A stretch of 64,000 nucleotides of DNA. Source: Vreelandella halophila (GTDB lineage: Bacteria > Pseudomonadota > Gammaproteobacteria > Pseudomonadales > Oleiphilaceae). How positions within the stretch are numbered: the first letter of the stretch is position 1; each line of letters opens with the position of its first letter. Under the pieces are notes generated by a model, which had not been told where the DNA came from, ran no database searches, and saw only the letters and a list, made by a program, of their open reading frames with translations. The translations under genes were made by a program, and so were the position numbers. The DNA is taken from positions 1,396,285 to 1,460,284 of the forward strand of contig NZ_JACHUZ010000013.1 in assembly GCF_019903425.1 (NCBI RefSeq), read 5' to 3'. Below, piece by piece: positions 1 to 64,000 of the stretch.

Positions 1-1646
1 CCACCAGCAAGATCCACAGTCTTGATGATCTGGAGGCGGTGAGCTCGCTGGGTTTCCGCGGCGAGGCACTGGCGAGCATCAGTTCCGTGGCGAGGCTGAC
101 GCTGACCTCCCGTGCCAGGGGGGAGAGCGAGGGCTGGTGCGTGGAGGCCGAGGGGCAGGACATGCAGACTCGGGTGTCACCGGCTGCCCATCCCCAGGGA
201 ACCACCGTCGAGGTGCGGGACCTGTTCTTCAACACCCCAGCCCGGCGCAAGTTCCTGCGGACCGAGAAAACCGAGTTCAACCACCTGGAAGAGAACCTGC
301 GGCGCCAGGCGCTGAGCCGCTTCGATGTGGGGTTCACGCTCCAGCATAACGGCCGGGCGGTGCAGTCCCTGCGGCCGGCGACCACCGAGCGCGACCGGCA
401 GCAGCGGGTGGCCAGTCTCTGCGGCAGCCAGTTCATGGAACATGCCCTGAGTATTGACGTCGAGGCCTCGGGGCTGCGCCTGCAGGGCTGGGTGGCGCTG
501 CCGACCTTCTCGCGCAGCCAGGCGGATCTGCAGTATTTCTTCGTCAACGGCCGCCCGATCCGGGACCGGCTGGTGGCGCACGCGGTGCGCCAGGCCTACC
601 GGGATGTGCTCTATAACCAGCGCCACCCTGCCTTTGTACTCTACCTGGAAGTCGACCCCGCCAATGTGGATGTCAACGTCCACCCGACCAAGCATGAGGT
701 CCGCTTCCGCGACGGCCGCCTGGTTCATGATTTCCTGTTCCGGAGCCTGCACCGCGCCCTGGCGGAGGTGCGTCCTGGCGATGACAGCACCGAGCCAGCG
801 CAGGGAGAGGGTGGTGAGCCAACCGCAGCCGGTGACGCGGTAGCGACGGGGTCGGCCGGTGCCACTGTGGCGGGCGGTCAGGCGCAGAACCGGGATAGGC
901 CGGCCAGCCCCTCGGAGACCGAGGCCCAGATGGCATTCTATGGCGGCCTCCACCAGGGTGGCGGCCCTTCCGCCAATGTCGTGAGGGAAGCCTCACCGAC
1001 CCCCTTCATCCAGAGCCGTACCACGGCACCCTCCGGCATGCCTGAGGCATCGGAAGGGGATGTGCCGCCGTTGGGCTACGCCGTCGCCCAGCTCCATGGC
1101 GTCTATATCCTGGCCCAGAGCGCTGAGGGCATGGTGATCGTGGACATGCACGCCGCCCATGAGCGCATCGTCTACGAGCGCATGAAGCGCGGCGTGGCAG
1201 GGGAGGGCGTGACCTCCCAGCCGATGCTGGTGCCACTGACCCTGAACGTGAGCCAGCGTGAGGCGGATCATGCCGAGCAGTACGCCGACGACATGGCAAC
1301 CCTGGGCCTGCAGCTGGACCGTATGGGCCCGGAGACGGTCACCGTGCGCCAGGTTCCGGCGCTGCTGCGGGATGCGGATATGGAGCAGCTGGTGCGCGAT
1401 GTGCTCTCGGATCTGGTCACCCACGGCCGCAGCCAGCAGGTCGAGGCGCGCATTGAGCACCTGCTGGGCACCATGGCCTGCTACGGCTCGGTGCGGGCCA
1501 ACCGCCAGCTCACGATTCCGGAAATGAATGCGCTTCTGCGCGATATGGAAGCCACGGAGCGCAGCGGCCAGTGCAACCACGGCCGGCCCACCTGGACGTG
1601 GATGAGCATGGGTGACCTGGACAAGCTCTTCATGCGGGGACAGTAG
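1..1646 (+). CDS. mutL: DNA mismatch repair protein MutL (5' end cut by window)
   Basis: MutL is the ATPase that links MutS mismatch recognition to strand removal. The frame is open from base 3, so the start lies outside the window; 547 residues are visible. The N-terminal GHKL region shows TSKI and GFRGEAL. The C-terminal domain carries [12 protein letters not shown] (1143-1178), which fits the MutL endonuclease motif D-x-HA-x2-E-x4-E, and a CNHGRP box (1572-1589) near the end. This is the endonuclease type known from Pseudomonas, unlike E. coli MutL, which relies on MutH. miaA follows after 2 nt. Confidence 0.97.
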
Positions 1647-1648
1647 CG

Positions 1649-2674
1649 GTGGCGTGGCGACCTCCGGCGGTTCTGGTCATGGGGCCAACGGCCTCGGGCA
1701 AGACGGACCTGGCCATTGAGCTGCGCGAACGCCTGGACGGCGAGCTTATCAGCGTGGATTCGGCGCTGGTCTACCGGGGCATGGACATTGGTACCGCCAA
1801 GCCGGATGCGGCCACCCTGCGCCGGGCGCCCCATCACCTGATTGACATCCGCGACCCGGCAGAACCCTATTCGGCGGCGGAGTTCGCCGCCGATGCAGGG
1901 GCACTGATCGAGCGCATCAGGGGTGAGGGCCGGGTGCCGATCCTGGTGGGTGGTACCATGCTCTACTTCAATGTGCTTCGTCAGGGCATGGCCAGCATGC
2001 CGCAGGCTGATGAACGTGTGAGGGCGGAACTCGAGCACCGCTTTGACGCCGAGGGCGGCGACACCCTCTACCGTGAGCTGGAAGCTGTGGACCCAGTGGC
2101 CGCCGCCGGCCTGCATCCGAACAACCGCCAGCGCCTGATCCGTGCCCTGGAAGTCTATCGCATTTCCGGGCGACCCATCTCCGAGTACTGGGCGCAGGGC
2201 TCGGCTGAGACTCAGGGCGGGGGCCTCCCCAAAGGTACCATCAGCCTTGCGCTGGCGCCGCCACAGCGCCGGATTCTGCATGAGCGGATCGAGCGCCGGT
2301 TCATGGCGATGCTGGAGCAGGGGCTGATCGAGGAAGTGCGAACGCTTCATGCGCGCAGCGACCTGTCCCCCAATCTGCCGTCCATCCGGGCGGTGGGCTA
2401 TCGGCAGGTATGGGACTACCTGAGCGGCGCAATCCCATATGATGATATGATTGGGCGTGCGCTGGCGGCCACCCGTCAGCTGGCCAAGCGTCAGCTGACC
2501 TGGTTGCGCAGATGGCCGGGCGCCCACTGGCTGGACAGTCAGGGCACGGATCCGTTGGCCGATGCCTTGAAAATCATCAACGGCGGCACCACTGTCTCCG
2601 GTGATCCAGACGCCACGCCGCATGGTATGAACGGAACAGCACCCGGGGATCGTCCCGGGGGCGAGCAAACATAA
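1649..2674 (+). CDS. miaA: tRNA dimethylallyltransferase MiaA
   Basis: MiaA transfers a dimethylallyl group to A37 of tRNAs that read UNN codons; MiaB, encoded at 33.9 kb, then methylthiolates the product. The 341-residue protein has Walker A GPTASGKT at residues 12-19, then [16 protein letters not shown] and the RAVGYRQ segment typical of the family. The start is GTG, 2 nt after mutL stops, so the two are probably co-transcribed. The order mutL-miaA-hfq is the classical gammaproteobacterial one. The last ~30 residues are low-complexity and not conserved. Confidence 0.97.
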
Positions 2675-2692
2675 AAAAACAGGAGCAACATC

Positions 2693-2947
2693 ATGTCAAA
2701 AGGGCATTCCCTACAAGACCCTTACCTGAATTCCCTGCGCAAGGAACGCATCCCAGTGTCCATCTTTCTGGTCAACGGCATCAAGCTCCAGGGGCAGATC
2801 GAATCGTTTGACCAGTTCGTGGTCCTGCTGCGCAACACTGTCAGCCAGATGGTCTACAAGCACGCCATTTCCACGATTGTGCCGTCGCGTAATGTGAAGG
2901 CGCCCCAGCATCCCGGTGACGAGGGCGAGGCGGTCGATCCCGAATGA
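2693..2947 (+). CDS. hfq: RNA chaperone Hfq
   Basis: Hfq is a hexameric Sm-like RNA chaperone that pairs small RNAs with mRNAs. At 84 residues it is short, lacking the long acidic tail of E. coli Hfq (102). The N-terminus [20 protein letters not shown] is almost invariant in the family. The Sm1 segment ([18 protein letters not shown]) and Sm2 segment ([10 protein letters not shown]) are both intact. A good ribosome site (acaggagc) precedes the ATG. It lies between miaA and hflX in the usual order. Confidence 0.98.
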
Positions 2948-2961
2948 GGAGCAGCACCTGA

Positions 2962-4281
2962 TTGTTTGAGCGTCCTGAGGTCGGTGAACGGGCCCTTCTC
3001 GTTCACATTACGCTGGCGTCCGAGATGGAGCCGGAAAATCCGGATGAATTCCGCGAGTTGGCCGAGTCCGCTGGGGTGACCTGTGCGGCGGTTGTTACGG
3101 GCAGCCGGAATCAGCCCAGTTCGCGCTTCTTTCTGGGCAAGGGCAAGCTCGAGGAGCTGCGTACGACCCTGAGCGCCGAGGGCGCGGACGTGGTGCTGTT
3201 CAATCACCAGCTCAGCCCGAGCCAGGAGCGCAATCTCGAGGCAGAACTCAAATGTCGGGTGCTGGACCGTACCGGTGTGATTCTCGATATCTTCGCCCAG
3301 CGCGCCCGCACCTACGAGGGCAAGCTGCAGGTGGAACTGGCCCAGCTGGAGCACATGTCTACCCGGCTTGTCCGGGGCTGGACCCACCTGGAGCGCCAGA
3401 AGGGCGGTATCGGTCAGCGGGGGCCGGGCGAGACCCAGCTCGAGACCGACCGCCGGCTGCTGCGTTCGCGCATCAACCAGATCAACCGCCGGCTGGAGAA
3501 GGTCCGGCGTCAGCGCGAGCAGGCCAGGCGCTCGCGCAAGCGCGCCGAGATCCCGGTGGTCTCGCTGGTGGGCTATACCAACGCCGGTAAATCCTCGCTG
3601 TTCAACCACCTGACCGACTCCACGGTCTTTGAGGCGGATCAGCTGTTCGCCACCCTGGACCCCACGGTGCGCCGTGTGAGCGTACCGGATGTGGGGCCGG
3701 TGGTGCTGGCGGACACCGTCGGGTTCATCCGGCACCTGCCGCACACCCTGGTGGAGGCGTTCCGCGCCACGCTCGAGGAGACGGTTGAGGCCTCACTGCT
3801 GCTTCATATCATTGATAACACTGATCCGGCCCGTGATGACACCATCCAGCAGGTTGAATCGGTGCTGGGAGAGATCGGAGCCGGTGACGTGCCGGTTCTG
3901 CAGGTGTGCAACAAGATTGATCTCATTCCCGGCGCGCAGCCGGGTGTGGAGCGGGACGAGAACGGTCGTCCGGTGCGCGTCTGGCTGTCGGCCCATACCG
4001 GGGCTGGTATGGAGGAACTGCGCGACGCGGTTGCGGAACGCCTGGCCGAGGACGTCATCCATCGCTACGTGAAACTCTCCCCCGCGGACGGCTGGCTGCG
4101 GGCCCAGTTCTACCAGAGTGGCGCCGTGGTGGCGGAGCGCATGTCCGAAAGTGGCGAGCCGGTGCTGGAGCTGCGCATGGAAGCCCGTGACTGGCATCAA
4201 CTGCTGGCGCGCGCCGGCACGGACGAGGATCGGCTGGCCTGCCTGGACGGCAGTGACTGGATGGCGGTCGAGGCGGTGTAG
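2962..4281 (+). CDS. hflX: GTPase HflX
   Basis: HflX is a ribosome-binding GTPase that splits stalled 70S ribosomes under stress. The 439-residue protein has the N-terminal HflX domain (SSRFFLGKGKLEEL), a coiled linker with the GGIGQRGPGETQLE motif, and a G domain with G1 GYTNAGKSSLFN, G3 DTVGF and G4 NKID. The TTG start follows GAGGAG near the hfq stop, so translation may be coupled to hfq. Length matches the E. coli protein (426). Confidence 0.96.
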   Translation: MFERPEVGERALLVHITLASEMEPENPDEFRELAESAGVTCAAVVTGSRNQPSSRFFLGKGKLEELRTTLSAEGADVVLFNHQLSPSQERNLEAELKCRVLDRTGVILDIFAQRARTYEGKLQVELAQLEHMSTRLVRGWTHLERQKGGIGQRGPGETQLETDRRLLRSRINQINRRLEKVRRQREQARRSRKRAEIPVVSLVGYTNAGKSSLFNHLTDSTVFEADQLFATLDPTVRRVSVPDVGPVVLADTVGFIRHLPHTLVEAFRATLEETVEASLLLHIIDNTDPARDDTIQQVESVLGEIGAGDVPVLQVCNKIDLIPGAQPGVERDENGRPVRVWLSAHTGAGMEELRDAVAERLAEDVIHRYVKLSPADGWLRAQFYQSGAVVAERMSESGEPVLELRMEARDWHQLLARAGTDEDRLACLDGSDWMAVEAV

Positions 4282-4384
4282 TGCCCCCGGTTGTCGCGGC
4301 CTGTCAGAACACCTACTATTTGCATCTGTTGTGCCCGGCAGACCCGGGCGCCGCTGCAGCGTATAACTTCAGACGGAGAACACT

Positions 4385-5611
4385 ATGGCCTGGAACGAAC
4401 CGGGTGGTAACCGCAACAACGACCGCGACCCCTGGAGCTCGGGCAATCGCGGCGGCAACGATCAGGGGCCGCCGGACCTTGATGAGGCGCTTAAAAAGGG
4501 CCTCGACAAACTGAACCGGCTGTTCGGCAACAAGGGCGGCTCAGGCGGCAGTGGTGGATCGGGCAGCAGCGGCGGCTCCGGTGGTGGTTTTGGGCTTATT
4601 CTGGCTGTGGTCGGCCTGCTGGTGTTCGGGTTCCTGGCTTGGCAGTCCGTCTACATCGTGGACGAGCGGGAGAACGGCGTTGTCCTGCGCTTCGGTGAGT
4701 ACCACACAACCACCATGCCGGGCCTGAATTTCAAGATTCCGCTACTGGACGATGTCCGCATGGTCACAGTGACGGACGTGCGTTCTTTCCAGTCCACCGG
4801 TCACATGCTCACCGAGGACGAGAACATCGTCAGCGTGAACCTGAGCGTCCAGTACCGGGTTGAGGAGCCCAGGAACTTTGTGCTCAATGTGCGAAGTCCC
4901 AGCACGACCCTGCAATACGCTACGGACAGTGCCCTGCGCCACGAAGTGGGCAGTTCAACCCTGCATGGGGTGCTTACGGAGCGCCGTGCGGAGCTGGGGC
5001 AGCTGGTTGAGAAGCGCCTGCAGCGTTTTCTGAACACGTATACGGTGGGCATGCAGATCCTGCGAGTGAACGTCGAGAGTACCCAGCCCCCGGAGCCGGT
5101 GCAGGAAGCCTTCCGTGATGTGCAGCGTGCCCGTGAGGACATGCAGCGCTTCGTCGACCAGGCGGAACAGTATCGTAACCGGGTGGTTCCAGAGGCGCGG
5201 GGTCAGGCACAGCGTATTCGGGAGGAAGCAAAGGCCTATCGAGACAAGGTGGTGGAAGCCGCCGAGGGTGAGACAGCCCGCTTCCTGGATGTGCTCGGCG
5301 TCTATGAGCAGGCTCCGGAGATCACGGCCCGCCGGCTCTACATCGATACTATGCAGCAGGTGCTCACCGGGACGAGCAAGGTGGTTGTCGACATTGAGCA
5401 GGGCAATAACCTGATGATGCTGCCGCTGGATCAGATGATGAAGGGTGGTGCCAGGGCCATGGCGGATGATGCTCCGGGCGGGAGTGGCTCCGGCGACACA
5501 CAGCATCAGGGTATTGGTTCCACCAATGACCGCATTGACCGGATCAGCGATCAGGTGATCGATCGGATCCGTGATCAGCAGAACAGCAATTCCGGCCGGG
5601 AGAGGCGTTAA
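4385..5611 (+). CDS. hflK: FtsH protease regulator HflK
   Basis: HflK forms a membrane complex with HflC that encloses and modulates the AAA protease FtsH. The 408-residue protein has a cytoplasmic Gly/Ser/Asn-rich N-terminus (residues 1-70, including GGSGGSGGSGSSGGSGGG), one transmembrane helix at about 75-92, then an SPFH/band-7 domain beginning SVYIVDERENGVVLRFGEY and a helical region rich in Glu, Arg and Gln. hflC follows 2 nt later. The roughly 100 nt gap after hflX suggests a possible extra promoter, but I found no convincing one. Confidence 0.97.
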   Translation: MAWNEPGGNRNNDRDPWSSGNRGGNDQGPPDLDEALKKGLDKLNRLFGNKGGSGGSGGSGSSGGSGGGFGLILAVVGLLVFGFLAWQSVYIVDERENGVVLRFGEYHTTTMPGLNFKIPLLDDVRMVTVTDVRSFQSTGHMLTEDENIVSVNLSVQYRVEEPRNFVLNVRSPSTTLQYATDSALRHEVGSSTLHGVLTERRAELGQLVEKRLQRFLNTYTVGMQILRVNVESTQPPEPVQEAFRDVQRAREDMQRFVDQAEQYRNRVVPEARGQAQRIREEAKAYRDKVVEAAEGETARFLDVLGVYEQAPEITARRLYIDTMQQVLTGTSKVVVDIEQGNNLMMLPLDQMMKGGARAMADDAPGGSGSGDTQHQGIGSTNDRIDRISDQVIDRIRDQQNSNSGRERR

Positions 5612-5613
5612 GC

Positions 5614-6489
5614 ATGAACACTAAGGGTATACTGGCGATCATAGCCGGTGTCGTGGTTCTTTACCTCGTGTCGGCGACCGTCTACATCGTGCCGGAAACC
5701 CATCGCGGCGTCGTTCTGCGGTTTGGTGAACTCGTCAAGACAGGCGTAGAGCCCGGACTGCATTTCAAGCTTCCCTGGGTCGAGACGGCAGAGGAGTTCG
5801 ATACGCGGATTCTGACACTCAATATCGAAACACAGCGGTATCTGACCATGGAGAAGAAGCCACTGGATGTGGATTCCTACGTGACCTGGCAGATCATCGA
5901 TGTGGCCGACTTCTACCGGGCAACCGGTGGCAGTGAGATGCGGGCTGAAGGGCTTCTTGCCTCCCGGATTGAAAATGGCCTCCGGGATGAATTCGGGGTG
6001 CGTAACATGACGCAGGTCGTTTCTGGTGCCCGTGATGAGCTGATGGAGAAGATTCAGGGCAACGTGGATGAGTTCACGCGCGAAGAATTCGGCATCCGCG
6101 TTCAGGATATCCGGATCAAGGGCATTGAGCTTCCTGAAGAGGTCAGTGAGACGGTCTACCAGCGGATGCGCACTGAGCGCCAGGCGGAGGCGCAGGAATA
6201 CCGCTCCCGTGGGCGTGAACAGGCCGAGGGTGTGCGCGCCGCGGCGGACCGTAAGGTGACGGTGCTGCTGGCCGAGGCGAACCGTGAAGCCCAGGAAACC
6301 CGTGGTGAAGGTGACGGCAGGGCCGCGACCATCTACGCAGAGTCCTACGGGCAGAACAAGGAGTTCTATGAACTCTATCGTACGCTCGAGGCTTACCGGA
6401 GCACCTTCAACAGTCGCCAGGACGTGTTCCTGATGGATTCCCAGAGCGACTTCATGAACATGCTGGACGGACCCATGGGCGGGCAGTAG
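5614..6489 (+). CDS. hflC: FtsH protease regulator HflC
   Basis: HflC is the partner of HflK in the SPFH complex around FtsH. The 291-residue protein has an N-terminal membrane anchor (about residues 4-21), then TVYIVPETHRGVVLRFGELVKTGVEPGLHFKLPW at the start of the band-7 domain, and a long alanine/glutamate-rich helix. It is shorter than E. coli HflC (334), which carries an insertion in the C-terminal half; Pseudomonas-type proteins are of this shorter length. A strong terminator follows. Confidence 0.96.
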   Translation: MNTKGILAIIAGVVVLYLVSATVYIVPETHRGVVLRFGELVKTGVEPGLHFKLPWVETAEEFDTRILTLNIETQRYLTMEKKPLDVDSYVTWQIIDVADFYRATGGSEMRAEGLLASRIENGLRDEFGVRNMTQVVSGARDELMEKIQGNVDEFTREEFGIRVQDIRIKGIELPEEVSETVYQRMRTERQAEAQEYRSRGREQAEGVRAAADRKVTVLLAEANREAQETRGEGDGRAATIYAESYGQNKEFYELYRTLEAYRSTFNSRQDVFLMDSQSDFMNMLDGPMGGQ

Positions 6490-6510
6490 GTTCTGTCGCC
6501 CTACACATGA

Positions 6511-6537
6511 ACCGGAGCTTCGGCTCCGGTTTTTTTA
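6511..6537 (+). terminator. Rho-independent terminator after hflC
   Basis: An 8-bp GC-rich stem, ACCGGAGC/GCTCCGGT, with a TTCG tetraloop is followed directly by a run of seven T. It closes the hfq-hflX-hflK-hflC transcription unit 20 nt after the hflC stop. Confidence 0.93.
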
Positions 6538-6598
6538 TGTGTGCGATGGGCGTAGAATCGCGGCTTTGTAACAAACCCGAACGGTGCCTGGTATTGCT

Positions 6599-6784
6599 AT
6601 GTGGCAGGATCTGCTGACAGCTCTGGCGCTGGTGCTCATCATTGAGGGCGTGATGCCGTTTCTGTGCCCGCAGCGCTGGCAGCGCATGGTGGAAGTCCTG
6701 GCGCAGATGGCGCCCTCAAACATGCGGTGGGCGGGTTTGGCGAGCATGCTGGTGGGTGTGATCCTGCTCTATGCTGTTCGCTAG
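6599..6784 (+). CDS. yjeT: DUF2065 small membrane protein (YjeT family)
   Basis: A 61-residue protein of unknown function with two hydrophobic helices (residues ~4-17 and ~40-58) joined by a basic loop, ending LLYAVR. It has the YjeT pattern LALVLIIEGVMPFLCPQRW. I chose the ATG at 6599 over the in-frame GTG at 6584 because it gives the family's usual N-terminus (MWQDLLTALALVL). A gene of this family typically sits between hflC and hisZ/purA, as here. Confidence 0.85.
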   Translation: MWQDLLTALALVLIIEGVMPFLCPQRWQRMVEVLAQMAPSNMRWAGLASMLVGVILLYAVR

Positions 6785-6844
6785 GTTCCCCTGGAACCGC
6801 TTGAGACGTTCCTGCTCAGTCAATCAATCACGGATTCAAGCGTC

Positions 6845-8023
6845 ATGAGTACGTCTGATCGATGGTTGCTGCCCGATGGGGTGGCCGATGTCCTCCCGCC
6901 CCGGGCCCAGAAGGTCGAGGCCCTGCGCCGCGAGCTCATGGATACCTATCGGCGCTGGGGCTATGAGCTCATCATCCCCCCGATGATCGAATACCTGCAG
7001 TCGCTGCTGACTGGTACCGGCAATGATCTGGATCTGCAGACGTTCAAGCTCACTGATCAGCTGACCGGGCGGATGATGGGCGTGCGCGCCGACATGACCC
7101 CGCAGGCGGCGCGGATGGACGCGCACAGCCTGCGCCGCCCGGGGGTCACGCGCCTGTGTTATGCCGGGCATGTCCTGCATGCCCGGCCAAGCAGCATGCT
7201 GGCCAGCCGTACTCCCCTTCAGGTCGGCTGTGAGCTGTTCGGCAGCCGCAGCAGCGCCGCCGATCAGGAAATCATCGACCTGATGCTGGAGACCCTGACC
7301 GCGGCCGGTGTCGAAACGGTTCACCTGGACATCGCCCATGTGGGCATCTTCCAGTGCCTGGCGGAAGAGGCGGCTCTGGGAGGCGATCTGGAGCAGCGGG
7401 TCTTTGATGCCCTGCGTCGGCGCTCCATACCGGAGCTGGATGAGCTTCTGGGCAGTGCCGAAGCCGGCTCCGCGCGTGCCATGCTGCGCGAGCTGGGCCG
7501 GCTCAGTGGTGGTGAGGGTGTGCCTGATGCTGCGCGGCAACGGCTGGCGGGGGCGCCCACGCCCGTGCTTGAGGCCATTGACCAGCTGGAGCAGACCGCC
7601 GCGCGGGTGCGTGAGCGCCACCCCGGCGTTGCCATTGGGTTCGATTTCAGCGAACTGCGCGGCTACAACTATCACACCGGTTTGGTATTCGCCGCCTACA
7701 CCCCGGGCCAGGAGGAAGCCCTGGCCCAGGGAGGGCGGTACGATGCCGTGGGCGAGGATTTCGGCCGCGCCCGGCCGGCGACTGGTTTCAGTGCCGACCT
7801 GAACCGGCTTCTGGAAGCCGGGAAGCGCGCCTTCGGGGCCAGCGGGGGCGCCATTCTGGCGCCGGCTGGAACGGATGCGGCGCTGCGCCGACGCATCAGC
7901 GAGCTGCGCCAGAATGACACCGTCCTCCAGCAGTTGGACGACGAGGCCGGAGACGGGATCCCGCCCGGCTGTGACCGCCAGCTCGTCCTGAGGGACGGTG
8001 ACTGGCAGGTGGAGCCGCTGTAG
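6845..8023 (+). CDS. hisZ: ATP phosphoribosyltransferase regulatory subunit HisZ
   Basis: HisZ is a catalytically inactive paralogue of histidyl-tRNA synthetase. It pairs with the short form of HisG and makes the first enzyme of histidine synthesis active and sensitive to histidine. The 392-residue protein begins WLLPDGVADVLPPRA and has the class II synthetase fold motifs MMGVRADMTPQAARMD and GGRYDAVGEDFG. The C-terminal anticodon-binding region of HisS is lacking. The gene order hflC-yjeT-hisZ-purA is common in Pseudomonas-like genomes. A short-form hisG must lie elsewhere. Confidence 0.95.
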   Translation: MSTSDRWLLPDGVADVLPPRAQKVEALRRELMDTYRRWGYELIIPPMIEYLQSLLTGTGNDLDLQTFKLTDQLTGRMMGVRADMTPQAARMDAHSLRRPGVTRLCYAGHVLHARPSSMLASRTPLQVGCELFGSRSSAADQEIIDLMLETLTAAGVETVHLDIAHVGIFQCLAEEAALGGDLEQRVFDALRRRSIPELDELLGSAEAGSARAMLRELGRLSGGEGVPDAARQRLAGAPTPVLEAIDQLEQTAARVRERHPGVAIGFDFSELRGYNYHTGLVFAAYTPGQEEALAQGGRYDAVGEDFGRARPATGFSADLNRLLEAGKRAFGASGGAILAPAGTDAALRRRISELRQNDTVLQQLDDEAGDGIPPGCDRQLVLRDGDWQVEPL

Positions 8024-8050
8024 CCGCAGCGGCGTGAACGTCAATCATGA

Positions 8051-9373
<1,323 letters not shown>

Positions 9374-9376
9374 AAC

Positions 9377-10375
9377 TCAGGCCGGCTTGCGGGCCACCAG
9401 TGTGGCCCTGCGGGGCGCCGGATAGCCTTCAATGGTCCGGTGCTCATCATCCGGATCCAGGAAGTGGGGCAGTGACTGGAACTGCATCCAGTTGGTGGCG
9501 CGCTGTTCATCCGTGGTGGTGCGCGTTACATCCACGCACCGGACATCCCGGTAGCCGGCGCGCTGAAGCCAGCGCTCCAGGGTGGGCACACTGGGGATGA
9601 ACCAGACGTTGCGCATGCGCGCGTAGCGGTCTTCCGGCATCAGTGTCTCGCCCATTTCCCCCTCGATCACCAGCGTCTCCAGCACCAGCTCGCCGCCGGG
9701 TTTGAGCGTGCCCTTGAGCTCGATCAGGTGGTCGATTGGGGAGCGCCGGTGATAGAGCACCCCCAGTGACAGGGTGGTATCGAACAGCTGGAGCTGGTGG
9801 GGCAGGTCCTCAAGCCGCTGGGGTAGGAGATGGGCGGGCGGATCGCCAAGATAGCCGCGCAGCGCCTGGAACTGCATCAGGAACAGCATGCCGGGGTCGA
9901 TACCCACGACCCGACGGGCGCCGGCCCCCAGGATGCGCCAGCAGTGGTAGCCGGAGCCGCAGCCTACATCCAGCACCGCGCGATCCTGCAGGTTGCTCAG
10001 CCCGGGCCGGACCCGATCCCATTTCCAGTCCGAGCGCCACTCCGTGTCGATATGGGTCCCGAAAAAATCGAAGGGGCCCTTGCGCCAGGGCATCAGCCCC
10101 CGCAGCCCCTGTTCAAGCGATCCCCGCTGGGTTTCCGTCAGTGCTTCAGGCGCTGTGAGGGTGACCGTCGGCTGGTCGAGCTCCGCCTCGGTGCCGGGGA
10201 TCCGGGGCAGTTGATTGAGCGCCGTCAGCCAGCGCGGCAGGTCGCCGTGCGGGTGGGTCTCGAAGACACTGGTCAGGCGCTGTTCCAGCTGCTCGTGCCA
10301 CTGGGTGCGGCCGCTGTCGCGCAGCCAGTCCAGCAGGTTGGCGTATTCGCCGCGCCAGTCAAAGTCCGTGCTCAT
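9377..10375 (-). CDS. cmoB: tRNA U34 carboxymethyltransferase CmoB
   Basis: CmoB uses carboxy-S-adenosylmethionine, made by CmoA, to convert 5-hydroxyuridine at the tRNA wobble position to cmo5U. The 332-residue protein has the methyltransferase motif VLDVGCGSGYHCWRILGAGA, the LFDTTLSLGVLYHRRSPIDHL block and the WFIPSV segment near the C-terminus. Its ATG overlaps the cmoA stop as ATGA, so the pair is translationally coupled. Confidence 0.96.
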   Translation of the reverse strand: MSTDFDWRGEYANLLDWLRDSGRTQWHEQLEQRLTSVFETHPHGDLPRWLTALNQLPRIPGTEAELDQPTVTLTAPEALTETQRGSLEQGLRGLMPWRKGPFDFFGTHIDTEWRSDWKWDRVRPGLSNLQDRAVLDVGCGSGYHCWRILGAGARRVVGIDPGMLFLMQFQALRGYLGDPPAHLLPQRLEDLPHQLQLFDTTLSLGVLYHRRSPIDHLIELKGTLKPGGELVLETLVIEGEMGETLMPEDRYARMRNVWFIPSVPTLERWLQRAGYRDVRCVDVTRTTTDEQRATNWMQFQSLPHFLDPDDEHRTIEGYPAPRRATLVARKPA

Positions 10376-11139
10376 GCCGTTGCCTCCGGCGCAATGGCCA
10401 GAATGGAGACGAAGTTCAGCGACTGGTGCCAGAGCGTGACCTGCTCAAAGCCGGCCGCCTCCAGCCGCTGGCGGTGCGTGGCAATGGACTCGGGGATCAG
10501 CACTTCTTCCAGTGCGTTGCGTTTGCGGCTGATCTCCATCTCCGAATACCCCTGGGCACGCTTGAAGTCCAGGTGCAGCTCTTCCAGCAGTGACTGCTCG
10601 GCGGCATCCGCGAATGCCACTTTTTCCGAAAGCACCAAGGCACCACCGGGTGTCAGGGCCTGGCAGAGGCGTTCCAGAAGCGCGTCCCGGTCCTCCGGGG
10701 GCAGGAACTGGAGCGTGAAGTTCAGGGCCACCACGCTGGCGGGCTGGTAGTCGATGCCCCGGATGTCGGCGCACTGGAGTTCCACCGGCAGTGGCCCATC
10801 GTCAAGGGCAATGTAGTGGCGGCAGCGCTCGATCATGGAAGCGGCGTTGTCCACTGCCACTATGCGTGCGCCATGGACCTTGACGCTGTGGCGCATGGCC
10901 AGGCTCACGGCACCCAGTGAGCAGCCCAGATCATAGAGCACGGTATCCGGCCGTGCGAAACGCGCCGCGATTACCCCGATCATGGGCACAATGGTGGTGT
11001 AGCCGGGCACCGAGCGCCGGATCATATCCGGAAAGACGCGCGCCACGGCCTCGTCAAACCGGAAAGGGTCGTCGGAGGCGCCAGCACCCGCGTACACGGC
11101 ATCGGTTTCGGTATCAAAGCGACCGGTTGGATCATTCAT
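10372..11139 (-). CDS. cmoA: Carboxy-S-adenosyl-L-methionine synthase CmoA
   Basis: CmoA converts SAM and prephenate to carboxy-SAM, the donor used by CmoB. The 255-residue protein starts at ATG 11139 (MNDPTGRFDTETDAVYA). The open frame runs further upstream, but that part is non-homologous and overlaps srkA. The SAM-binding block is VLYDLGCSLGAVSLAMRH; downstream come VAVDNAASMIERC and VVALNFTLQFLPPEDR. It lies 29 nt after srkA and overlaps cmoB by 4 nt. Confidence 0.96.
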   Translation of the reverse strand: MNDPTGRFDTETDAVYAGAGASDDPFRFDEAVARVFPDMIRRSVPGYTTIVPMIGVIAARFARPDTVLYDLGCSLGAVSLAMRHSVKVHGARIVAVDNAASMIERCRHYIALDDGPLPVELQCADIRGIDYQPASVVALNFTLQFLPPEDRDALLERLCQALTPGGALVLSEKVAFADAAEQSLLEELHLDFKRAQGYSEMEISRKRNALEEVLIPESIATHRQRLEAAGFEQVTLWHQSLNFVSILAIAPEATA

Positions 11140-11168
11140 GGTGCGGTTTCCGTCGTTCGTGTGCGCTG

Positions 11169-12164
11169 TCAGGGCCCGGGCGGGCGGACCGGTGGCTGCT
11201 GCAGACTGGCGAGCTGTTCGCGCAGCATCAGGATGTGGTCGGACCAGAACCGGGCCTGGCCGAACCAGGGGAAGTGCATGGGGAAGGTGGGGTCGTCCCA
11301 CCGCCAGGCCAGCCAGGCGGCCTGGTTGACCAGCCGCATGGTGCGCAGTGGCTCGATGAGGTGGCATTCCGCCGGGTTGAATTCGTTGAACTGCTCGTAG
11401 CCCTCGATGAGTTCTCCCAGCTGCCAGCGCTGTTCCTCGGCATCGCCGCTGAGCATCAGCCAGATGTCCTGGACGGCCGGGCCCTGGCGGGCGTCGTCGA
11501 AGTCCACGAACAGCAGCCGTTCCTCGCGCATGAGGATGTTGCCCATATGGCAGTCACCGTGCAGCCGCTGGATCGTCACCTCGCCGGCGCGCTCCTGGCA
11601 GGCACGGATGGCATCGAGAAGGTCCGGGATCAGGCTGCGGTAGGCCGGCACCAGGTCATCCGGAACGAATCCGGCATCCAGGACATAGCGCTGTCCCTCC
11701 TCAATCACCCGGACTGGGTCGATGGTGGGCCGGTGCAGGAAGTCCTTGCGGGCGCCGACCTGGTGGATGCGGCCGAGCCACTGGCCGATGCGGAACAGGG
11801 TGTCCGGAAGCGTGATGTCCGGGGCCTGGCCGCCGCGCTGGGGATAGAGCGCCAGCGTGAAGCCGCCATGGTCGGCGAGATAGCCGCCCCCGGGCATGGG
11901 CAGAGCGCCAACCGCTGGAATTTCGGCGGACTCGAGCTCCTCGACGAATCCATGCTCCTCCTCCAGTTGTGGGCGCGACCAGCGCCCGGGGCGATAGAAC
12001 TTGGCGATCAGCGGCTTCTGATCCTCGATTCCGACTTGGTAGACGCGGTTCTCATAGGAATTGAGCGGGAAGAGCCGGCCGTTGACCGCATAGCCGCAGG
12101 CCTCAACCGCATCGAGAACCAGGTCGGGAGTGAGGTGCTGGTAGGGGTGCGCCATTGTCTCCAT
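11169..12164 (-). CDS. srkA: Stress response Ser/Thr kinase SrkA (YihE/RdoA)
   Basis: SrkA is a eukaryote-like kinase that in E. coli protects against stress-induced death and counters MazF effects. The 331-residue protein has an N-lobe with NSYENRVYQVGIEDQKPLIAKFYRPGR (nucleotide-binding Lys), the catalytic loop RLHGDCHMGNIL and the metal-binding LLFVDFDDA, arranged as in the aminoglycoside phosphotransferase fold. It starts 3 nt after the upstream unknown gene and precedes cmoAB. A second ATG nine bases in (MAHPYQHL) is an alternative start. Confidence 0.92.
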   Translation of the reverse strand: METMAHPYQHLTPDLVLDAVEACGYAVNGRLFPLNSYENRVYQVGIEDQKPLIAKFYRPGRWSRPQLEEEHGFVEELESAEIPAVGALPMPGGGYLADHGGFTLALYPQRGGQAPDITLPDTLFRIGQWLGRIHQVGARKDFLHRPTIDPVRVIEEGQRYVLDAGFVPDDLVPAYRSLIPDLLDAIRACQERAGEVTIQRLHGDCHMGNILMREERLLFVDFDDARQGPAVQDIWLMLSGDAEEQRWQLGELIEGYEQFNEFNPAECHLIEPLRTMRLVNQAAWLAWRWDDPTFPMHFPWFGQARFWSDHILMLREQLASLQQPPVRPPGP

Positions 12165-12167
12165 GGA

Positions 12168-12620
12168 TCAGCCGCCTGCCGCGGGGTTGATGGGAGCCGC
12201 CTGGCCAGGGGTGCGGCGGGTCTCCATGTCATTGAGGTAGTACCAGTTCTCGTCGAGCTCCCAGCGCACCCGCCGGATGCTGCGTGAGGCGGTGACGGTT
12301 TCGCTCGCCCTTGCCTGCAGGCGGGCGTACTCCTGTTCGGCGCGGCGGAACTCGCGGCTGGTCTCCTGTATCCGGCGGAGGTCGGGGAACAGTTCGCGCA
12401 TGGCCTGGGCGGTGTCCACGCGCGGTGACCGCAGTGTGCTCATCACGGCCGTCTCTCCTTCCACGCGCAGCACACGGAAGGGGTAGGGGTAGTCCGCCAG
12501 CGCAGACTGCTCCCGGAGTGTTTCGTTGAGTTCCATTACGGTATAGCCACGCCATCCCAGCCAGCTTACAAACAGGGCTGCAACGATCATGACCGCGATG
12601 AACTGGCGGATGTCCGACAT
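12168..12620 (-). CDS. Unknown membrane-anchored protein
   Basis: A 150-residue protein I do not recognise. It starts MSDIRQFIAVMIVAALFVSWLGW, a single N-terminal membrane helix (about residues 6-22) that would leave the rest outside the cytoplasm. A charged, probably helical segment follows (residues ~75-115, RRIQETSREFRRAEQEYARLQ), then WELDENWYYLNDME and a Pro/Ala-rich end. The start at 12620 is preceded by GGGGGAAGC; the longer upstream frame runs into the divergent oxidoreductase and looks random. It is 3 nt upstream of srkA, so the two are probably one operon. Confidence 0.75.
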   Translation of the reverse strand: MSDIRQFIAVMIVAALFVSWLGWRGYTVMELNETLREQSALADYPYPFRVLRVEGETAVMSTLRSPRVDTAQAMRELFPDLRRIQETSREFRRAEQEYARLQARASETVTASRSIRRVRWELDENWYYLNDMETRRTPGQAAPINPAAGG

Positions 12621-12701
12621 GCTTCCCCCACTGAAATGGCCAGACCACCAGTATAACCGCTTGGGCGTTTCAATCAGAGCCCCGGCTGGTATCCTTTGAC
12701 C

Positions 12702-13799
12702 ATGGATTCGGAACAGGTTGACGCGGTCGTCATTGGTGCGGGGGTTGTAGGGGTGGCCGTGGGCCGGGCCCTGGCCAGGGCCGGACACGAGGTGCTGGTG
12801 CTCGAACGCCATGCCCACCCCGGCGAGGAGGTCTCCTCGCGCAACAGCGAAGTGATCCACGCGGGCATCTATTACCCGCCGGGGTCGCTCAAGGCGGAGT
12901 TGTGCCGTGAGGGCCGCGACCGGCTGTACGATTTCTGCCAGCGCTACGGTGTGCCCCACCGGCGTTGCGGCAAGTGGCTGGTGGCCACCGGTGAGGACGA
13001 GATCCCCGCTCTGGAGCGGCTGCGCTGCAACGCCGCGGACAACGACGTGGCACTGGCGTGGCTCAGCAGTCGTGAGCTCAGCCAGGAGCCCGAGCTTCGC
13101 GCAGCGGCCGCGCTGGAATCACCGTTGAGCGGCATTGTCGATTCCCATGCCTTTATGCAGGCAATGCTGGGGGATATGGAGGCCCACGGCGGCTGGTTGG
13201 TGCGCCGGGCTCCGGTGGAGCGGATCGAGACCGTACAGGGGCGCCACCGCATACAGGTGGGCGGTGATACGCCGAGCGAGCTCAGCGCTGCCATCGTGGT
13301 GAATGCTGGTGGGCTGGCCGCCGTGCCCATGGCCCGGCGATGGGAAGGGCTGCCTTCGGAGGCCGTGCCGCGCCAGTGGTTCAGTAAGGGCCACTACTTC
13401 GCCTACAGCGGCCGTCATCCCTTCCAGCGCCTGATCTACCCACTGCCGGCCGCTGGTGGTCTCGGTGTGCACCTGACCCTTGATACGGCCGGGCAGGCCC
13501 GTTTCGGCCCGGACGCGCACTGGGTGGATACCCTCGAGTGGTCGGTTCCGGAGTCGCTGGCCACCACCTTTGCCGATGCCGTCCGCCAGTGGTGGCCCGG
13601 ACTGGACCCCGCGCGCCTGACGCCCGCCTATGCCGGCATCCGTCCCCGCATTCACGGCCCTGACGACAAACCGGCGGATTTCATGATCCAGGGGCCGAGG
13701 GAGCACGGCCTGGCCGGGGCCGCGAATCTCTTCGGTATCGAATCCCCGGGGCTGACCGCCTCCCTGGCGCTCGCCGAGCGTGTTCTCCAGCGGCTGTAG
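12702..13799 (+). CDS. FAD-dependent oxidoreductase, L-2-hydroxyglutarate oxidase-like (DAO family)
   Basis: A 365-residue flavoprotein of the DAO/LhgO group. The dinucleotide fold is at the N-terminus (VVIGAGVVGVAVGRALARAGHEVLVLER), followed by SSRNSEVIHAGIYYPPGSLKAELC, a block characteristic of L-2-hydroxyglutarate oxidases and their relatives. Near the end are YAGIRPRIHGP and LFGIESPGLTASLALAERV. The substrate cannot be fixed from sequence; a 2-hydroxyacid is most likely. I took ATG 12702 instead of the TTG two codons upstream. It diverges from the unknown protein/srkA operon and converges with comF. Confidence 0.88.
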   Translation: MDSEQVDAVVIGAGVVGVAVGRALARAGHEVLVLERHAHPGEEVSSRNSEVIHAGIYYPPGSLKAELCREGRDRLYDFCQRYGVPHRRCGKWLVATGEDEIPALERLRCNAADNDVALAWLSSRELSQEPELRAAAALESPLSGIVDSHAFMQAMLGDMEAHGGWLVRRAPVERIETVQGRHRIQVGGDTPSELSAAIVVNAGGLAAVPMARRWEGLPSEAVPRQWFSKGHYFAYSGRHPFQRLIYPLPAAGGLGVHLTLDTAGQARFGPDAHWVDTLEWSVPESLATTFADAVRQWWPGLDPARLTPAYAGIRPRIHGPDDKPADFMIQGPREHGLAGAANLFGIESPGLTASLALAERVLQRL

Positions 13800-13805
13800 T
13801 GGGAT

Positions 13806-14552
13806 CTAGGGGGTTCTCGCCAGGGCCCAGACCTCCAGGCGCTGCACGCCGGCCCGGCGCAGGCAGTGCCCCATGGCCTCGGCAGTGGCCCCGGTGGTGA
13901 CCACATCCTCGACCAGGGCGACATGCTCCGGAAGGGGCGCGCTGCCGCTGACAAAAAAGGCTTCTACCAGGTTGCGGCGTCGCTCGCCGCGCGACAGGCT
14001 TGCCTGGGCGCGGTAGCCGGCGTGGCGCTGAAGCCGGCCGGCCAGCACCGGCACCCCTGTGGCGCGGGCGAACCAGTCCGCCAGTTCCGCCGTCTGGCTG
14101 AAGCCGCGCTCGCGCAGCCGCTGCGGGTCCATGGGCGCGGGAATCAGGGCCCGGGGCAGTGGTTCGGGCACGTCGGCGGCTTCCAGCCAGTTGCGGGCCA
14201 GTGCGGCGCCCTGGGCGCGCGTGCCGTGGTACTTGTAGTTCTGGATCATGCGGTCCACGGGACACTCGTAGCGCCATGGAATACGGCTCAGATCCTGGGG
14301 TGGGTCGGTGCGCTCACACTGGCGACACAGCTGCGCCCCGCGCTCCCCAATGGACAGCGGCAGGGCACAGCGCCGGCAGCAGGGATCCGTGTGCGGCAGG
14401 TCGAGCAGGCATGTGCGGCAGAGTCCGCCGCCCTGGTCCGAGGCCAGGCAGATGACACACCGGCTCAGCCGGGGGCGGGCAGTGTTAACCCTGTTAACCA
14501 GTCGGGTCGCTCCGGTTGACAGGCGTTCGGCCATCCTTATCATGGTTTCCAT
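13806..14552 (-). CDS. comF: ComF family phosphoribosyltransferase-like protein
   Basis: A 248-residue ComF/GntX-type protein linked to use or uptake of DNA in naturally competent and starvation-adapted bacteria. The N-terminal half has cysteine pairs of a zinc ribbon (RCVICLAS, GLCRTC, CCRRCALPL, CRQCERT). The C-terminal half is a phosphoribosyltransferase domain with RGFSQTAELADW and the PRPP loop VALVEDVVTTGATA. It is divergent from bioB, and the bioB promoter and BirA-type operator lie inside its first 25 codons. comF beside bioB is a common arrangement in gammaproteobacteria. Confidence 0.92.
   Translation of the reverse strand: METMIRMAERLSTGATRLVNRVNTARPRLSRCVICLASDQGGGLCRTCLLDLPHTDPCCRRCALPLSIGERGAQLCRQCERTDPPQDLSRIPWRYECPVDRMIQNYKYHGTRAQGAALARNWLEAADVPEPLPRALIPAPMDPQRLRERGFSQTAELADWFARATGVPVLAGRLQRHAGYRAQASLSRGERRRNLVEAFFVSGSAPLPEHVALVEDVVTTGATAEAMGHCLRRAGVQRLEVWALARTP
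14492..14521. promoter_or_regulatory. BirA-type biotin operator
   Basis: The left half-site TGTTAACC (14492-14499) and right half-site GGTTGACA (14514-14521) form an inverted repeat with one mismatch, separated by exactly 14 nt. This matches the layout described for proteobacterial BirA boxes (TGTTAACC-N14-16-GGTTAACA). The right half-site contains the -35 hexamer of the bioB promoter, so bound BirA-biotinyl-AMP would block RNA polymerase. A further direct copy of the left half-site lies at 14483-14490. Confidence 0.8.
14516..14543 (+). promoter_or_regulatory. bioB operon promoter
   Basis: A perfect -35 TTGACA (14516-14521) is followed after 16 nt by TATCAT (14538-14543), a five-of-six -10 match. 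Transcription would start near 14550 and run into bioB at 14609. The promoter sits within the 5' coding part of comF on the other strand and overlaps the BirA-type operator. Confidence 0.78.
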
Positions 14553-14608
14553 TCCGTCTGGGCACCTCCGTGTGACAGACCACTGATCAGCAGGATAAGG
14601 ACACCAGT

Positions 14609-15664
14609 ATGACCGCTTCCGATGCCATCCGTCACGACTGGACCCTGAAGGAGGTCCGCGAACTTCTGGATATGCCGTTCAACGACCTGGTCTTCCGGGC
14701 CCAGCAGGCGCACCGCCAGTGGTTTGATCCGAATGAGGTGCAGGTCTCGACACTGCTCTCCATCAAGACCGGTGCCTGCCCTGAGGACTGTATGTACTGC
14801 CCGCAGAGCGGTCACTACAACACGGGCCTCGAGAAAGAGAAACTGATGCAGGTCGAGAAGGTCCTGGAACAGGCGAAAGCGGCCAAGGAAAGCGGTGCCA
14901 CCCGCTTCTGCATGGGCGCCGCCTGGCGCAGCCCCACCAAGAAGGATCTGCCGCATGTGCTGGACATGATCCGTGGCGTGAAGGACATGGGTCTCGAGAC
15001 CTGCATGACCCTGGGCATGCTCACCGAGGATCAGGCCGGGGAGCTCGCGGAAGCGGGGCTGGACTACTACAACCATAACCTCGATACCTCCGAGCGCTAC
15101 TACAACCAGATCATCACCACCCGGACCTTCCAGGACCGCCTGGATACTCTGGAGAACGTGCGCAACGCCGGCATGAAGGTCTGCTGCGGCGGCATCATGG
15201 GCATGGGCGAGGATGAAGACGACCGGGCAGGCCTGCTGCTGCAGCTGGCCAACCTGCCGGATCACCCGGAAAGCGTGCCGATCAACATGCTGATCAAGAT
15301 TCCGGGTACGCCGCTGGAGGATGTCGAGGATCTGGATCCGTTCGAGTTCGTGCGCACCATTGCGGTGGCGCGCATCCTGATGCCGAAGAGCCACGTACGC
15401 CTTTCCGCGGGCCGTGAGGATATGAACGACCAGATGCAGGCCCTGTGCTTCATGGCCGGTGCCAATTCCATTTTCTACGGCGATCAGCTTCTGACCACGG
15501 AAAACCCGCAGGCCGAGCAGGACCGGGCGCTGTTCCGGCGCCTTGGCATTGTGCCGGAACCGCTGGCAACGAACCGTTCGGACGAGGATGAAGCCGAGGA
15601 GCTGAGCCGTCGCATGGAGCAGGAACGCCAGAGCGCCCTGTTCTACGACGCGGCCAATGCCTGA
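14609..15664 (+). CDS. bioB: Biotin synthase BioB
   Basis: BioB is a radical-SAM enzyme that inserts sulfur into dethiobiotin, the last step of biotin synthesis. The 351-residue protein has the [4Fe-4S] motif Cys57-x3-Cys61-x2-Cys64 in [15 protein letters not shown], then [12 protein letters not shown] and the [13 protein letters not shown] block; the Arg and Cys ligands of the second cluster fall in SAGREDMN and [11 protein letters not shown]. The start is preceded by AAGGACACC. bioF starts 8 nt before its end. Confidence 0.98.
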
Positions 15665-16820
15665 TTACGAAGCGGAGCTTGAAACACTGCGGCAGCAGGG
15701 GCTGCTGCGGGAACGCCGGGTTCTGGACTCCGCTCAGGGCCCGGAGATTGTTGTGGACGGCCGCAGCATGCTGGCCTTCTGCAGCAATGACTACCTCGGG
15801 CTTGCCAACCACCCCGGTGTGATTGAGGCGCTTACGGACGCGGCCCGTGAACACGGGGTGGGCAGCGGCTCCTCGCATATGGTGAATGGCCACCACCGGC
15901 TCCACCAGGAACTCGAGGAAGCTCTTGCGGAACATACCGGCCGCGAAGCGGCGGCGCTCTTTTCCACGGGCTATATGGCCAACCTCGGTGTCACCGCCGC
16001 CATAGCCGGCCGCCATGACGTTATCCTTCAGGACCGCCTGAACCACGCCTCACTACTGGACGGTGCCCGTCTCGCGGGTGCCCGCCTTAAACGCTATACC
16101 CATGCTGACACCCAGGCCGCCGCGCGGCTGCTGGAGTCGGAATCCCGCTGTGCGATGGTGGCGACCGATGGGGTCTTCAGCATGGACGGCGACCTGGCAC
16201 CGCTGGACGGTTTGTCCGCGCTCTGCCGGGAGCGGGATCTGCCCCTGATGGTTGATGACGCTCACGGTCTGGGGGTGCTGGGCAGCAAGGGCGGCGGTAT
16301 CGCCGAGGTCCGCGGTCTTGACCAGTCCGCAGTGCCGATACTGGTGGGCACACTGGGCAAGGCACTGGGTGTCGGTGGCGCCTTTGTTGCCGGCTCACAG
16401 GAATTTGTGGACTACCTGGTGCAGAAGGCCCGCACCTACATCTACACCACGGCCATGCCGCCGGCGATGGCGGCCGCGACCCGGCGCAGCCTGGAACTCT
16501 GCCGGGAAGAGGGCTGGCGGCGTGAACGCCTGGCGAAGCTGGTGGCGTGGTTCCGGGATGAGGCCATGGCGCTCGGCTACCGGCTGATGGAATCCTGGAC
16601 GCCGATACAGCCACTGATCGTGGGGCCTTCGGACCGGGCCATGGCGTTGAGCGAGGCGCTGGCGCGGCGCGATATCCTGGTGCCGGCGATCCGTCCGCCG
16701 ACGGTTCCCCAGGGTGAGGCGCGGCTGCGCCTCACCTTCAGTGCCAGCCACACGGATGAACACATGGAGCGGCTTCTGGAGGCGCTCAGGGCTGCGCGCA
16801 GCGAAACGGGGGCGGCATGA
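15657..16820 (+). CDS. bioF: 8-amino-7-oxononanoate synthase BioF
   Basis: BioF is the PLP enzyme that condenses pimeloyl-ACP with alanine. The 387-residue protein has the conserved [32 protein letters not shown] and [11 protein letters not shown] blocks, and the PLP lysine at about residue 235 in [13 protein letters not shown]. The gene overlaps bioB by 8 nt and bioH by 4 nt, so translation through the operon is coupled. Confidence 0.97.
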
Positions 16821-17530
16821 CCACGGTGGTGGTTGTCGGCGGCTGGGGTGTCCCGGCAGAGGCGCTGCGGCCCCTGCTGCCCGCTGGCGTGGAGCCCGTG
16901 GTGCTGGAGCCGGCCCGGATGGCGGTGGGGCATGAGGACCTGGAGTCCGCCTTGGAATCCGTGATGGCCCGTGTTCCGGCGGGGGTGCCCTGGCTGGGCT
17001 GGTCCCTGGGCGGTCAGGTGGCCATGGCGGCCCGAGAGTGGTTCCCGGAGCAGGTGAGCGGCGTGGTCACCCTGTGCTCGACGCCGCGCTTTCTGGAGGC
17101 GCCGGACTGGCCCGTGGGCATGGCGGGCGCCGACTTCCGTGGTTTCCGGGAGGGCATGCTGACGGATGTGGAGCAGACACTCGGGCGCTTCTGCGCCCTG
17201 GTCAGCCAGGGCAGCGCTTCCCCCAGGCAGGTGCGCCGTGAGCTGAAGGCGCTGGCGTGGCCGGATCTGACCGCGGAGTACCAGCAGGGGCTGGCCAACA
17301 GCCTGGCGTGGCTTGCCGAGCTCGATCAGCGGGATGCCTGGCATAAGGCGGGTCCTGGAGCGCGGCATCTGTTCTGCGGGCGTGATGCATTGGTCAGCGG
17401 GGCTGTACCGGAAGCGCTCGGTTTGGCTGGAGAGCGCTGTCATCTGGCGGCGGATGCTTGCCACTGGCCGGCTTCCGCCGCTGGAGTGACGGATTGGATC
17501 AGTGGGGCTTTGGAGCAGGTGACATCATGA
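16817..17530 (+). CDS. bioH: Pimeloyl-ACP methyl ester esterase BioH (compact form)
   Basis: BioH cleaves pimeloyl-ACP methyl ester, ending the BioC-dependent disguise of the growing chain. The 237-residue alpha/beta hydrolase has the nucleophile Ser63 in GWSLGG, Asp190 in CGRDALV and His216 in ACHWP. The oxyanion segment is GGWG rather than the HGWG of E. coli BioH, and the protein is about 20 residues shorter. Its place between bioF and bioC supports the assignment over other esterases of the pathway. Confidence 0.88.
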   Translation: MTTVVVVGGWGVPAEALRPLLPAGVEPVVLEPARMAVGHEDLESALESVMARVPAGVPWLGWSLGGQVAMAAREWFPEQVSGVVTLCSTPRFLEAPDWPVGMAGADFRGFREGMLTDVEQTLGRFCALVSQGSASPRQVRRELKALAWPDLTAEYQQGLANSLAWLAELDQRDAWHKAGPGARHLFCGRDALVSGAVPEALGLAGERCHLAADACHWPASAAGVTDWISGALEQVTS

Positions 17531-18330
17531 ATGCGCGGCAGTTCAACCAGGTCAGTCGCCAACGCGTATCCGATGATTTCGGCGCCGCCGCTGAGAGCTA
17601 TGATGCGGCGGCGCGCCTTCAGCAGCGCGTGGCGCTGGATCTGCTGGCCCGGATGAATGTCCCCGGGGGCGGTGTGGGGCTCGATCTGGGCTGTGGTACC
17701 GGTTTCAGCCTGCCGGAGCTGGAGCGCAGGCTGGCCCCGAGGGAGCTGATTGCTGCCGACCTGTCCCCCGGAATGATCGATCATGCCCGGGCACAGCGGG
17801 GCGTGGACGCGCGCTGGCTGGTGGCTGATGCCGCGAATGTGCCGCTGGCTTCGGGTAGCCTGGACTGGATCCAGTCCAGCCTGATGATCCAGTGGTGCGA
17901 GGACACTGGCGCCGTGGCCCGGGAGATGGCAAGGCTGCTGGGGTCTGATGGCGAGGCCCATCTGGCGACCCTGGTGGACGGCACCCTGACCGAGCTAGAA
18001 TCCGCGTGGGAGGAGGCCGATCCCGGCCGCCGCCACGTCAACCACTTCCTGACCCGGGCCGAACTGGAGACGCGGCTGGCCGAGGGCTTTGAGGGCGTGA
18101 CCGTTGATGTTGAGCCGCTGGTGCTGTGGTACCCGGATGTCATGGCACTGCTGGGAGAGCTCAAGACCCTCGGGGCCAGCTACAAGGATGAACAGCGCCA
18201 CCGGGGCGCACTCGGCCCGGGGCGCCTGAAAGCCATGCGCCGCGCCTATGACCGCCACCGGGATCCCCAGTATGGTGTGCCCGCAACCTGGCAGGTCGCC
18301 TTTGTGCGCCTGACTGGACCCAGGCAATAA
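17527..18330 (+). CDS. bioC: Malonyl-ACP O-methyltransferase BioC
   Basis: BioC methylates the free carboxyl of malonyl-ACP so that fatty acid synthase can build the pimeloyl chain. The 267-residue protein starts at ATG 17527, overlapping the bioH stop as ATGA; the longer open frame upstream lies inside bioH. It begins QVSRQRVSDDFGAAAESYDAAARLQ, as is typical, and has SAM motif I VGLDLGCGTGFSLPELE at residues ~50-66 and the LDWIQSSLMIQWC block. Confidence 0.95.
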   Translation: MNARQFNQVSRQRVSDDFGAAAESYDAAARLQQRVALDLLARMNVPGGGVGLDLGCGTGFSLPELERRLAPRELIAADLSPGMIDHARAQRGVDARWLVADAANVPLASGSLDWIQSSLMIQWCEDTGAVAREMARLLGSDGEAHLATLVDGTLTELESAWEEADPGRRHVNHFLTRAELETRLAEGFEGVTVDVEPLVLWYPDVMALLGELKTLGASYKDEQRHRGALGPGRLKAMRRAYDRHRDPQYGVPATWQVAFVRLTGPRQ

Positions 18331-18351
18331 CCGGAACCTTCCATAACGCCC

Positions 18352-19053
18352 ATGCCAAGACAATCCTACTTCATCACAGGTACTGACACGGACTCCGGCA
18401 AGACGGTGGTCACTGCTGGCCTTCTGCGCCTGGCTGCCCGCAATGGCCTGAGTACCCGTGCCATGAAACCACTGGCGTCCGGCTGTGAGCAGACCAGCGA
18501 AGGCCTGCGCAATGCCGATGCCCTGGCGCTGTCACAGGGGATGACCGAGTCCATGCCCTATGAGTCGGTGAACCCGGTTGCATTGGAGCCGGCAATTGCG
18601 CCCCATGTGGCCGCCCGGGATGCGGGACGCCGGGTCAGTGTCGAGCGTCTGGCGGGGTTCTGTCGTGGCGCCATGATGCGCCCGGCGGACCTGTTCCTGG
18701 TTGAAGGCGCTGGGGGCTGGCGTGTGCCGCTCAATGACCGTGAGACCTGGAAGGATCTGGTAACCGATCTCCAGCTTCCCGTGATCCTGGTCGTGGGACT
18801 GCGCCTTGGGGCCATCAATCACGCATTGCTCAGCGCCGAGCTGATCCAGCATGACGGCTGCAGGCTGGCGGGCTGGGTGGCCAACCGCTGCACCCCGGAG
18901 TCCATGGCCCGGGAAGATGAGACCTTCGAGACCCTCTGCGAGTACATGCCGGCGCCCTGCATGGGGCGTGTGCCCTGGCTGGCTTCCCAGGATCCGGCTG
19001 CCATGGCGGAAGAGGCCTCCCGCTACCTGTCACTGCCTCTGCGCGGCGAGTGA
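18352..19053 (+). CDS. bioD: Dethiobiotin synthetase BioD
   Basis: BioD is an ATP-dependent carboxylase that closes the ureido ring of dethiobiotin. The 233-residue protein has the P-loop GTDTDSGKT at residues 10-18, the KPLASGCEQT segment and VEGAGGWRVPL. It is the last gene of bioB-F-H-C-D. bioA, needed to make diaminopelargonic acid, is not in this window. Confidence 0.97.
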   Translation: MPRQSYFITGTDTDSGKTVVTAGLLRLAARNGLSTRAMKPLASGCEQTSEGLRNADALALSQGMTESMPYESVNPVALEPAIAPHVAARDAGRRVSVERLAGFCRGAMMRPADLFLVEGAGGWRVPLNDRETWKDLVTDLQLPVILVVGLRLGAINHALLSAELIQHDGCRLAGWVANRCTPESMAREDETFETLCEYMPAPCMGRVPWLASQDPAAMAEEASRYLSLPLRGE

Positions 19054-19056
19054 ATG

Positions 19057-19082
19057 GCTCTGGCAGAGCTGTTTGAATTTTA
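19057..19082 (+). terminator. Weak possible terminator after bioD
   Basis: A 5-bp stem GCTCT/AGAGC with a GGC loop is followed by a T-rich but interrupted tract. It overlaps the promoter candidate of the next gene, and its stability looks marginal. Confidence 0.3.
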
Positions 19083-19101
19083 AACACTGCTGTGGTGTAA
19101 T
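19073..19101 (+). promoter_or_regulatory. Candidate promoter for the flagellar-rod-like gene
   Basis: TTGAAT (19073-19078) and TGTAAT (19096-19101) are separated by 17 nt, with four and five of six matches to sigma70 hexamers. It lies 32 nt upstream of the ATG at 19134. I see no sigma28-type (TAAA-N15-GCCGATAA) sequence here. Confidence 0.5.
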
Positions 19102-19133
19102 GTTCACGAACGCTCGGGGCGAGAGGTGTGCCC

Positions 19134-19397
19134 ATGATCAGTAATACCCTGTCCATTGGTGTGAATGGCATTCAGGATGCCCAGCGTGGCATGCAGGATG
19201 CAGCCAGCCGTATTGCGCGGTCGGGAACCACGGAAACGCCTCCGCAGGAGGCCGCTGCCCCGGGTGGTGCCGGTGAGAACAGCCTGGCGGGATCCATCGT
19301 GGATCTGAAGGTCAACCAGCGGAACGCCGAGGCTTCCGTTGAAGTGGTTCGGACAGCGGACGAGATGGTGGGGACGCTGCTCGATGAACGTGCCTGA
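19134..19397 (+). CDS. Small flagellar basal-body rod-like protein
   Basis: An 87-residue protein whose two ends resemble those of flagellar rod/hook proteins (FlgB/FlgC/FlgE family). It starts SNTLSIGVNGIQDAQRGMQDAASRIARSGT, a heptad-like N-terminal helix, and ends SIVDLKVNQRNAEASVEVVRTADEMVGTLLDERA, the usual C-terminal helix. The globular middle is replaced by a short Pro/Ala/Gly linker. No other flagellar genes are near. It is 18 nt upstream of the SprA-related gene, so the two are likely one operon. Its role is unknown; a minimal coiled-coil pair is all that can be seen. Confidence 0.75.
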   Translation: MISNTLSIGVNGIQDAQRGMQDAASRIARSGTTETPPQEAAAPGGAGENSLAGSIVDLKVNQRNAEASVEVVRTADEMVGTLLDERA

Positions 19398-19415
19398 CTC
19401 CGGAATGGAATCGCC

Positions 19416-20351
19416 GTGCAGCTTACATCCATCCAGCCCGCGATCAGCAACGGCGGCGGCGTTGTAACCCGAAGCGCCGCACCTCCCGGTACGGCCTCCG
19501 GCAACGTGCCACAGACCCGTACGTCCAGTAGCAGCACGTCACCATCCTCTTCCACAACGTCCGTCAATCCGGCAACACCTTCCAACCCGACAGTTCCGTC
19601 CAGGCCAGCACCTCCTTCCACGCGTAGTGACGGGGGTAGTAGTGGTGGCGTCCAGGTCTCCATCAGTGAGCAGGCTCGGCAGCAGGGACCAGCGGAGGGA
19701 GATCGTAATGGCCCGGGAGCCGGGGAGGAGGCCTCTCAGCCGCGCCCGGCACGGCCGCGCAATGAGGCCGGGCCGGACTCCGGACAGGAGGAAGATCGGG
19801 GCGACCGACGCCAGCCGGGGCAGGAGGATGACGGGCCATCCCCGGAACAGCAGTCGGCCGTTCAGGAACTGAGGAGTCGGGACCAGGAAGTGCGCCAGCA
19901 TGAACAGGCGCATCAGGTGGTGGGGGGGCAGTACGCCGGTGCGCCCACCTACACCTACCAGCGGGGACCGGAGGGCCAGCTCTATGCCGTTGGTGGGCAG
20001 GTCTCCATTGATACCAGCCCGATCCCTGATGACCCGGAAGCTACCATCAGCAAGATGCAGACAGTGCGCTCCGCCGCACTGGCGCCGGCCGAACCCTCTC
20101 CCCAGGATCTCAGGGTGGCCCAGGAGGCGACCCGTCAGCTGCTGCAGGCCCAGTCGGAGCTGCGGTCATCACGCCAGGAAGAAGGTGGCAGTAGCGATGA
20201 CGGGCCACAGAGCACGCCGGAAACGCAGGCCACCGACTCCGACCGTTCCGGAGGGGAGGATGCCCGCATCAGCCTCTTCCGCGATGTGGAGGATTTAGCG
20301 TCCACGGACCCCGCGACCGCCACCGATTCAGGCTTCCGTGCCACGGCCTGA
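19416..20351 (+). CDS. SprA-related putative metalloprotease (CJM1_0395-like)
   Basis: A 311-residue protein with a long disordered Ser/Pro/Gly/Glu-rich N-terminus (residues ~20-145) and a conserved core of about 100 residues. The core holds the zincin motif HEQAH at residues 162-166 (HExxH), then VVGGQYAGAPTYTYQRGPEGQLYAVGGQVSIDTS and a segment with ISKMQTVRSAALAP. This matches the SprA-related family of putative metalloproteases. I see no signal peptide or membrane helix. Start is GTG 19416. Activity and substrate are not established from sequence. Confidence 0.82.
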   Translation: MQLTSIQPAISNGGGVVTRSAAPPGTASGNVPQTRTSSSSTSPSSSTTSVNPATPSNPTVPSRPAPPSTRSDGGSSGGVQVSISEQARQQGPAEGDRNGPGAGEEASQPRPARPRNEAGPDSGQEEDRGDRRQPGQEDDGPSPEQQSAVQELRSRDQEVRQHEQAHQVVGGQYAGAPTYTYQRGPEGQLYAVGGQVSIDTSPIPDDPEATISKMQTVRSAALAPAEPSPQDLRVAQEATRQLLQAQSELRSSRQEEGGSSDDGPQSTPETQATDSDRSGGEDARISLFRDVEDLASTDPATATDSGFRATA

Positions 20352-20389
20352 ATGACCCTTGGGAAATGCATTCACGGCGGTTATGTCTC

Positions 20390-20419
20390 TTGACATGAGA
20401 CCCGCTCCAAACGTATGTT
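20390..20419 (+). promoter_or_regulatory. Promoter of first acyl-CoA dehydrogenase gene
   Basis: A perfect TTGACA (20390-20395) is followed after 18 nt by TATGTT (20414-20419), a four-of-six -10. It lies 40 nt upstream of the ATG at 20459. The -10 is covered by the PsrA-like operator, which fits repression by a fatty-acid-responsive regulator. Confidence 0.65.
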
Positions 20420-20434
20420 TCAAACAGCCGTTTA
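20408..20434. promoter_or_regulatory. Tandem PsrA-like operators
   Basis: Two adjacent sites, CAAAC-GTAT-GTTTC (20408-20421) and CAAAC-AGCC-GTTTA (20421-20434), share one base. The Pseudomonas regulator PsrA, a TetR-family sensor of long-chain fatty acids, binds (G/C)AAAC-N2-4-GTTT(G/C). The first site fits exactly and the second differs only in its last base. They overlap the -10 of an acyl-CoA dehydrogenase promoter. The regulator is not encoded in this window. Confidence 0.65.
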
Positions 20435-20458
20435 ATTGCATGAACCGAGGTACGAGCC

Positions 20459-22258
20459 ATGCCCCAGTACAAAGCACCGCTGCGCGATATCCAGTTTGTC
20501 ATGAACGAGCTGCTGGATACTGAAACGCATTATCAGCAGATTCCGGGTGGCGAGGAAGCCACGCCGGACATGGTCAATGCCATTATCCAGGAAGGGGCCA
20601 AGTTCTGTGAGCAGGTGCTGTCGCCGCTGAACCAGACCGGGGACCAGCAGGGCTGCACCCTGGAAAACGGTGAGGTGAAGACGCCCACCGGTTTCAAGGA
20701 AGCCTACAAGCAGTACATTGAGGGTGGCTGGCCTTCGATGACTGCGGATGAGGAGCTTGGCGGCCAGGGGCTGCCCGGTTCTCTTTCCATGGTCATGAGT
20801 GAAATGGTGGGTACGGCCAACTGGTCCTTCGGTATGTATCCCGGCCTCAGTCACGGCTGCCTGAACACGCTGGAAGCCCATGGTTCCGAAGAGCAGAAGC
20901 AGACCTATCTGCCCAAGATGATCAGTGGTGAATGGACCGGCACCATGTGCCTGACCGAATCCCATTGTGGCTCCGACCTCGGCATCATGCGCTCCAAGGC
21001 GGAACCGAATTCTGACGGCAGTTACAGCATCACCGGTGAGAAGATCTTCATCTCCGCTGGCGATCACGACATGTCGGACAACATCATCCACCTGGTACTG
21101 GCCAAGTTGCCGGATGCGCCCAAGGGCACCAAGGGCATCTCGGTCTTTGTGGTACCCAAGTTCATTCCCGACGAGAACGGCAACCCGGGCGAGCGCAACA
21201 GCGTCTCCGTCGGATCCATCGAGCACAAGATGGGCATCCACGGCAACGCCACCTGCGTGCTGAACTTTGATGGTGCCAAAGGCTTCCTTATTGGCGAGCC
21301 GCACAAGGGCTTGAGTTACATGTTCACCTTCATGAACATCGCCCGTATCGGTACCGCCATTCAGGGGCTGGGCTCCGCGGAACTGGCCTTCCAGGGATCG
21401 CTTGAATACGCCAAGGACCGCCAGGCCATGCGCTCGCTCTCCGGGGCCAAGAATCCGGACGGCCCGGCTGATCCCATTATCGTCCACCCCGACGTCCGGC
21501 GCATGCTGATGACCCAGAAGGCGCTGGCTGAAGGTGGCCGTGCGATGATCTATTACGCGGCTCAGCAGGCGGACATCGCCACGCGCAGCCGGGATGAGAA
21601 CGCCCGTAAGGAAGCTGACGAGCTGCTTGGCTTCCTGACGCCGATTGCCAAGGCGTTCCTGACTGAAACCGGAGTCGACGCGGCCAACCAGGGCATGCAG
21701 ATTCTGGGCGGTCACGGTTATATCTCCGAGTGGGGGATGGAACAGATCGTCCGTGATGCGCGCATCGGTACCATCTACGAAGGCACCACGGGCATCCAGG
21801 CCCTCGACCTGCTGGGTCGCAAGGTACTGATGACCCAGGGCGAATCGCTCAAGCGCTTCACCAAGAAAGTGCACCTGTTCTGCAAGGAGCATGGTGACAA
21901 CAAGCAGCTGGCGGAGTTCATCGAGCCGCTGGCGGCCTTCAACAAGGAGTGGGGCGACCTGACCATGAAGCTGGGCTCGGCCGCCATGAAGGATCGTGAA
22001 GAGGTTGGGGCGGCGTCCTACGACTACCTGATGTACTCAGGCTACGGCGTGCTCGCGTACCTCTGGGCGGAGATGGCGGAAGTGGCCCAGCGTAAGCTGG
22101 AAGAAGGCACCACCGAAGAAGCCTTCTATACAGCCAAGCTCCAGACAGCCCGCTTCTACTTCCAGCGGATGCTGCCACGGGCTAAGGCACACGCCGATGC
22201 CATGGTCAGTGGTGCGGACAACCTTATGGACATGCAGGAAGAGCATTTCGCTTTCTGA
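20459..22258 (+). CDS. Long acyl-CoA dehydrogenase (DmdC-like), paralogue 1
   Basis: A 599-residue acyl-CoA dehydrogenase of the large type with extra C-terminal helices, related to DmdC (3-methylmercaptopropionyl-CoA dehydrogenase) and to long-chain enzymes of beta-oxidation. It begins MPQYKAPLRDIQFVMNELLD and carries the FAD/substrate block TGTMCLTESHCGSDLGIMRSK, ITGEKIFISAGDHD, GGHGYISEWGMEQIVRDARI and IYEGTTGIQALDLLGRK, which holds the likely catalytic Glu. Substrate cannot be decided from sequence. The promoter carries PsrA-like sites, pointing to fatty acid degradation. A terminator separates it from the downstream paralogue. Confidence 0.9.
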   Translation: MPQYKAPLRDIQFVMNELLDTETHYQQIPGGEEATPDMVNAIIQEGAKFCEQVLSPLNQTGDQQGCTLENGEVKTPTGFKEAYKQYIEGGWPSMTADEELGGQGLPGSLSMVMSEMVGTANWSFGMYPGLSHGCLNTLEAHGSEEQKQTYLPKMISGEWTGTMCLTESHCGSDLGIMRSKAEPNSDGSYSITGEKIFISAGDHDMSDNIIHLVLAKLPDAPKGTKGISVFVVPKFIPDENGNPGERNSVSVGSIEHKMGIHGNATCVLNFDGAKGFLIGEPHKGLSYMFTFMNIARIGTAIQGLGSAELAFQGSLEYAKDRQAMRSLSGAKNPDGPADPIIVHPDVRRMLMTQKALAEGGRAMIYYAAQQADIATRSRDENARKEADELLGFLTPIAKAFLTETGVDAANQGMQILGGHGYISEWGMEQIVRDARIGTIYEGTTGIQALDLLGRKVLMTQGESLKRFTKKVHLFCKEHGDNKQLAEFIEPLAAFNKEWGDLTMKLGSAAMKDREEVGAASYDYLMYSGYGVLAYLWAEMAEVAQRKLEEGTTEEAFYTAKLQTARFYFQRMLPRAKAHADAMVSGADNLMDMQEEHFAF

Positions 22259-22282
22259 ACCGGTATGATCCGGTAAGCATGA

Positions 22283-22307
22283 AAAAGCCCGCCATGTGCG
22301 GGCTTTT
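22283..22307. terminator. Terminator between the two acyl-CoA dehydrogenase genes
   Basis: AAAAGCCCGC and GCGGGCTTTT form a perfect 10-bp stem around a CATGT loop, with A and T tracts flanking on either side, so it could work in both directions. It lies 25 nt after the first dehydrogenase and 57 nt before the second. Confidence 0.9.
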
Positions 22308-22363
22308 CTGTGAGAAATCCCGGGGTAGAATAGCCCCGCAGACGTTCAAAGTGAGGACAATCC

Positions 22364-24157
22364 ATGGCTGAGTACAAGGCGCCCCTGCAGGACATGCGGT
22401 TCCTGCTCAACGAGATCTTCGATGCACCGGGCCAGTGGGCTTCTCTGCCCGGTCTGAGCGAAAGCGTGGATCCGGAGACGGCGGATGCCATTCTGGAAGA
22501 GGCCGGCAAGATCGCAGCGGGAACGCTCGCCCCCATCAACCAGAGTGGCGATGAGCAGGGCTGTCAATGGAAGGATGGTGAGGTCACCACGCCTGACGGT
22601 TTTAAGGAGGCTTACCAGACCTTCGCCGAGGGCGGATGGGTCGGTCTCGGCGGTGATCCCAACTACGGCGGCATGGGCATGCCCAAGAGCCTGGTCGGGC
22701 AGGTCGAGGAGATGATGCAGGGGGCCAACATGGCCTTCGGTCTCTGCCCCATGCTGACCGCCGGCGCCTGCCTGGCTCTGCATGCCCACGGCAGCGAGGA
22801 ACTCAAGGAGAAGTACCTCCCGAGGATGTACGACGGCACCTGGTCCGGCGCCATGGACCTGACGGAGCCCCACGCCGGCACAGATCTGGGCATCATCCGC
22901 ACCAAGGCGAAGCCCAACGATGACGGCTCCTACAGCATCTCAGGCACCAAGATCTTCATCACCTGGGGTGAGCACGACATGGCGGAGAACATCATCCACC
23001 TGGTGCTCGCCAAGCTGCCGGACGCCCCGGCCGGACCCAAGGGCATCTCGCTTTTCCTGGTACCGAAATACGAAGTGAACGAGGACGGTTCTCTGGGCGC
23101 TCGCAATAACCTCTCCTGCGGTTCGCTGGAGGAGAAAATGGGCATCCACGGTTCCGCGACCTGCGTCATGAACTACGATGATGCCCGTGGCTTTCTCGTG
23201 GGCGAGCCCAACAAGGGCCTGATGGCCATGTTCACCATGATGAACTACGAGCGCCTGGGTGTGGGCATCCAGGGCGTGGGGGCGGCGGAAGCCTCCTACC
23301 AGCATGCCCTGGCCTATGCCCGCGAGCGCATCCAGAGCCGCTCGCCCAACGGCCCTCAAGCTCCGGAAAAGCAGGCGGACCCGATCATCGTTCACCCGGA
23401 CGTCCGTCGGATGCTGTTGAAGATGAAAGCCCACACCGAGGGCAGCCGTGCCTTCATTACCTATGTGGCGCAGTGGCTGGACCAGGCCAAGTTCGCCGAG
23501 GATCCGGAGGCGAAGGAGAAAGCCGACGGCATGGTGGCGCTGCTGACGCCGGTGGCCAAGGCTTTCCTGACCGACCGGGCACTGGATACCTGCGTGATCG
23601 GCCAGCAGGTCTACGGCGGTCATGGCTACATCCGTGAGTGGGGCCAGGAGCAGCTGGTGCGTGATACCCGGATCACCCAGATCTACGAGGGGACTAACGG
23701 CATCCAGGCGATGGATCTGATGGGGCGCAAGGTTGTTGGTAACGGCGGCAAATTCTTCGAACTCTTCGCGAATGACGTGGCCGACTACATCAATGCCAAC
23801 CAGGATGAGCCGGCGGTCGCCGAATACATCCAGCCCCTGGCGGCGGCTCTTGAACGTCTTTCCGATGTGACCGAAAGCGTCATCAAGGCATCGGATGGCA
23901 ATCCAGCGGAGATCGGTGCGGCCGCCGTGGACTACTTGGACCTGTTCGGGCTCACGGCTGAAGCCTTTCTTTGGGTTCGCATGGTGCAGGCAGCCGCGCC
24001 CAGGGCGGAGAACGATACCTCCGGCTTCTACACCGGCAAGCTCAAGACGGCGCGTTTCTTCTTCGATCGCATCCTGCCGCAGTCGGTTGCCCTGGCTGAA
24101 TCCATCCGCAATGGCGGCGACAGCATGATGGCGTTCGACGAAGCCGAGTTCGGCTAA
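22364..24157 (+). CDS. Long acyl-CoA dehydrogenase (DmdC-like), paralogue 2
   Basis: A 597-residue paralogue of the upstream gene with the same layout: MAEYKAPLQDMRFLLNEIFD at the start, GAMDLTEPHAGTDLGIIRTK, ISGTKIFITWGEHD, GGHGYIREWGQEQLVRDTRI and IYEGTNGIQAMDLMGRK. It lacks the PsrA-like sites seen before paralogue 1 and is cut off by a terminator, so the pair is probably regulated separately. Its stop overlaps the convergent holA stop by 4 nt. Confidence 0.9.
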   Translation: MAEYKAPLQDMRFLLNEIFDAPGQWASLPGLSESVDPETADAILEEAGKIAAGTLAPINQSGDEQGCQWKDGEVTTPDGFKEAYQTFAEGGWVGLGGDPNYGGMGMPKSLVGQVEEMMQGANMAFGLCPMLTAGACLALHAHGSEELKEKYLPRMYDGTWSGAMDLTEPHAGTDLGIIRTKAKPNDDGSYSISGTKIFITWGEHDMAENIIHLVLAKLPDAPAGPKGISLFLVPKYEVNEDGSLGARNNLSCGSLEEKMGIHGSATCVMNYDDARGFLVGEPNKGLMAMFTMMNYERLGVGIQGVGAAEASYQHALAYARERIQSRSPNGPQAPEKQADPIIVHPDVRRMLLKMKAHTEGSRAFITYVAQWLDQAKFAEDPEAKEKADGMVALLTPVAKAFLTDRALDTCVIGQQVYGGHGYIREWGQEQLVRDTRITQIYEGTNGIQAMDLMGRKVVGNGGKFFELFANDVADYINANQDEPAVAEYIQPLAAALERLSDVTESVIKASDGNPAEIGAAAVDYLDLFGLTAEAFLWVRMVQAAAPRAENDTSGFYTGKLKTARFFFDRILPQSVALAESIRNGGDSMMAFDEAEFG

Positions 24158-25158
24158 GCCGAGAGCGTCTCAACCAGGGCGGCAAGGGCGGACCAGGGCG
24201 GCATGGCCGGGTCCTGACCCTTGCTGGCCCGGTCCACCTGTCTGGCCTGTTCCCAGGCCCTGCTGATCGACTGGCTGCCGTGCCGGCGTGAAGCCTTTTC
24301 CAGTGCCTTTCTCAGTGGCGGCTGGCGCACCCCGTTGTGCTTGAACCAGGTGGCCGCGTTACTGCCCTGGCGCAGGCTGTGCTGCAGGTTGGCAAGATGT
24401 TTCAGGTCACGCTGGAGAACGCCCAGTATGGCCAGTGTGCTGGTTCCTTCCTCCTCCAGGCGCCGCAGCATCTGCAGGGCGTGTACCCGGTTACCGGACA
24501 GCGCCTCGGCGCTGAGCTCGAAGGCGTTGTAGCGGCTGCTGTCCTCAACACCACCAATGGCAACCGCGTCATCCACCGGTTCATCCCCGGCGACCACCCT
24601 GAGTCGCTCCAGTTCCTGGTGGGCGGCCAGCAGGTTGCCCTCCAGGCGTTCACTGAGCTGGGTCACGGCATTGCGGGTGAGTTTCAGGCCCATGGTTTCG
24701 GCGCGGCGTGAGAGCCAGCGCGGGAAGTCCGCCGGGTCCACCGGCCAAACCGGCACGTGGAGGCCGACCTTCTGCCAGTTTCGGAACCAGGCCTTGCTGG
24801 TCTCGCCACTGTCCAGGCGCGGACCGGAGACAATCAGGATGACGTCTTCCGGAGGGGCCTTGGCGAAGGCCTCCAGAACCTCACGGCCCTTGCCGGGTCT
24901 GCCGCTGTGCAGGCGCACCTCGATGCGGCGGCGGCTGGCGAACAGTGACAGCGCCTGGGTTTCGTCGTGGACCTGCTGCCAGTCGAACTGGGCATCCGTC
25001 TGGAAGACTGTGCGCTCCTCGTAGCCTTCGGCAATGGCTCGTTCGCGGATGCGGTCACAGGCCTCCTGCACCAGCAGAGGCTCATCACCGGTGACCAGGT
25101 AGCCGGCATCAAGGCGCTTGGCCAACTGATCCGGGAGCTGCTCCGGGGTGACCTTCAT
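24154..25158 (-). CDS. holA: DNA polymerase III delta subunit HolA
   Basis: HolA is the wrench of the clamp loader that opens the beta sliding clamp. The 334-residue protein begins MKVTPEQLPDQLAKRLDAGYLVTGDEPLLVQEACD, the typical family start, and shows LSERLEGNLLAAHQELERL and the FELSAEALSGNRVHALQMLRRL segment. It overlaps lptE as ATGA and is the last gene of leuS-lptE-holA, a conserved order. Confidence 0.94.
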   Translation of the reverse strand: MKVTPEQLPDQLAKRLDAGYLVTGDEPLLVQEACDRIRERAIAEGYEERTVFQTDAQFDWQQVHDETQALSLFASRRRIEVRLHSGRPGKGREVLEAFAKAPPEDVILIVSGPRLDSGETSKAWFRNWQKVGLHVPVWPVDPADFPRWLSRRAETMGLKLTRNAVTQLSERLEGNLLAAHQELERLRVVAGDEPVDDAVAIGGVEDSSRYNAFELSAEALSGNRVHALQMLRRLEEEGTSTLAILGVLQRDLKHLANLQHSLRQGSNAATWFKHNGVRQPPLRKALEKASRRHGSQSISRAWEQARQVDRASKGQDPAMPPWSALAALVETLSA

Positions 25159-25709
25159 TTGTCCGTGTCCGTGCTGCTTTCGTGCTCGGAACGGATCCGG
25201 CGAATGCGCTCCTCGGTGAAGGGCATCAGCCGGCGGGTAACCTGCTGGACCAGCTGGTCCTGGAGAAGGCCCTCAATGCCCTGCTGTTCCCGTTCACCGG
25301 CCAGGACCTGCTGCTCGTCCGCCTGGTAGAACTCCCTGGCGCTCAGTTCGGTATCCGCCAGAAGGGGGATACCGTCCTCGGTGGTCAGCTCCACCGCGAC
25401 CCGGGCACTGAGTTCGTATTCGGCGGCGGCCGCCCGGTCATCCAGCGCGCTGGTGCGCCGTTCCTGTTCATAACCACTGAGATTGAGCCGGTACTCGGCG
25501 GTTTCCCCGTCCTCAGCCAGCAGCTTGTAGAGGTCAAGGCGTTCGCGCAAACCCGAGCAGACCGGCCCGGGCACACCGTCACCACAGGACAGGGCCAGCG
25601 GTGCCAGGGCATCCGGGACCATACCCGTGCCCCGGAGCTGGAAGCCGCAGGCGGTGAGCACCGTGGCCAGGGCCAGCGTGAGTATGGGTTTCCAGGCGGC
25701 CTGGGGCAT
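25155..25709 (-). CDS. lptE: LPS-assembly lipoprotein LptE
   Basis: LptE plugs the LptD barrel and helps place LPS in the outer leaflet. The 184-residue precursor has a lipoprotein signal with lipobox LTAC, cysteine at position 21, followed by the family's GFQLRGTG. The start at 25709 has a perfect ribosome site (GGAGG). The open frame extends upstream, but that part overlaps leuS and is random. It works with LptA, LptB and LptC encoded near 59 kb. Confidence 0.93.
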   Translation of the reverse strand: MPQAAWKPILTLALATVLTACGFQLRGTGMVPDALAPLALSCGDGVPGPVCSGLRERLDLYKLLAEDGETAEYRLNLSGYEQERRTSALDDRAAAAEYELSARVAVELTTEDGIPLLADTELSAREFYQADEQQVLAGEREQQGIEGLLQDQLVQQVTRRLMPFTEERIRRIRSEHESSTDTDK

Positions 25710-25729
25710 GGATGACCTCCGGAGCCGGA

Positions 25730-28369
<2,640 letters not shown>

Positions 28370-28437
28370 TCATTCTAGCGTAGAGAGAAGGTGACAGGTA
28401 GGCATGCCGACTTCCAACCCATCAGCAGGAGAGAACC

Positions 28438-28995
28438 GTGGCCGAAAAGCAGCGCCCCCGCCTCAGTGACGGTGCCGAAACCGCCTATAACCGTATGCTT
28501 GAGCGGGTGGAGTCCCGCCTTGCAGAAGCGGAGGAACGAACCTGGGAGCAGCTCCAGCAGGAGATTGAGGACGCGGTTGAGTTCGAGCAGGAAGTGGCGG
28601 AGCTCACCCGCGATGAGCTCAATCTGCTCGCCGCCTACCTGCGGCGGGATCTCTCCCATCTTCTGGGTTTCGTTTCCAGTACCGGTGATGGCGTGGCGGA
28701 ATGGCTGCGCACGGACCTGGAATGGATCGAGGACTGGCTGGTAGAGCGGCTTCTGTCGATTGCCGATCCCACCCGTCTGGATACCCTTGAGCTGCAGCAG
28801 AAACTGCAGAACAGCGACGCGGATCACTATTTCGCGGGCGAGCTCGCCATGGCGGGCGTTCTGCGCTGTCTGAACTGTGGTCACATGCGGACACTGTCTG
28901 AAACAACCCGCCTGGAGCCCTGTGAGCGGTGTGAATCCCATTACTTCGAGCGGGTTACGGCGCATACGCCGGATGTGGAGCCGGGCACAGACTGA
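28438..28995 (+). CDS. DUF1451 zinc-ribbon protein (YbeL family)
   Basis: A 185-residue protein of unknown function. The N-terminal two thirds is acidic and helical (ETAYNRMLERVESRLAEAEERTWEQLQ). The C-terminus is a zinc ribbon with CLNCGHMRTLSETTRLEPCERC, two CxxC pairs. This is the YbeL/DUF1451 layout. In E. coli ybeL is likewise next to leuS, divergently oriented, as here. The GTG start is preceded by GGAGAGAACC. Confidence 0.88.
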   Translation: MAEKQRPRLSDGAETAYNRMLERVESRLAEAEERTWEQLQQEIEDAVEFEQEVAELTRDELNLLAAYLRRDLSHLLGFVSSTGDGVAEWLRTDLEWIEDWLVERLLSIADPTRLDTLELQQKLQNSDADHYFAGELAMAGVLRCLNCGHMRTLSETTRLEPCERCESHYFERVTAHTPDVEPGTD

Positions 28996-29073
28996 GCCAG
29001 CGGCCTTTGCTTGATTTTTCGAACTATCCCAGAATGAGTGGCGGTTCAAACCATTCATTCCGGGAGGTTTTCC

Positions 29074-30057
29074 ATGCCGGTCACTGTGACCGTTTTTGTG
29101 TTGATCGTGGCCTTTATTGTGGGGTCCATGGTCTATGTGTACCGATTCCGTGGCCAGGAGCGCTATAAGAGCGTTGGTGAGTACTGGCGCAAGGGCTGGC
29201 CGATCTTCAGTCCGCTGAACTGTCTGCTCTATCTCTTCACCGAGAAACGGGCGCGGGCGCCGATCATGAACCGGGAGCAGTTTCCGGAACTGCAGGTGAT
29301 TCAGGACAACTGGGAAACCATCCGTCGTGAGGCGGTGGGGCTGTATGAGAACCGGGTGTTCGATCAGACCAGCGATCCGGAATCCAGTGCCTACTACGAC
29401 ATCGGCTTCCGTACCTTCCAGAAATACGGCTGGAGCAAGTTCTATCTCAAATGGTACGGCACCAAGCACAACTCCGCCCAGGCGAGCTGCCCGGAAACCC
29501 TGAAAATCCTGGACCAGGTGCCATCGGTGAACGGGGCCATGTTCTCGATCCTGCCAGTGGGCTCACAGCTGACCCGTCACGCCGACCCGGTGGCGTGCTC
29601 GCTGCGCTATCACCTCGGTCTTTCCACGCCCAATGACGACCGCTGCTACATCAACATTGATGGCAGGGACTACTCCTGGCGCGATGGCGAGGACCTGATT
29701 TTTGACGAGACCTACCTCCATTACGCCCACAACGATGCCAAGCAGTATCGCCTGATCCTGATGTGCGACGTGGAGCGGCCGACCTGGCTGCTCGGGCGGG
29801 TGATCAACTTCTTCTACAAGGGGCTGATGCGGCTGACGGTAGTGCCGAACATGGACGGCGACCAGCGCGGCTTTGCCAACAGCCTGTTCGCGCGGATCTC
29901 GCCGGCACTGGCCCGGGTACGTGAACTTAAGAAGACCAACCGGCGCCAGTACAAGGCGCTCAAGTATTCCGTGAATGCGCTTCTGGCGCTGGCCCTGGGC
30001 GGGGTGCTTCTGGGTGGTTTGATGGCACTGGACGGGCTGGTGGCCTCGATCGCCTAG
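29074..30057 (+). CDS. Aspartyl/asparaginyl beta-hydroxylase family protein, LpxO-like
   Basis: A 327-residue Fe(II)/2-oxoglutarate-dependent oxygenase with an N-terminal membrane helix (residues ~5-22) and a C-terminal one (~302-322). The core has H169-x-D171 in TRHADPVACSLRYHLGL, a second histidine in ETYLHYAHN (216 or 219) and Arg226 in YRLIL. The layout, with a membrane anchor before YRFRG, fits LpxO, which hydroxylates the secondary acyl chain of lipid A, but a protein or other lipid substrate is possible. ATG 29074 has the ribosome site GGGAGG; an upstream in-frame start is unlikely. It converges with lnt, overlapping 4 nt. Confidence 0.82.
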   Translation: MPVTVTVFVLIVAFIVGSMVYVYRFRGQERYKSVGEYWRKGWPIFSPLNCLLYLFTEKRARAPIMNREQFPELQVIQDNWETIRREAVGLYENRVFDQTSDPESSAYYDIGFRTFQKYGWSKFYLKWYGTKHNSAQASCPETLKILDQVPSVNGAMFSILPVGSQLTRHADPVACSLRYHLGLSTPNDDRCYINIDGRDYSWRDGEDLIFDETYLHYAHNDAKQYRLILMCDVERPTWLLGRVINFFYKGLMRLTVVPNMDGDQRGFANSLFARISPALARVRELKKTNRRQYKALKYSVNALLALALGGVLLGGLMALDGLVASIA

Positions 30058-31565
30058 TCCGTGTTGCGCTTCCGCCGTTGGCGGCCGAATACGATCATAA
30101 CGGCCGCCAGCGTTATGACCGGCCATGAGCCGGTGGCCATGAAAGGCGTGGTCCCGGTCATCGGCTGGATTTCCCCCTTTAGAACATCCCGTTCATACTG
30201 CCGGGCCCGGGTGCGGATGCGGCCTTCCCGGTCCACGATGGATGTGATGCCGTTGTTGGTTCCACGCAGCAGTTCCCGACCGGTTTCCAGGGCCCGCATG
30301 CGTGCGATCTGGTGGTGCTGGAACGGGCCGAGTGAGCGCCCGAACCAGGCGTCATTGCTCACCGTCATCAGGAAGCCCGTTTCCCCCGCGTTGCGGGCGA
30401 CGAAGTCCGCGTAGGCGATCTCATAGCAGATGGCCGGGTGGGTGCTGGTGTCGTCGAATGCCAATGGCGACTGGTTTTCCGGGCCCGGCCGGAAGACCGA
30501 CATGGGCAGGTTGAGGAATTCGATGGTACCGCGCAGCAGCGATTCCAGCGGCACGTATTCACCAAAGGGCACCAGCCGCTGCTTGTGATAGGTTCCCTGG
30601 CCGGGGCCTACCGTCATCAGGCTGTTGTGGAAGACCGGCTCCGGATAGCGCGGGCTGTTGCCGTACCAGGGAAGGCCGGTAACCAGGGTGGTTCCGGCCT
30701 TGAAGGCACGGCTTTCCAGTGCATCCAGGACCCGGGAGGCCTGCCCCTGGGTGGCCGGCAGGGCGGTTTCCGGCCAAAGGATGAGGTCCCGGCCCCAGAG
30801 CGGCTCGGTAAGCTCCCGGTAGATCCGGATCTGCTCCCTGAGCTTTTCCGGATCCCACTTGTCATGCTGGGAGATGTTGCCCTGGACGGCGGCCACTGAC
30901 AGGGGCTCTCCCTGTGGCTGTGTCCATTCCACCAGGTTGATCAGTGGGGCCAGAAGCCAGGGCAGCAAGGCCGCCGCGGTGAAGGCAATGGGTGCCCAGT
31001 ACGGCGCAGAACGGTAATGCCGCCAGGCGGCGACCAGCAGGGCCGCCGTGGCCGCCGTGATGAAGGTGACGCCGTGCACACCCAGTACCGGCGCCCAGCC
31101 GGCCAGTGGGCCATCCACCTGGGCGGTGCCGGCATAGAGCCAGGGAAAGCCGGTCAGCAGCCAGCCCCGAACCCAGTCCATCAGGACCCAGACCGCCGGG
31201 AACAGCCAGAGGCTGCGACCGGTGTGGCTGCCGGCCAGCCGGCCCCAGCACCAGAAGGCAATGGCCGGGAAGAGGGCCAGACCCATGGCGAAGAGCAGCG
31301 TCATGACAGCGGCCAGGGGCGCAGCCGTCATGCCGTATTCGCTGATGCTCACGTAGACCCAGGAGGCGCCGCTTCCGAACAGACCCAGGCCGAGGAACCA
31401 GCCATCGCGGAACAGGGGCTTCGCCTCCCGGCCGGTGCAGAGAAGCAGGATCAGTACGAGGGATAGCAGGGCAGCGGGCCACAGGTAAAAGGGCGCAAAC
31501 GCCAGTGTCTGGAGCGCGCCGATGGCGATCAGCGCGGGAATGCGGATAAGGCGGTTCTGGATCAT
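30054..31565 (-). CDS. lnt: Apolipoprotein N-acyltransferase Lnt
   Basis: Lnt adds the third acyl chain to lipoproteins, making them competent for Lol sorting. The 503-residue protein has several membrane helices in the first ~210 residues, then a nitrilase-like periplasmic domain with the catalytic triad Glu266 (LWPETALP), Lys328 (YHKQRLVPFGE) and Cys380 (AICYEIAY). A final membrane segment lies near the C-terminus. It follows corC in the miaB-ybeZ-ybeY-corC-lnt unit. Confidence 0.96.
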   Translation of the reverse strand: MIQNRLIRIPALIAIGALQTLAFAPFYLWPAALLSLVLILLLCTGREAKPLFRDGWFLGLGLFGSGASWVYVSISEYGMTAAPLAAVMTLLFAMGLALFPAIAFWCWGRLAGSHTGRSLWLFPAVWVLMDWVRGWLLTGFPWLYAGTAQVDGPLAGWAPVLGVHGVTFITAATAALLVAAWRHYRSAPYWAPIAFTAAALLPWLLAPLINLVEWTQPQGEPLSVAAVQGNISQHDKWDPEKLREQIRIYRELTEPLWGRDLILWPETALPATQGQASRVLDALESRAFKAGTTLVTGLPWYGNSPRYPEPVFHNSLMTVGPGQGTYHKQRLVPFGEYVPLESLLRGTIEFLNLPMSVFRPGPENQSPLAFDDTSTHPAICYEIAYADFVARNAGETGFLMTVSNDAWFGRSLGPFQHHQIARMRALETGRELLRGTNNGITSIVDREGRIRTRARQYERDVLKGEIQPMTGTTPFMATGSWPVITLAAVMIVFGRQRRKRNTD

Positions 31566-31578
31566 GGCGCGTCCGGCG

Positions 31579-32418
31579 TCATGCGATGGGTTTGACCTGG
31601 ATCAGGCGGATCTTGCGGTTATCGGCGTTCAGCACCTTGAACCGGAAGCGGTCCACGGTAGTGGTTTCACCACGTCTTGGGAGTCGGCCGAACTCCTTGA
31701 GCATCAGGCCGCCGATGGTGTCGAAGGCCTCCTGGTCCAGGTCCGTACCAAAGAATTCGTTGAACTCATCGATGGGCGTCTGGGCCTTGACCGCATAGAT
31801 CCCGTGCTCGCGCTCGCGGATGCGGTCGTCATCATCAACATCGTGCTCATCCTCAATGTCTCCGACGATCTGTTCGAGTACGTCCTCAATGGTGATCAGC
31901 CCTGCCACTCCCCCGTATTCGTCGACCACAATGGCCATGTGGTTGCGGTTTTCCTTGAACTCCTTGAGCAGCTGGTTGCAGCGCTTGCTCTCCGGCACCA
32001 CGGTGGCGGGGCGCAGGATATCGCGGATGCTGTCGCGGGTGAGGTTGTTGCGCAGCGCCAGTGGCAGCAGATCCTTCGCTAGCAGGATGCCGACGATCTC
32101 GTCTGAAGTGTCGCCGATGGCCGGAAACCGGGAGTGGGCGGATTCGATGATCTCGTTGATGTACGAAGAAGGATCCGCCTCAGCCTTGACGGTCACCATG
32201 CGCGAGCGCGGGATCATGATCTCTTCCACGCGCATGTCGGTGACCTGCATGGCGCCCTCAATGATGCTCATGGCATCGGAGTCGATCAGCTGCTGGAATT
32301 CCGCGTCACGCAGTATGCGCAGCAGATCTTCGGGCGTACGGGGGTCACTGGAGAAGGCCTGGGATAATCGCTCCAGCCAGGAGCTCTTCGTCTGGCCGTT
32401 GGATGAGTCGTCGCTCAT
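31579..32418 (-). CDS. corC: CorC/HlyC-type CBS-domain protein (YbeX)
   Basis: A 279-residue cytosolic protein with two CBS domains (MIPRSRMVTVKAEADPSSYINEI and the block with HMAIVVDEYGGVAGLITIEDVLEQIVGDIEDE) and a C-terminal CorC_HlyC domain ending FRFKVLNADNRKIRLIQVKP. It was once tied to magnesium/cobalt efflux; in E. coli YbeX acts together with ybeY/ybeZ in ribosome maturation. Its setting between ybeY and lnt is the conserved one. Confidence 0.93.
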   Translation of the reverse strand: MSDDSSNGQTKSSWLERLSQAFSSDPRTPEDLLRILRDAEFQQLIDSDAMSIIEGAMQVTDMRVEEIMIPRSRMVTVKAEADPSSYINEIIESAHSRFPAIGDTSDEIVGILLAKDLLPLALRNNLTRDSIRDILRPATVVPESKRCNQLLKEFKENRNHMAIVVDEYGGVAGLITIEDVLEQIVGDIEDEHDVDDDDRIREREHGIYAVKAQTPIDEFNEFFGTDLDQEAFDTIGGLMLKEFGRLPRRGETTTVDRFRFKVLNADNRKIRLIQVKPIA

Positions 32419-32451
32419 GGGGTCGCTGTCCGGATTCCTGTTCGCGGGATG

Positions 32452-32901
32452 CTACCGATAGGGGTCGGGAAAACCAAGTTCGGCAAGGAGACGCACTTCA
32501 ATATTTTCCATGGTTTCCGCCTCATCGGGGTCCTGATGATCGTAACCCTGAAGGTGAAGCATGCCATGAATAACCAGATGTGCCCAGTGGGCCCTGGACG
32601 TCTTACCCTGCTCCCGGGCTTCCTGTTCGACCACCCCAGCGCAGATGACCAGATCGCCGAGCAGGCCCAGTGAGACACCAGGGGGCGCTTCAAAGGGGAA
32701 AGACAGGACATTGGTAGCGTAATCCTTTCCCCGGTACTGCTGGTTCAGCTCATGCCCTTCCGCCTCGTCCACAACGCGCAGAGTGACCTCGGTTTCGCCG
32801 TGGCCCTGCCAGCCGTGTGCCGCCCAGGTCTCGAAATCCGCCTGGTCGGGTAGGTCCGTGTGCTCGGAGGCAAGCTGCAGGTCCAGGGTGACACGGCTCA
32901 T
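32452..32901 (-). CDS. ybeY: rRNA maturation endoribonuclease YbeY
   Basis: YbeY is a single-strand endoribonuclease needed for 16S rRNA 3' end processing and 70S quality control. The 149-residue protein has the metal motif [11 protein letters not shown] (H-x3-H-x5-H) and the [16 protein letters not shown] block. Its start overlaps the ybeZ stop region by 4 nt (ATGA), so it is coupled to ybeZ. Confidence 0.96.
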
Positions 32902-33869
32902 GCGTTGCGGTCGTCCCAGTCGTCGTAGGCTTCCACGATGCGCTGGACCAGCGGATGGCGGACCACGTCCTCGGCGCCGAAGTAGGTGATGCCGATGCCC
33001 TTGACCTCCCGCAGTACACGCAGGCAGTGCTCCAGGCCGGAATGCTGGCCGCGTGGCAGGTCGATCTGGGTGATGTCGCCAGTGATGATGGCGGTGGAGC
33101 CGAAGCCGATGCGCGTGAGGAACATCTTCATCTGTTCCCGGGTGGTGTTCTGGCTTTCGTCCAGGATGATGAAGGAGTTGTTCAGGGTGCGCCCGCGCAT
33201 GAAGGCCAGCGGGGCGATCTCGATCACGCCACGCTCGATGAGCTTGTTCACCTGCTCGAAGCCAAGCATCTCGTAGAGGGCGTCATAGAGCGGCTTGAGG
33301 TAGGGGTCCACCTTCTGGGAGAGATCCCCGGGCAGGAAGCCCAGCTTTTCACCGGCTTCCACGGCCGGGCGCACGAGCATCACGCGCTTGACCTCTTCCG
33401 CCTGGAGGGCCTCGACCGCACAGGCCACCGCCAGCCAGGTCTTGCCGGTGCCGGCCGGGCCCACGCCGAAGTTGATGTCATGGGTGCGGATGGCGTGCAC
33501 GTAGCGCTGCTGGTTCTCGCCCCGGGGCTGGATCTTCAGCCGGGGCGTCTCAATCACCTGCTGGGCGCCGTCGTAATCACTGGTCTCGGGCAGACGCTCG
33601 AAACCGGATTCGCGGATGAACAGGTGGACCGTGTCCGGGTCGATGTCGTCACTGGCCTCGGTTTCCCGATACAGGTGTTTCAGCACTTCCATGGCGGCGG
33701 TTGCCGCCTCGCCGTCACCGGTGATCCGGAAGTGATGCCCCCGGTAGCCGATGCGCACGCCCATGCGCTTTTCAATGTGCTTGAGGTGTTCGTCGAACTG
33801 GCCGCAGAGGGCGGCCAGGCGCTCGGTATCGGCGGGTTCCAGCTGGAATTCTCGGGTGTCGGCGCTCAA
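32898..33869 (-). CDS. ybeZ: PhoH-like ATPase YbeZ
   Basis: A 323-residue PhoH-family NTPase that acts with YbeY in rRNA processing. It has an N-terminal KH-like region, the Walker [45 protein letters not shown], and Walker [12 protein letters not shown]. The start appears to be TTG (33869) behind a weak GAGG; no ATG is available upstream before the miaB stop. It sits 12 nt after miaB. Confidence 0.94.
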
Positions 33870-33881
33870 TCGGGCCTCGGC

Positions 33882-35225
33882 TCAGTAACGGTTGTCATCA
33901 ATCATGACGCCGCGCAGTGAATTCGGCAATGCCTCGGTGATCTCCACGTCCACGAAGGAGCCGACCACGCCGGGCACCTCGGTGCGGAAGTTGACGACCC
34001 GATTGTTCTCGGTCCGGCCCTGGTACTCGCCAGGGTCCTTCTTGGAGACGCCGGTGACCAGGATGCGCTCGGTATTGCCCACCATCTTGCGGCTGATGTC
34101 CATGGCCTGCTGGTTGATGCGGTCCTGGAGAATCCGCAGACGCTCCTTCTTGACGTCCTCGGGCGTGTCGTCCGGCAGGTCCGCCGCCGGGGTGCCCGGG
34201 CGGGCGCTATAGACAAAGCTGAAGGAGACATCAAAGCCGACATCGTTGATCAGCTTCATGGTGTCCTCGAAGTCCTTCTCGGTTTCGCCCGGGAAGCCGA
34301 TAATGAAGTCCGAGGACAGGCTCAGGTTGGGGCGGATGCGGCGCAGCTTGCGGATCTTGGATTTATATTCCAAGGCGGTGTGACCGCGCTTCATCAGCGC
34401 CAGGATGCGGTCCGAGCCGGCCTGGACCGGCAGGTGCAGGTGGCTCACCAGCTCCGGTACCTGCTCGTAGACGTTAATCAGGGCGTCCGAGAACTCCACT
34501 GGGTGGGAGGTGGTGAAGCGGATGCGGTCGATGCCGTCGATGTCCGCCACCCAGGTGATCAGCTCGGCCAGGTCCATGGTGTCGCCGTCGAGGGTTTCCC
34601 CGTCGTAGGCATTGACGTTCTGGCCAAGTAGATTGACTTCCCGCACGCCCTGGCTGGCGAGGTCCCGAACCTCTTCAAGGACGTCCTCGACCGGGCGGCT
34701 CAACTCTTCACCCCGGGTGTAGGGGACCACGCAGAAGGAGCAGTACTTGCTGCAGCCTTCCATGATGGAGACAAAGGCCGTGGGGCCGTCCACGCCTGGG
34801 CCGGGCAGTTGGTCGAACTTCTCGATTTCGGGGAAGCTCACGTCCACCACGCCGACGCTGCCTTCGCTGTTGGCCTTGGTGATCATCTCGGGCAGGCGGT
34901 GCAGGGTCTGGGGGCCGAAGACCATGTCCACGTAGGGGGCCCGGTCGATGATGGCCTGGCCTTCCTGGCTGGCGACGCAGCCGCCGACGCCGATGATGGC
35001 GTCCGGGTTGTCCTTCTTCAGTTTCTTCCAGCGGCCGAGCTGGTGGAAGACCTTTTCCTGGGCTTTCTCACGGATGGAGCAGGTGTTGAGCAGCAGGATG
35101 TCCGCGTCGTCGGCGGTGTCGGTCAGCTCCACTTCGTGACTCTCGCGCAGGAGGTCGATCATGCGCGATGAGTCGTATTCGTTCATCTGGCAGCCGTGGG
35201 TCTTGATGAAGAGTTTCTTTCCCAT
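33882..35225 (-). CDS. miaB: tRNA-2-methylthio-N6-dimethylallyladenosine synthase MiaB
   Basis: MiaB is a radical-SAM methylthiotransferase acting on i6A37, the product of MiaA. The 447-residue protein has the N-terminal UPF0004 cysteines ([31 protein letters not shown]), the radical SAM motif [15 protein letters not shown], and a C-terminal TRAM domain. It heads the miaB-ybeZ-ybeY-corC-lnt unit and has a good promoter upstream. Confidence 0.98.
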
Positions 35226-35260
35226 GGTTGGCGGCGTTCTGTCTGGTTGGAAGATCGGCG

Positions 35261-35290
35261 ATTATAACGCCTGCGGTCTGGTTCTGTCAC
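35261..35290 (-). promoter_or_regulatory. miaB promoter
   Basis: On the minus strand GTGACA (35290-35285; five of six) and a perfect TATAAT (35266-35261) are separated by 18 nt. The -10 ends 35 nt before the miaB ATG. Confidence 0.72.
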
Positions 35291-35339
35291 AAACGTATTG
35301 GGTTGTCTCAGGCCTGTTGGCCGATTGCAGGCGTCGGAC

Positions 35340-35433
35340 CATGGGGGTCTTTTCCGGGACCGCTGTGAACCCATCCATGGGCGCTGGCGCGATGGCATCC
35401 CTGCCATCGAGCCTCCCGGAAAAGACCCCCATG
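35340..35433 (+). repeat. Palindromic three-stem element, copy 1
   Basis: Outer arms of 20 nt (35340-35359 and 35414-35433) are perfect reverse complements. The 54-nt core holds hairpin H1 CCCA-TCCA-TGGG (35370-35381) and hairpin H2 CGATGGCA-TCCC-TGCCATCG (35390-35409). The core is nearly identical to copy 2, on the opposite strand, and is related to copy 3; the arms are unrelated to those of the other copies. Confidence 0.85.
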
Positions 35434-35673
35434 CCCCAACGCTCATAGACAGTTGCTGTTCGCAGGCCCTCTCAGGGCCTCAACAGAAAGCTGTACCTCG
35501 CAGTGAAAGAATTCGGCCAGCGAGGGCTTAACAGGGGAGCTACCCTTGCCCGGAAGATTATTTCTGCTCTTGGCGAGTGATTGGTGTCTCGGCATTCACT
35601 GGATCTGCAAAGGCAAAGCAATGAGCTTCAGGCGGGAATGGATGCGATACCGACTCACCCAACAGCATTGCGG

Positions 35674-35766
35674 TGGGGGAGCCCTTTCAGGGAGGCTCGA
35701 TGACAGGATGTCATCGCGCCAGCGCCCATGGATGGGTTCACAGCGGTCCCTGAAAGGGCTCCCCCA
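35674..35766 (-). repeat. Palindromic three-stem element, copy 2
   Basis: The element is inverted relative to copy 1. Outer arms of 20 nt (35674-35693 and 35747-35766) are perfect reverse complements but differ in sequence from those of copies 1 and 3. H2 is CGATGACA-GGA-TGTCATCG (35698-35716) and H1 is CCCA-TGGA-TGGG (35725-35736), read on the plus strand. Compared with copy 1, the H2 stem has a G:C pair replaced by A:T on both sides. Confidence 0.85.
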
Positions 35767-35864
35767 GCGTAATGCCTGGCACTGGCCATCATGCCTGAGA
35801 CAAAACTTAAATTCCGGAAAGTCCCTGAACCAAAACCGAAACCATCCAAGCTGGAGACAACACC

Positions 35865-36884
35865 TCAGTCAGAGGAGTCGTCTAGATAACTCTGGAGTTG
35901 TTCCTTGAGGCTGCGGGGGACCTGGGTGATGATCAGGGCATCGCGGTCGCGGTCGTAGTGGACCGCCTGGTTCACCAGATCGGAAGAGAACGAAAGGCTC
36001 AAGCCGTTGCCCTTGCCGGCGATGCGGACCAGCTTGCGCACCTTGCGGCGGTCCGGGTGCAGCACCTGGTCCGGTCCCACTGCCTGGGATTCCGCCACAT
36101 GCTCGGCAAACCGCTCCGGCTGGCTGTCGTCGATGTAGCTGGAAAGCGCCGACAGGGGCACCGGCTCGCCCAGCGCCTCCTGCTCATTGCAGAACTCGAA
36201 CGCCTTGTGGCGAACGCTCTGGGCGTGTTCCGGCTCAGTCTGCTGCTGGGCGAACGACTCCACCGCTTCAAGGAAAGTCCGGGTCTCGGCCTCCACGTCC
36301 ACCTCCTGCTGGAAGCCTACCAAGCGCGCAAAGCACTTGCCGATCTCGCCCGTGCCGCGGCCCTGGAGCACCGTCAGGTAGTTCTCCGAGCCGGACTCGC
36401 CGCGCCAGTCCTCCAGCTCAACACGCGCCGCCAGGTTCAGGCGGGAGCGGCTGATGGTTTCGGTGGGAGCGAGCTCCAGGTTGGCATCCAGGGTAAAGAC
36501 CGGGTCCATCTCCAGGGCGAAGAGGTACAGTACCTCGCCGTCGGCCAGGGACTCATGGACGATGAGCAGCGGGCGCTCAGGGTCCGTGTCCGCGCGCGTG
36601 ATCTCGTCCTGCCACTGGTCCAGGAGCTGGTCGGTGAAGGCCTCAAAGCCCTGTTGGCCGTCCAGGTAGTTGCCGAGCCAGCCGCGTATGGGGTGGCTGC
36701 CGACGTCGTCCGAGAAGCGGCCGTAGGCCTTGCCTGGGCGGCTGTTGAACAGCTTCTTGAGCTGGCGGTGCAGGGCTTCGTAGTCACCACCCGGCTCGGC
36801 CATGGCCTCGCCGGCGTTGGTGCGCGCCGGTTGGCCGCCGCCGGGCAGGGTCGCCCGCATGAGCCGGAGCTGCCGAATGGCCAT
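35865..36884 (-). CDS. yejK: Nucleoid-associated protein YejK/NdpA
   Basis: A 339-residue protein of the NdpA family (37-kDa nucleoid-associated protein) found on the bacterial chromosome; its precise role is unclear. Features include a C-terminal conserved block LVRIAGKGNGLSLSFSSDLVNQAVHYD and the central GRGTGEIGKCFARLVGFQQEVD. It starts 3 nt after cysN, so it is carried on the cysDN transcript, an unusual partner for sulfate assimilation genes. Palindromic element copy 2 lies 98 nt past its stop. Confidence 0.9.
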   Translation of the reverse strand: MAIRQLRLMRATLPGGGQPARTNAGEAMAEPGGDYEALHRQLKKLFNSRPGKAYGRFSDDVGSHPIRGWLGNYLDGQQGFEAFTDQLLDQWQDEITRADTDPERPLLIVHESLADGEVLYLFALEMDPVFTLDANLELAPTETISRSRLNLAARVELEDWRGESGSENYLTVLQGRGTGEIGKCFARLVGFQQEVDVEAETRTFLEAVESFAQQQTEPEHAQSVRHKAFEFCNEQEALGEPVPLSALSSYIDDSQPERFAEHVAESQAVGPDQVLHPDRRKVRKLVRIAGKGNGLSLSFSSDLVNQAVHYDRDRDALIITQVPRSLKEQLQSYLDDSSD

Positions 36885-36887
36885 GGG

Positions 36888-38552
36888 TCAGCCCTGCAGC
36901 CGCTGTTCCCGGCGCAGTGTCTGAAGCAGCTCCTGCACGGCCTTGCTGATGCCGGCGTCATCGTCGGCACTGACGCTGTAGTCCGCCGGTGTGCCGCTGA
37001 TGCCAGCCGTGAGCACGATCAGGCCCTGGCTGCGCAGGACTTCGGCCATGTTGCCGCGGTCCTCCTCGGAATCCGTGTTGGTGTTGTCCAGCACGATGCC
37101 GGTCTTGCCCACGTCGAAGAGGCTGCGCTGCAGTGCCGTAGCCAGCTTGTCCGCCGCCTCGCCGCCGCAGTCGATGACCAGCGGCTTCTGGTCCAGCCGG
37201 CGCTGCCACTCCTCGATGGTGACCGGGTTCATCAGGCCTTCGGCGTCGCTGGCGGTGCTCTTGATCATGCCGGCGCCGATGGTGATGTTGGTCAGCCGGT
37301 CAATGATGATGAACGCGCCCGTGGAGCCGCAGTTCGGGTAGGGGTCGAACGCCAGCGGGTGGCTGACCGCGAACTCGCACAGGCCGATCTCGTTCAGGCC
37401 CAGTTCGCTGCCTTCCTGCTGTTCCAGGGTGTTCACGTCCGTCTTGTAGTGCACCCGGCGCATGGCGCCGGAGGTGTAACGCGGCCCCTGCTTGATGTCG
37501 TACTGACGGCCCGGGGCCAGTGGCTCATCGATCATCCAGACCACGTTGGCGTTGAAGGCCGTGGCCACCTCGGGCATGTTGCCGGCGTGCACCAGCATGT
37601 CGCCGCGGCTGACGTCGATCTCGTCCTTCAGGGTCAGGGTGACCGCCTGGTCGATATGGGCTGACTCCTGGTCCCCTTCAAAGGTAACGATCCGGTCCAC
37701 GCGGGTGGAGCGGCCCGAGGGCAGGGCAACCACTTCGTCGTCCGGCTTCACAACGCCACTGGCAATGGTGCCGCAGAAGCCCCGGAAGTCGAGGTTGGGG
37801 CGGTTCACGTACTGGACCGGGAACCGGAAGTGCTCGAAATCCTTGTCGTGGGAGATCGGTACGGTCTCCAGCACCTGCATCATGGGCTCGCCGTCGAACC
37901 AGGGCATGTTCTCACTGGGGTAGACGACGTTGTCGCCATCGAGCGCGGAGATGGGCACAAAGCGCACATCCTCCAGGCCGAGGTTGCCGCAGAAGTGCTG
38001 GTACTCCTCCCTGATCTCGTTGAAGCGCTGCTCGCTGTAATCGACCAGGTCCATCTTGTTGATAGCCACGACCACGTGCTTGATGCCCAGCAGCGAGGCC
38101 AGGAAGGAGTGGCGCTTGGTCTGGGTCAGCACACCGTGGCGGGCGTCAATCAGGATGACCGCGAGCTGCGCGTTGGAGGCACCGGTGGCCATGTTGCGCG
38201 TGTACTGCTCATGGCCGGGGGTGTCGGCCATGATGAACTTGCGCTTTGCGGTCGAGAAATAGCGGTAGGCCACGTCGATGGTGATGCCCTGTTCGCGCTC
38301 GGCCTGCAGGCCGTCCACAAGCAGCGACAGGTCCAGCTTCTCGCCGGTGGAGCCCACCTTGGAGCTGTCCGACTCCAGCGCGGCCAGCTGGTCTTCGTAG
38401 ATCATGCTGGTGTCGTGCAGCAGGCGACCGATGAGGGTGCTCTTGCCGTCGTCCACGCTGCCGCAGGTCAGCAGCCGCAGAAGTTCCTTCTGCTCGTGCT
38501 GCTTGAGATAGGCGTTGATGTCGGTGCCGATCAGGTCTGACTGATGTGACAT
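36888..38552 (-). CDS. cysN: Sulfate adenylyltransferase GTPase subunit CysN with degenerate APS-kinase-like tail
   Basis: CysN is the GTPase that drives ATP sulfurylase CysD to make APS. The 554-residue protein has G1 GSVDDGKST (31-39), G3 DTPGH, G4 NKMD and the two beta-barrel domains. E. coli CysN is about 475 residues and CysNC fusions about 630. Here residues ~440-554 resemble APS kinase CysC ([38 protein letters not shown]), but the P-loop GLSGAGKST is replaced by CGGEAADKL. The tail is therefore probably not an active kinase, and a separate cysC or APS reductase route is expected. Confidence 0.93.
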
Positions 38553-38587
38553 TGGATCTTGTCTCCGAAAAACCGGGTTGGGCGCGC

Positions 38588-39496
38588 TTAGAAGTAGCCT
38601 TCCTGTTTCTTCTTCTCCATGGAGCCGGCGCTGTCGTGGTCAATGACCCGGCCCTGGCGCTCGGAACTGCGTGTCAGCAGCATCTCCTGGATGATCTCGG
38701 GCAGCGTGTCCGCCTCGGACTCGATGGCGCCGGTCAGCGGGTAGCAGCCCAGGGTGCGGAAGCGCACGGACTTCATCTCGGGCTCTTCGCCCGGCTCCAG
38801 CGGCATGCGATCGTCATCGACCATGATCAGGGTGCCGTCGCGTTCCACCACGGGCCTTGGCTTGGAGAAGTACAGCGGCACGATCTCGATGTTCTCGAGA
38901 TGGATGTACTGCCAGACGTCCAGTTCGGTCCAGTTGGACAGCGGGAAGACGCGGATGCTTTCGCCCTTGTTGATCTGGCCGTTGTAGATGTTCCAGAGCT
39001 CCGGGCGCTGGTTCTTCGGGTCCCAGCGATGGTTCTCGTCCCGGAAGGAGTAGACGCGCTCCTTGGCGCGGGATTTCTCCTCGTCACGGCGGGCCCCGCC
39101 AAAGGCGGCATCGAACTTGTACTTTTCCATCGCCTGCTTGAGCGACTGGGTCTTCATCACGTCGGTGTGCTTGGCACTGCCGTGACTGAAGGGGCCGATG
39201 CCCTGCTTCACGCCTTCCTCGTTGATATGGACGATCATGTCCAGATCGTACTTCTCGGCCATCCGGTCCCGGAACTCGATCATTTCCTTGAACTTCCAGG
39301 TGGTATCCACGTGCAGCATCGGGAAGGGAATCCGGCCGGGCCAGAAGGCCTTGCGGGCCAGGTGGAGCATCACGGAGGAGTCCTTGCCGATGGAATAGAG
39401 CATGACCGGGTTGTCGAACTCGGCTGCCACTTCCCGCATGATGTGGATGCTTTCCGCTTCCAGCTGTTTGAGGTGCGTGAGGTTGTATTGGGTCAT
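38588..39496 (-). CDS. cysD: Sulfate adenylyltransferase subunit CysD
   Basis: CysD is the ATP sulfurylase catalytic subunit. The 302-residue protein has the PP-loop motif [21 protein letters not shown] and the [36 protein letters not shown] and [15 protein letters not shown] blocks. It precedes cysN by 35 nt. A TATAAT lies about 70 nt upstream of the start. Confidence 0.97.
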
Positions 39497-39566
39497 CGCG
39501 CTCTGTACCGCTGTTGACTCGGAATGGAACCGCTTCTTATAACAAACGGCTTCAACTGAACGCGGA

Positions 39567-39572
39567 ATTATA
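39567..39572 (-). promoter_or_regulatory. Candidate -10 of the cysDN-yejK promoter
   Basis: A perfect TATAAT on the minus strand, about 70 nt upstream of cysD. The -35 region is poor (TTCTTA or similar at 17-18 nt), as expected for an activator-dependent promoter such as those controlled by CysB. No CysB site can be called by eye. Confidence 0.5.
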
Positions 39573-39604
39573 CCAGAGCGTGAGGGCGAGTAAGAAGGGT
39601 CTGT

Positions 39605-40024
39605 TCAGGCGCCGGCCGAAAGTTGCTCATTGATGTAATGGTCGAGCATCGGGAGGGCGTCCTCCTCGAATTCCGCGAAGGACATGCCCACGTGGAAGCA
39701 GTCGCGGGCAATGCGGCGGACCGCCACTACGTCACAACGGGCGCGGATGCAGGTGCTGTCGGATTTGCCCAGGGGAATGGTAAAAACGACCTGGACCGGA
39801 ATGGCCATGTGGGGTGCCACAGGCTCACCATTGGGTACCAGCTGCTCAAGGGTGTCAGGGGCACACTCGATCTGGAGGCCGGCACGGGACAGATCGTTGA
39901 CGGTGCAGTTGGGCAGGGTTTCGCCGCCACGCTCAAGGAACGCTTCCAGATTCACCGGAATACGGTGGTAGTGGCGCAGGTTGGGGCGGCCTGTGAGGCT
40001 CGCGGATGTGGACAGTGCTGACAT
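39605..40024 (-). CDS. PilZ domain protein (c-di-GMP effector)
   Basis: A 139-residue single-domain PilZ protein. It has both c-di-GMP ligand motifs: RHYHR at residues 17-21 (RxxxR) and DLSRAGLQIE from residue 44 (D-x-S-x-x-G). The gene therefore encodes a likely c-di-GMP-binding adaptor; its output is unknown. It stands alone between cysD and gatB. A 7-bp inverted repeat lies directly upstream of the start. Confidence 0.88.
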   Translation of the reverse strand: MSALSTSASLTGRPNLRHYHRIPVNLEAFLERGGETLPNCTVNDLSRAGLQIECAPDTLEQLVPNGEPVAPHMAIPVQVVFTIPLGKSDSTCIRARCDVVAVRRIARDCFHVGMSFAEFEEDALPMLDHYINEQLSAGA

Positions 40025-40054
40025 GAGTCAACCCCGATTGACGCGATTTGACTC
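40025..40054. promoter_or_regulatory. Inverted repeat directly upstream of the PilZ gene
   Basis: GAGTCAA (40025-40031) and TTGACTC (40048-40054) form a perfect 7-bp inverted repeat with a 16-nt spacer. It abuts the start codon of the minus-strand PilZ gene. In the mRNA it could fold and occlude the start region; in DNA it could be an operator. No good Shine-Dalgarno is visible here. Confidence 0.5.
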
Positions 40055-40076
40055 AAAGCGTAGCGCTTGTGCGCGG

Positions 40077-40082
40077 ATTATA
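40077..40082 (-). promoter_or_regulatory. Candidate -10 of the PilZ gene
   Basis: A perfect TATAAT on the minus strand, 53 nt upstream of the PilZ start. I could not find a convincing -35 at 16-18 nt. Confidence 0.45.
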
Positions 40083-40135
40083 CAAATCCGGGCCAGGGCA
40101 TTGATCTCCCTCGCCCTGTTACGGAATGTAGCCTC

Positions 40136-41590
40136 CTATCCTTTAGTGTCTAGCCGTTTCTGCAGGATCTCGTTCACCTGGGCCGGGTTGGCCTTACCCT
40201 GAGAGGCTTTCATGACCTGGCCGACCAGGGCGTTGAACTTCTTCTTCTGCTTCTTGGCCACTTCCTCGCCCAGGTAGTCGTCCACCATGGCTTGGTTGTC
40301 TGCCAGTACCTGGTCGACCAGTGCCTCGATCTCGCCGCTGTCCGAGACCTGCTTGAGGCCCTGTTTCTCGATGATCTCATCCGGGCTGCCGTCGCCATTC
40401 CATAGGGCCTCGAAGACCTGCTTGGCGAGTTTGCCGGAGATGGTGCCGTCCTGGACGCGCAGGATCAGGGTGGCGAGGCTGTCGGCGCTGACCGGGCAGT
40501 CCTGGATTGCGACCTCGTTCTGGTTCATCAACCGGGCCAGCTCGCCCATGATCCAGTTGGCGGCCTGGCGCGCATCACCGCTGCCGCCGGCGACCTGCTC
40601 GAAGTAGTCGGCCAGTGCCTGGCTCTGGACCAGGGGCCCGGCTTCGTCCGCGTTCAGGCCATACTCGGTGACGAAGCGGGCCTGCTTGGCGTCCGGCAGT
40701 TCCGGCAGGCCGTCGCGGATGGTATCGATGTAGTCGTCGTCGATCTCGACCGGCAGCAGGTCAGGATCCGGGAAGTAGCGGTAGTCGTTGGCGAATTCCT
40801 TGGTGCGCATGGAGCGGGTCTCGTCCCGGTCCGCGTCGTACAGGCGGGTTTCCTGCTCCACCTGGCCGCCGTCCTCGATCAGCTCGATCTGGCGTTCCAC
40901 TTCGCTGTTGATGGCTTTTTCCACGAAGCGGAAGGAATTGACGTTCTTGATCTCGCTGCGGGTGCCGAACGCGGTCTGGCCCTTGGGGCGCACGGAGACG
41001 TTGCAGTCGCAGCGCATGGATCCCTGGGACATGTCGCCGTCGGAGATGCCGAGGTAGGTGACGATGGCGTGGATTTTCCGCAGGTAGGCGGCGGCTTCCT
41101 CGGCGCTGCGCATGTCGGGCTCGGAGACGATTTCAAGCAGCGGTGTGCCGGCGCGGTTGAGGTCGATGCCGGACTGGCCCTGGAAGTCTTCGTGCAGGGA
41201 CTTGCCGGCGTCTTCCTCGAGGTGGGCATGCTCGATGCCGATGGTGCGCTCACTCCCATCGGACAGGTTCACGCTGACCTCGCCCTTACCGACGATGGGG
41301 TGGTACATCTGGCTGATCTGGTAGCCCTTGGGCAGGTCGGCGTAGAAGTAGTTCTTGCGGTCGAAGACGGAGCGGTGTGCGATGTTGGCGTTGACGGCCA
41401 GGCCGAACTGGACGGCCATGCGCACGGCGCCTTCGTTGAGCACGGGGAGCATGCCGGGCATGGCCAGGTCGATGGCGCTGGCCTGGGCGTTGGGTTCGGC
41501 GCCAAAGGCGGTGCTGGCGCCGGAGAAGATCTTGGACTGGGTGGCGAGCTGTACGTGGACTTCCAGCCCGATCACGGTTTCCCATTGCAT
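40136..41590 (-). CDS. gatB: Asp/Glu-tRNA amidotransferase subunit GatB
   Basis: GatB is the tRNA-binding and kinase-like subunit of GatCAB, which converts misacylated Glu-tRNA-Gln and/or Asp-tRNA-Asn. The 484-residue protein starts at ATG 41590 ([24 protein letters not shown]); the open frame upstream runs through a palindromic element and is not coding. Family blocks include [35 protein letters not shown] and [11 protein letters not shown], with a YqeY-like C-terminus. About 240 nt separate it from gatA, unusually far. Confidence 0.97.
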
Positions 41591-41649
41591 TGCTGCTGTG
41601 CTCCCGCTTATGTCTCTTGCATGCTGGCCTTGATGCAGGCGCGGGCACT

Positions 41650-41737
41650 GGGTGGTTTTACAGGAATCGCTATGAATCCATCCCTGGACGCTGCGCGGTC
41701 GCCATCCATGGCGACCGAGCTTCCTGTAAAACCACCC
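41650..41737 (+). repeat. Palindromic three-stem element, copy 3 (between gatA and gatB)
   Basis: Outer arms of 17 nt (41650-41666 and 41721-41737) are perfect reverse complements, again with a sequence unlike copies 1 and 2. The 54-nt core has H1 TCCA-TCCC-TGGA (41677-41688) and H2 CGGTCGCCA-TCCA-TGGCGACCG (41696-41717). Loops of the TCCN type and the GCTrTGAA segment before H1 are shared with copy 1. It lies inside the gatCAB operon. Confidence 0.83.
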
Positions 41738-41830
41738 CGCACCCACGCCCTCAGCGGTCCAGCTGTCATTAACCTGTTCGCCCGGTCTACATTTGCCAGC
41801 GCGAGTGGTCTCTCAAGTCAGATCAACACA

Positions 41831-43285
41831 TCAGACGCTGTTCGGCGCCACTTTTTCATGCCAGTCCGTCACCTTCTGGAAGCGGTGGGCGGCGTTCAGC
41901 ATGCGGGCTTCGTCGAAATAGTTGCCGATGATCTGCAACCCCACCGGGAGGTTGTTCACCATTCCGCCCGGGATGGACATGGCCGGCAGACCCGCCAGGT
42001 TGGAGGCGATGGTGAAGATGTCCTCCAGGTACATGGTGATCGGGTCATCGGTCTTGTCGCCCTGGGCGAAGGCCGGTGAGGGCGATGTGGGGCCCATGAT
42101 CAGGTCGACCTCGCTGAAGGCGTCGGTGAAGTCCTGCTGGATCAGACGGCGGACTTTCTGGGCCTTGAGGTAGTAGGCGTCGAAGAAGCCGGCCGAGAGG
42201 GCGTAGGTGCCGACCAGGATGCGGCGTTTGACTTCTTCGCCGAAGCCTTCGGAGCGCGAGCGCAGATAGAGGTCGTTGAGGTCCTGCGGGTTCTCGCAGC
42301 GGTGGCCGTAGCGCACGCCGTCGAAGCGCGACAGGTTGGCGGAGGCTTCGGCGGGCGCTATGACGTAGTAGGCGGCAACAGCCAGGTGCGAGTGGGGCAG
42401 GCTGATCTCTTTCACCGTGGCCCCGAGCTTCTCGTATTCGCGCACGGCGTTGCGGACCTGTTCGGCCATTTCCGGTGACAGGTCGTCCGAAAAGTACTCT
42501 TTTGGCAGGCCGATGCGCAGGCCGCTGAGGTCGTTCTCAAGGCTGGCGCTGTAGTCGGGCACCTCGCGGTCCAGGCTGGTGGAGTCCCTGGGGTCGAAAC
42601 CGGCCATGGTGTTGAGCATCAGGGCGGCGTCCCGGGCATCCCGGGTAAGGGTGCCGGCCTGGTCCAGGCTGGAGGCGAAGGCGATAATGCCGTAGCGTGA
42701 GATGCGGCCGTAGGTGGGCTTGAGGCCCGTGAGGCCGCACAGCGCTGCGGGCTGTCGGATGGAGCCGCCGGTGTCCGTGGCGGTGGCGGCGGGTACCAGG
42801 CGCGCGGCCACCGCCGCAGCGGAGCCGCCGGAGGAGCCGCCGGGTACCAGGCCGTCGCCCCAGGGGTTGGTCACAGGGCCGAAGTAGCTGGTCTCGTTGG
42901 ACGAGCCCATGGCGAACTCGTCCATATTGGCCTTGCCCACGCAGACCGCGCCGGCGTCGTCGAGCTTCTGGGCCACCGTTGCGTTATAGGGCGGCGCGAA
43001 GTTCTCGAGCATGCGCGAGCCGCAGGTGGTTCGCAGGTCCTCGGTGCAGAAGATGTCCTTGTGCGCGAAGGGAATGCCGGTCAGCGGGCCTGCCCGGCCG
43101 TCGGCACGGGCCTGGTCGGCGGCGCGGGCCTGTTCCAGGGCGCGTTCTTCGGCGACGGTGATGAAGCTGTTGTAGCGTCCGTCGTGGGCCTGGATGCGCT
43201 CAAGGGTTTCGCGTGTCAGGGCTTCGCTGGTGGTTTCGCCCGCCTCGAGTGCCTGTGCCAGTTCGGAAAGGGTGCTGGTGTGCAT
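41831..43285 (-). CDS. gatA: Asp/Glu-tRNA amidotransferase subunit GatA
   Basis: GatA is the amidase that releases ammonia from glutamine for GatB. The 484-residue amidase-signature protein has the Ser-cisSer-Lys triad: Lys in [14 protein letters not shown], Ser in [15 protein letters not shown] and Ser in [14 protein letters not shown]. It is 8 nt after gatC. Confidence 0.97.
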
Positions 43286-43293
43286 GGCGGCGC

Positions 43294-43581
43294 TTACTCC
43301 ACTACCCGCGGTACCAGGTAGAGCCCGTCCTGCGTTTCGGGGGCCACGGCCTGGAACCGCTCGCGCTTGTTGGTTTCGGTCACTTCATCCGGGCGCAGCC
43401 GCTGGGTGGCGTCCAGCGGGTGGGCCATGGGGGTGATGCCGTCGGTGTCCGCAGCCTGGAGCTGGTCGACCATGCCGAGGATGTCGCTCAGCTTGCCTTC
43501 GAGGGCTTCCTTCTCGGAATCCTCAAGCTGGATGCGCGCCAGCCAAGCCACCTGTTCGATCTTGTCTCTGGAAATGCTCAT
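43294..43581 (-). CDS. gatC: Asp/Glu-tRNA amidotransferase subunit GatC
   Basis: GatC is the small subunit that stabilises GatA. The 95-residue protein starts [25 protein letters not shown], the usual family start, and ends with TMAHPL-like and [23 protein letters not shown] segments. ATG 43581 has the ribosome site GGGAAGGAAA. The longer upstream frame is discarded. It is divergent from mreB. Confidence 0.93.
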
Positions 43582-43689
43582 GCTGTTTCCTTCCCTTCGG
43601 AGGGCGCGATGATAGCAGATACGGCGGTGTTCCGAACCCCCTGCATTCCCGTACCGGGCAGTGGGATAGCGGTCGCGGCATGGCTTGTC

Positions 43690-43718
43690 TTGCCTGAAAC
43701 CCCCGCCACTGCTAAAGT
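43690..43718 (+). promoter_or_regulatory. Candidate mreB promoter
   Basis: TTGCCT (43690-43695) and TAAAGT (43713-43718) are separated by 17 nt, with TGC immediately before the -10 giving an extended -10 element. It lies 85 nt upstream of the mreB ATG in the 221-nt gap shared with divergent gatC. Confidence 0.5.
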
Positions 43719-43781
43719 TCCGGCATCCAAGAGGTTTCGCCGCGGAAACGGGGAGGGCGAGGCCGGCCATCGAATCCGTAA

Positions 43782-44846
<1,065 letters not shown>

Positions 44847-44884
44847 CAGAGTCGCCACCGGTTCCGGTTGAATCGCAAGAAGAC

Positions 44885-44914
44885 CCGCCGCTGCCGTCCC
44901 GGCGCCAGCGGCGG
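44885..44914 (+). promoter_or_regulatory. Hairpin in the mreB-mreC intergenic region
   Basis: CCGCCGCTG (44885-44893) and CAGCGGCGG (44906-44914) form a perfect 9-bp stem with a 12-nt loop. There is no T-run, so it is not a classic terminator. It ends 14 nt before the GGGGGA ribosome site of mreC and could act in mRNA stability or differential expression of MreB over MreC/D. Confidence 0.5.
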
Positions 44915-44940
44915 CTGTCGTTCTGAACGGGGGACGGTCC

Positions 44941-45810
44941 ATCAACACGCTTTTTACCCAAGGCCCACTTATTGGTCCCAGGTTGCTGCTGGTGGTGCTC
45001 CTGTCTGGGGTGCTGGTCGGCGCGGATCTGTACCTGCCCTATGGCGACCGTGTGCGCAGCTGGCTCATGACCGGCCTGACGCCGGTCTACTGGCTGGGGC
45101 ATGCGCCCGACCGTTTCCTTGGGTGGATGGGGGAGCTGACCACCAGCCGCTCTGATCTGTTGCAGGAAAACGAGGCCCTTGAGTCCCGCCTGCTGGTGCT
45201 GGAGCGTCGCGCCCAGCGTTATACCGCCCTTGCTGCGGAGAATGCCCGTCTACGGGAACTTCTGAACGCCTCCGAGCAGCTTGATGATCGGGTGCTCGTC
45301 GCCGATGTGATCGGCGTGACGCCGGACCCCCTGACTCATGAGATCATCCTGAACAAGGGCGAATCCGATGGTCTGACCCAGGGGCAGGCGGTGCTGGATG
45401 CCCGGGGCCTCATGGGCCAGATCGTGCATACCAGTGCCCATGCTTCCCGCGCCATCCTGATCTCCGACAACAGTCATGCGGTTCCCGTAAAAGTGAACCG
45501 TAATGGGCTGCGTGCGATCATGTTCGGGACGGGCGAGCATGACCGCATGGAGCTTGCCCATGTGCCGGATACCGCCGATGTGGAGGTCGGGGATCTGCTG
45601 GTCAGTTCCGGGCTTGGCGGGCGTTTCCCCGAGGGGTATCCGGTGGCGCGGATCAACAGCATCAAACACGACCCGGGTGAGCCCTTTGCCCAGGTCGAGG
45701 CCCGCCCAATGGCCAAACTCAACAGCAGCAGCGAGGTGCTGGTGGTGTTCAGTGGCGGGTCGGTAACCGGCGCGGATACGGAGCCGCAGGCGACCGGGGA
45801 GGAGGACTGA
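44941..45810 (+). CDS. mreC: Rod shape-determining protein MreC (apparent ATC start)
   Basis: MreC is a periplasmic scaffold of the elongasome. The frame continues upstream of the first conventional start (TTG 44983) and encodes NTLFTQGPLIGPRLLL, which matches the usual MreC N-terminus. The codon at the expected Met is ATC (44941), preceded by GGGGGA 7 nt upstream, while the TTG has no ribosome site. From ATC the protein is 289 residues: a membrane helix at ~16-32, a coiled coil at ~70-105 (LLQENEALESRLLVLERRA), and the beta-domain VIGVTPDPLTHEIILNKG to SGLGGRFPEGYPVA. TTG 44983 would give 275 residues. Confidence 0.9.
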   Translation: MNTLFTQGPLIGPRLLLVVLLSGVLVGADLYLPYGDRVRSWLMTGLTPVYWLGHAPDRFLGWMGELTTSRSDLLQENEALESRLLVLERRAQRYTALAAENARLRELLNASEQLDDRVLVADVIGVTPDPLTHEIILNKGESDGLTQGQAVLDARGLMGQIVHTSAHASRAILISDNSHAVPVKVNRNGLRAIMFGTGEHDRMELAHVPDTADVEVGDLLVSSGLGGRFPEGYPVARINSIKHDPGEPFAQVEARPMAKLNSSSEVLVVFSGGSVTGADTEPQATGEED

Positions 45811-45811
45811 C

Positions 45812-46291
45812 ATGGTACTGCGTTCGGTCAGTTATCCGATTGCCATCCTGAGTGCCGTTGTTGCCCTGGTCGGTACCATCTCCCTGTTTCCGCAGGAGCT
45901 TGGGCACTGGCGCCCGGAATGGATCGGGCTGGTTGTGATCTATTGGGTCCTGCGGGCCCCCCAGACCTTTGGCATTGTGCTGGCCTGGTGCCTGGGGTTG
46001 CTGGTGGATGTGCTGCGGGCGGATATTCTGGGGATGAATGCCCTGGCCATGGCCCTGATCGCCTTCATGGTGTTGGCCGCCCACCAGCGGCTGAAGCTGT
46101 TTCCCCTGGCGCAGCAGTCGCTCGTGGTCTTTCTCATGATCGGGTTGGCACACATGGTAGTGCACTTCCTTCACCAGTTGCTGGGGGAGGCGGGCGGCGG
46201 TTTTGACTATCTGCTCCCCGCAGTCACCAGCGGCCTCATATGGCCGGTCTTCCGGGGCTTCTGGGATTTCGTCAATCGTAAGCTGGAGTAA
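45812..46291 (+). CDS. mreD: Rod shape-determining protein MreD
   Basis: MreD is the integral membrane member of MreBCD. The 159-residue protein has about five hydrophobic helices and the conserved core YWVLRAPQTFGIVLAWCLGLLVDVLRADILGMNALAMALIAF. It starts 1 nt after the mreC stop. Confidence 0.93.
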   Translation: MVLRSVSYPIAILSAVVALVGTISLFPQELGHWRPEWIGLVVIYWVLRAPQTFGIVLAWCLGLLVDVLRADILGMNALAMALIAFMVLAAHQRLKLFPLAQQSLVVFLMIGLAHMVVHFLHQLLGEAGGGFDYLLPAVTSGLIWPVFRGFWDFVNRKLE

Positions 46292-46296
46292 TCCGA

Positions 46297-46911
46297 ATGC
46301 TCAGCCCAGCCTTCCAGCCACTGGTACTGGCCTCCGCTTCACCGCGCCGGCGTGAGTTGCTGGATCAGATCGGGGTCCGGTACGAGATCGCCCCTGTCAC
46401 CGTTGATGAAACGCCCGGCGAACATGAGGCGCCGGATCTCTATGTGCTGCGGATGGCCAGGCAGAAGGCGCTGACCTGTCAGGCGGGCTGGCATGATGCC
46501 GGGCGCCTTTTTCTGGGCGCGGATACCACCGTCGTCGTGGACGGCCGTGTAATGGGCAAGCCTGACAATGCGAAGGAAGCCCGGACCATGCTGGCACGGC
46601 TGTCCGGGCGCGAGCACCAGGTGATGAGTGGCGTGGCCCTGACCGGGCCCCATGCCGTCCGCGAGCGGGTGGTTGCCTCCAGGGTACGACTGCGCCCGCT
46701 CTCCAGCGCCGAGATTGACAACTATGTGGCCACCGGCGAGCCACTGGACAAGGCCGGGGCCTTTGCGGTCCAGGGGCGCGGGGCAGCGCTGGTATCGGAA
46801 CTGTCCGGGAGCTATACCGCCGTGGTCGGGCTGCCGCTTGAGGCGGTTACGGATCTGCTTCATCAGGTGGATCAACCCGTGCATCGGTGGTGGGTGACGC
46901 CTGATGAGTGA
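46297..46911 (+). CDS. yhdE: Maf-family nucleotide pyrophosphatase (YhdE, dTTP/UTP)
   Basis: Maf proteins hydrolyse non-canonical or excess nucleotides. The 204-residue protein starts LVLASASPRRRELLDQIGVRYEI and has the FLGADTTVVVDGRVMGKP, REHQVMSGVAL and YVATGEPLDKAGAFAVQG blocks. The place between mreD and rng marks it as the YhdE type (dTTP/UTP pyrophosphatase). It overlaps rng by 8 nt. Confidence 0.93.
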   Translation: MLSPAFQPLVLASASPRRRELLDQIGVRYEIAPVTVDETPGEHEAPDLYVLRMARQKALTCQAGWHDAGRLFLGADTTVVVDGRVMGKPDNAKEARTMLARLSGREHQVMSGVALTGPHAVRERVVASRVRLRPLSSAEIDNYVATGEPLDKAGAFAVQGRGAALVSELSGSYTAVVGLPLEAVTDLLHQVDQPVHRWWVTPDE

Positions 46912-48379
46912 AGAGATCCTGATCAACGTGACCCCAGTCGAGACCCGGGTGGCCTTGGTGGAAAACGGGATGCTCCAGGAAGCCTATGTGGAGCGGACCC
47001 GCAACAAGGGCATTGTGGGCAATATCTACAAGGGCCGGGTGGTACGGGTGCTGCCGGGTATGGAGGCGGCCTTTGTGGACATCGGCCTGGAGCGGGCCGC
47101 CTTCATCCATGCCTCGGATGTGGCTGAACTGGGTGGTGATGGCGACAGCAGCACGCCTCGCACGGTTCCGGATATCCGTTCACTGCTGCGAGAGGGCCAG
47201 TCCATCATCGTGCAGGTGACCAAGGACCCGATTGGCACCAAGGGCGCGCGCCTGACCACCCATCTTTCAATTCCCTCGCGCTACCTGGTCTACATGCCGG
47301 CCATGTCCCACATCGGCATTTCACAGCGGATCGAGGATGAAAGCGAGCGCAAACGCCTGCGTGAGATGATCCAGTCCGTGGCGCGGGACTATGAGCTGGA
47401 TGCCGGGGGCTACATTGTGCGTACCGCCGCCGAAAGCGTGGGTGAGGACGATATCCGGCGGGACATGGACTACCTCAACCGCCTGTCCACTTCGATCATG
47501 GAGGGGGCGCGGGATGTTCAGGCACCCGGCGTGATCTACGAGGATCTGCCGCTGTTCATCCGTACGGTGCGGGATCTGGTGCGGGCCCAGACGGAGAAGA
47601 TCCGTATCGACTCGCGAGAGAGCTGCGAGAAACTGCTGGTGTTCGCGGACCGCTTTGTCGAGCAGCTGCGTGAGATGATTGAGTTCTACCCCGGTGAGCG
47701 CCCTCTGTTCGATCTTTACAGTGTCGAGGATGAGATCCAGAAGGCGCTGAGCCGCCATGTGCAGCTCAAATCCGGTGGTCATGCGCTGATTGACCAGACT
47801 GAGGCCATGACCACCATCGATGTGAATACCGGCGCCTTTGTCGGTCACCGCAATCTCGAAGAGACCATCTTCAAGACCAACCTGGAGGCGGCCCGCGCCA
47901 TCAGCCGCCAGCTGCGACTGCGTAATCTGGGCGGAATCATCATCATCGATTTCATCGACATGGCCGACCCGGAGCACCAGCGCCAGGTGCTGCGCATGCT
48001 CGAGAAGATGCTGGAGCGGGATCATGCCCGGACCAAGATCACCGGGGTTTCCGAGCTGGGTCTGGTGGAGATGACCCGCAAGCGTACCACCGAAAGCCTG
48101 GGGCAGCTGTTGTGCGAGCCCTGCCCGGTGTGCAACGGGCGGGGCTTTCTCAAGACACCGGAAACGGTCTGCTACGAGATCTTCCGGGAGATCATGCGGG
48201 TCAACCGTGCCTACGATGTGGAGGGGCTGTTGGTGATGGCCTCACAGAGCGTGATCGACCGGCTGCTCGACGAGGATTCGGATAACGTCGCCGATCTCGA
48301 GACGTTCATCGGCAAGACCATCAAGTTCCAGGTTGAGCTGGTCTACAGCCAGGAGCAGTACGATGTGGTCCTGCTCTAG
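46904..48379 (+). CDS. rng: Ribonuclease G
   Basis: RNase G matures the 5' end of 16S rRNA and decays some mRNAs. The 491-residue protein has the S1 domain (GIVGNIYKGRVVRVLPGMEAAFVDIGLERAAFIH), the catalytic region with the magnesium Asp residues in MTTIDVNTGAFVG and IIIIDFIDM, and the Zn-link CPVCNGRG. It lacks the long C-terminal scaffold of RNase E. Gene order maf-rng-yhdP is standard. Confidence 0.96.
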   Translation: MSEEILINVTPVETRVALVENGMLQEAYVERTRNKGIVGNIYKGRVVRVLPGMEAAFVDIGLERAAFIHASDVAELGGDGDSSTPRTVPDIRSLLREGQSIIVQVTKDPIGTKGARLTTHLSIPSRYLVYMPAMSHIGISQRIEDESERKRLREMIQSVARDYELDAGGYIVRTAAESVGEDDIRRDMDYLNRLSTSIMEGARDVQAPGVIYEDLPLFIRTVRDLVRAQTEKIRIDSRESCEKLLVFADRFVEQLREMIEFYPGERPLFDLYSVEDEIQKALSRHVQLKSGGHALIDQTEAMTTIDVNTGAFVGHRNLEETIFKTNLEAARAISRQLRLRNLGGIIIIDFIDMADPEHQRQVLRMLEKMLERDHARTKITGVSELGLVEMTRKRTTESLGQLLCEPCPVCNGRGFLKTPETVCYEIFREIMRVNRAYDVEGLLVMASQSVIDRLLDEDSDNVADLETFIGKTIKFQVELVYSQEQYDVVLL

Positions 48380-48412
48380 CATCACAGACTGCCTGCCCCG
48401 GGGTTGCGGTTT

Positions 48413-51400
48413 ATGAAAAGAGCCGCATCGGGAGGTGTCCGCCCGGTGCTGTGGGCACTTCTCAACCGTCTGGTAACGGTCGTATGGATCAGCACCCTGA
48501 CGCTGCTGATTCTCGCTGCACTCTACGTGGGCCTGGGCCGCCAGGTCATGGCCAACCTCCATCATTTTGAAACCGAGATTGAAACGGCACTCACCCAGGC
48601 GCTTGGGAGACCTGTGCACCTCAGTGATCTGAGCGGTGACTGGCAGGGACTGGACCCTGTTCTCCGGGTTGGAGAAATGACCGTTGGAGAGCGGGGACAG
48701 GAAGATGTCTCGCTGGGGCACCTGAAAGTTCGGCTCGACAGCTGGGCCTCGCTGGTGCGCCTGCGTCTGGTTTTCCGCGAGCTCCGTGTCAGCGGTGCCG
48801 AGGCGACACTGGCGCAGCAGCCTGACGGCGGGTTCGCTGTTGCGGGTATATGGCAGCCATCCGAAAGGGGTGATGAACCCCGGGCCCCGGACGCGCTCGC
48901 GGCCCTGGATGGGCATCTGGGCGAATGGATTGATCAGGCCGGTCGGCTCCTGTCCGATCCGGTCGTGACTCTTACGGATCTTCAGCTCCGCGTGGAACCG
49001 GCCTCCGGAGAGTCTCTGTCACTCAGTGTACCGGCGATGGATGTGCGTTTTGAGGACGGCCTGTTTTCCGCCAGTGGGCGCCTGGTCGGAGGTGACGGGG
49101 ACCGCCGCCGTATCGGTGCTTTTGCGTTGGAGGGGCGACACCTACTGAGCAGTGGGTTCACAGGAGACCTCTTTCTGGATCTGGATTCTGGCGGCGTTTT
49201 CAGCAGCCTGTTTGCCCCCTATGAGTGGCGCGGGCTGTCTGTTGATGCCCTCAACGCCCGGGCTGAGACCTGGTTGACGTTCAGGCGGGCCCAGCTCCAG
49301 AGGGCACGGATGACGCTGCGGTTGCCTGAACTTGGACTGACGTCTCAGGTGGCACCGGTGCCCCGGCTCAGCGATCTGAGCGCTGAGCTGCTGTGGCAGC
49401 GCACGGAGGCGGGCTGGCTGCTGCAGACACGTGGCTCGGCCTTCGGTTGGGGTGAACAGGACGCCGGCGCATTCTCGGGCCGGGTGGAGCGCGACAGTGA
49501 TGCGCTGAGGGTGTCCGCGCAGGGTCTGGACCTGAGCGTGGTGAGTGCCATGGTGCACCGCAGCGGCCTGCTGCCGGCAGAAGAGCAGGAGCGCCTGGCC
49601 GCTCATGATCCCTCGGGCCTGGTGGAGCGTCTTGAAGTTACCGTCCCTGACGATGGCCACTGGCGGCTGCGGGGAACATTCAGGGATGTCGCTGTGGTGG
49701 CGGTTGATGGGGCGCCCTCGGGCAGCGGGCTGGACGGTTACCTTGAGGCTGGTCCCCGCGAAGGCCGCGTAACCATTGAATCCGGCCCGGCCCGTATCGG
49801 GTTCCCGGAACTTTTCCACACCGACTGGCGTTTCCAGCGGCTCGCGGGGCATATCCGTTGGGCACGTCGCAGTGACGGCTGGGAAATGGTGGCACGGCGT
49901 CTTGTCGGGCGTCACGAGGGCATGAATGCCTCTGGCGGGTTCCGGCTGCGACTGCACGAGGGCAGTTCCGATACGCTGTCACTGCGGGTAGGTATCGCCG
50001 GCGGCAGAACCGGCATGCTGGGCCGTTTTATACCCCGGGAACGGGTGCCCCAGGAGCTCTATTCCTTTCTTACCGAGGCCATAGGCAGTGGCACCGTGAC
50101 CAGCGGGTGGTATTACGGTCATGGGGATATTGGGGGTGACGACGCCGGTGAAACGGCCGATGATCGTGCCTTCACCTCGAGTATGGCGTACCGCTTCCGC
50201 GACACTGAGCTGACCTACGATCCGGACTGGCCGGCACTTGAGGGCGCTGCCGGGCAGGTCCGGGTTCAGGGCGACGAGGGCCGTATCCAGCTGGATGAAG
50301 GTGCGGTGGCCGGTGTTGAGCTTGAGCCCAGTCAGATCCGGGTAACGGGTGACGAAGAGGAGGGGCTGCGCGTGGATGTGGATACCGGGGCCCGCCGCGA
50401 GGGCGAACTGCTCACGGAGCAGTGGCGCAGCAGTCCCCTTGCGCGGGTTACGGGCGACTGGCTGGAAGACTTCCGCGTGACCGGATCCAGCCATGTCGAC
50501 CTCTCCCTCAGCCTGTGGCCGGGCCAGGCGCGTGATGCCCGGGCGGATGTCCGGTTTGCCCTGGCCGATGGCCATGTGCGCTTCGTCCCTGCGCAGCTTG
50601 AGTGGCGGGATGTGAACGGACCCATACGGTTCTCCACGGATGACGGATTCGGGAACACGGACCTGGATGCGCGTTTCATGGGCGAGCCGGTAACGCTGCA
50701 GCTGCGTGATGGCCCGGAGCAGGCGCCGGTCTTCCGCCAGCAGGGGCGCCTGACGGTGGCCCGGCTGGCGCAGTGGCTTGAGCGGCCACTGCCCCGGGTT
50801 GATGGCCAGCTCAGCTATAAAGCGGCCTTCCGGCCCACGGAAGGACCCACACTGAGGCTGGATGCCGACCTTGCGGATCTGGCGCTCGACTGGCCGGCCC
50901 CGTTCAGCAAGGTCGCGGGCGATGATCACCGTCTCACAACCCAGGTGGACTTTGGCGGCGCGGACTCGGAGGCGGTGCGCATCCAGGGTGACTGGCAGCC
51001 CCTGGGCGCGTTCCGCTTGGTGATGCGTGACGGGGCCGTGGAGCGTGGGCGTATTGGCCTGGGCGTACGGCGCACGGAGCTTCCGGACGAGCCGGTGCTC
51101 AGCCTCACCGGTAATCTGCCTGGCGCTGACCTGCAACAGTGGTGGCAGGCCGTGGAGGACATTCCGGCAGGGAAAGTGGTGGCATCGGGTGAGGGCGGGG
51201 TATCGCAGGAGCCTTTGCTGCCTCCGCTCAGGGTCGAACTTGGTATTGGGGAGCCGCGATTGGGGAGCTGGACCCTGTCACCGGTCCAGCTCCTGGCCGA
51301 GGCTGACCTCCGGGGCGAGTGGCAGGTGCGTCTGGATTCGGACTGGATCGGCGGGACCCTGGGCAGTGGCAATGAACGGGCTCTGGCCGTGGATCTCGAC

Positions 51401-52387
51401 CACCTGGTGCTTCCGCGTGCGGGTCCCAATGGTGAGGAGGGATCAGAGCTGGACAGCGGGGCACTGACCCGTGGTGCCCGGGACTGGCCAGAGACTAGTA
51501 TACGTATCGATCGTCTTGTTTTCGGCGAGCGCCGGGTTACGGATCTGTCGCTGGTGCTTGTGCCGGACGGCAGTCGTATCCGTATCGACCCCCTGGCGTT
51601 TACCATGGGAGATCTGGACCTGGAGGGGAGCCTGACCTGGCAGTCGGCGCTGGACAAGGGCGTTAGCGAGTTTTCCGGCACCCTGGATGGGCGTGATCTC
51701 AAGGGACTCGAAACGCTGCTTGGCCAGACCACGGTGCCGATCAGCAGCGAACGGGCTGAGGCCTCGCTGAACATGGCCTGGCCTGGCGGGCCCACGGATT
51801 TCAGCCTGGCGGGCCTGCGTGCGGCCATGGACTTCCGGCTGGAGGATGGCATCATTGACCAGGATATTGAGGGCGCGCGCGTATTCAGGGTGTTTGGGCT
51901 GTTGAACACGGATACGCTCTGGCGGCGGCTTCAGTTGGATTTTTCGGACGTCTATGAGTCCGGAATTCCGTTCGACCATATCGAGGGCGAGGTGCTGATC
52001 CACGAGGGCCGGCTGATTTTTGACCCGGCCGTGTCGATCCAGGCGCCCTCCGGCGGTTTCCGCATGAGCGGCGAGGCGGACCTGATTAGTGAGGCCCTCG
52101 ATATGCGCCTGGTGGTGGTGCTGCCGGTCACCCAGAATCTGCCGTTGGCGGCGGTTCTGTTCGGCTACGCGCCGCCTATCGGAGGCGCGCTTTTCGTGCT
52201 CGACAAGGTGTTTGGGGGTATCCTGAGTCGGGTGACCAGTGCCACCTATACCGTGGAAGGCACCTGGAGTGACCCGAAAGTCGAGCTCCGCAATCTGTTT
52301 GACACGGAGTCGGACCTGGATAGCTATGAACGGCCCGAGGTGGGGGTGGAGGCCCCCGAAAGGCCCGCAGGGGAGATCAGGCGATGA
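48413..52387 (+). CDS. yhdP: Large AsmA-like envelope protein YhdP
   Basis: YhdP is a bridge-like protein proposed to carry phospholipids between inner and outer membranes. The 1324-residue protein has an N-terminal membrane helix (residues ~18-42), then a very long beta-rich periplasmic region of repeated RBG-like strands. It includes LGRPVHLSDLSGDWQGLDPVLRV near the start and the AsmA-like C-terminus (FDHIEGEVLIHEGRLIFDPAV, MRLVVVLPVTQNLPLAAVLFG). I use ATG 48413 rather than TTG 48404. It overlaps the nitrilase start as ATGA. Confidence 0.94.
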   Translation: MKRAASGGVRPVLWALLNRLVTVVWISTLTLLILAALYVGLGRQVMANLHHFETEIETALTQALGRPVHLSDLSGDWQGLDPVLRVGEMTVGERGQEDVSLGHLKVRLDSWASLVRLRLVFRELRVSGAEATLAQQPDGGFAVAGIWQPSERGDEPRAPDALAALDGHLGEWIDQAGRLLSDPVVTLTDLQLRVEPASGESLSLSVPAMDVRFEDGLFSASGRLVGGDGDRRRIGAFALEGRHLLSSGFTGDLFLDLDSGGVFSSLFAPYEWRGLSVDALNARAETWLTFRRAQLQRARMTLRLPELGLTSQVAPVPRLSDLSAELLWQRTEAGWLLQTRGSAFGWGEQDAGAFSGRVERDSDALRVSAQGLDLSVVSAMVHRSGLLPAEEQERLAAHDPSGLVERLEVTVPDDGHWRLRGTFRDVAVVAVDGAPSGSGLDGYLEAGPREGRVTIESGPARIGFPELFHTDWRFQRLAGHIRWARRSDGWEMVARRLVGRHEGMNASGGFRLRLHEGSSDTLSLRVGIAGGRTGMLGRFIPRERVPQELYSFLTEAIGSGTVTSGWYYGHGDIGGDDAGETADDRAFTSSMAYRFRDTELTYDPDWPALEGAAGQVRVQGDEGRIQLDEGAVAGVELEPSQIRVTGDEEEGLRVDVDTGARREGELLTEQWRSSPLARVTGDWLEDFRVTGSSHVDLSLSLWPGQARDARADVRFALADGHVRFVPAQLEWRDVNGPIRFSTDDGFGNTDLDARFMGEPVTLQLRDGPEQAPVFRQQGRLTVARLAQWLERPLPRVDGQLSYKAAFRPTEGPTLRLDADLADLALDWPAPFSKVAGDDHRLTTQVDFGGADSEAVRIQGDWQPLGAFRLVMRDGAVERGRIGLGVRRTELPDEPVLSLTGNLPGADLQQWWQAVEDIPAGKVVASGEGGVSQEPLLPPLRVELGIGEPRLGSWTLSPVQLLAEADLRGEWQVRLDSDWIGGTLGSGNERALAVDLDHLVLPRAGPNGEEGSELDSGALTRGARDWPETSIRIDRLVFGERRVTDLSLVLVPDGSRIRIDPLAFTMGDLDLEGSLTWQSALDKGVSEFSGTLDGRDLKGLETLLGQTTVPISSERAEASLNMAWPGGPTDFSLAGLRAAMDFRLEDGIIDQDIEGARVFRVFGLLNTDTLWRRLQLDFSDVYESGIPFDHIEGEVLIHEGRLIFDPAVSIQAPSGGFRMSGEADLISEALDMRLVVVLPVTQNLPLAAVLFGYAPPIGGALFVLDKVFGGILSRVTSATYTVEGTWSDPKVELRNLFDTESDLDSYERPEVGVEAPERPAGEIRR

Positions 52388-53226
52388 CGGCATCGGTATC
52401 GGTAGCAGCCATTCAGATGGTCAGTGGTTTCGAGGTGGAACAGAACCTGGTGCGAGCCCGTGAGCTGCTGGAACAGGCGGCTGAGGACGGGGCCCGCGTG
52501 GCGGTTCTTCCGGAGAATTTTGCGGCCTTCCAGAACCGCCGTCTGGCTGACCTGGGCCAATCCGAGGCGCGCGGGGAGGACGGCTCCATCCAGTCCTTTG
52601 TAGGTCGGGAGGCCGCGCGCCTGGGCTTATGGATCGTTGCCGGCTCCCTGCCCATGGGGACGCGCCCGGATGGTACGGTGGTGCCGGATGGCCGAGTCCG
52701 GGCCGCCTGCATGGTCTGGAACGATCAGGGTGAGCGGGTGGCCCGCTATGACAAGATCCATCTGTTTGATGCCCTGGTGGGGGATTCCCAGGGACGTTAT
52801 CAGGAGTCGGACCTGTTCGAGCCTGGCGACGAGGTGGTGACCGTGGATACCCCGGCGGGGCGGCTCGGGCTCAGCATCTGCTACGACCTGCGCTTCCCGG
52901 AGCTGTACCGCCGGCTGCGCGAGGCGGGTGCGGAATGGGTGGTGGTGCCCTCGGCCTTTACCCACCGGACTGGTGAGGCGCACTGGGAGCCGCTTCTGCG
53001 GGCCCGGGCGATCGAGGATCAGGTGTGGATCTGTGCGCCCAATCAGGGTGGGCAGCACGATGAGCGCCGACAGACCTGGGGCCACTCCATGATCATCGAT
53101 CCCTGGGGCAGCGTGGTCGCCGAGCGCGCCGAGGATGGGCCCGGTGTGGTCAGTGCCGTCGTGGATCGCGACCAGCTGGCCAGCACCCGCAGCGCCATCC
53201 CGGTATGGGAGCATCGCCGCCTCTAG
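52384..53226 (+). CDS. Carbon-nitrogen hydrolase (deaminated glutathione amidase-like)
   Basis: A 280-residue nitrilase-superfamily protein of the Nit1/YbeM group, likely removing deaminated glutathione. The catalytic triad is visible: Glu44 (VLPENFAAF), Lys124 (RYDKIHLFD) and Cys166 (LSICYDLRFPELYR). It follows yhdP by ATGA overlap. In Pseudomonas the next gene is tldD; here comEA lies convergent, with stops overlapping 4 nt. Confidence 0.9.
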   Translation: MTASVSVAAIQMVSGFEVEQNLVRARELLEQAAEDGARVAVLPENFAAFQNRRLADLGQSEARGEDGSIQSFVGREAARLGLWIVAGSLPMGTRPDGTVVPDGRVRAACMVWNDQGERVARYDKIHLFDALVGDSQGRYQESDLFEPGDEVVTVDTPAGRLGLSICYDLRFPELYRRLREAGAEWVVVPSAFTHRTGEAHWEPLLRARAIEDQVWICAPNQGGQHDERRQTWGHSMIIDPWGSVVAERAEDGPGVVSAVVDRDQLASTRSAIPVWEHRRL

Positions 53227-53516
53227 TCGAGGCGGATCTTCTCCCGGTTGTCACTAATAGTGGCCGGGCCGATGCCGTCCACCTCTTCAAGGTGCTCCGG
53301 GGTCGTGAACTCACCCTGCTCCTCGCGCCATGTGACAATGGCGTCCGCCTTGGCCGGGCCAACGCCGTGCAGGGCATCGGCCAGGGCGTCCGCGCTGGCG
53401 GTATTGATGTTGACGGTTTCAGTCTCTTCCGCGGCGTCCTGAGCCAGGGCCGGCATGGTTGCCAGAACCAGTGCGAGCGCCAGAAGGCGGGCGGTTGCGG
53501 TAACGATTCCTTTCAT
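53223..53516 (-). CDS. comEA: ComEA-like helix-hairpin-helix protein
   Basis: A 97-residue exported protein with a signal peptide (LLALALVLATMPALAQ) and a helix-hairpin-helix pair: VNINTASADALADALHGVGPAKADAIVTWREEQGEF and DGIGPATISDNREKIRLD. ComEA binds double-stranded DNA in the periplasm during natural transformation; short single-domain versions like this are common in gammaproteobacteria, with or without proven competence. The start is taken at 53516. comF at 14 kb is another competence-associated gene in the window. Confidence 0.87.
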   Translation of the reverse strand: MKGIVTATARLLALALVLATMPALAQDAAEETETVNINTASADALADALHGVGPAKADAIVTWREEQGEFTTPEHLEEVDGIGPATISDNREKIRLD

Positions 53517-53712
53517 CGTGATGTGCTCCTGTCTGTTCGCGTTTGGGGTGGGAACAGAGCAGACCCGGAGATGACGGTATGGGGTGATTGAGGTGGCCCA
53601 GACGGGCGGCATCCCTGCCCCCGAACTGCACCGGCCCTGCCCGAATCCCTGGGCGCTGTCAGTCCCTTTGATCTGGTGCCTCCTGCACCGCATCGCGTCC
53701 CTGCAACTGCTT

Positions 53713-53740
53713 ATTCTAGTCAGATCCGTTATTGGGTGAA
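53713..53740 (-). promoter_or_regulatory. Candidate promoter upstream of comEA
   Basis: TTCACC and TAGAAT on the minus strand, 16 nt apart, each four to five of six matches. It would give a leader of nearly 200 nt before comEA. The rest of the 258-nt gap between darP and comEA shows no gene. Confidence 0.35.
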
Positions 53741-53774
53741 TAGGACATCGCCGATGCGTCGTGTAAGCGATTTC

Positions 53775-54299
53775 CTACAACGTCTCGCCCTCGTCAATGC
53801 GCTCGCGCAGATAGCGGTAGAGACGCCTGCGCGGGCTGTTGCGGTCTCCACTTTCCGATTGCCTGGCCGCGTTACGGATCAGCTGGCGCAGGTGCTGGAC
53901 ATCGGTCTGCGGGTAACGGTCCATGAATTCGGTCAGCGCCGACTTGCCTTCGTGGATCAGGCGCTCGCGCCAGCGTTCGGCCATGTGCAGGCGGCGGGTA
54001 TGTTCCGGCGTGCCGGCGGTCTGCCCGGCCACCGCCCGGCGCAGGGCCTGCTCGTCCTCCTCGAGGATCTGGCGGCCCAGATAGAGGGTCTGGCGCCGGC
54101 GCGGGTCGCCCTCGGGCAGATGCCGGACCTCCAGGAGCCCATCGATGAGGGCACTGGAGGCAGGCAACTGATGGATGCGCTCCTCGGGCAGGGCGGCCAG
54201 GGCCGCCGCCAGATCCCGCAGCTCCTGCATCTCCCGTTTCGCCTGGCTTTTGCTGGGCAGCTCGTCCTGGGGCTGCCCGGGCGTGTCAGCGTCGCTCAT
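53775..54299 (-). CDS. darP: Ribosome maturation protein DarP (YjgA, DUF615)
   Basis: DarP binds immature 50S subunits and aids peptidyl transferase centre maturation. The 174-residue, highly charged helical protein has SKSQAKREMQELRDL at the start and RRRQTLYLGRQILEED and QLRQLIRNA-like segments (HLRQLIRNAARQ). It overlaps npr as ATGA. In Pseudomonas it lies between tldD and pmbA; neither is here. Confidence 0.92.
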   Translation of the reverse strand: MSDADTPGQPQDELPSKSQAKREMQELRDLAAALAALPEERIHQLPASSALIDGLLEVRHLPEGDPRRRQTLYLGRQILEEDEQALRRAVAGQTAGTPEHTRRLHMAERWRERLIHEGKSALTEFMDRYPQTDVQHLRQLIRNAARQSESGDRNSPRRRLYRYLRERIDEGETL

Positions 54300-54565
54300 T
54301 CGTCCTCATCAAAACGGTTGTTGATCAGTTCCATCAATGCTTCCCGGGCGTCGCTCTCGTCCGCACCCTCGATGATCAGCTCAATGTCGGTACCGCAGCT
54401 GGCTGCAAGCATCATCACCGACATGATGCTCTTGCCGTTCACTTCCCGCCCGTCACGCCCGAGCTGGATGCTGCTTTCAAACTGTTCGGCACAGCTCACA
54501 AGTTTGGCTGCGGCGCGGGCGTGCAGGCCGAGTTTGTTGATGATGGTGATGGGTTCTCGGATCAT
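54296..54565 (-). CDS. npr: HPr-like phosphocarrier NPr (PtsO)
   Basis: NPr relays phosphate from EI-Ntr to PtsN in the nitrogen PTS. The 89-residue protein has the active His15 in NKLGLHARAAAKL and the conserved Ser46 in NGKSIMSVMML. It ends acidic (NNRFDEDE). It sits 16 nt after rapZ. Confidence 0.95.
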   Translation of the reverse strand: MIREPITIINKLGLHARAAAKLVSCAEQFESSIQLGRDGREVNGKSIMSVMMLAASCGTDIELIIEGADESDAREALMELINNRFDEDE

Positions 54566-54581
54566 TGGGCTTCCGGTGTGT

Positions 54582-55454
54582 TCAGGGCGTCGGTTGCGCG
54601 TGGGGCAACTCCGTGTGCCGGACCTGGACGGTACTGAATGCCTGCCGCAGGTGAGCCACCAGTTCCTCGGCCATGTAGACCGAGCGGTGCTGGCCGCCAG
54701 TGCATCCGATGGAAATCGTCATGTAGGAGCGGTTCACCGTGTGGAACTCCGGCAGCCAGCGGTCCAGGAACCCCTTGATGTCCTCGAGCAGGGTCGTGGT
54801 TCCGGGCTGGCCGGTCAGGTATTCGCGGATGGGGGCATCCAGGCCGGTATAGCCGCGCAGGGATTCGTCCCAGAAGGGATTGGGCAGGCAGCGCACATCG
54901 AAGACAAAATCCGAGTCGATGGGTACGCCGTGCTTGTAGCCGAAGGACTGGATCAGCAACGCCATCTGTTGCTCGTCGCGGCCCACGACGCGCTCGCGTA
55001 CCATATCCCGGAGCTCATACATGGAACGCTCCGTGGTGTCGATGTGCAGGTCGGCCAGCCGTGCGATGGGTTCCAGCAGGGCTTTCTCGTCCTGAATCGC
55101 CTCGGAGAGGGAGCGCCCCGGTGTGCTCAACGGGTGCTTGCGCCGGGTCGCATGGAAGCGCTGTAGCAGCATGCTGTCCGCCGCGTCCAGATAGATCACC
55201 TCCACCCTCAGGTCCGGGTGCTGGAGCTGGCGGTAAAGGTTTTCGAAATCGGCAATGTCCCCGGAGAGATTGCGGGCGTCAATGCTGACGGCAATGTCGC
55301 GCTGCTGCTCGTCTGACTCCAGTGCCTTGCGCGTCAGCGGCTGCAGCAGCCCGATGGGCAGGTTGTCGATGCAGTAGTAGCCGAGGTCCTCCAGTACATG
55401 GAGCGCGGTGCTCTTGCCGGAGCCCGAGCGGCCGCTCACGATGGTCAGTTTCAC
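54582..55454 (-). CDS. rapZ: RNase adapter protein RapZ
   Basis: RapZ senses glucosamine-6-phosphate and guides sRNA decay controlling GlmS in enteric bacteria. The 290-residue protein has Walker A GRSGSGKS at residues 8-15, the Walker B-like VEVIYLDAADSMLLQRFHATRRKHPL segment, and the C-terminal block SIGCTGGQHRSVYMAEEL. It lies in the conserved ptsN-rapZ-npr order. Confidence 0.96.
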   Translation of the reverse strand: MKLTIVSGRSGSGKSTALHVLEDLGYYCIDNLPIGLLQPLTRKALESDEQQRDIAVSIDARNLSGDIADFENLYRQLQHPDLRVEVIYLDAADSMLLQRFHATRRKHPLSTPGRSLSEAIQDEKALLEPIARLADLHIDTTERSMYELRDMVRERVVGRDEQQMALLIQSFGYKHGVPIDSDFVFDVRCLPNPFWDESLRGYTGLDAPIREYLTGQPGTTTLLEDIKGFLDRWLPEFHTVNRSYMTISIGCTGGQHRSVYMAEELVAHLRQAFSTVQVRHTELPHAQPTP

Positions 55455-55487
55455 AGCCCGATCTCCCGCTGGCTGGATGGGTCGACG

Positions 55488-55973
55488 TTACGGCGAAGCC
55501 TTCTCGCTGGCGACAATCAGGTCATAGAGTTCCTGTGGATCCTGGCACTGGCACTGGCGCAGGCGCCGGCACAGGCCACGGTCATTGAACTTTTCCGCCA
55601 GCTGGCTGAGAAGTTCAAGGTGCTCGCTGGTGGCGTTCTGCGGCACCAGCAGCACGAACAGCAGGTCCACCGGCTCACTGTCGATGGCATCGAAGTTGAT
55701 GGGGTCATCCAGCGTCAGCAGCGCGCCCACCACGCGCTTGCAATCCTCGAGCCGGCAGTGCGGAATGGCAATGCCCTGTCCGATGCCGGTGCTGCCGAGG
55801 CGCTCCCGCGCCACCAGATTGTTGAAGATCTGGTTCTCCTCAAGCTCAGGGTAGTGCTGGGCCACCCTTTCGGCAATGGTCTCGAGGATGCGTTTCTTGC
55901 TGGTCCCCGGAACACCGCAGAGGGCCAGTTCCGGGGCAAGGATGGATTCAATGGACAGTGATGAATGGACCAT
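55488..55973 (-). CDS. ptsN: Nitrogen PTS EIIA protein PtsN
   Basis: PtsN is the terminal phosphate acceptor of the nitrogen PTS and regulates potassium transport and other targets. The 161-residue protein has the phosphorylated His72 in GQGIAIPHCRLEDC and the typical LDDPINFDAIDSEPVDLLFVLLVP block. It is downstream of hpf and upstream of rapZ. Confidence 0.96.
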   Translation of the reverse strand: MVHSSLSIESILAPELALCGVPGTSKKRILETIAERVAQHYPELEENQIFNNLVARERLGSTGIGQGIAIPHCRLEDCKRVVGALLTLDDPINFDAIDSEPVDLLFVLLVPQNATSEHLELLSQLAEKFNDRGLCRRLRQCQCQDPQELYDLIVASEKASP

Positions 55974-55988
55974 GGGTACCGCTTGGGA

Positions 55989-56297
55989 TCAGCGGGTGGC
56001 CGCACCGTGCATGCGCTCCACCTGCTTCTCCTTGTGTTTGAGAATTTGCCGGTCAAGCTTGTCCACAAGCTGATCGATCGCCGCGTACATATCGTCGTGC
56101 TGGGCCTTGGCGTTGATTTCGCCACCGGTCACGTGGAGCGTGGCCTCGGCGGTCTGTCTCTGTTTGACCACCGACAGCGTCACCTGGGTGTTGCTGATCT
56201 GGTCGGTGTGTCGCTCAAGCTTGTCCATCTTGCTCCGGACATAGTCCTTGAGGGCTTCAGTCAGCTCGATGTGGTGACCTGAGATGTTGAGTTGCAT
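55989..56297 (-). CDS. hpf: Ribosome hibernation promoting factor HPF (short form)
   Basis: Short HPF promotes 100S ribosome dimers in stationary phase. The 102-residue protein starts at ATG 56297 (MQLNISGHHIELTEALKDYVRSKMDKLERH) and has TLHVTGGEINAKAQHDDMYAAIDQLVDKLDRQI. It lies just after rpoN, as in most gammaproteobacteria. Confidence 0.95.
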   Translation of the reverse strand: MQLNISGHHIELTEALKDYVRSKMDKLERHTDQISNTQVTLSVVKQRQTAEATLHVTGGEINAKAQHDDMYAAIDQLVDKLDRQILKHKEKQVERMHGAATR

Positions 56298-56363
56298 AGT
56301 CCGCTCCTGTTTCCGGTTCGGCCCGGCCACCGGAAGGTGGCCATCATACAGGCGTCAGACCCT

Positions 56364-57914
56364 CTAGACGAGACGTTTGCGTTCGTTCGAGGGTGGAATG
56401 TGCATCGCCTCGCGGTATTTCGCCACCGTGCGGCGTGCCACATTGATGCCCTGATCACTCAGTATAGTCGCTATACGGTTATCGCTCAGTGGTTTCCGGC
56501 TTTCCTCCTCGTTGATGAGCTTGCGGATCATGGCACGGATGGCGGTGGACGAGCACTCGCCCCCTTCGTCCGTGCTCACATGGCTGGAGAAGAAATACTT
56601 CAGTTCGTAAATGCCCCGCGGGGTGTGCATGTACTTCTGGGTGGTGACGCGGGATATGGTGGACTCGTGCATTTCCACCGCCTGGGCGATTTCGGAGAGG
56701 ATCAGCGGTTTCATCGCTTCCTCGCCTTCCTCGAAGAACCTCTGCTGATGATCGACGATCTGGGAGGCCACTTTCAACAGGGTTTCGTTACGGCTTTGAA
56801 GGCTCTTGATGAACCACTTGGCCTCCTGCAACTGGTCGCGCAGATAGGTGTTGTCCTTGCTGCTGTCGGACTGGCGGATCAGCGAGGCATAGAGGCTGTT
56901 CACCTGCAGCCGGGGTGCGATTTCGGGGTTAAGCTCGATCTTCCAGCGGCCTTCCTGGCGGGTGACGATCACGTCGGGGACCACGTATTCGGTCTCTTCC
57001 TCGCCAATGGCATCCCCGGGGCGGGGGTGCAGGCTCTGGATGAGCCCCAGGACCTCCTTGAGCTGGGCCTCGCTGAGCCGGCTGCGGCGCATGAGCTGGC
57101 GGTAGTCCCGGCTGCCCAGCAGTTGGATGTAGTGGCTGATCACCAGCCGTGCCTGCTTCAGCCAGGGAGTGTCCGCCGGCAACTGGTTGAGCTGGATCAG
57201 CAGGCATTCGCGCAGGTCCCGGGCAGCCACCCCGGGCGGATCGAAGTGCTGCAGCCGGTGCAGGACCGCCTCGACCTCGTCCATCTCCAGCGGGTCTTCA
57301 TCGTCCGGTGCGCTCAGCCCCTGATGGATCTCCTCAAGGTTCTGGGTCAGGTAGCCGGTATCGTCGATGCCGTCGACCAGGGCGTGGGCAATGGCCCGGT
57401 CGCGCTCGGACATGGGAGTGAGGTTGAGCTGCCAGTACAGGTGATCCTGAAGAGTCTCGCCGCGGCTGTTGCGGCTCTCGAAGTCCGACTCGCCGCCTTC
57501 GTCCTCGGGGCGTGAGCTGGCGGGCGAGGCAGGGGCGGTCTGGTAGACGTCGTCCCAGGCGGTATCCACGGGCAGGTTATCGGGGATTTCGCTGTTGTCC
57601 TGCCAGTTCTCGTTTTCCCAGCTCTCGGGCTCAGCGTCGGCGGTTTCCCGCGATTCGTCTTCCTGCGAGTCCTCCGCCCCGCTGGAATCCCCAGCCTCCT
57701 CCCCGCTGTCACTGCGTTCGCTGTTGTCGTCAGTTCCGGCTTCAGCGTCCGCTTCGCTTTCCTCGGCCGTTTCGAGCATGGGGTTGGATTCCAGCTGCTG
57801 CTGGATCTCCTGCTGCAGGTCGAGTGTGGAGAGCTGGAGTAACCGTATCGCCTGCTGAAGCTGGGGCGTCATCGTGAGCTGCTGGCCCATCTTCAGCTGC
57901 AGGGACGCTTTCAT
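56364..57914 (-). CDS. rpoN: RNA polymerase sigma-54 factor RpoN
   Basis: RpoN directs polymerase to -24/-12 promoters with enhancer-binding ATPases. The 516-residue protein has region [30 protein letters not shown], a very acidic region II (residues ~45-120, rich in Glu, Asp and Ser), the core-binding domain and the RpoN box [12 protein letters not shown] near the C-terminus. I chose ATG 57914 from homology; ATG 57920 two codons upstream is possible. It follows lptB by ~150 nt. Confidence 0.97.
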
Positions 57915-58066
57915 AACCATCGACTGCTTTCCCGTTACCGTTTGTCCCGTGTTTACGTAACCTTAACCCGATCCTTTCGTAGGCCGGCAGGGATTTTGCT
58001 TAACGTCTTTTTAATCGAGTGTACAGGCCAATTGGGCGGGGCGACAACGGTTTTGGGAGGACCATG

Positions 58067-58792
58067 TCACAGACGGAATTCGTCGCCCAGATAGACTTCT
58101 TTGACCTGTTGATTGGCGAGGATGTCCTCGGAAGTGCCGGAGGCGATGATGTGGCCTTCACTGACGATGTAGGCCGTTTCGCAGATGTCGAGCGTCTCAC
58201 GCACGTTGTGGTCGGTGATCAGTACGCCGATGCCGCGGTCGCGGACCTGGCGCACGATCTGCTTGATATCGCTGACGGAGATGGGGTCCACTCCGGCGAA
58301 GGGTTCGTCCAGCAGGATGAAGGCCGGTTCCACCGCCAGGGCGCGGGCGATCTCGGCGCGCCGTCGCTCACCGCCGGACAGGCTCATGCCCAGGCTGTTG
58401 CGGATGTGGCTGATGTGGAACTCGCGCAGGAGCGACTCCATGCGCTCTACACGTTCGGCTTTGGTGAGGTCACGGCGTGTCTGGAGGATCGCCATCAGGT
58501 TCTGCGCCACGGTCAGCCGCCGGAACACCGAGGCTTCCTGTGGCAGATACCCAATACCGGCACGGGCGCGGCCATGCATGGGCAGATGGGTGATGTCGCG
58601 GTCATCGATGCGGATGCGGCCCCGGTCATGGGGAACCAGGCCCACGATCATGTAGAAACAGGTGGTCTTACCGGCACCGTTGGGGCCGAGAAGCCCGGCG
58701 ATCTGGCCACTCTGGATGCTGAGGGATACGTCCATCACCACCGGGTGGCGGCGGTAGCTCTTGGCCAGGTTCAGGGCTTCCAGTGTCGCCAT
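58067..58792 (-). CDS. lptB: LPS export ABC transporter ATPase LptB
   Basis: LptB powers LPS extraction with LptFG. The 241-residue ATPase has Walker [20 protein letters not shown], the Q-loop, signature [15 protein letters not shown] and Walker [14 protein letters not shown]. It lies 9 nt after lptA. Confidence 0.98.
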
Positions 58793-58801
58793 GGGGTGCG
58801 C

Positions 58802-59368
58802 TCAGTCGCTGTTGTCGTTGCTGCTGTCGCGACCGGGCTGGATGGTCATCTCCACCCGGTCATCGGCGTCGTCCTCGGCGCTGGAGGCGGTGACCACCCG
58901 CTCGGCCACGTCGTAAACGATCCGGTTGCCCCGGAAGGTGTCGCCCTGTTGCCGGATGAAGGCCTCGCGCTCAAAGGTGATGCGTTCGTCGTCGGCGCGG
59001 TAGATGATGGTCTGGCCCTCGGCGTAGACGGCCGGTCCCTGCTCGGTTTCCGGCTGCTCGTAGGTGGCGGGGCTGCCCGTGGCTTCCATCCGGTTGAGGC
59101 CCTGAGCATCGTCCCTGTAGAGAACCACCCTGTCCGCCGTCAAAAGGGCCTCGCCCTGGGTGACCCGGACACTGCCGGTATAGGTGGCGGTTCCTTCCTG
59201 GTCATCCAGCCGGGCGTTGTTGGATTCAACCCTGATGGGCTTGTCAGACTCCAGGTTGAAGGCATATAAGGGCAGTACCAGGCTGCTCAGAAGCAGGCCT
59301 GCCAGGAACCGCCAGGCTTTTCGGGTGCGTGCCGGGTTGGTCATGAGCAGGCTGTGTCTCCTGTGCAT
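58802..59368 (-). CDS. lptA: LPS transport periplasmic protein LptA
   Basis: LptA forms the periplasmic bridge for LPS. The 188-residue precursor (start 59368, TGATG overlap with lptC) has a signal peptide (FLAGLLLSSLVLPLYAFN) and the OstA core IRVESNNARLDDQEGTATYTGSVRVTQG and FRGNRIVYDVAERVV. An ATG eight codons in (59344) is an alternative start closer to the signal peptide. Confidence 0.93.
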   Translation of the reverse strand: MHRRHSLLMTNPARTRKAWRFLAGLLLSSLVLPLYAFNLESDKPIRVESNNARLDDQEGTATYTGSVRVTQGEALLTADRVVLYRDDAQGLNRMEATGSPATYEQPETEQGPAVYAEGQTIIYRADDERITFEREAFIRQQGDTFRGNRIVYDVAERVVTASSAEDDADDRVEMTIQPGRDSSNDNSD

Positions 59369-59973
59369 CAACGGTTGAAGTACCGGCTGCGGACATCATT
59401 CTCGAGTCTGATCGCGCGTTCGTCGATCCAGCCCGTCATGCCCACGGCATTGGTCAGACTGCTGCGGTCGATCAGGGTCACCGGGGCGTCAGTCTGCACA
59501 ATCCGTTCGTTGTTATCCAGCATCATGCGTTCACTGAGGATCAGCACATCCCCGCGTTCGGTGCTGCTGTGGCGGGCCCGGACATCCTTCTCGAGCATGA
59601 GCTCGGCTACATCGGGCCGGTACAGGCCGGTGCGCGAACGCACGAACCAGGGGGCGCCGCCGTTGCGGGCCATGAGCATGGCACGGGGGCGTTCCATGGT
59701 GATCCGATTCTCATCCTGGAACTGTTCGGCCCGGCGGGTGCGAATGCGTGACTTGAGGCGGCCCCCGCTGTCAAAGGCGCGGAAGGTGGCGTTGACCACG
59801 AAGCCGTCCGGCTTTTTCGGCCCGCGCAGGTCCGTGGCTGTGGTGTCGCGGATCGGATCATCCTCCTGGAGGACCAGCAGGGCGAGGCCCAGGAGTACGA
59901 CGCCGACAATGCCCCACAGAGCAATGGAGCGGTCTCTCAGCCAGGACGGCAGCATCCAGTCGGGCAGTCTCAT
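59368..59973 (-). CDS. lptC: LPS export protein LptC
   Basis: LptC is the inner-membrane-anchored protein that receives LPS from LptBFG. The 201-residue protein has one N-terminal membrane helix (residues ~17-33), then the beta-jellyroll with TATDLRGPKKPDGFVVNATFRAFDSGGRLKSRI. It overlaps kdsC as ATGA. Confidence 0.93.
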   Translation of the reverse strand: MRLPDWMLPSWLRDRSIALWGIVGVVLLGLALLVLQEDDPIRDTTATDLRGPKKPDGFVVNATFRAFDSGGRLKSRIRTRRAEQFQDENRITMERPRAMLMARNGGAPWFVRSRTGLYRPDVAELMLEKDVRARHSSTERGDVLILSERMMLDNNERIVQTDAPVTLIDRSSLTNAVGMTGWIDERAIRLENDVRSRYFNR

Positions 59974-60500
59974 GGCGCACGGTACCCGTCAACCAGTTGA
60001 TCCAGTACCCCGCGGCACTCCAGAAGCCACTCGCAGACCTCGCGGATGGCACCACGACCACCGGGCGCCGCGGTGCACCAGTCCGCTGACTCGCGCACCG
60101 CGGCGCAGCCGTTGGGCACACTGATGCCGACGCCGGCGGTTTCGATGGCGGCGAGATCGGGCAGGTCATCACCCACATAGGCGATGGCCTCCAGCGGTAT
60201 CGAGGTCCGCTCCGAGAGTTCCCGCAGAGCTGTCAGCTTGTCCGTGCGCCCCTGGATCAGGTAACCGATGTCCAGGTTCCTGGCCCTGGCCTCCGTCAGT
60301 GGCGATGTACGGCCCGTGATGAAGGCGGTGGTCAGCCCCTGTTTCTGGATCAGCCGCAGGCCCTGGCCGTCGAGGATGCTGAAGGCCTTGAGTTCATCGC
60401 CGCTGGCGGCAAAGTAGAGGCTTCCATCGGTCAGGACGCCGTCCACGTCCATGGCCAGCAGTTGGACCATGGCGCCGCGTTCGTTCAGGCGTGCTGTCAT
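59970..60500 (-). CDS. kdsC: Kdo-8-phosphate phosphatase KdsC
   Basis: KdsC removes the phosphate from Kdo-8-P. The 176-residue HAD-family protein has motif I LLAMDVDGVLTDGSLYF, TAFITGRTSPLTEARA, and YVGDDLPDLAAIETAGVGISVPNGC. It follows kdsD by 9 nt. Confidence 0.96.
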   Translation of the reverse strand: MTARLNERGAMVQLLAMDVDGVLTDGSLYFAASGDELKAFSILDGQGLRLIQKQGLTTAFITGRTSPLTEARARNLDIGYLIQGRTDKLTALRELSERTSIPLEAIAYVGDDLPDLAAIETAGVGISVPNGCAAVRESADWCTAAPGGRGAIREVCEWLLECRGVLDQLVDGYRAP

Positions 60501-60509
60501 CCGGTCCTC

Positions 60510-61484
60510 CTAGACCACGCCCGCGCGCAGCAGGTCGTGCATGTTGAGGGCCCCCACCAGGCGCCCCTCGCCGCTGGTTACCAGCAGGCCGTTGATCTTG
60601 TTGTCTTCCATGATCTTGAGGGCTTCGGCCGCGAGGATGTCCTCGCGCGCGGTGCGGCAGTGACTGGTCATGACGTTCCCGATAGGGGTGCTGTGGATAT
60701 CCACGCCCTGATCCAGGGTCCGGCGCAGGTCCCCGTCAGTGAAGATGCCGATGACCCGGTCGCTGTCATCCACCACGGCGGTCATGCCCAGCCCCTTACG
60801 CGAGACCTCCAGCAGCGCCTCACCCAGGGGCGTCTGCTGTGTCACGCGGGGCAGGGCATCGCCGGTGTGCATCAGGTCCGAGACCTTGAGCAGCAGCCGC
60901 CGCCCGAGCGTGCCGCCGGGATGGTAGAAGGCAAAGTCTTCGGCCCCGAACCCGCGCGCCTCCAGCAGTGCCACCGCCAGGGCATCGCCCATGACCAGTG
61001 TGACCGTGGTGGAGGAGGTGGGGGCGAGGTTCATGGGGCAGGCTTCCTGCTCCACCGCGATGTCCAGATTGGCGTGTGCTTGGCGGGCCAGCTGGGAGTC
61101 GGCCTTTCCCGTCATGCTGATCAGCGAGGCGCCCTTGCGCTTGATCAGTGGCAGGATCGTGACCAGTTCGCCGGTGCTGCCGGAGTTGGAGATGGCGATG
61201 ACCACATCCTCCCCGGTGATCATGCCCAGGTCGCCGTGGCTGGCTTCCCCGGGGTGCACAAAGAATGCGGGGGTTCCGGTGCTGGCCAGGGTTGCCGCGA
61301 TCTTGGTGCCGATGTGGCCGGATTTGCCCATTCCCGTGACCACGACACGCCCCTTGCACTGCAGGATCAGCTCACAGGCATGGCTGAACTGGTCGTCGAT
61401 GCGCGGCAGCAGAGCGTCGATGGCGTCGCGTTCCAGGGTGATGGTGCGGCGGGCCGATTCCGTGAGTGCGTCCGAAGGCGCCAT
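60510..61484 (-). CDS. kdsD: Arabinose-5-phosphate isomerase KdsD
   Basis: KdsD makes D-arabinose-5-phosphate, the first step to Kdo. The 324-residue protein has a SIS domain (VVVTGMGKSGHIGTKIAATLASTGTPAFFVHPGEA, ISNSGSTGELV) and two C-terminal CBS domains (GMTAVVDDSDRVIGIFTDGDLRR; INGLLVTSGEGRLVGALNMHDLLRAGVV). It follows yrbG by 8 nt. Confidence 0.96.
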   Translation of the reverse strand: MAPSDALTESARRTITLERDAIDALLPRIDDQFSHACELILQCKGRVVVTGMGKSGHIGTKIAATLASTGTPAFFVHPGEASHGDLGMITGEDVVIAISNSGSTGELVTILPLIKRKGASLISMTGKADSQLARQAHANLDIAVEQEACPMNLAPTSSTTVTLVMGDALAVALLEARGFGAEDFAFYHPGGTLGRRLLLKVSDLMHTGDALPRVTQQTPLGEALLEVSRKGLGMTAVVDDSDRVIGIFTDGDLRRTLDQGVDIHSTPIGNVMTSHCRTAREDILAAEALKIMEDNKINGLLVTSGEGRLVGALNMHDLLRAGVV

Positions 61485-61492
61485 GGTTCTCC

Positions 61493-62476
61493 TCAGAGTG
61501 CTGACAGCGTTGCGGCCGGCACCGGCGCATCGCCGGTCACCAGCAGGGCAACGTAGCCGATGTAGAATGCCAGCAGTATACCACCTCCGATCCGGCTCAG
61601 CCGCCCCTGGCGGTGGTAGACGATGGCCAGCGCCGCCAGCAGCAGTGTGACCGCCACCATGGCGCCGTAGTCGCGGGTGATGGCGTCGCTGTTGAGCGGA
61701 ATACCGGCTACCAGCGCCGGCACCGCCAGCACCAGAAGCAGGTTGAACAGGTTGGAGCCAATCAGGTTGCCCATGACCATGTCATGGCGGCCCTTGAGGG
61801 CGCTGGCGATGCTGGCGGCAAGCTCCGGCAGGCTGGTTCCGACGGCGACCACGGTGAGCCCTACCACGAGCTCGCTCACGCCCAGCGTCAGCGCCAGTTC
61901 CACCGCGCCCCAGACCAGCAGCCGGGAACTGGCCAGCAGCAGTATGAGCCCACCGGTGATCTGCAGGGTCAGGACGCCGGTCGAGCGGTTTTCGTGGGGC
62001 TCCGGCATCTCTTCGGCCAGCATGCTGGCGGCCTGGCCATAGCGCACAAGCACGGTGAAAGCTACGGCCAGGATGCCAAGCATGAAAAGGCCATCCCTGG
62101 CGCTCAGGTAATCGTCCTGGAACAGCAGCCAAGTGCCAATGGTCACGATGGCGAGCAGGGGCAGCTCGATGCGGCGGGTGGGGCGGGCCAGCGCCACCGG
62201 GGCCAGAAGGGCGGTAATGCCCAGCACCAGGCCCAGGTTGGCGATGTTCGAACCGATGGCGTTGCCCACGGCAATGTCGCCGGCGTCCGTGATGGCGGCG
62301 ACCACCGAGACCAGTACCTCCGGGGCCGAGGTACCGAAGGCCACCAGCGTCAGCCCGATCAGCATCGGGCTCATCCCCAGGCGCCGGGCGCTGTCGATGG
62401 CGCCGGTGATGAACTGGTCAGCGCTCCAGATCAGCAGGGTCAGACCGGCCAGGACCGCGAGCAGGGCAGTGACCAT
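61493..62476 (-). CDS. yrbG: Calcium/sodium antiporter family protein YrbG
   Basis: A 327-residue CaCA-family exchanger with ten or so membrane helices. Both alpha-repeat signatures are visible: VAFGTSAPEVLVSVVAAITDAGDIAVGNAIGSNIANLGL and VAVGTSLPELAASIASALKGRHDMVMGNLIGSNLFNLL. The start is ATG 62476; the upstream frame overlaps divergent mlaD and is not coding. It heads the yrbG-kdsD-kdsC-lptCAB-rpoN series. Confidence 0.93.
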   Translation of the reverse strand: MVTALLAVLAGLTLLIWSADQFITGAIDSARRLGMSPMLIGLTLVAFGTSAPEVLVSVVAAITDAGDIAVGNAIGSNIANLGLVLGITALLAPVALARPTRRIELPLLAIVTIGTWLLFQDDYLSARDGLFMLGILAVAFTVLVRYGQAASMLAEEMPEPHENRSTGVLTLQITGGLILLLASSRLLVWGAVELALTLGVSELVVGLTVVAVGTSLPELAASIASALKGRHDMVMGNLIGSNLFNLLLVLAVPALVAGIPLNSDAITRDYGAMVAVTLLLAALAIVYHRQGRLSRIGGGILLAFYIGYVALLVTGDAPVPAATLSAL

Positions 62477-62604
62477 GATGTAAGGCTCCGTGGGTTGTGG
62501 GCAGCAGACTGGCGTCGTACTGTATCCGCTGGCCGGACCTTCGTACAGCCGGGGGCCGGCAGGATGATCCGGGAGGCCGGGCAGGAGAGACGATCCCATT
62601 GCAC

Positions 62605-63054
62605 ATGCAGCGTCTGGTGTTCTTTGCCCTTGGCAGTGGGGCCACGCTGGCACTGCTGCTGGTCACGGGGTGGCTGGCGCCGTCCGGGGGCAACGAACAG
62701 GCGGACGCGGGCGGGCACTACACCCTTTACGCCGAGTTTGCGGATGCCGGTACACTGGAGCGGGGTGCCCGTGTGGCACTGGCCGGAGTGACCATTGGCG
62801 AAGTGGCTGACGTACAACTGGATGCGCGTGGTTACCGGGCGAAAGTGCGGATGCGCATTGAGGAAAGCGTGGATAACCTGGCCATCGACAGCGTCGCCAT
62901 CATCATGACCGCCGGCCTTCTCGGCGAGCAGTATGTGGAGATCTCGCCTGGCGGTCACCCGGAAACGCTCTCGGATAATGACTATATCGAGGACACCCAG
63001 TCGGCGATGAGTATTGAGACACTGATCCGTCGACGGATTGCCAGTCCACGCTGA
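62605..63054 (+). CDS. mlaD: Lipid asymmetry substrate-binding protein MlaD
   Basis: MlaD is the MCE-domain hexamer of the MlaFEDB complex that traffics phospholipids. The 149-residue protein has an N-terminal membrane helix and the MCE core YTLYAEFADAGTLERGARVALAGVTIGEVADVQLD and MTAGLLGEQYVEISPGG. The start may instead be TTG 62599, which is better spaced from AGGAGA. mlaF and mlaE, which normally precede it, are absent; yrbG diverges directly instead. Confidence 0.93.
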   Translation: MQRLVFFALGSGATLALLLVTGWLAPSGGNEQADAGGHYTLYAEFADAGTLERGARVALAGVTIGEVADVQLDARGYRAKVRMRIEESVDNLAIDSVAIIMTAGLLGEQYVEISPGGHPETLSDNDYIEDTQSAMSIETLIRRRIASPR

Positions 63055-63095
63055 AACCAGCTTGGTGGCACCGCTGCAGCACACAGGAGGACGCA

Positions 63096-63791
63096 GTGAA
63101 CAGAATCCGGACTTTTACCCCCGCTACCCTGCTCGTGGGTTTCATCATGGCGCTGCTGACAGCACCCATGGCCATGGCCCAGTCCGAGGAGGAGAAGCTC
63201 CGGGAGTACGTACGTGAGAACAGCATCCGCCTTGTGGACAAGCTGGATGAGATCCGCGAACTCTATGACTCGGACCGTGAAGCCTTCTATGAATCCATGG
63301 ATGAGGCTCTGGGTGAGTTTGTGGCCTTCCGGCGCGTGGCAGCCCGGATCATGGGCAAGTACGCACGGCAGGCGACCCCGGAGGAGCGCGATGAGTTTGT
63401 GAGTGCTTTCCGCCGCAGCCTCTACGACGCCTACGGCGGCGCGGCGGTCAGCATCGACAGCAGTGATTTTGACCTGGAAGTCGACAGCGTCGAGATCAAC
63501 CCCCGCCACAAGGACCGCGCCACGGTGAACCTGTCAATCATCACCAATTCCGGTGAGCGCTACGGGGTGGCCTACTCCATGTACGAGCCGGATGACGGCA
63601 ACTGGCAGGTCGAGAACGTCATCGTTGAGGGCATCAACATGGGGCTGGCATTCCGCGATCGGTTTGAACAGGAAATGCAGGCCGCCGACGGCAACGTGAG
63701 CAAGGTCATCGATGAATGGTCCACGGATGTGGGCGACATCGAAGGGCTTGAGGATGCGGTCGAGCAGGAGAAGGCCAAGGAAAACGGGTAG
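63096..63791 (+). CDS. mlaC: Periplasmic phospholipid-binding protein MlaC
   Basis: MlaC shuttles phospholipids between outer and inner membrane Mla complexes. The 231-residue precursor has a signal peptide (LLVGFIMALLTAPMAMAQ), then a helical and beta domain with VAFRRVAARIMGKYARQATPEERDEFVSAFRRSLYDAYG. Start is GTG with GGAGGACGCA upstream. It is 41 nt after mlaD; mlaB, usually next, is missing. Confidence 0.94.
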   Translation: MNRIRTFTPATLLVGFIMALLTAPMAMAQSEEEKLREYVRENSIRLVDKLDEIRELYDSDREAFYESMDEALGEFVAFRRVAARIMGKYARQATPEERDEFVSAFRRSLYDAYGGAAVSIDSSDFDLEVDSVEINPRHKDRATVNLSIITNSGERYGVAYSMYEPDDGNWQVENVIVEGINMGLAFRDRFEQEMQAADGNVSKVIDEWSTDVGDIEGLEDAVEQEKAKENG

Positions 63792-63811
63792 ACGGCAACT
63801 CCGAACACAGC

Positions 63812-63841
63812 GTGTCAAGCACCCGTCATCTGGGCTATAAT
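63812..63841 (+). promoter_or_regulatory. Candidate ibaG promoter
   Basis: A perfect TATAAT (63836-63841) lies 18 nt after GTGTCA (63812-63817; four of six). It is placed between mlaC and the BolA-family gene, so that gene probably has its own promoter. Confidence 0.6.
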
Positions 63842-63849
63842 CGCGCCCC

Positions 63850-63870
63850 CCGGCGCGGTGTCCGCGCCGG
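63850..63870 (+). promoter_or_regulatory. GC-rich hairpin in the ibaG leader
   Basis: CCGGCGCGG and CCGCGCCGG form a perfect 9-bp stem with a TGT loop, between the promoter and the ibaG ribosome site (GGGAGT). There is no T-run; it could be an mRNA 5' stabiliser or a protein-binding site. Confidence 0.55.
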
Positions 63871-63903
63871 CGACAGTAACCGCCGGAGACAACGGGAGTT
63901 TGG

Positions 63904-64000
63904 ATGCAGGCTGAAGATGTTCAGAAACGGCTCGTGGAAGCGCTGCCGGAGTGTGAGATTGAGGTGCAGAACGACGGGAACCGTTTCCTGGTTGTCGCCG
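63904..64000 (+). CDS. ibaG: BolA-family protein IbaG (3' end cut by window)
   Basis: The visible 32 residues, MQAEDVQKRLVEALPECEIE and on to DGNRFLVVA, match the start of IbaG/YrbA BolA-like proteins, which work with monothiol glutaredoxins in iron-sulfur handling and acid response. In enteric bacteria it follows mlaB; here it follows mlaC directly. The gene runs out of the window. Confidence 0.85.
   Translation, partial: MQAEDVQKRLVEALPECEIEVQNDGNRFLVVA

Follow-up and report, generated by a model that had tools for sequence, protein, structure and literature searches.

What is the function of two adjacent open reading frames, one encoding a small protein with flagellar-type helices and the other a putative metallopeptidase, that are located between biotin genes and acyl-CoA dehydrogenase genes? 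This question is raised by a locus in the 64,000-nt stretch of DNA analyzed here (termed the window). The features of the locus are listed in Table 1.

Table 1. Positions of the gene pair and of its sequence features in the window.
Feature	Nucleotide positions	Strand	Remarks
Small hook-helix (D0-only) protein gene	19134..19397	+	ATG start, 87 aa
C-terminal helix, Flg_bbr_C-like (residues 51–84), into FliK-like tail LDERA (83–87)	19284..19394	+	
Intergenic gap, small gene/SprA gene	19398..19415	+	18 nt
SprA-related (PF12118) HExxH protein gene	19416..20351	+	GTG start, 311 aa
SprA folded core, residues 143–262	19842..20201	+	predicted structure
HEQAH motif, residues 162–166 of SprA protein	19899..19913	+	

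An initial reading made from the letters alone (the sequence-only reading) had described the small open reading frame, the short gap and the HEQAH protein on the same strand, and this arrangement is borne out. The 18-nt gap is consistent with co-transcription of the two genes. The same reading stated that no flagellar genes are near, and a comparison of the open reading frames of the window with the flagellar proteins of the same genome gives no match at E ≤ 1e-3. The flagellar operons are on the same contig, with the fli/che genes about 1.2 Mb and the flg genes about 0.6 Mb from the window. In a search of NCBIfam, neither protein of the pair was matched at E ≤ 1.

The pair is flanked on one side by biotin genes (bioB, bioF, bioH-like, bioC, bioD; positions 14609–19053) and on the other by two acyl-CoA dehydrogenase genes (20459–24157). 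The gene order of biotin genes, pair and acyl-CoA dehydrogenases is retained in Marinobacter loci and partly in Hahella and Pseudomonas; loci of the Pseudoalteromonas and Rheinheimera type display only a bioH-like gene upstream. A TGTGG[CT]nTAAT-like intergenic element (19091–19101) upstream of the small gene is common to many Marinobacter loci. A promoter was first considered for the conserved stretch upstream of the small gene in Marinobacter, but bioD is directly upstream there and the stretch may be partly coding.

The small protein has a similarity to Flg_bbr_C (PF06429) at residues 51–84 (E = 0.0013) with 18.7 bits, below the cut-off of 23. Individually, 24 of 33 members of the small family match this model (E ≤ 0.05). 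An alignment of the 33 sequences has three invariant columns, and the consensus is MIxxxLxxGxQGxQxGxxGxxxAAxxIAxAG...LxExxVDLKLxExxVxASAxVVxTADExLGTLLDxxA. A profile of the family aligns with a profile of 12 FlgE sequences over its C-terminal 42 columns (E = 3e-8). Against PDB chains the family profile gives FlgK (E = 0.0021) and FlgE (E = 0.016) as leading matches, followed by FlgC (0.12) and FlgG (0.22), and FlgB is not listed among the matches. The sequence-only reading assigned the small protein to the FlgB/FlgC type; the profile comparisons place it nearer to FlgE and FlgK. Judged from these comparisons, its C-terminal helix is homologous to that of the axial proteins FlgE, FlgK and FlgG, and to FlgE/FlgK rather than FlgB/FlgC.

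The N-terminal half is less clear. The first 34 columns score above shuffled sequences with all 12 FlgE N-termini (p = 0.0005 to 0.0175), and also with FlgK, FlgF and FlgL. The signals with FlgB (p = 0.0145) and FlgC (p = 0.0435) are weaker, and with FlgG the shuffle test is not passed (p = 0.15). The N-terminal helix thus displays a weak similarity in position and register to FlgE and FlgK, but as half of the FlgE sequences (6 of 12) give a negative raw score the likeness is suggestive only. The Pfam N-terminal flagellar rod models matched none of the 33 members (E ≤ 0.05).

The AlphaFold model of the small protein shows helices at positions 2–32 and 48–86 joined by a loop (mean pLDDT 74). 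This model matches many helical hairpins, one proximal-rod chain included, none of them at E ≤ 0.001. The PF17001 model (YscI/HrpB inner rod) is matched by one of the 33 members (E = 0.0033). The small protein can most aptly be described as a hook/HAP-type protein reduced to its two D0 helices, with the intervening domains absent. It differs from the axial proteins in having no D1/D2 domains and no NN[IL]AN motif, which is absent from the family alignment. The axial proteins end in TIINIR and the small protein ends in LLDxxA. Unlike axial genes, the small gene of the window is far from the flg operon.

The second open reading frame encodes a member of the SprA-related family (PF12118; E = 2.2e-36, 126.3 bits, gathering cut-off 27.3). 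A 2013 survey, in its available passages, predicts a zincin-like structure for this family (PMC3650047). The AlphaFold model has a core at aa positions 143–262, composed of a helix, two strands, a helix and a further helix, with 114 residues at pLDDT ≥ 90. HEQAH is within the first core helix, predicted at positions 143–173. Outside of the core the model confidence is low, with no secondary structure. A Foldseek search of the core against the PDB shows no relative at E ≤ 1, and the SprA profile has no match to solved structures at E ≤ 1. VIA-align of the core yields mainly helix pairs at residues 199–265, the best (Z = 7.6) being a proximal-rod chain. A membrane-like segment is found in one of 172 family sequences, and the first 40 residues have a charge fraction of 0.15 vs 0.20 in background.

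HExxH is retained in 169 of the 172 PF12118 family sequences, a set from which one 108-aa SprA fragment was excluded. The exceptions are part of a split gene in genome G098, a degenerate copy in G320, and G274. In G274, which is of the same genus as the window, HExxH reads RELAR (L089:1189–2001), with the reading frame open and the pair kept; this homologue is likely inactive. In G320 (L144:2770–4173) a 467-aa SprA-like protein adjoins the small gene and has lost the HExxH core, mainly the following helix being left; an HExxH-bearing SprA copy is on another contig. Conservation of HExxH holds for the family at large and fails in one homologue of the same genus, G274. The window protein has the PF12118 score, the HExxH core and the company of flagellar genes in common with the SprA-related family of predicted zincins, and differs in having GGQV where most members have GGEV. 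The E of GGEV is present in 132 of the 146 family sequences where the motif was found, and GGQV is a minor variant, not a family-defining feature. A proteolytic function of the putative HExxH site in the window protein is proposed tentatively, at somewhat below an even chance.

The two genes are frequently found together. PF12118 is present in 39 of 58 relatives. The small gene adjoins the PF12118 gene in 36 of these 39, in one case truncated at a contig end. This is L145 (G327, contig C97), where the contig end cuts the small gene beside SprA and a matching N-terminal part appears on contig C96. In two relatives (G285 and G287) both genes are present but apart, and in G320 the HExxH-bearing SprA copy is apart from the small gene. 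In a wider sample of the class, PF12118 is present in 61 of 274 genomes; among the matches listed, the small gene is adjacent in 25 of the 61, apart in 17 and missing in 19, the last including G094 and G215. The small gene is counted in at least 67 class genomes, open frames of more than 200 aa (FlgE-sized, FlgK-sized and others) being excluded, and among the matches listed it occurs without PF12118 in 25 class genomes. Among FliG-positive class genomes it is listed in 39 of 57 with SprA vs 23 of 87 without it. A conserved two-gene unit, as initially suggested, is thus upheld by the 36 of 39 PF12118-positive relatives and by the 25 of 61 class genomes.

The best 80 of 591 named loci, which lean towards relatives of the window, include 61 with the small gene upstream of SprA, in Marinobacter, Pseudomonas, Pseudoalteromonas, Rheinheimera, Alishewanella, Aeromonas, Idiomarina, Hahella and others. 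Of the 19 loci without the small gene, 17 are not gammaproteobacterial by their record titles (mostly Alphaproteobacteria), and in all 17 the small gene is absent from the stretch around SprA. The adjacency of the two genes recurs in many genera and is thus not due to chance.

The presence of the pair largely follows that of flagellar genes. FliG is found in 144 of the 274 class genomes, and PF12118 is present in 57 of the 144 vs 4 of the 130 FliG-negative genomes. In a phylum sample, which overlaps the class sample by a few genomes, these numbers are 24 of 236 vs 0 of 63. PF12118-positive genomes are FliG-positive in 57 of 61 cases in the class sample and 24 of 24 in the phylum sample, counts that are not phylogenetically independent. 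Among the matches listed, the small gene is found in 62 of 144 FliG-positive vs 5 of 130 FliG-negative class genomes.

The exceptions are few and of different kinds. Of the four FliG-negative class genomes with PF12118, G186 has five Flg_bbr_C matches, G034 three, and G195 (58% complete) none. In the fourth, G098, fliA is present, no FliG or Flg_bbr_C was found and the SprA frame is split. G098 was considered as a non-flagellated genome with a decayed SprA; this is weakened by its small-gene contig, which has fliA and a fliL-like gene (below cut-off), and the split frame could be an assembly error. The five FliG-negative genomes with a listed small gene are G034, G081, G098, G178 and G186. G178 (72% complete) has no Flg_bbr_C match. 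G081 (L125; 99% complete) is a clean exception: it has the small gene, yet no match to PF12118, FliG or Flg_bbr_C. Nine of the 58 relatives are without FliG. Seven of these, two of them less than 80% complete, have neither PF12118 nor the small gene (G276 and G307 are also without Flg_bbr_C), and the other two, G321 and G327, have six Flg_bbr_C matches each. A pairing confined to flagellated species, put forward as a check by the sequence-only reading, is thus nearly borne out: genomes without flagellar genes hardly ever carry the pair.

One empty site was looked at. G276, a genus-mate of 99% completeness, has no match to FliG, Flg_bbr_C, PF12118 or the small gene. Its syntenic block on contig C2 (locus L336) retains bioB, bioF, bioC, bioD and both acyl-CoA dehydrogenase genes. 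In the alignment, window positions 18982 and 20386 fall about 100 bases apart in G276; the pair is therefore missing while its neighbors stay. Overall, we consider a functional link between the pair and the flagellum highly probable.

Evidence for a hook relationship of the small protein, and for its tail being a special feature, is most direct in a second FlgE. In two genomes of one genus (G094 and G215) the gene directly upstream of SprA encodes a 396-aa FlgE-like protein, and G094 carries another FlgE inside a flgCDEFG cluster. The C-terminus of the SprA-linked FlgE in G215 (...AESLISLKMNAYQLQAQVKVIETADQIIGSLFDATA) matches the small family with E = 1.6e-9. The SprA-linked copy terminates in LFDATA, while FlgE sequences sampled beside flgD or flgF terminate in TQTIINIR in 13 of 13 cases, one with an extra R.

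The tails were compared with that of FliK. In 20 sampled fli clusters, 18 of 18 FliK sequences terminate in [VIL]-x-x-[YF]-[AVI], and so does the genome's own FliK. Applied to the extreme C-terminus, a matrix built from these 19 pentapeptides (18 sampled plus the own FliK) gives a score above 0 in 51% of 110 SprA clusters and in 77% of 39 clusters of the small protein, vs 2.5% of 1253 background genes. With inward shifts of 1, 2, 3, 5, 10, 15 and 20 positions, 2.7% or less of the SprA or small family score. Unclustered, the area under the curve is 0.88 for 158 SprA and 0.98 for 132 small sequences. A FliK-like pentapeptide thus ends most small-protein clusters and about half of the SprA clusters. 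In the window, the small protein tail LDERA scores; the SprA tail, FRATA, does not score and does not follow the FliK pattern. A search with a Salmonella FliK tail gave no match. The C-terminal pentapeptide pattern is what many members of both families have in common with FliK. Apart from it the SprA profile is dissimilar, and the SprA protein was rejected as a FliK homologue (hhalign probability 0.1% against 18 FliK sequences).

Promoter sequences were scanned upstream of the small gene, with starts chosen by rule and, as in the tail comparison, mechanically chosen open reading frames as background. FliA boxes with up to one mismatch are found upstream of 8 of 141 small genes vs 0 of 1243 other genes, and those with two mismatches upstream of 24 of 141 vs 35 of 1243. 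A looser FliA pattern matches 25 of 142, where shuffling gives 14 on average and 23 at most; this signal is weaker than that of the stricter pattern. SprA genes that have no small gene in their locus carry FliA boxes (up to two mismatches) upstream in 8 of 55 cases, a count that has no matched control. The FliA-box matches are from other lineages and include neither the window nor the Marinobacter loci. Sigma-54 boxes are not clearly enriched (2 of 142 vs a shuffled mean of 0.9; 3 of 142 vs 3.1). A genuine fliA is within 1 kb of the small gene in G132 and G245 (one genus) and in G098, and in G218 several consecutive fli genes are found at a distance of about 7 kb. Most other scanned loci have no flagellar neighbor. 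FliA-like matches near the small gene in L123 and L137 were discarded, as they are actually RpoH.

The pair probably represents a small flagellar accessory operon, both products of which would be clients of the flagellar type III exporter. The product of the small gene would be related to the axial proteins of the hook and hook-associated type but D0-only, consisting of the two terminal helices, the type that would pack the inner core of rod and hook, with nothing between them. The second would leave through the flagellum and would be zincin-like, its compact HExxH core lying between disordered N- and C-terminal parts and no membrane segment being present. In the available passages of two papers, the five C-terminal residues of Salmonella FliK are stated or proposed to be important for export switching at FlhB (PMC10965912, PMC13344023), and we therefore infer that the FliK-like tails dock at the same export gate as that of FliK. 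That both proteins are clients of the exporter is reasonably probable. The small protein may insert into the axial structure, a step that we hold possible but somewhat doubtful, and the SprA protein would be a zinc peptidase acting on some target.

One relative has been studied by experiment. Campylobacter jejuni CJM1_0395 (CJJ81176_0441) belongs to the same PF12118 family by its authors' placement, not by a sequence comparison made here; in the available passages of that report it is present in wild-type supernatants and absent from those of flgG mutants in two strains, and its deletion leaves growth and motility normal and lowers adhesion and invasion (PMC5223770). Since the mutants move normally, it would be no essential assembly part in Campylobacter. 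Several observations are against the exporter-client reading. The SprA tail of the window is not FliK-like, neither the window nor the Marinobacter loci are among the FliA-box matches, the core is unlike FliK, and the N-terminal likeness of the small protein to FlgE is weak. The small gene and PF12118 are each found alone, G081 has the small gene with no flagellar match, and G274 has lost HExxH.

If the pair is connected with export, what it does there may be viewed in different ways. It could form a dedicated extra segment or plug of the flagellar axis, in which a D0 mini-subunit, a relative of the duplicated FlgE that one genus has kept full-size, is exported along with the zincin, both FliK-like tails going to FlhB; taken as a whole, this specific form is unlikely. 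If true, flagella would carry an enzymatic component controlled by the export switch. Of comparable, low probability are export-switch regulators, with both proteins acting on the cytoplasmic side. Competition of their FliK-like tails with FliK at FlhB would tune the switch from hook to filament export, and HExxH would be structural or would trim an export component. The shared pentapeptides and the statements on the last FliK residues (PMC10965912, PMC13344023) fit regulators of this type, as does HrpB2, by the accessible text a small secreted protein that interacts with HrcU, a paralogue of FlhB, and depends on its conserved C-terminus (PMC3052322). The small protein is likewise small, but it is not a clear sequence relative of HrpB2/YscI-type inner-rod proteins and it accompanies flagellar genes. 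Regulation from the cytoplasmic side is at odds with the Campylobacter member, which with a C-terminal tag reaches the supernatant and whose mutant is motile (available passages of PMC5223770), and with the window SprA tail, which does not score.

A secreted enzyme is somewhat less probable still: the SprA protein, released by the flagellum, would act on the surroundings or a host, the small protein only aiding its passage. This leaves the hook-type C-terminus of the partner and the second FlgE without a reason, and the pair is conserved in free-living marine or alkaliphilic genera. The Campylobacter member agrees with a secreted enzyme both in its flagellum-dependent presence in the supernatant and in the effect of its deletion on adhesion and invasion, not motility (PMC5223770, in the passages available). 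The partner idea of the sequence-only reading, with the small protein serving the SprA protein as substrate, pro-piece or dedicated chaperone, would explain the adjacency, the co-occurrence in FliG-positive genomes and the small size; it is quite improbable given the 25 class genomes with the small gene alone and the 19 with PF12118 alone (among the matches listed), the C-terminal helix of the axial-protein type, and G274, which keeps the pair although HExxH is lost. The flanking genes might suggest service to biotin or acyl-CoA metabolism, and a bio or bioH-like gene is upstream on the same strand, mostly directly, in 59 of 63 named gammaproteobacterial loci (best 80 of 591). This is very improbable and already disfavored: the empty site in G276, which keeps bioB, bioF, bioC, bioD and both acyl-CoA dehydrogenases with no pair and no FliG or Flg_bbr_C, makes it less likely that the pair serves biotin or fatty-acid metabolism, and the two genes are apart in 17 of 61 class-sample PF12118 genomes (among the matches listed).

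The sequence-only reading held the function to be undescribed. This remains so for the pairing; it does not hold for the family, given the flagellum dependence of the Campylobacter member (PMC5223770) and the zincin prediction (PMC3650047), both in the available passages. The SprA-related family, its zincin prediction and the flagellum-dependent release of one member are already published. The pairing, the second hook protein and the tails appear to be new with respect to the literature searched: the freely accessible titles, abstracts and passages searched gave no description of the gene pair, the second FlgE or the FlgE/FliK resemblances. Flagellinolysins, i.e. flagellins with an inserted metallopeptidase (PMC5595980), also link a metallopeptidase motif to the flagellum, as SprA does; the SprA protein differs in being a separate protein of another family with no flagellin domain match.

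With the exporter-client reading as the preferred one, the meaning of the pair may be considered. The flagellar parts list is thought to be nearly complete for model species, and this pair accompanies flagellar genes across many gammaproteobacteria. It is mostly located away from the flagellar operons and is therefore easy to miss. As the pair is largely present or absent with the flagellum, its products are probably components or passengers of the flagellar export machinery that have escaped notice. If both are clients of the exporter, the exported set gains a minimal axial protein, a FliK-tailed second hook protein and an enzyme, and the pair would offer a direct way to test the reader of the last five residues of FliK.
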